DNA of 8,254 bases from an uncultured Rivibacter sp. GTDB lineage: Bacteria > Pseudomonadota > Gammaproteobacteria > Burkholderiales > Burkholderiaceae. Shown piece by piece: positions 1 through 8,254 of this stretch. Both the position numbers and the translations under genes were made by a program. Positions within the stretch are counted from its first letter, which is position 1; each line of letters starts with the position of its first letter. The stretch is taken from contig CAMLNA010000168.1 of NCBI GenBank assembly GCA_946481025.1, forward strand, positions 1 through 8,254, in the 5' to 3' direction. Under the pieces are notes generated by a model that saw only the letters and a list, made by a program, of their open reading frames with translations, had not been told where the DNA came from and did no database searches.

Positions 1-75
1 TTGGCCGGCCTTGCGGCACCCAAGATACCCCGCATCGTGGGCCGCAAGAAGCGGCAGCAGTCTCTGGGCGGTTGA
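1..75 (+). CDS. possible C-terminal end of an unrecognised protein (partial)
   Basis: Frame 1 is open from the window edge and ends in TGA at 73-75, giving 24 residues that end in PRIVGRKKRQQSLGG. Codon use is moderately GC3-rich, as expected for a gene here, but one ATA codon and the short length limit the case. Another forward frame is also open across this stretch (to 229) but reads as Arg/Ala/Gly-rich shadow sequence. The basic tail gives no clue to function. The upstream sequence is needed to decide. Confidence 0.25.
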   Translation: MAGLAAPKIPRIVGRKKRQQSLGG

Positions 76-251
76 GTCTGACGGGGCGGTGGCCGCGCTT
101 GCTGCACCAGGGCGGCGTGCGAGGGGGGGCGGTGCGATGCCAAGGCGCCATGGGCGCATGCGGGCCCGAAGTTTGTTGGTATTGGCGCCTGATCGCGGAC
201 CTTGTACAACACACCGCTCCACGTCATGAACCCCTTCAAGGACGGAAAGAA
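76..251. other. intergenic stretch with no convincing gene
   Basis: This 176-bp stretch contains a G-rich run (around 119-132) and the short palindrome TTGTACAA at 202-209. No reading frame in it has convincing codon use. Its right half holds the promoter-like sequence and the ribosome-binding site for the ORF at 252. A nine-codon ORF (ATG at 226, TGA at 253-255) ends exactly on the GTG at 252. It could be a leader peptide or the remnant of the true start if a frameshift has occurred. Confidence 0.4.
182..210 (+). promoter_or_regulatory. sigma-70-like promoter candidate
   Basis: TTGGCG (182-187) and TACAAC (205-210) each match four of six bases of the -35 and -10 consensus and are separated by exactly 17 bases. 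Transcription would begin near 217, about 35 bases before the GTG at 252. Two four-of-six hexamers are weak evidence; the spacing and the position in front of an SD-bearing ORF are what support it. Confidence 0.3.
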
Positions 252-557
252 GTGACCTTCACCCTTCCACTGCAAGAGCCAGCCACTCAGCCGCGGCACA
301 GAGCATGGCCGCGACCGCCACTCCGCGCCCTCCGTAAGATCCTCTGCACGCTGGGCGTGACGCAGCCCACACCGGCCTTCATGACGAAGTTAGCCGCGGC
401 CACCCAATTCAACCGTGTACTGGACCCCGAAATGAAGTTGTCGACGGTGATGGATCTGTGCCATCGCAATGAGGACAAGTTGCACAACTTCCTCGCCTTC
501 AGCTACACGCGGCTGTCAGTGGCCATGGCGTCGGTGCGGAACGGTGCTCGCCAGTAG
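252..557 (+). CDS. small hypothetical protein, 101 aa, possibly frameshifted at its 5' end
   Basis: I do not recognise this protein. From about residue 27 onward (KILCTLGVTQPTP...) the frame has natural composition and GC-rich third positions. The C-terminal half is a charged, probably helical stretch containing LDPEMKLSTVMDLCHRNEDK and ending MASVRNGARQ. No signal peptide or membrane segment is visible. The start chosen is GTG at 252, because AAGGA at 238-242 lies nine bases upstream. The first part (PRHRAWPRPPLRALR) is Pro/Arg-rich, which is typical of reading a GC-rich gene out of frame; another frame there reads as Ala/Thr-rich (MAATATPRPP). An ATG at 226 begins MNPFKDGKK and runs into a TGA overlapping the GTG. 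One or two small frameshifts, making this a decayed gene, are therefore possible. The coding nature of the second half is fairly sure; the start and function are not. Confidence 0.5.
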   Translation: MTFTLPLQEPATQPRHRAWPRPPLRALRKILCTLGVTQPTPAFMTKLAAATQFNRVLDPEMKLSTVMDLCHRNEDKLHNFLAFSYTRLSVAMASVRNGARQ

Positions 558-630
558 GGGCACGCGAGGTTCTGCCGTACGGCGTCTCGTGCACCCCACG
601 CGACGCAACTCGCACGACGAGTGGACCGGC

Positions 631-1206
631 GTGCTGACGCCGCATCTGTCTGATTGGCGTTCTTCCCTGCCGCCGCTTCGCGGGCGCGACGCCTTGATGA
701 TGGTCCTGGCGCCCTCGGCCCTGACGGCCGTTTGCATGCTGCTGTTCGCCCTCTTGGCCGAAGCATTGGTCGTGCTGGCCTCGTGGCTGCGGCAACTGGA
801 CTACGGCGCGTTCTCGTATTGGGCGTACCCGCCGCTGTGGGTGCTGCTGTTGGGCGCGCCCGCTCTCGTCGGCGGGCTGGTCGCGTGGTCGCTGTGCAGC
901 CCGACGATCAACGCCTTCTCATTCGACAGATCGCGTCGCACGCTGCGCTACACCGAAGTGGGCTTCTGGGGCGCCGCGCAGACAACGGCGGTGCAGTTCG
1001 AGTCCATTGCGTCGGTACGGGCCTGCCTGCCGAAGACGGGCGACGAGACCGGCAGTTTCGCGATTCGCCTCGACCGTGGCGGCGGGCGCTTCCGCTCATT
1101 GCAGCTGGGAAGCCACATCCCCCTTGCCACGCTGAGACAGCACCTCGCATGGCTCGCGGAAGACTTGAATGAACACGTTGTGTCCACGCTTCAGTGGGAC
1201 ACCTAG
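631..1206 (+). CDS. two-helix membrane protein with PH-like cytosolic tail, unknown function
   Basis: No family name can be given. From GTG 631 the product is 191 aa. Two hydrophobic segments are visible at about residues 23-53 (MMVLAPSALTAVCMLLFALL and onward) and 63-86 (YWAYPPLWVLLLGAPALVGG and onward). They are followed by a soluble region of about 100 residues with alternating strands (INAFSFDRSRRTLRYTEVGF, then ...VQFESIASVRAC..., ...FAIRLDRGGGRFRSLQLG) and a final helix (LATLRQHLAWLAEDLN). A hydrophobic hairpin followed by this strand pattern resembles bacterial membrane proteins with a PH-like (bPH/YcxB-type) domain; this is a fold guess from pattern only. The frame is open back to ATG 469, but the part before about 560 overlaps the better-supported frame of the previous ORF, so it is shadow. 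GTG 589 and ATG 697 are other possible starts; no strong SD decides. Confidence 0.6.
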   Translation: MLTPHLSDWRSSLPPLRGRDALMMVLAPSALTAVCMLLFALLAEALVVLASWLRQLDYGAFSYWAYPPLWVLLLGAPALVGGLVAWSLCSPTINAFSFDRSRRTLRYTEVGFWGAAQTTAVQFESIASVRACLPKTGDETGSFAIRLDRGGGRFRSLQLGSHIPLATLRQHLAWLAEDLNEHVVSTLQWDT

Positions 1207-1255
1207 TCCGCGGGTACGCTTCTTTCCCTTTCGCAACGCCTCCACCAACGCCGCC

Positions 1256-1453
1256 ATGCGCCTCCTCCTCGCCATCTTTCTTCCCTTCCTCGCCTTCTTC
1301 ACCATCGGCCGCCCCATCGCCGGCATCGTGTGCCTGATCCTGCAGGTCACGCTCATCGGCTGGCTGCCGGCGGCCATCTGGGCGGTCTATGCGCTGGGCC
1401 AGTACAAGACCGACAAGAAGATCGAAGCGGCGCTCGGCGGCCATCGCCGCTGA
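1256..1453 (+). CDS. YqaE/Pmp3-type small membrane protein
   Basis: The product has 65 residues, mostly two hydrophobic segments (about 2-18 and 21-47) joined by a short Gly-Arg-Pro turn (TIGRPIAG), and a short basic tail (QYKTDKKIEAALGGHRR). Length, the N-terminal LLLAIFLPFLAFF, the Cys in the second helix and the GW/LP-A-W pattern fit the UPF0057 (Pmp3/YqaE) family. Its members sit in the cytoplasmic membrane and in fungi and plants affect membrane potential and salt tolerance; the bacterial role is poorly defined. ATG 1256 is chosen because the longer frame from 1169 overlaps the end of the preceding gene and adds non-family sequence. There is no clear SD. It lies 49 bp after the membrane protein and 43 bp before the nucleoside hydrolase gene, so cotranscription is possible. 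Confidence 0.72.
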   Translation: MRLLLAIFLPFLAFFTIGRPIAGIVCLILQVTLIGWLPAAIWAVYALGQYKTDKKIEAALGGHRR

Positions 1454-1473
1454 CTGAAAACCCGCCCCGCCCC

Positions 1474-1495
1474 GGGGCCGACGACAATCGGCCCC
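1474..1495 (+). promoter_or_regulatory. inverted repeat and -10-like box abutting the hydrolase start codon
   Basis: GGGGCCGA (1474-1481) and TCGGCCCC (1488-1495) are perfect 8-bp inverted arms around the loop CGACAA, ending one base before the ATG at 1497. No Shine-Dalgarno is visible in this spot. GACAAT at 1483-1488 resembles a -10 box and would place a transcript start almost on the ATG, although no -35 match stands at the right distance. Either an RNA hairpin controlling translation or a promoter for a leaderless message would fit. Function is inferred only. Confidence 0.35.
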
Positions 1496-1496
1496 T

Positions 1497-2441
1497 ATGC
1501 GCAAGATCTGGCTCGACACCGACCCGGGGTTCGACGACTGGTTCGCGATGCTGCTGCTGGCTTGCAATCGCGAGGTCGAATGGCTGGGCACCAGCGTGGT
1601 GGCCGGCAACGCGCCGCTCGACATCACGCTGGCCAACGCGCTGGCCATCAAGCACCACTACGGGCTTGCCACGCCCCTCTATGCGGGCTGCGCGCAGCCG
1701 CTGCTGGGCAAGCGAGAAACCGCGCAAGGCGTGCTGGGCCTGATGGGCATGCGCACCACCGGCGAGCCCTTGCCGGCGGTGGCGGCGGCCCCGTCGCCCG
1801 AGCATGGCGTCGACGCGCTGATCGACACCATCAGGCGCCACCCCGGTGAGCTGTCGGTGCTGGCCCTCGGGCCGCTCACCAACGTCGCCACCGCCTTCAT
1901 CCGCGACCCGTCGCTCGCCACCCAGTTGCGCGAGCTGCTGCTGATGGGCGGCTCCACCGGGCGGGGCAACCACACGCCGGCCGCCGAGTTCAACATCTAT
2001 GCCGACCCCGAGGCGGCCGCCGTGGTGTTCAACTCGGGTGTGCCGCTGCGCATGTTCGGGCTCAACGTGTGCGACCAGCTGCTGCTCACCCAGCGCGAGG
2101 TGGGCCGCGTGCAGCAGGCGGCCAACGCCGCCGGCAGCCCGCAGGCGCGCTGGTTCGCGGGCTACCTCGACGCCTACCAGCGCATCCGCAACCGCGACGG
2201 CACGGTGCCGATGCCGCTGTTCGACCCGATCGTGCCGGTGTACCTGCGCTGGCCCCAGCTGTTCAGGTTCATGTCGGCCCGGGTCGACATCGAGCTGCGC
2301 GGCACCTTCACCCGCGGCATGACCGTGTGCAACCTGCGCCTGCCCGCCGGCACGGCCGGCAATGCCGAAGTCGCGCTGGAGGTCGATGGCGACAGCGCCA
2401 TGACACTGCTGCTCGACGAGGTGATGGGCCTGCTGGTGTAA
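1497..2441 (+). CDS. nucleoside hydrolase (inosine-uridine preferring family)
   Basis: This 314-aa protein is full length for the family. It hydrolyses the N-glycosidic bond of ribonucleosides to free base and ribose in nucleoside salvage, probably in the cytosol since no signal peptide is present. The Ca-binding N-terminal motif DTDPGFDD (residues 7-14; D7, D9, D13, D14) is intact. So are the AGN loop (N38), ALGPLTNVA (123-131, with T128 in the metal-ligand position), and LLMGGSTGRGN followed by AEFN (N158, E164, N166, ribose contacts by analogy with the Crithidia enzyme). The C-terminal metal ligand D243 is present in LFDPIVPVYL. The residue before it, His in the classic Crithidia and E. 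coli enzymes, is Phe242 here. This may shift leaving-group activation or substrate choice. The base specificity cannot be read from sequence. The start ATG 1497 places the DTDPG motif at the usual distance. There is no SD, but an inverted repeat lies immediately upstream. Confidence 0.93.
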   Translation: MRKIWLDTDPGFDDWFAMLLLACNREVEWLGTSVVAGNAPLDITLANALAIKHHYGLATPLYAGCAQPLLGKRETAQGVLGLMGMRTTGEPLPAVAAAPSPEHGVDALIDTIRRHPGELSVLALGPLTNVATAFIRDPSLATQLRELLLMGGSTGRGNHTPAAEFNIYADPEAAAVVFNSGVPLRMFGLNVCDQLLLTQREVGRVQQAANAAGSPQARWFAGYLDAYQRIRNRDGTVPMPLFDPIVPVYLRWPQLFRFMSARVDIELRGTFTRGMTVCNLRLPAGTAGNAEVALEVDGDSAMTLLLDEVMGLLV

Positions 2442-2500
2442 CGCTGCTGCCCCGGACGGGTGCGCGGATTGCCGCGCCAGCCATGAGCCGCCCCTGCCTG

Positions 2501-2510
2501 AAAGGAGAAG
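2501..2510 (+). promoter_or_regulatory. strong Shine-Dalgarno for the copper-storage gene
   Basis: AAAGGAGAAG contains a full GGAG core (2504-2507) seven bases before the ATG at 2515. It fixes that start and contrasts with the weak or absent SD sequences of the other genes in this window, suggesting efficient translation. Confidence 0.7.
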
Positions 2511-2514
2511 CACC

Positions 2515-2904
2515 ATGGCCCATGAACAGCATCACCACTGCATCGCCGAGTGTTACGCCTGCGCCGATGCCTGCGACCACTGCGCGGTGTCGTGCCTCAA
2601 CGAGCCCGACCCGAAGTCCATGGCGCGCTGCATCGCGCTCGACATGGACTGCGCCCAGGCCTGCCGCCTGGCGGCCTCGCTGATGGCCCGCGGCAGCCCC
2701 AACGACAGCGCGGCCTGCGCCTTCTGTGCGCTGCTGTGCGAGGCGTGCGCCGAGGAATGCTCGCGCCACGCGATGGACCATTGCCAGGCCTGCGCGCAGG
2801 CCTGCGCGCAGGCCTGCCGCCGGTGCGCCCAGGCCTGCCGCGACATGAGCCACCAGCCCATGCCGCGCACGGCGTCAGCCGCCGGCACGCATGCGCATCA
2901 CTGA
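2515..2904 (+). CDS. Csp3-type cytosolic copper-storage protein (four-helix bundle, DUF326)
   Basis: The 129-aa product has 20 cysteines (9, 13, 16, 20, 23, 27, 39, 46, 50, 68, 71, 75, 78, 82, 90, 93, 97, 101, 104, 108). They are spaced three or four apart along four predicted helices (about 4-28, 33-58, 62-85, 86-112). This is the pattern of the Csp family, where tetramers of Cys-lined four-helix bundles hold many Cu(I) ions in their core. There is no signal peptide or twin-arginine motif, which points to the cytosolic Csp3 type rather than the exported Csp1 type. Extra His residues at the N-terminus (HEQHHH) and C-terminus (THAHH) could add a metal-entry or second binding site. The start has a strong SD. 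No copper pump or CueR-like regulator lies next to it here. Its 3' end overlaps the 3' end of the convergent opgH gene by 7 bp. Older annotations sometimes call such proteins ferredoxins, which the spacing does not support. Confidence 0.9.
   Translation: MAHEQHHHCIAECYACADACDHCAVSCLNEPDPKSMARCIALDMDCAQACRLAASLMARGSPNDSAACAFCALLCEACAEECSRHAMDHCQACAQACAQACRRCAQACRDMSHQPMPRTASAAGTHAHH
2785..2820 (+). repeat. three 12-bp tandem units inside the copper-storage gene
   Basis: CAGGCCTGCGCG occurs twice in a row (2785-2796, 2797-2808), then CAGGCCTGCCGC (2809-2820), encoding QACA-QACA-QACR. A related GCCCAGGCCTGCCGC follows at 2827-2841. The repeats build the fourth Cys-lined helix. In-frame gain or loss of units would move Cys by one helical turn, so this is a plausible slippage site. 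Confidence 0.8.
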
Positions 2905-5105
2905 GCCGCCGCCAGGGCGGAGGCCGCGCGCAGCTGCTGCAGGCTCCCCGGTTCGCTGAGGAAACGCATGCGCTCGGCCACCGAAAGCTCGGTGGCCGGC
3001 GTGGCATGCAGCTGCCGGATACGTGCCAGCCGCGCCTGGCCGCGCAGCCCTTGCGAGGTGCGCCGTGCGCCCATCGCGGCAGCGGCCAGCGCGCACAGGC
3101 CCGCATCGCGCAGCAGTTCGCCCCATGAGGCCCACGCGCTCTGTGTCTGTGGCAAGCGGGCGTAGGCCCAGGCCTGGCGCAACACCGAGGGCGACCACGA
3201 CTCTTCCGGCACCAGCAGCCAGCCGCCGTTGCGCACGCGTTCGCCCAGGCTCGCGCGGCTGGTCAGCACGGTGAAGGGCACGGCCAGCAGCAGCGGCACG
3301 CCCACCGGCAGCAGCCACACCACCGCGGGCGGGTGCACCAGCAGCAGCGCGGCCGCAATGACCAGCACCGCTGCGCCCACCGGTGCGAAGCGCTGGGCGG
3401 CTTCGCGCCAGGGCACGTCGGTGGCCTCGCGCGGGGGCGACTTCCATTCGAGCTTCCAGCCGGTGAGGGCGCCCACCACGAACAGGCTGTGCGCCACCAT
3501 GCGCAGCGGTGCCTGCAGGATGGAAAGTCCGGCCTCGAGCACCGCGCTCTGCAGCAGCTTCCAGGCGCCGCCGTAGTAGTGCTGCTCGCCGCGCATCAGC
3601 ACGGCCAGCACGCCCAGCACGCGCGGCAGGGCCAGCATGGTGATGGTGCCGGCCCACAGGCTGAACACGCCGAGCGCCAGGCTGCCGTCGGGCGCGAAGA
3701 ACACGTTGCCGCCCACCAGCCACAGCGCGGCGCCCAGCGCCACGTACAGCAGCCACAGCGGCGCCGACAGGTAGGCCATGGCGCCGGTGGCCAGCATGCC
3801 GCGGTGCACCGCATGCAGGCCCGGCTCGGCAATGAGCCGTGCGTTCTGCAGGTTGCCCTGGCACCAGCGGCGGTCGCGCTGCAGCTCCGCCAGCATGTGC
3901 GGCGGCTGCTGTTCGTAGCTGCCCACGAGGTCGTGCACCAGCCACACGTGATAACCGGCGCGGCGCATCAGCGCGGCTTCCACGAAGTCGTGCGACAGGA
4001 TCTCGCCCGCCAGCGCGCCGCGGCCCGGCAGCCGGGCCAGCGCGCAGTGCTTCATGAAGGGCTCCACGCGGATGATCGCGTTGTGGCCCCAGTAGTGCGC
4101 TTCGCCCAGCTGCCAGTACTGCATGCCGGCGGTGAAGAGCCGCCCGGTCACGCGGGCGGCGAACTGCTGGGCGCGGGCATGCACCGTGGCATGGCCCACC
4201 GCCTGCGGCGCCGTCTGCAGGATGCCGGCGGTGGGGTGCGCTTCCATCAGGCGCACCAGGGTGAGCAGGCAGTCGCCGCTCATCACGCTGTCGGCGTCCA
4301 TCACGACCATGTAGCGGTGGTTGCGGCCCCAGCGGCGGCAGAAGTCGGCCACGTTGCCGGCCTTGCGCTTGGTGCGGCGCTGCCGCCAGCGGTAGTGCAC
4401 GCGCGCGCCGCAAGCCTGCAGCTGCTCGCGCAGCCGGCCCCAGGCGGCCAGCTCGGCGGCCCGCACGGCGGGGTCTGCGCTGTCGGACAGCACGTAGAAG
4501 TCGAACAGGCGCAGGGCACCGGTGGTGGCCAGCGATTCGCAGGTGGCGCGCAGCCCGGCGAAGACCGTGGCCACGTCCTCGTTGCAGATCGGCATGATGA
4601 CCGCGGTGCTGGCCTGCGGCCCCAGCGGCTGCTGGCCGGCCGACTGCCTGGAGAGCGCGAAGCGGTCGCCGCGCAGCGTGACCCAGAAGCCCATCACCGC
4701 CGTCACGCAGCCGGCCGATACCCAGGCGAAGAGCAGCGCGAACAGGCCGATCTGCACCCACTGCAGCAGCGCATGCTCATAGACGGGTTGCGCATGCGCG
4801 AGCACGGCGGTCGAGCCTGCGGTGGTCAGCGCGACGAGGGCGAGCAGCATGCGCCTGCGGCTGCGGGCCGCCAGCTCCCACGGGGCGAGCTCTGCGGGAC
4901 TCTGTGCGGCCGTGGACCGGCCGGTGGCCGCGAGCCACAGGCTGCGCCAGAAGCCCACCCAGGGCTGCGCCACCATCGAGCCGCGCGCGATGGGCGGCAT
5001 GCTCGGGCCATGCGCGGCCTTGTGGGCCGGCACGGCGGCCAGGGCCAGGGGGTTGGCACTCGTGGTCGCACGAGCGCTCACTGCGGAGGGATGACGTTGC
5101 TCCAT
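2898..5105 (-). CDS. opgH: OpgH (MdoH), glucans biosynthesis glucosyltransferase H
   Basis: This 735-aa inner-membrane protein polymerises glucose from UDP-glucose into the linear beta-1,2 backbone of osmoregulated periplasmic glucans. A cytosolic N-terminus leads to membrane segments at about 86-105 and 115-142. The GT-A catalytic domain (about 165-420) carries MPICNEDVATVFAGLRAT, the metal/UDP-binding DADS (270-273), GEAHYWGHNAIIRV, the catalytic SHDF (371-374) and RDRRW (410-414, the Q/RxxRW motif). Further membrane segments lie at about 438-468, 476-503, 533-550 and 573-612, followed by a soluble tail. It aligns by eye along its length with E. coli OpgH (847 aa) but has a shorter N-terminal region. 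ATG 5105 lies inside the end of opgG (28-bp overlap) and has no good SD, so coupled translation is likely. ATG 5000 (MPPIARGSM) is an alternative start; the open frame further upstream is opgG shadow. No opgB- or opgC-like modifying gene follows. Confidence 0.95.
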   Translation of the reverse strand: MEQRHPSAVSARATTSANPLALAAVPAHKAAHGPSMPPIARGSMVAQPWVGFWRSLWLAATGRSTAAQSPAELAPWELAARSRRRMLLALVALTTAGSTAVLAHAQPVYEHALLQWVQIGLFALLFAWVSAGCVTAVMGFWVTLRGDRFALSRQSAGQQPLGPQASTAVIMPICNEDVATVFAGLRATCESLATTGALRLFDFYVLSDSADPAVRAAELAAWGRLREQLQACGARVHYRWRQRRTKRKAGNVADFCRRWGRNHRYMVVMDADSVMSGDCLLTLVRLMEAHPTAGILQTAPQAVGHATVHARAQQFAARVTGRLFTAGMQYWQLGEAHYWGHNAIIRVEPFMKHCALARLPGRGALAGEILSHDFVEAALMRRAGYHVWLVHDLVGSYEQQPPHMLAELQRDRRWCQGNLQNARLIAEPGLHAVHRGMLATGAMAYLSAPLWLLYVALGAALWLVGGNVFFAPDGSLALGVFSLWAGTITMLALPRVLGVLAVLMRGEQHYYGGAWKLLQSAVLEAGLSILQAPLRMVAHSLFVVGALTGWKLEWKSPPREATDVPWREAAQRFAPVGAAVLVIAAALLLVHPPAVVWLLPVGVPLLLAVPFTVLTSRASLGERVRNGGWLLVPEESWSPSVLRQAWAYARLPQTQSAWASWGELLRDAGLCALAAAAMGARRTSQGLRGQARLARIRQLHATPATELSVAERMRFLSEPGSLQQLRAASALAAAQ

Positions 5106-6616
5106 GTTTCGCTCAGGATGTCGTTGCCGTGTTGAAGGAAACCGCGCAGCTCCACCGGCTGCGTGGCCTTGATCTGCTTGACGCGCAGCGTCATGCGCCA
5201 CGCGCCGGTGGCTTCGTTGCGGTAGGCGTTGCGCTCGACGACTTCGCCGTTGGCGTCGGCCGAGACGACCGCCTTCACCGCGGCGTCGGCGGGCAGCTTG
5301 TCGATGGCAGGGCCGGCGAAGTCGACGACGTACTGGTGCTCGTTGGGGGCCAGCTCGTCGAAGCCGCGGCCCAGCCGCGACTGCACGACCCATGCGCCGG
5401 GCGGTCGTTGCGGCTGGCTGCCCTGCCAGCGCATCTGGTAGGCCAGCTCCAGCGGCTGGCCCGGCGCGGGCGGCTTCTCCGGTACCCAGTAGGCAACGAT
5501 GTTGTCGTTGGTCTCGTCGGGCGTTGAAAGCTGCACCAGCTCCACGCGGCCCGGGCCCCAGTCGCCCACCGGGGAGATCCATGCGCTGGGCCGCAGCTCG
5601 TAGCGCGCTTCGGTGTCTTCGTAGCTGGCGAAGTTGCGGTCGCGCTGCAGGAGGCCGAAGCCGCGCAGCGACTTCATCGCGAACGAGGTGGTCAGGGTGC
5701 GCTTGGGGTTCTGCAGCGGGCGCCAGATCCATTCACCTTCGCCGGTGGCCACCATCAGGCCGTCGGAGTCGTGCACCTCGGGGCGGAAGTCGGTGCGGTG
5801 AGGCTGGTTCTCGCCGAACATGAACATGCTGGTGAGCGGTGCCACGCCCAGCGTGGCCACGCCCGCTCGCAGGAAGAGCTTCGAGCGCACCTCGGTCACC
5901 GTCTCGGCACCGGGCTTCACCTCGAAGCGGTAGGCCCCTGTGGCGCGCGGCGACTCGAGCAGCGCATGGATCACCAGCGACTTGGCGTTGGCGGCCGGCC
6001 GCTCGATCCAGAACTCCGAAAAGCGCGGGAATTCCTCGCCCTTGCCCCCCACCGTGTCGATGGCCAGGCCGCGAGCCGAGAGGCCGTAGCGCTGGTGGGC
6101 GCCGAGCGCGCGGAAGTAGCTCGCGCCCAGGAACACGACGACCTCGTCCTTGTACTTGTCGTTGTTGAGCGGGTAGTGCACCCGAAAGCCGGCATAGCCC
6201 ACGTCGCCCCAGGCCTGGGGCGAGAGCTTGTTCTTCCCGTAGTCGAAGTCGTTGCGGTCGAAGGTGAGGTGCTTCACGCCCTGCGGCGTGACCTCGTTGA
6301 TGAGCACCGGCTCGGTCTGGAATTTCCCGAGGTGGAAGAACATCACCTCGAAGGGCAGCTTCTCGCGGCGCCACATGGCGCGCTCGGGCTTGAAGCGGAT
6401 GTCGCGGTACTGGTCGTAGGTGAGCGCCTTCAGCTCGGCCGGAAGCGTCGAGGCCTTGGGGCGGTACGGTTCGCGGGCGAGCGCCTGCGCGCGCTCGGCC
6501 ACGTCATCGAAGCCGAAGCTCGCAGCGCGTGCGGCGCCGCCGGCCACCAGCCCGGCGAGCAACAAACCGACACACACCGCGCCTGGCCTGAGGGGGAGGC
6601 GAAAGGGGCGGGACAT
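5078..6616 (-). CDS. opgG: OpgG (MdoG), periplasmic glucans biosynthesis protein G
   Basis: From ATG 6616 the product has 512 aa, essentially the E. coli OpgG length. It has a Sec-type signal peptide (basic MSRPFRLPLR, hydrophobic VCVGLLLAGLVAGG, predicted cut after ARA, residue 31) and no twin arginine, which favours OpgG over OpgD. Conserved family blocks are present: FDRNDFDYGKN (119-129), GYAGFRVHYPLN (140-151), LGASYFRALGAHQRYGLSAR (163-182), EEFPRFSEFWIERP, GEWIWRPLQNPK (294-305), GFGLLQRDR, LRPSAWISP and DETNDNIVAYW (367-377). OpgG acts in the periplasm on the nascent glucan and is essential for glucan production in E. coli; the family has been linked to beta-1,2-glucan cleavage (GH186). 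It is first in the opgG-opgH operon. ATG 6622 (MQM...) is an equally possible start; a TTG at 6658 is unlikely because it lies upstream of the predicted transcript start. A sigma-54 promoter candidate directly precedes it. Confidence 0.95.
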   Translation of the reverse strand: MSRPFRLPLRPGAVCVGLLLAGLVAGGAARAASFGFDDVAERAQALAREPYRPKASTLPAELKALTYDQYRDIRFKPERAMWRREKLPFEVMFFHLGKFQTEPVLINEVTPQGVKHLTFDRNDFDYGKNKLSPQAWGDVGYAGFRVHYPLNNDKYKDEVVVFLGASYFRALGAHQRYGLSARGLAIDTVGGKGEEFPRFSEFWIERPAANAKSLVIHALLESPRATGAYRFEVKPGAETVTEVRSKLFLRAGVATLGVAPLTSMFMFGENQPHRTDFRPEVHDSDGLMVATGEGEWIWRPLQNPKRTLTTSFAMKSLRGFGLLQRDRNFASYEDTEARYELRPSAWISPVGDWGPGRVELVQLSTPDETNDNIVAYWVPEKPPAPGQPLELAYQMRWQGSQPQRPPGAWVVQSRLGRGFDELAPNEHQYVVDFAGPAIDKLPADAAVKAVVSADANGEVVERNAYRNEATGAWRMTLRVKQIKATQPVELRGFLQHGNDILSETWSNVIPPQ

Positions 6617-6633
6617 TTGCATCCCGGTCCCAT

Positions 6634-6650
6634 CGCAACGCCCGTGCCAA
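6634..6650 (-). promoter_or_regulatory. sigma-54 (-24/-12) promoter of opgGH
   Basis: Read on the minus strand the site is TTGGCACGGGCGTTGCG. It matches the consensus YTGGCACG-N4-TTGCW at all eleven bases of TGGCACG and TTGC with the exact N4 spacing; only the last W is G. The -24 GG is at 6648-6647 and the -12 GC at 6636-6635. Transcription would start near 6623, one base before ATG 6622 and seven before ATG 6616. The upstream gene encodes a sigma-54 activator, and an IHF-consensus site and inverted repeats lie upstream. The match and context make chance unlikely, but activity is inferred. Confidence 0.68.
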
Positions 6651-6667
6651 AAGAGCAACCCCTTTTA

Positions 6668-6680
6668 AATCAACGACTTG
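6668..6680 (+). promoter_or_regulatory. IHF-binding site candidate between promoter and upstream sites
   Basis: AATCAACGACTTG matches the IHF consensus WATCAA-N4-TTR at every defined base, with an A/T-rich stretch (CTTTTAA, 6662-6668) on its 5' side as strong sites often have. Its centre lies about 50 bp upstream of the predicted opgG transcript start, where IHF bends DNA so that an enhancer-bound activator can touch sigma-54 polymerase. Confidence 0.5.
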
Positions 6681-6689
6681 CGATCGCCT

Positions 6690-6707
6690 GCGCGGCAAAT
6701 TCCGCGC
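6690..6707. promoter_or_regulatory. inverted repeat 1, candidate activator site (GCGCGG-N6-CCGCGC)
   Basis: Perfect 6-bp arms lie at 6690-6695 and 6702-6707 around the A/T-rich spacer CAAATT. The centre is about 75 bp upstream of the predicted sigma-54 transcript start. The 18-bp overall length equals that of the E. coli GlrR site (TGTC-N10-GACA), but the sequence differs. GC-rich arms can arise by chance in this genome. Confidence 0.3.
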
Positions 6708-6713
6708 GAATGC

Positions 6714-6734
6714 CGCATTGCAACAAAAAATGCG
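6714..6734. promoter_or_regulatory. inverted repeat 2, candidate activator site (CGCATT-N9-AATGCG)
   Basis: Perfect 6-bp arms lie at 6714-6719 and 6729-6734 around an A-rich nine-base spacer. The centre is about 100 bp upstream of the predicted opgG transcript start, within the usual range for enhancer sites of sigma-54 activators. Its A/T-containing arms make it less likely to be a composition artefact than repeat 1. On the minus strand its spacer gives the T6 run that could also serve glrR termination. Confidence 0.33.
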
Positions 6735-6749
6735 TCGGGCCCAGGCGAC

Positions 6750-6771
6750 TGCGGCGCCCGAAGGCGCCGCA
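6750..6771 (-). terminator. stable hairpin after glrR, possible terminator
   Basis: A perfect 9-bp stem (arms 6750-6758 and 6763-6771) closes on a loop that on the minus-strand RNA reads C-UUCG-G, an exceptionally stable tetraloop. It begins 33 bases after the glrR stop. The nearest U run (complement of A6 at 6725-6730) is about 20 bases beyond the stem, so it is not a textbook intrinsic terminator. Partial read-through into opgG is possible. Confidence 0.45.
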
Positions 6772-6803
6772 AGTACTTGATAGAGCTGGAGAAAACGCAG
6801 TCG

Positions 6804-8171
6804 CTATTCAGCGACCTGGGGTTCGGCAGGCGGCTCGCCGCGGAACTGCCCGGGGGTCAGGCCGTGCTTCTGGAGGAGGCGGTAGAACTCGGTGCGGTTA
6901 CGTTCTGCGAGGCGCGCGGCATCGGCCACGTTGCCGTCGGTCATCTTCAGCAGGCCCACGAGGTACTCGCGTTCGAACCGGGTGCGGGCCTCGGCATAGC
7001 TCAGCACCTCCATGGTCGGCACCCGCAGGGCGCGCTGCACCAGGGCCAGCGGAATGAGCGGCGTGGTGGCCAGCGCGGTGACCTGCTCGACCACGTTGTG
7101 CAGCTGGCGCACGTTGCCCGGCCACGAGGCCGTGGCCAGCGCCTTCAGGGCGTCGGAGGCGAAACCGTTGACGCGCTTGCCGTACTTGTCGGCCAGCTTC
7201 GAGAGGAAGTGATTGGCCAGCAGCGGGATGTCTTCGCGCCGCGCCGCCAGCGGCGGCACGGTGAGCGACACCACGTTGAGCCGGTAGTAGAGGTCTTCGC
7301 GGAACTGGCCCTCGCGCATCGCGCTGTCGAGATCGCGGTGCGTGGCCGACATGATGCGCACGTCGACCGGGATGGCTTCCGTCGCGCCCACCGGTCGCAC
7401 CATGCGCTCTTGCAACACACGCAACAGCTTCACCTGCAGCGGCAGGGGCATGTCGCCGATTTCATCTAGAAACAGGGTGCCGCCATCCGCTGCCTGGAAG
7501 AGGCCTCTGTGATTGGCCACGGCGCCGGTAAAAGCGCCTTTCACGTGTCCAAAAAGTTCCGACTCGAGCAGGTTCTCGGGAATGGCCCCGCAGTTCACCG
7601 CCACGAAGGGCCGGCTCGAGCGCGAACTCGCGCCGTGGATGGCATGCGCGAGCAGCTCCTTGCCGGTGCCGCTTTCGCCGCGGATCAGCACGCTGGCGTC
7701 GGAGCCCGCCACCAGCTTGGCCTCGGCCAGCAGCTCGGCCATCACGTTCGATCGGCTCACGATGGCTTCACGCCACACCTCGCCTTCGCGCGGGCCGGTG
7801 CCCGGCGGCGCTGCGAGCGACAGCGCCTGCGCGATGGTGTCGAGCAGCGCCTTGCCGTCGAAGGGCTTGGTGAGATAGGTGTAGACGCCGCGCGAAGTGG
7901 CCTCCACCGCATCGGGGATGGTGCCGTGCGCGGTGAGCATGATCACCGGCAGCGAGGGGTGCTTGGCGCGGATCGCGTCGAACAGCTGCATGCCGTCCTT
8001 GCCGGGCAGCTGCACGTCGCTCACCACGAGCTGCGGGCGCTCCACCGCGAGGCGGGCAAGCGCGTCCTCGGCGCTTTCGACGGCGGTCACGCGATAGCCG
8101 GCGGCGCCGAGGCGCATCGACAGCAGGCGCAGCAGGTCGGTGTCGTCGTCAACGAGCATCACGTGATTCAT
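6804..8171 (-). CDS. glrR: GlrR-type sigma-54-dependent response regulator
   Basis: This 455-aa NtrC-family regulator aligns closely by eye along its length with E. coli GlrR (QseF). The receiver domain (1-120) has the acidic pocket D9/D10, phosphoacceptor D52 ([12 protein letters not shown]), T80 and K102. The AAA+ domain (about 135-380) has Walker A GESGTGKE (165-172), the sigma-54 contact loop GAFTGA (212-217), Walker B TLFLDE (232-237), arginine-finger candidates R291 and R297, and sensor II in WPGNVRQL (350-357). The C-terminal Fis-type helix-turn-helix (413-438) contains NRTEFYRLL, nearly identical to E. coli GlrR (NRTEFYKLL). All residues needed for ATP hydrolysis and sigma-54 activation are present. 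ATG 8171 starts exactly at the receiver domain; a weak GGGG lies upstream. The cognate histidine kinase should lie just beyond the window. In E. coli GlrR activates the small RNA gene glmY and rpoE; here it directly precedes opgGH and its sigma-54 promoter candidate. Confidence 0.95.
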
Positions 8172-8254
8172 GACAGCACCCCGCTCGCCGAGTACGGCGA
8201 TCGACCCTCCGGGAGGGTCGGGCCTTGCTTGGGGCGGCCCGGCGCGGCGGCCCG
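8168..8254 (-). CDS. possible C-terminal tail of the upstream gene (partial; perhaps the GlrK kinase)
   Basis: One minus-strand frame is open from the window edge to a TGA at 8170-8168 that overlaps the glrR start as ATGA. It reads RAAAPGRP... and ends [11 protein letters not shown] 4-bp ATGA overlap is common between kinase and regulator genes. However, this stretch is low in complexity, contains two adjacent hairpins and has no recognisable domain, so it could also be intergenic. The glrR frame itself is also open to the edge. Confidence 0.3.
   Translation of the reverse strand, partial: RAAAPGRPKQGPTLPEGRSPYSASGVLS
8185..8220. repeat. two adjacent hairpins upstream of glrR (REP-like)
   Basis: TCGCCG-AGTA-CGGCGA (8185-8200) is a perfect 6-bp stem with a 4-base loop. 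One base further, CGACCCTC-CGG-GAGGGTCG (8202-8220) is a perfect 8-bp stem with a 3-base loop. Together they sit 14-49 bases before the glrR start. Paired palindromes like this resemble REP elements or mRNA-stabilising structures. No U run follows on the minus strand, so an intrinsic terminator is unlikely. Confidence 0.5.

Follow-up and report, generated by a model that had tools for sequence, protein, structure and literature searches.

The gap of ~180 bp between a glrR-like gene and opgG in an uncultured Rivibacter sp. very likely holds a GlrR/QseF-activated, IHF-aided sigma-54 promoter of opgGH, with the transcript predicted to start near the opgG start codon. The sequence elements, their order, their spacing and their conservation in relatives were observed directly in the stretch of 8,254 nt analyzed here (the window) and in related genomes, and from these we infer dependence on sigma-54 and IHF, GlrR binding, the start site, leaderless translation and the nature of the signal. 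Mechanistically, a GlrR/QseF-like regulator, once phosphorylated, would bind one upstream activator site (UAS1) over the glrR stop codon and a second (UAS2) downstream of it, IHF would introduce a bend immediately ahead of the −24 element, and remodeling of the sigma-54 polymerase by GlrR would lead to transcription of opgG and opgH. Transcription would start at, or no more than ~3 nt from, the opgG start codon to give a leaderless or near-leaderless mRNA, and the signal would be the state of the envelope, relayed by a sensor kinase together with a partner resembling QseG.

Genes and promoter elements in the window

All three genes lie on the minus strand. The product of opgH (2898..5105; 735 aa) matched the NCBIfam MdoH model PRK05454.2-3 with 1061.9 bits (cut-off 829), and the gene overlaps the 3′ end of opgG by 28 bases. 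The opgG gene (5078..6622; PF04349, 665.9 bits) most likely starts at ATG 6622, with the alternative ATG at 6616 replaced by ATC in Methylibium rhizosphaerae (alignment with L035). Upstream, the product of the glrR-like gene (6804..8171) contains a receiver domain (PF00072), a sigma-54 AAA+ domain (PF00158) and PF25601, which is the domain architecture of GlrR/QseF, together with the GAFTGA motif, and a C-terminal helix-turn-helix, seen by eye in 13 compared loci, had no domain-model match. Its best NCBIfam model was GlrR, ahead by about 195 bits, and since the score of 621.5 bits is below the cut-off of 763, we call the protein GlrR-like. In the nearest genome (G001), candidates for the rest of the cluster are a histidine kinase gene and a gene that matches QseG weakly (20.7 bits versus a cut-off of 234, E 2e-4), both beyond the point at which the window ends; this genome also has IHF/HU-family genes and two rpoN-type genes (PF04552).

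The original prediction of a −24/−12 element with all eleven core bases was borne out: TGGCACG-N4-TTGC (11/11 core bases, conserved in relatives) is at 6635..6649 on the minus strand, as the only occurrence in the window (0.03 expected from shuffles). With the GG/GC elements positioned at −24/−12 relative to the start, as described previously (PMC4842269), the transcript is predicted to start at 6622..6623 on the minus strand, 12–13 nt after the C of the −12 element, which is on the opgG ATG or one base ahead of it. The IHF consensus that had been claimed ~50 bp upstream of this start is likewise a perfect match (WATCAANNNNTTR, 6668..6680, plus strand), with its center ~51 bp away from position 6623. 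A second perfect IHF match, absent from the original prediction, is located between UAS1 and UAS2 (6770..6782, minus strand), with counterparts in several relatives that were recognized by eye and left uncounted. Overall, the window contains three IHF matches with at most one mismatch, versus 0.40 expected.

The candidate activator sites are two GlrR-type palindromes on the minus strand, UAS1 at 6799..6816, whose register and palindrome are common to relatives, and a weak UAS2 at 6733..6750, in the same register as the UAS2 of relatives and at −101 from the TGG of the core, as in L004. They lie at ~−185 and ~−118, respectively, ~67 bp apart, and resemble TGTC-N10-GACA, the published GlrR/QseF site; such sites and help from IHF are described for QseF (PMC6075780, PMC8745638). 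In the window, as in M. rhizosphaerae, both sites retain 6/8 consensus bases, a weakness that we counted against the proposal. Their GTCG-N8-CGAC cores (6734–6749 and 6800–6815), conserved repeats that had been missed earlier, belong to a motif found three times in the window versus 0.30 expected. A GlrR-type regulator may bind these conserved TGTC-N10-GACA-like sites. The view of GlrR as activator gains support from the GlrR-type sites, whereas the positions originally named for it were wrong: inverted repeats do exist near −75, as GCGCGG/CCGCGC, and near −101, as CGCATT/AATGCG, but they are two among 21 inverted-repeat pairs within 216 bp, and we rejected them as activator sites because neither is intact in M. 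rhizosphaerae, which does retain the GTCG-N8-CGAC cores. A mainly terminator function for the terminator-like site at 6816–6799 was also rejected, as it coincides with UAS1 and is conserved in relatives; the site may have a dual role as UAS1 and terminator.

Conservation and distribution among relatives

As a test set in advance, the predicted elements were expected to recur ahead of opgG in relatives that share this gene order. Both the sigma-54 core and the IHF site do so, and this conservation argues strongly that opgGH is under a sigma-54 promoter. A total of 45 distinct glrR-opgG loci, which share descent so that counts over them are not independent, had a best sigma-54 core of 11/11 in 6, 10/11 in 32, 9/11 in 5 and 8/11 in 2 (L012 and L102, counted against the proposal). 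A core of at least 9/11 was therefore present in 43/45 loci versus 5.7% of 4,500 shuffles, and at least 10/11 was reached by 0.62% of these shuffles. An IHF-like site (at least 8/9) was found 22–32 bp before the TGG in 41/45 loci, and in all but one of these 41 its position is −30 to −32. At least two UAS were present in 38/45 and at least one in 43/45, with two UAS in 0/4,500 shuffles, and the distances of UAS2 showed helical phasing (11 distinct distances, period 10.5 bp, R 0.74; P 0.00015, rising to 0.0012 with the period scanned).

In a family sample of 150 genomes, the module was found in 34/34 of those holding both glrR and opgG, before opgG in 18 and before opgH in 16. It was found in 0/11 opgG-only genomes, which were examined upstream of opgG. 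G107, in which a contig end truncates opgG, was excluded for that gene, and opgH was confirmed after the module in 14 opgH-first loci (L132–L144, L146), plus L194 and L195. Among 62 loci without glrR directly upstream, evaluated with a cut of 10/11 for the sigma-54 core and 7/8 for the UAS, four had the module (L005, L019, L034 and L076), with glrR slightly further upstream in L076 and no glrR match on the locus in L034. A more divergent glrR (61–69% identity), unaccompanied by any opgG match, occurs in G031, G050 and G033, and there a sigma-54 core and UAS follow glrR and precede other genes. A downstream frame in two of these three contains a BON domain, which in G050 is below the Pfam cut-off and not in the first frame. 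G066 has glrR and the module, with no opgG or opgH match within the 12 kb examined.

Genome-wide, a wider GlrR regulon found no support: across 14 genomes, there were 25 perfect TGTCGC-N6-GCGACA sites versus 36 for the reversed control, which was also counted against the proposal. Twelve of the 25 are at the opgG promoter, and in six genomes (G085, G075, G072, G134, G077 and G089) this promoter holds the sole perfect site.

Transcript start and competing readings

In the window, the −12 C is followed at 13 nt by ATG 6622, which falls on the predicted transcript start, a feature overlooked in the original prediction. The same geometry recurs in relatives, with a start codon 12–15 nt after the −12 C in 40/45 glrR-opgG loci (39 AUG and one GTG), and because the start codon is thus at the expected transcript start, the opgG mRNA is probably leaderless, or nearly so, in most of these loci, including the one studied here. 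At 12 nt past the −12 C, 26/45 loci have a C, which is a poor initiator, and at 13 nt 27/45 have an A. Shine-Dalgarno pairing showed no enrichment at the 40 starts (mean −3.85, versus −4.17 for 3,116 background ATGs), with values of −6.2 to −7.6 in L013, L072 and L011.

Could a genuine sigma-54 module instead give an mRNA with a leader, through an unusual start distance or use of a downstream start codon, the ATG spacing being simply inherited? We regard this as unlikely, if still deserving of serious weight. Many loci do have in-frame start codons further downstream, the loci are related, the transcript start is a prediction from sequence, and in the remaining 5/45 loci the geometry is missing and the first start codon is at least 27 nt downstream. 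Against this reading, the 40 loci have 34 distinct 11-nt spacers, all of the same length, and the spacing also occurs before opgH, in 7/14 opgH-first loci. Moreover, 0/22 other 11/11 sigma-54 motifs in four genomes have a start codon at 12–15 nt, and in L002, L055, L081 and L016 no start-codon candidate other than the ATG at 13–14 nt was displayed downstream of the promoter.

It is quite improbable that opgGH transcription comes mainly from a sigma-70 promoter or from polymerases reading through the glrR operon, with the sigma-54 element minor. The two genes are indeed codirectional and 180 bp apart, but the module persists at an opgG that lies ~50 kb from glrR (L005, in G119) and where a gap of ~1.7 kb separates the two (L148), and a scan of 6500–6950, limited to consensus sigma-70 sites, found none. 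Chance matches in GC-rich DNA have a negligible probability: lone motifs do arise, as in the 5/62 loci lacking an adjacent glrR that have a 10/11 core without UAS (L021, L077, L078, L079 and L094), but the ordered, joint conservation across 45 loci versus shuffles, and in 34/34 genomes, already contradicts this explanation.

Relation to known systems and implications

The proposed promoter resembles that of enterobacterial glmY (QseEF = GlrKR), which likewise has an NtrC-type GlrR regulator, multiple TGTC-N10-GACA sites, IHF and sigma-54, adjoining the regulator's own gene cluster as here (PMC6075780, PMC8745638). By contrast, glmY is reported to have three UAS versus usually two here, and the target is opgG/opgH rather than a small RNA. 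Also unlike glmY, UAS1 spans the glrR stop codon, the start codon is at the expected transcript start, and a scan of 6500–6950 for consensus sigma-70 sites detected no overlapping promoter of that type. The QseF-activated sigma-54 promoter of Escherichia coli rpoE is alike in directing GlrR/QseF output to envelope functions (PMC6075780). Its target and genome context differ from those of opgGH here.

The E. coli opgGH (mdoGH) operon encodes the same enzymes, OpgG and OpgH, and the classical description of its control is an osmotic one. To our knowledge, little has been reported on how periplasmic glucan synthesis is controlled outside enterobacteria. No link of RpoN or GlrR to opgGH was found in the literature searched, with subscription journals mostly outside the search, and neither PMC3162934 nor PMC12316311 mentions opgG, mdoG or glucan in its main text.

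Taken as a family-wide rule, a leaderless opg mRNA from a sigma-54 promoter, a GlrR-type envelope system largely devoted to it and an enhancer site in the activator's own stop codon together seem to us somewhat more probable than the contrary. If so, the opgG promoter would allow leaderless translation of a sigma-54-dependent transcript to be tested in a simple setting. Biologically, opgGH appears to be switched on, in this organism and many relatives, via an enhancer-type promoter by an adjacent envelope-stress-type regulator. Periplasmic glucans are protective sugars between the bacterium's two membranes, and their synthesis would then be an output of envelope stress, beyond an osmotic one. 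Many members of one family would have put glucan synthesis under a relative of the E. coli glmY/rpoE sigma-54 system, which suggests a general role of GlrR-type regulators in envelope maintenance.

Sigma-54 core and IHF site between glrR and opgG

On the minus strand of the window, a gene for a sigma-54 response regulator (8171-6804) is followed by opgG (from the ATG at 6622) and then opgH (5105-2898), with an OpgG that is 97% identical to that of the nearest genome compared, Methylibium rhizosphaerae C1-9. The regulator falls below the cut-off of the NCBIfam GlrR model and outside that family as so defined, and for this reason is named "GlrR-like" here; in function it probably resembles GlrR. 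Upstream of glrR in M. rhizosphaerae are a histidine kinase gene and one with weak similarity to QseG (E 2e-4, far under the cut-off), and the same genome carries two rpoN-type genes (L031, L032). Elsewhere, the window encodes a cysteine-rich small DUF326 protein (2515-2904, just past opgH and on the strand opposite to it), which weakly matches the Csp1 copper-storage family, and, at 1169-1453, a small protein containing a Pmp3 domain (PF01679).

Both core elements of the original prediction were recovered upstream of opgG: a -24/-12 element, TGGCACG-N4-TTGC at 6649-6635, with 11 of 11 core bases (0.03 expected in the window), and a perfect IHF match at 6668-6680, with a second perfect match at 6770-6782. 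Their conservation, proposed there as a check, was assessed in 110 loci, comprising the window, 29 from a first opgG set of 30 (L001 was omitted as it is the same contig as L035) and 80 named loci of a second set. In 48 of them glrR is the immediate upstream neighbour of opgG, no more than 900 nt away; removing three repeat contigs (L036, L059, L088) leaves 45 distinct loci. Scanning from glrR to the mature part of OpgG and keeping the best core per locus, we found 11/11 bases in 6 loci, 10/11 in 32, 9/11 in 5 and 8/11 in 2, such that conservation at 9/11 or better holds in 43/45, compared with 5.7% of dinucleotide shuffles (n = 4,500; 0.62% at 10 or better), although the loci, being related, are not independent trials. 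In 41/45 loci the TGG is preceded, at 22-32 bp, by an IHF-like site (at least 8/9); of these 41 sites, 40 fall at -30 to -32 from the TGG and 29 match perfectly.

Putative GlrR-type activator sites

The inverted repeats originally placed near -75 and -101 are present, but they are two of 21 such pairs in 216 bp and are broken in M. rhizosphaerae. The palindromes conserved across glrR-opgG loci have the form TGTCGC-N6-GCGACA; the QseF (GlrR) consensus is given as TGTCN10GACA (PMC8745638), and QseF is described as binding three TGTN12ACA sites at the glmY sigma-54 promoter, helped by IHF (PMC6075780). Requiring 7 of 8 bases plus the palindrome, at least two such putative upstream activator sites (UAS) occur in 38/45 loci and at least one in 43/45, with two in none of 4,500 shuffles, the shuffled and scanned stretches being slightly unequal in extent. 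At this cut a UAS is missing only from the window and from M. rhizosphaerae, whose sites, in the family register, read GGTC-N10-GACT and AGTC-N10-GACG. The window holds three copies of the core GTCG-N8-CGAC, against an expectation of 0.30; two of these copies correspond to the predicted UAS1 (6799-6816), which spans the glrR stop codon, and UAS2 (6733-6750).

Where both sites occur, they are 65-69 bp apart in 33/38 loci (78, 78, 79, 92 and 161 bp in the remaining five). From UAS2 to the TGG the distance is 79-122 bp; it takes 11 distinct values, which show phasing at 10.5 bp (R 0.74, P 0.00015; P 0.0012 with periods scanned). Between UAS1 and UAS2, and overlapping the latter by one base, is an inverted repeat (6750-6771) whose 9-bp arms match perfectly around a loop of 4 bases, which may be a glrR terminator lacking a T-run, or a spacer.

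Start codons at the predicted transcript start

Counting from the C of the -12 GC, 40/45 loci have an in-frame start codon 12-15 nt downstream (ATG in 39, GTG in one): at 13 nt in 25 loci, 14 in 9, 12 in 4 and 15 in 2. Since PMC4842269 places GG and GC at -24 and -12 relative to the transcript start, the first base of the start codon would fall at about +1 to +4. The 11-nt spacers keep their length while their sequences vary (34 distinct among 40), with low information content save in the first three nucleotides. In a control on four genomes, none of the 22 further 11/11 sites had an ATG with a frame of at least 80 aa at 12-15 nt, and Shine-Dalgarno pairing at the opgG starts was not stronger than at background ATGs (-3.85 vs -4.17). 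As counter-evidence, the first start is at least 27 nt away in five of the 45 loci (L004, L009, L017, L018, L102). With C at 12 nt in 26/45 loci and A at 13 nt in 27/45, initiation at 13 nt would be likelier. Candidate starts in the window are ATG 6622 and ATG 6616, the latter reading ATC in M. rhizosphaerae. Where opgH comes first, an in-frame ATG lies at 13-15 nt in 7/14 loci and a GTG at 15 nt in one. Downstream of the sigma-54 sites of three loci (L135, L140, L145), short frames similar to one another open with an ATG 13 nt past the -12 C. In L135 and L140 they are not in the opgH frame, and in L145 no match to opgH was seen; they may be leaderless upstream open reading frames.

Linkage of the module to glucan synthesis

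Across a 150-genome family sample, the same for both gene searches (glrR counted at E up to 1e-140), opgG is found in 46 genomes, glrR in 38 and both in 34 (Fisher P 3e-19, descent not corrected for). The module precedes opgG in 18 of these 34; in the other 16, glrR is followed by opgH and the same module precedes opgH, and thus all 34 have it. The core is 9/11 or better in 33/34 (8/11 in G040), and the UAS 7/8 or better in 33/34 (6/8 in M. rhizosphaerae). Among 11 of the 12 opgG-only genomes, none had a core of at least 10/11 plus a UAS of at least 7/8 upstream of opgG, and 21 further opgG- or opgD-like copies, partly from the same genomes, had neither. In one genome (G119), opgG lies ~50 kb from glrR and the module sits at opgG (L005), and 12 kb around that glrR (L147) contained no 10/11 core and one 7/8 UAS-like match; in another (G089), where the two genes are ~1.7 kb apart, it is likewise opgG that carries the module (L148). 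Three loci that lack opgG and have a more distant glrR (L149, L150, L151) show a sigma-54 core, UAS and small genes of other kinds after glrR, with a BON domain downstream in L149 and, under Pfam's cut-off, in L150.

Promoters and activators of these types are already known; our literature search, which covered few subscription papers and so leaves absence in print unproven, found neither GlrR/sigma-54 control of opgGH nor the start-codon geometry. The best explanation is that a GlrR-like regulator would occupy two enhancer sites and, with the DNA bent by IHF, activate sigma-54 polymerase to yield a leaderless or almost leaderless opgGH transcript. What was observed directly is the set of elements, the order in which they stand and their conservation, whereas binding, dependence on these factors and the transcript start are inferred. 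The predicted target of the glrR-linked module is glucan synthesis.
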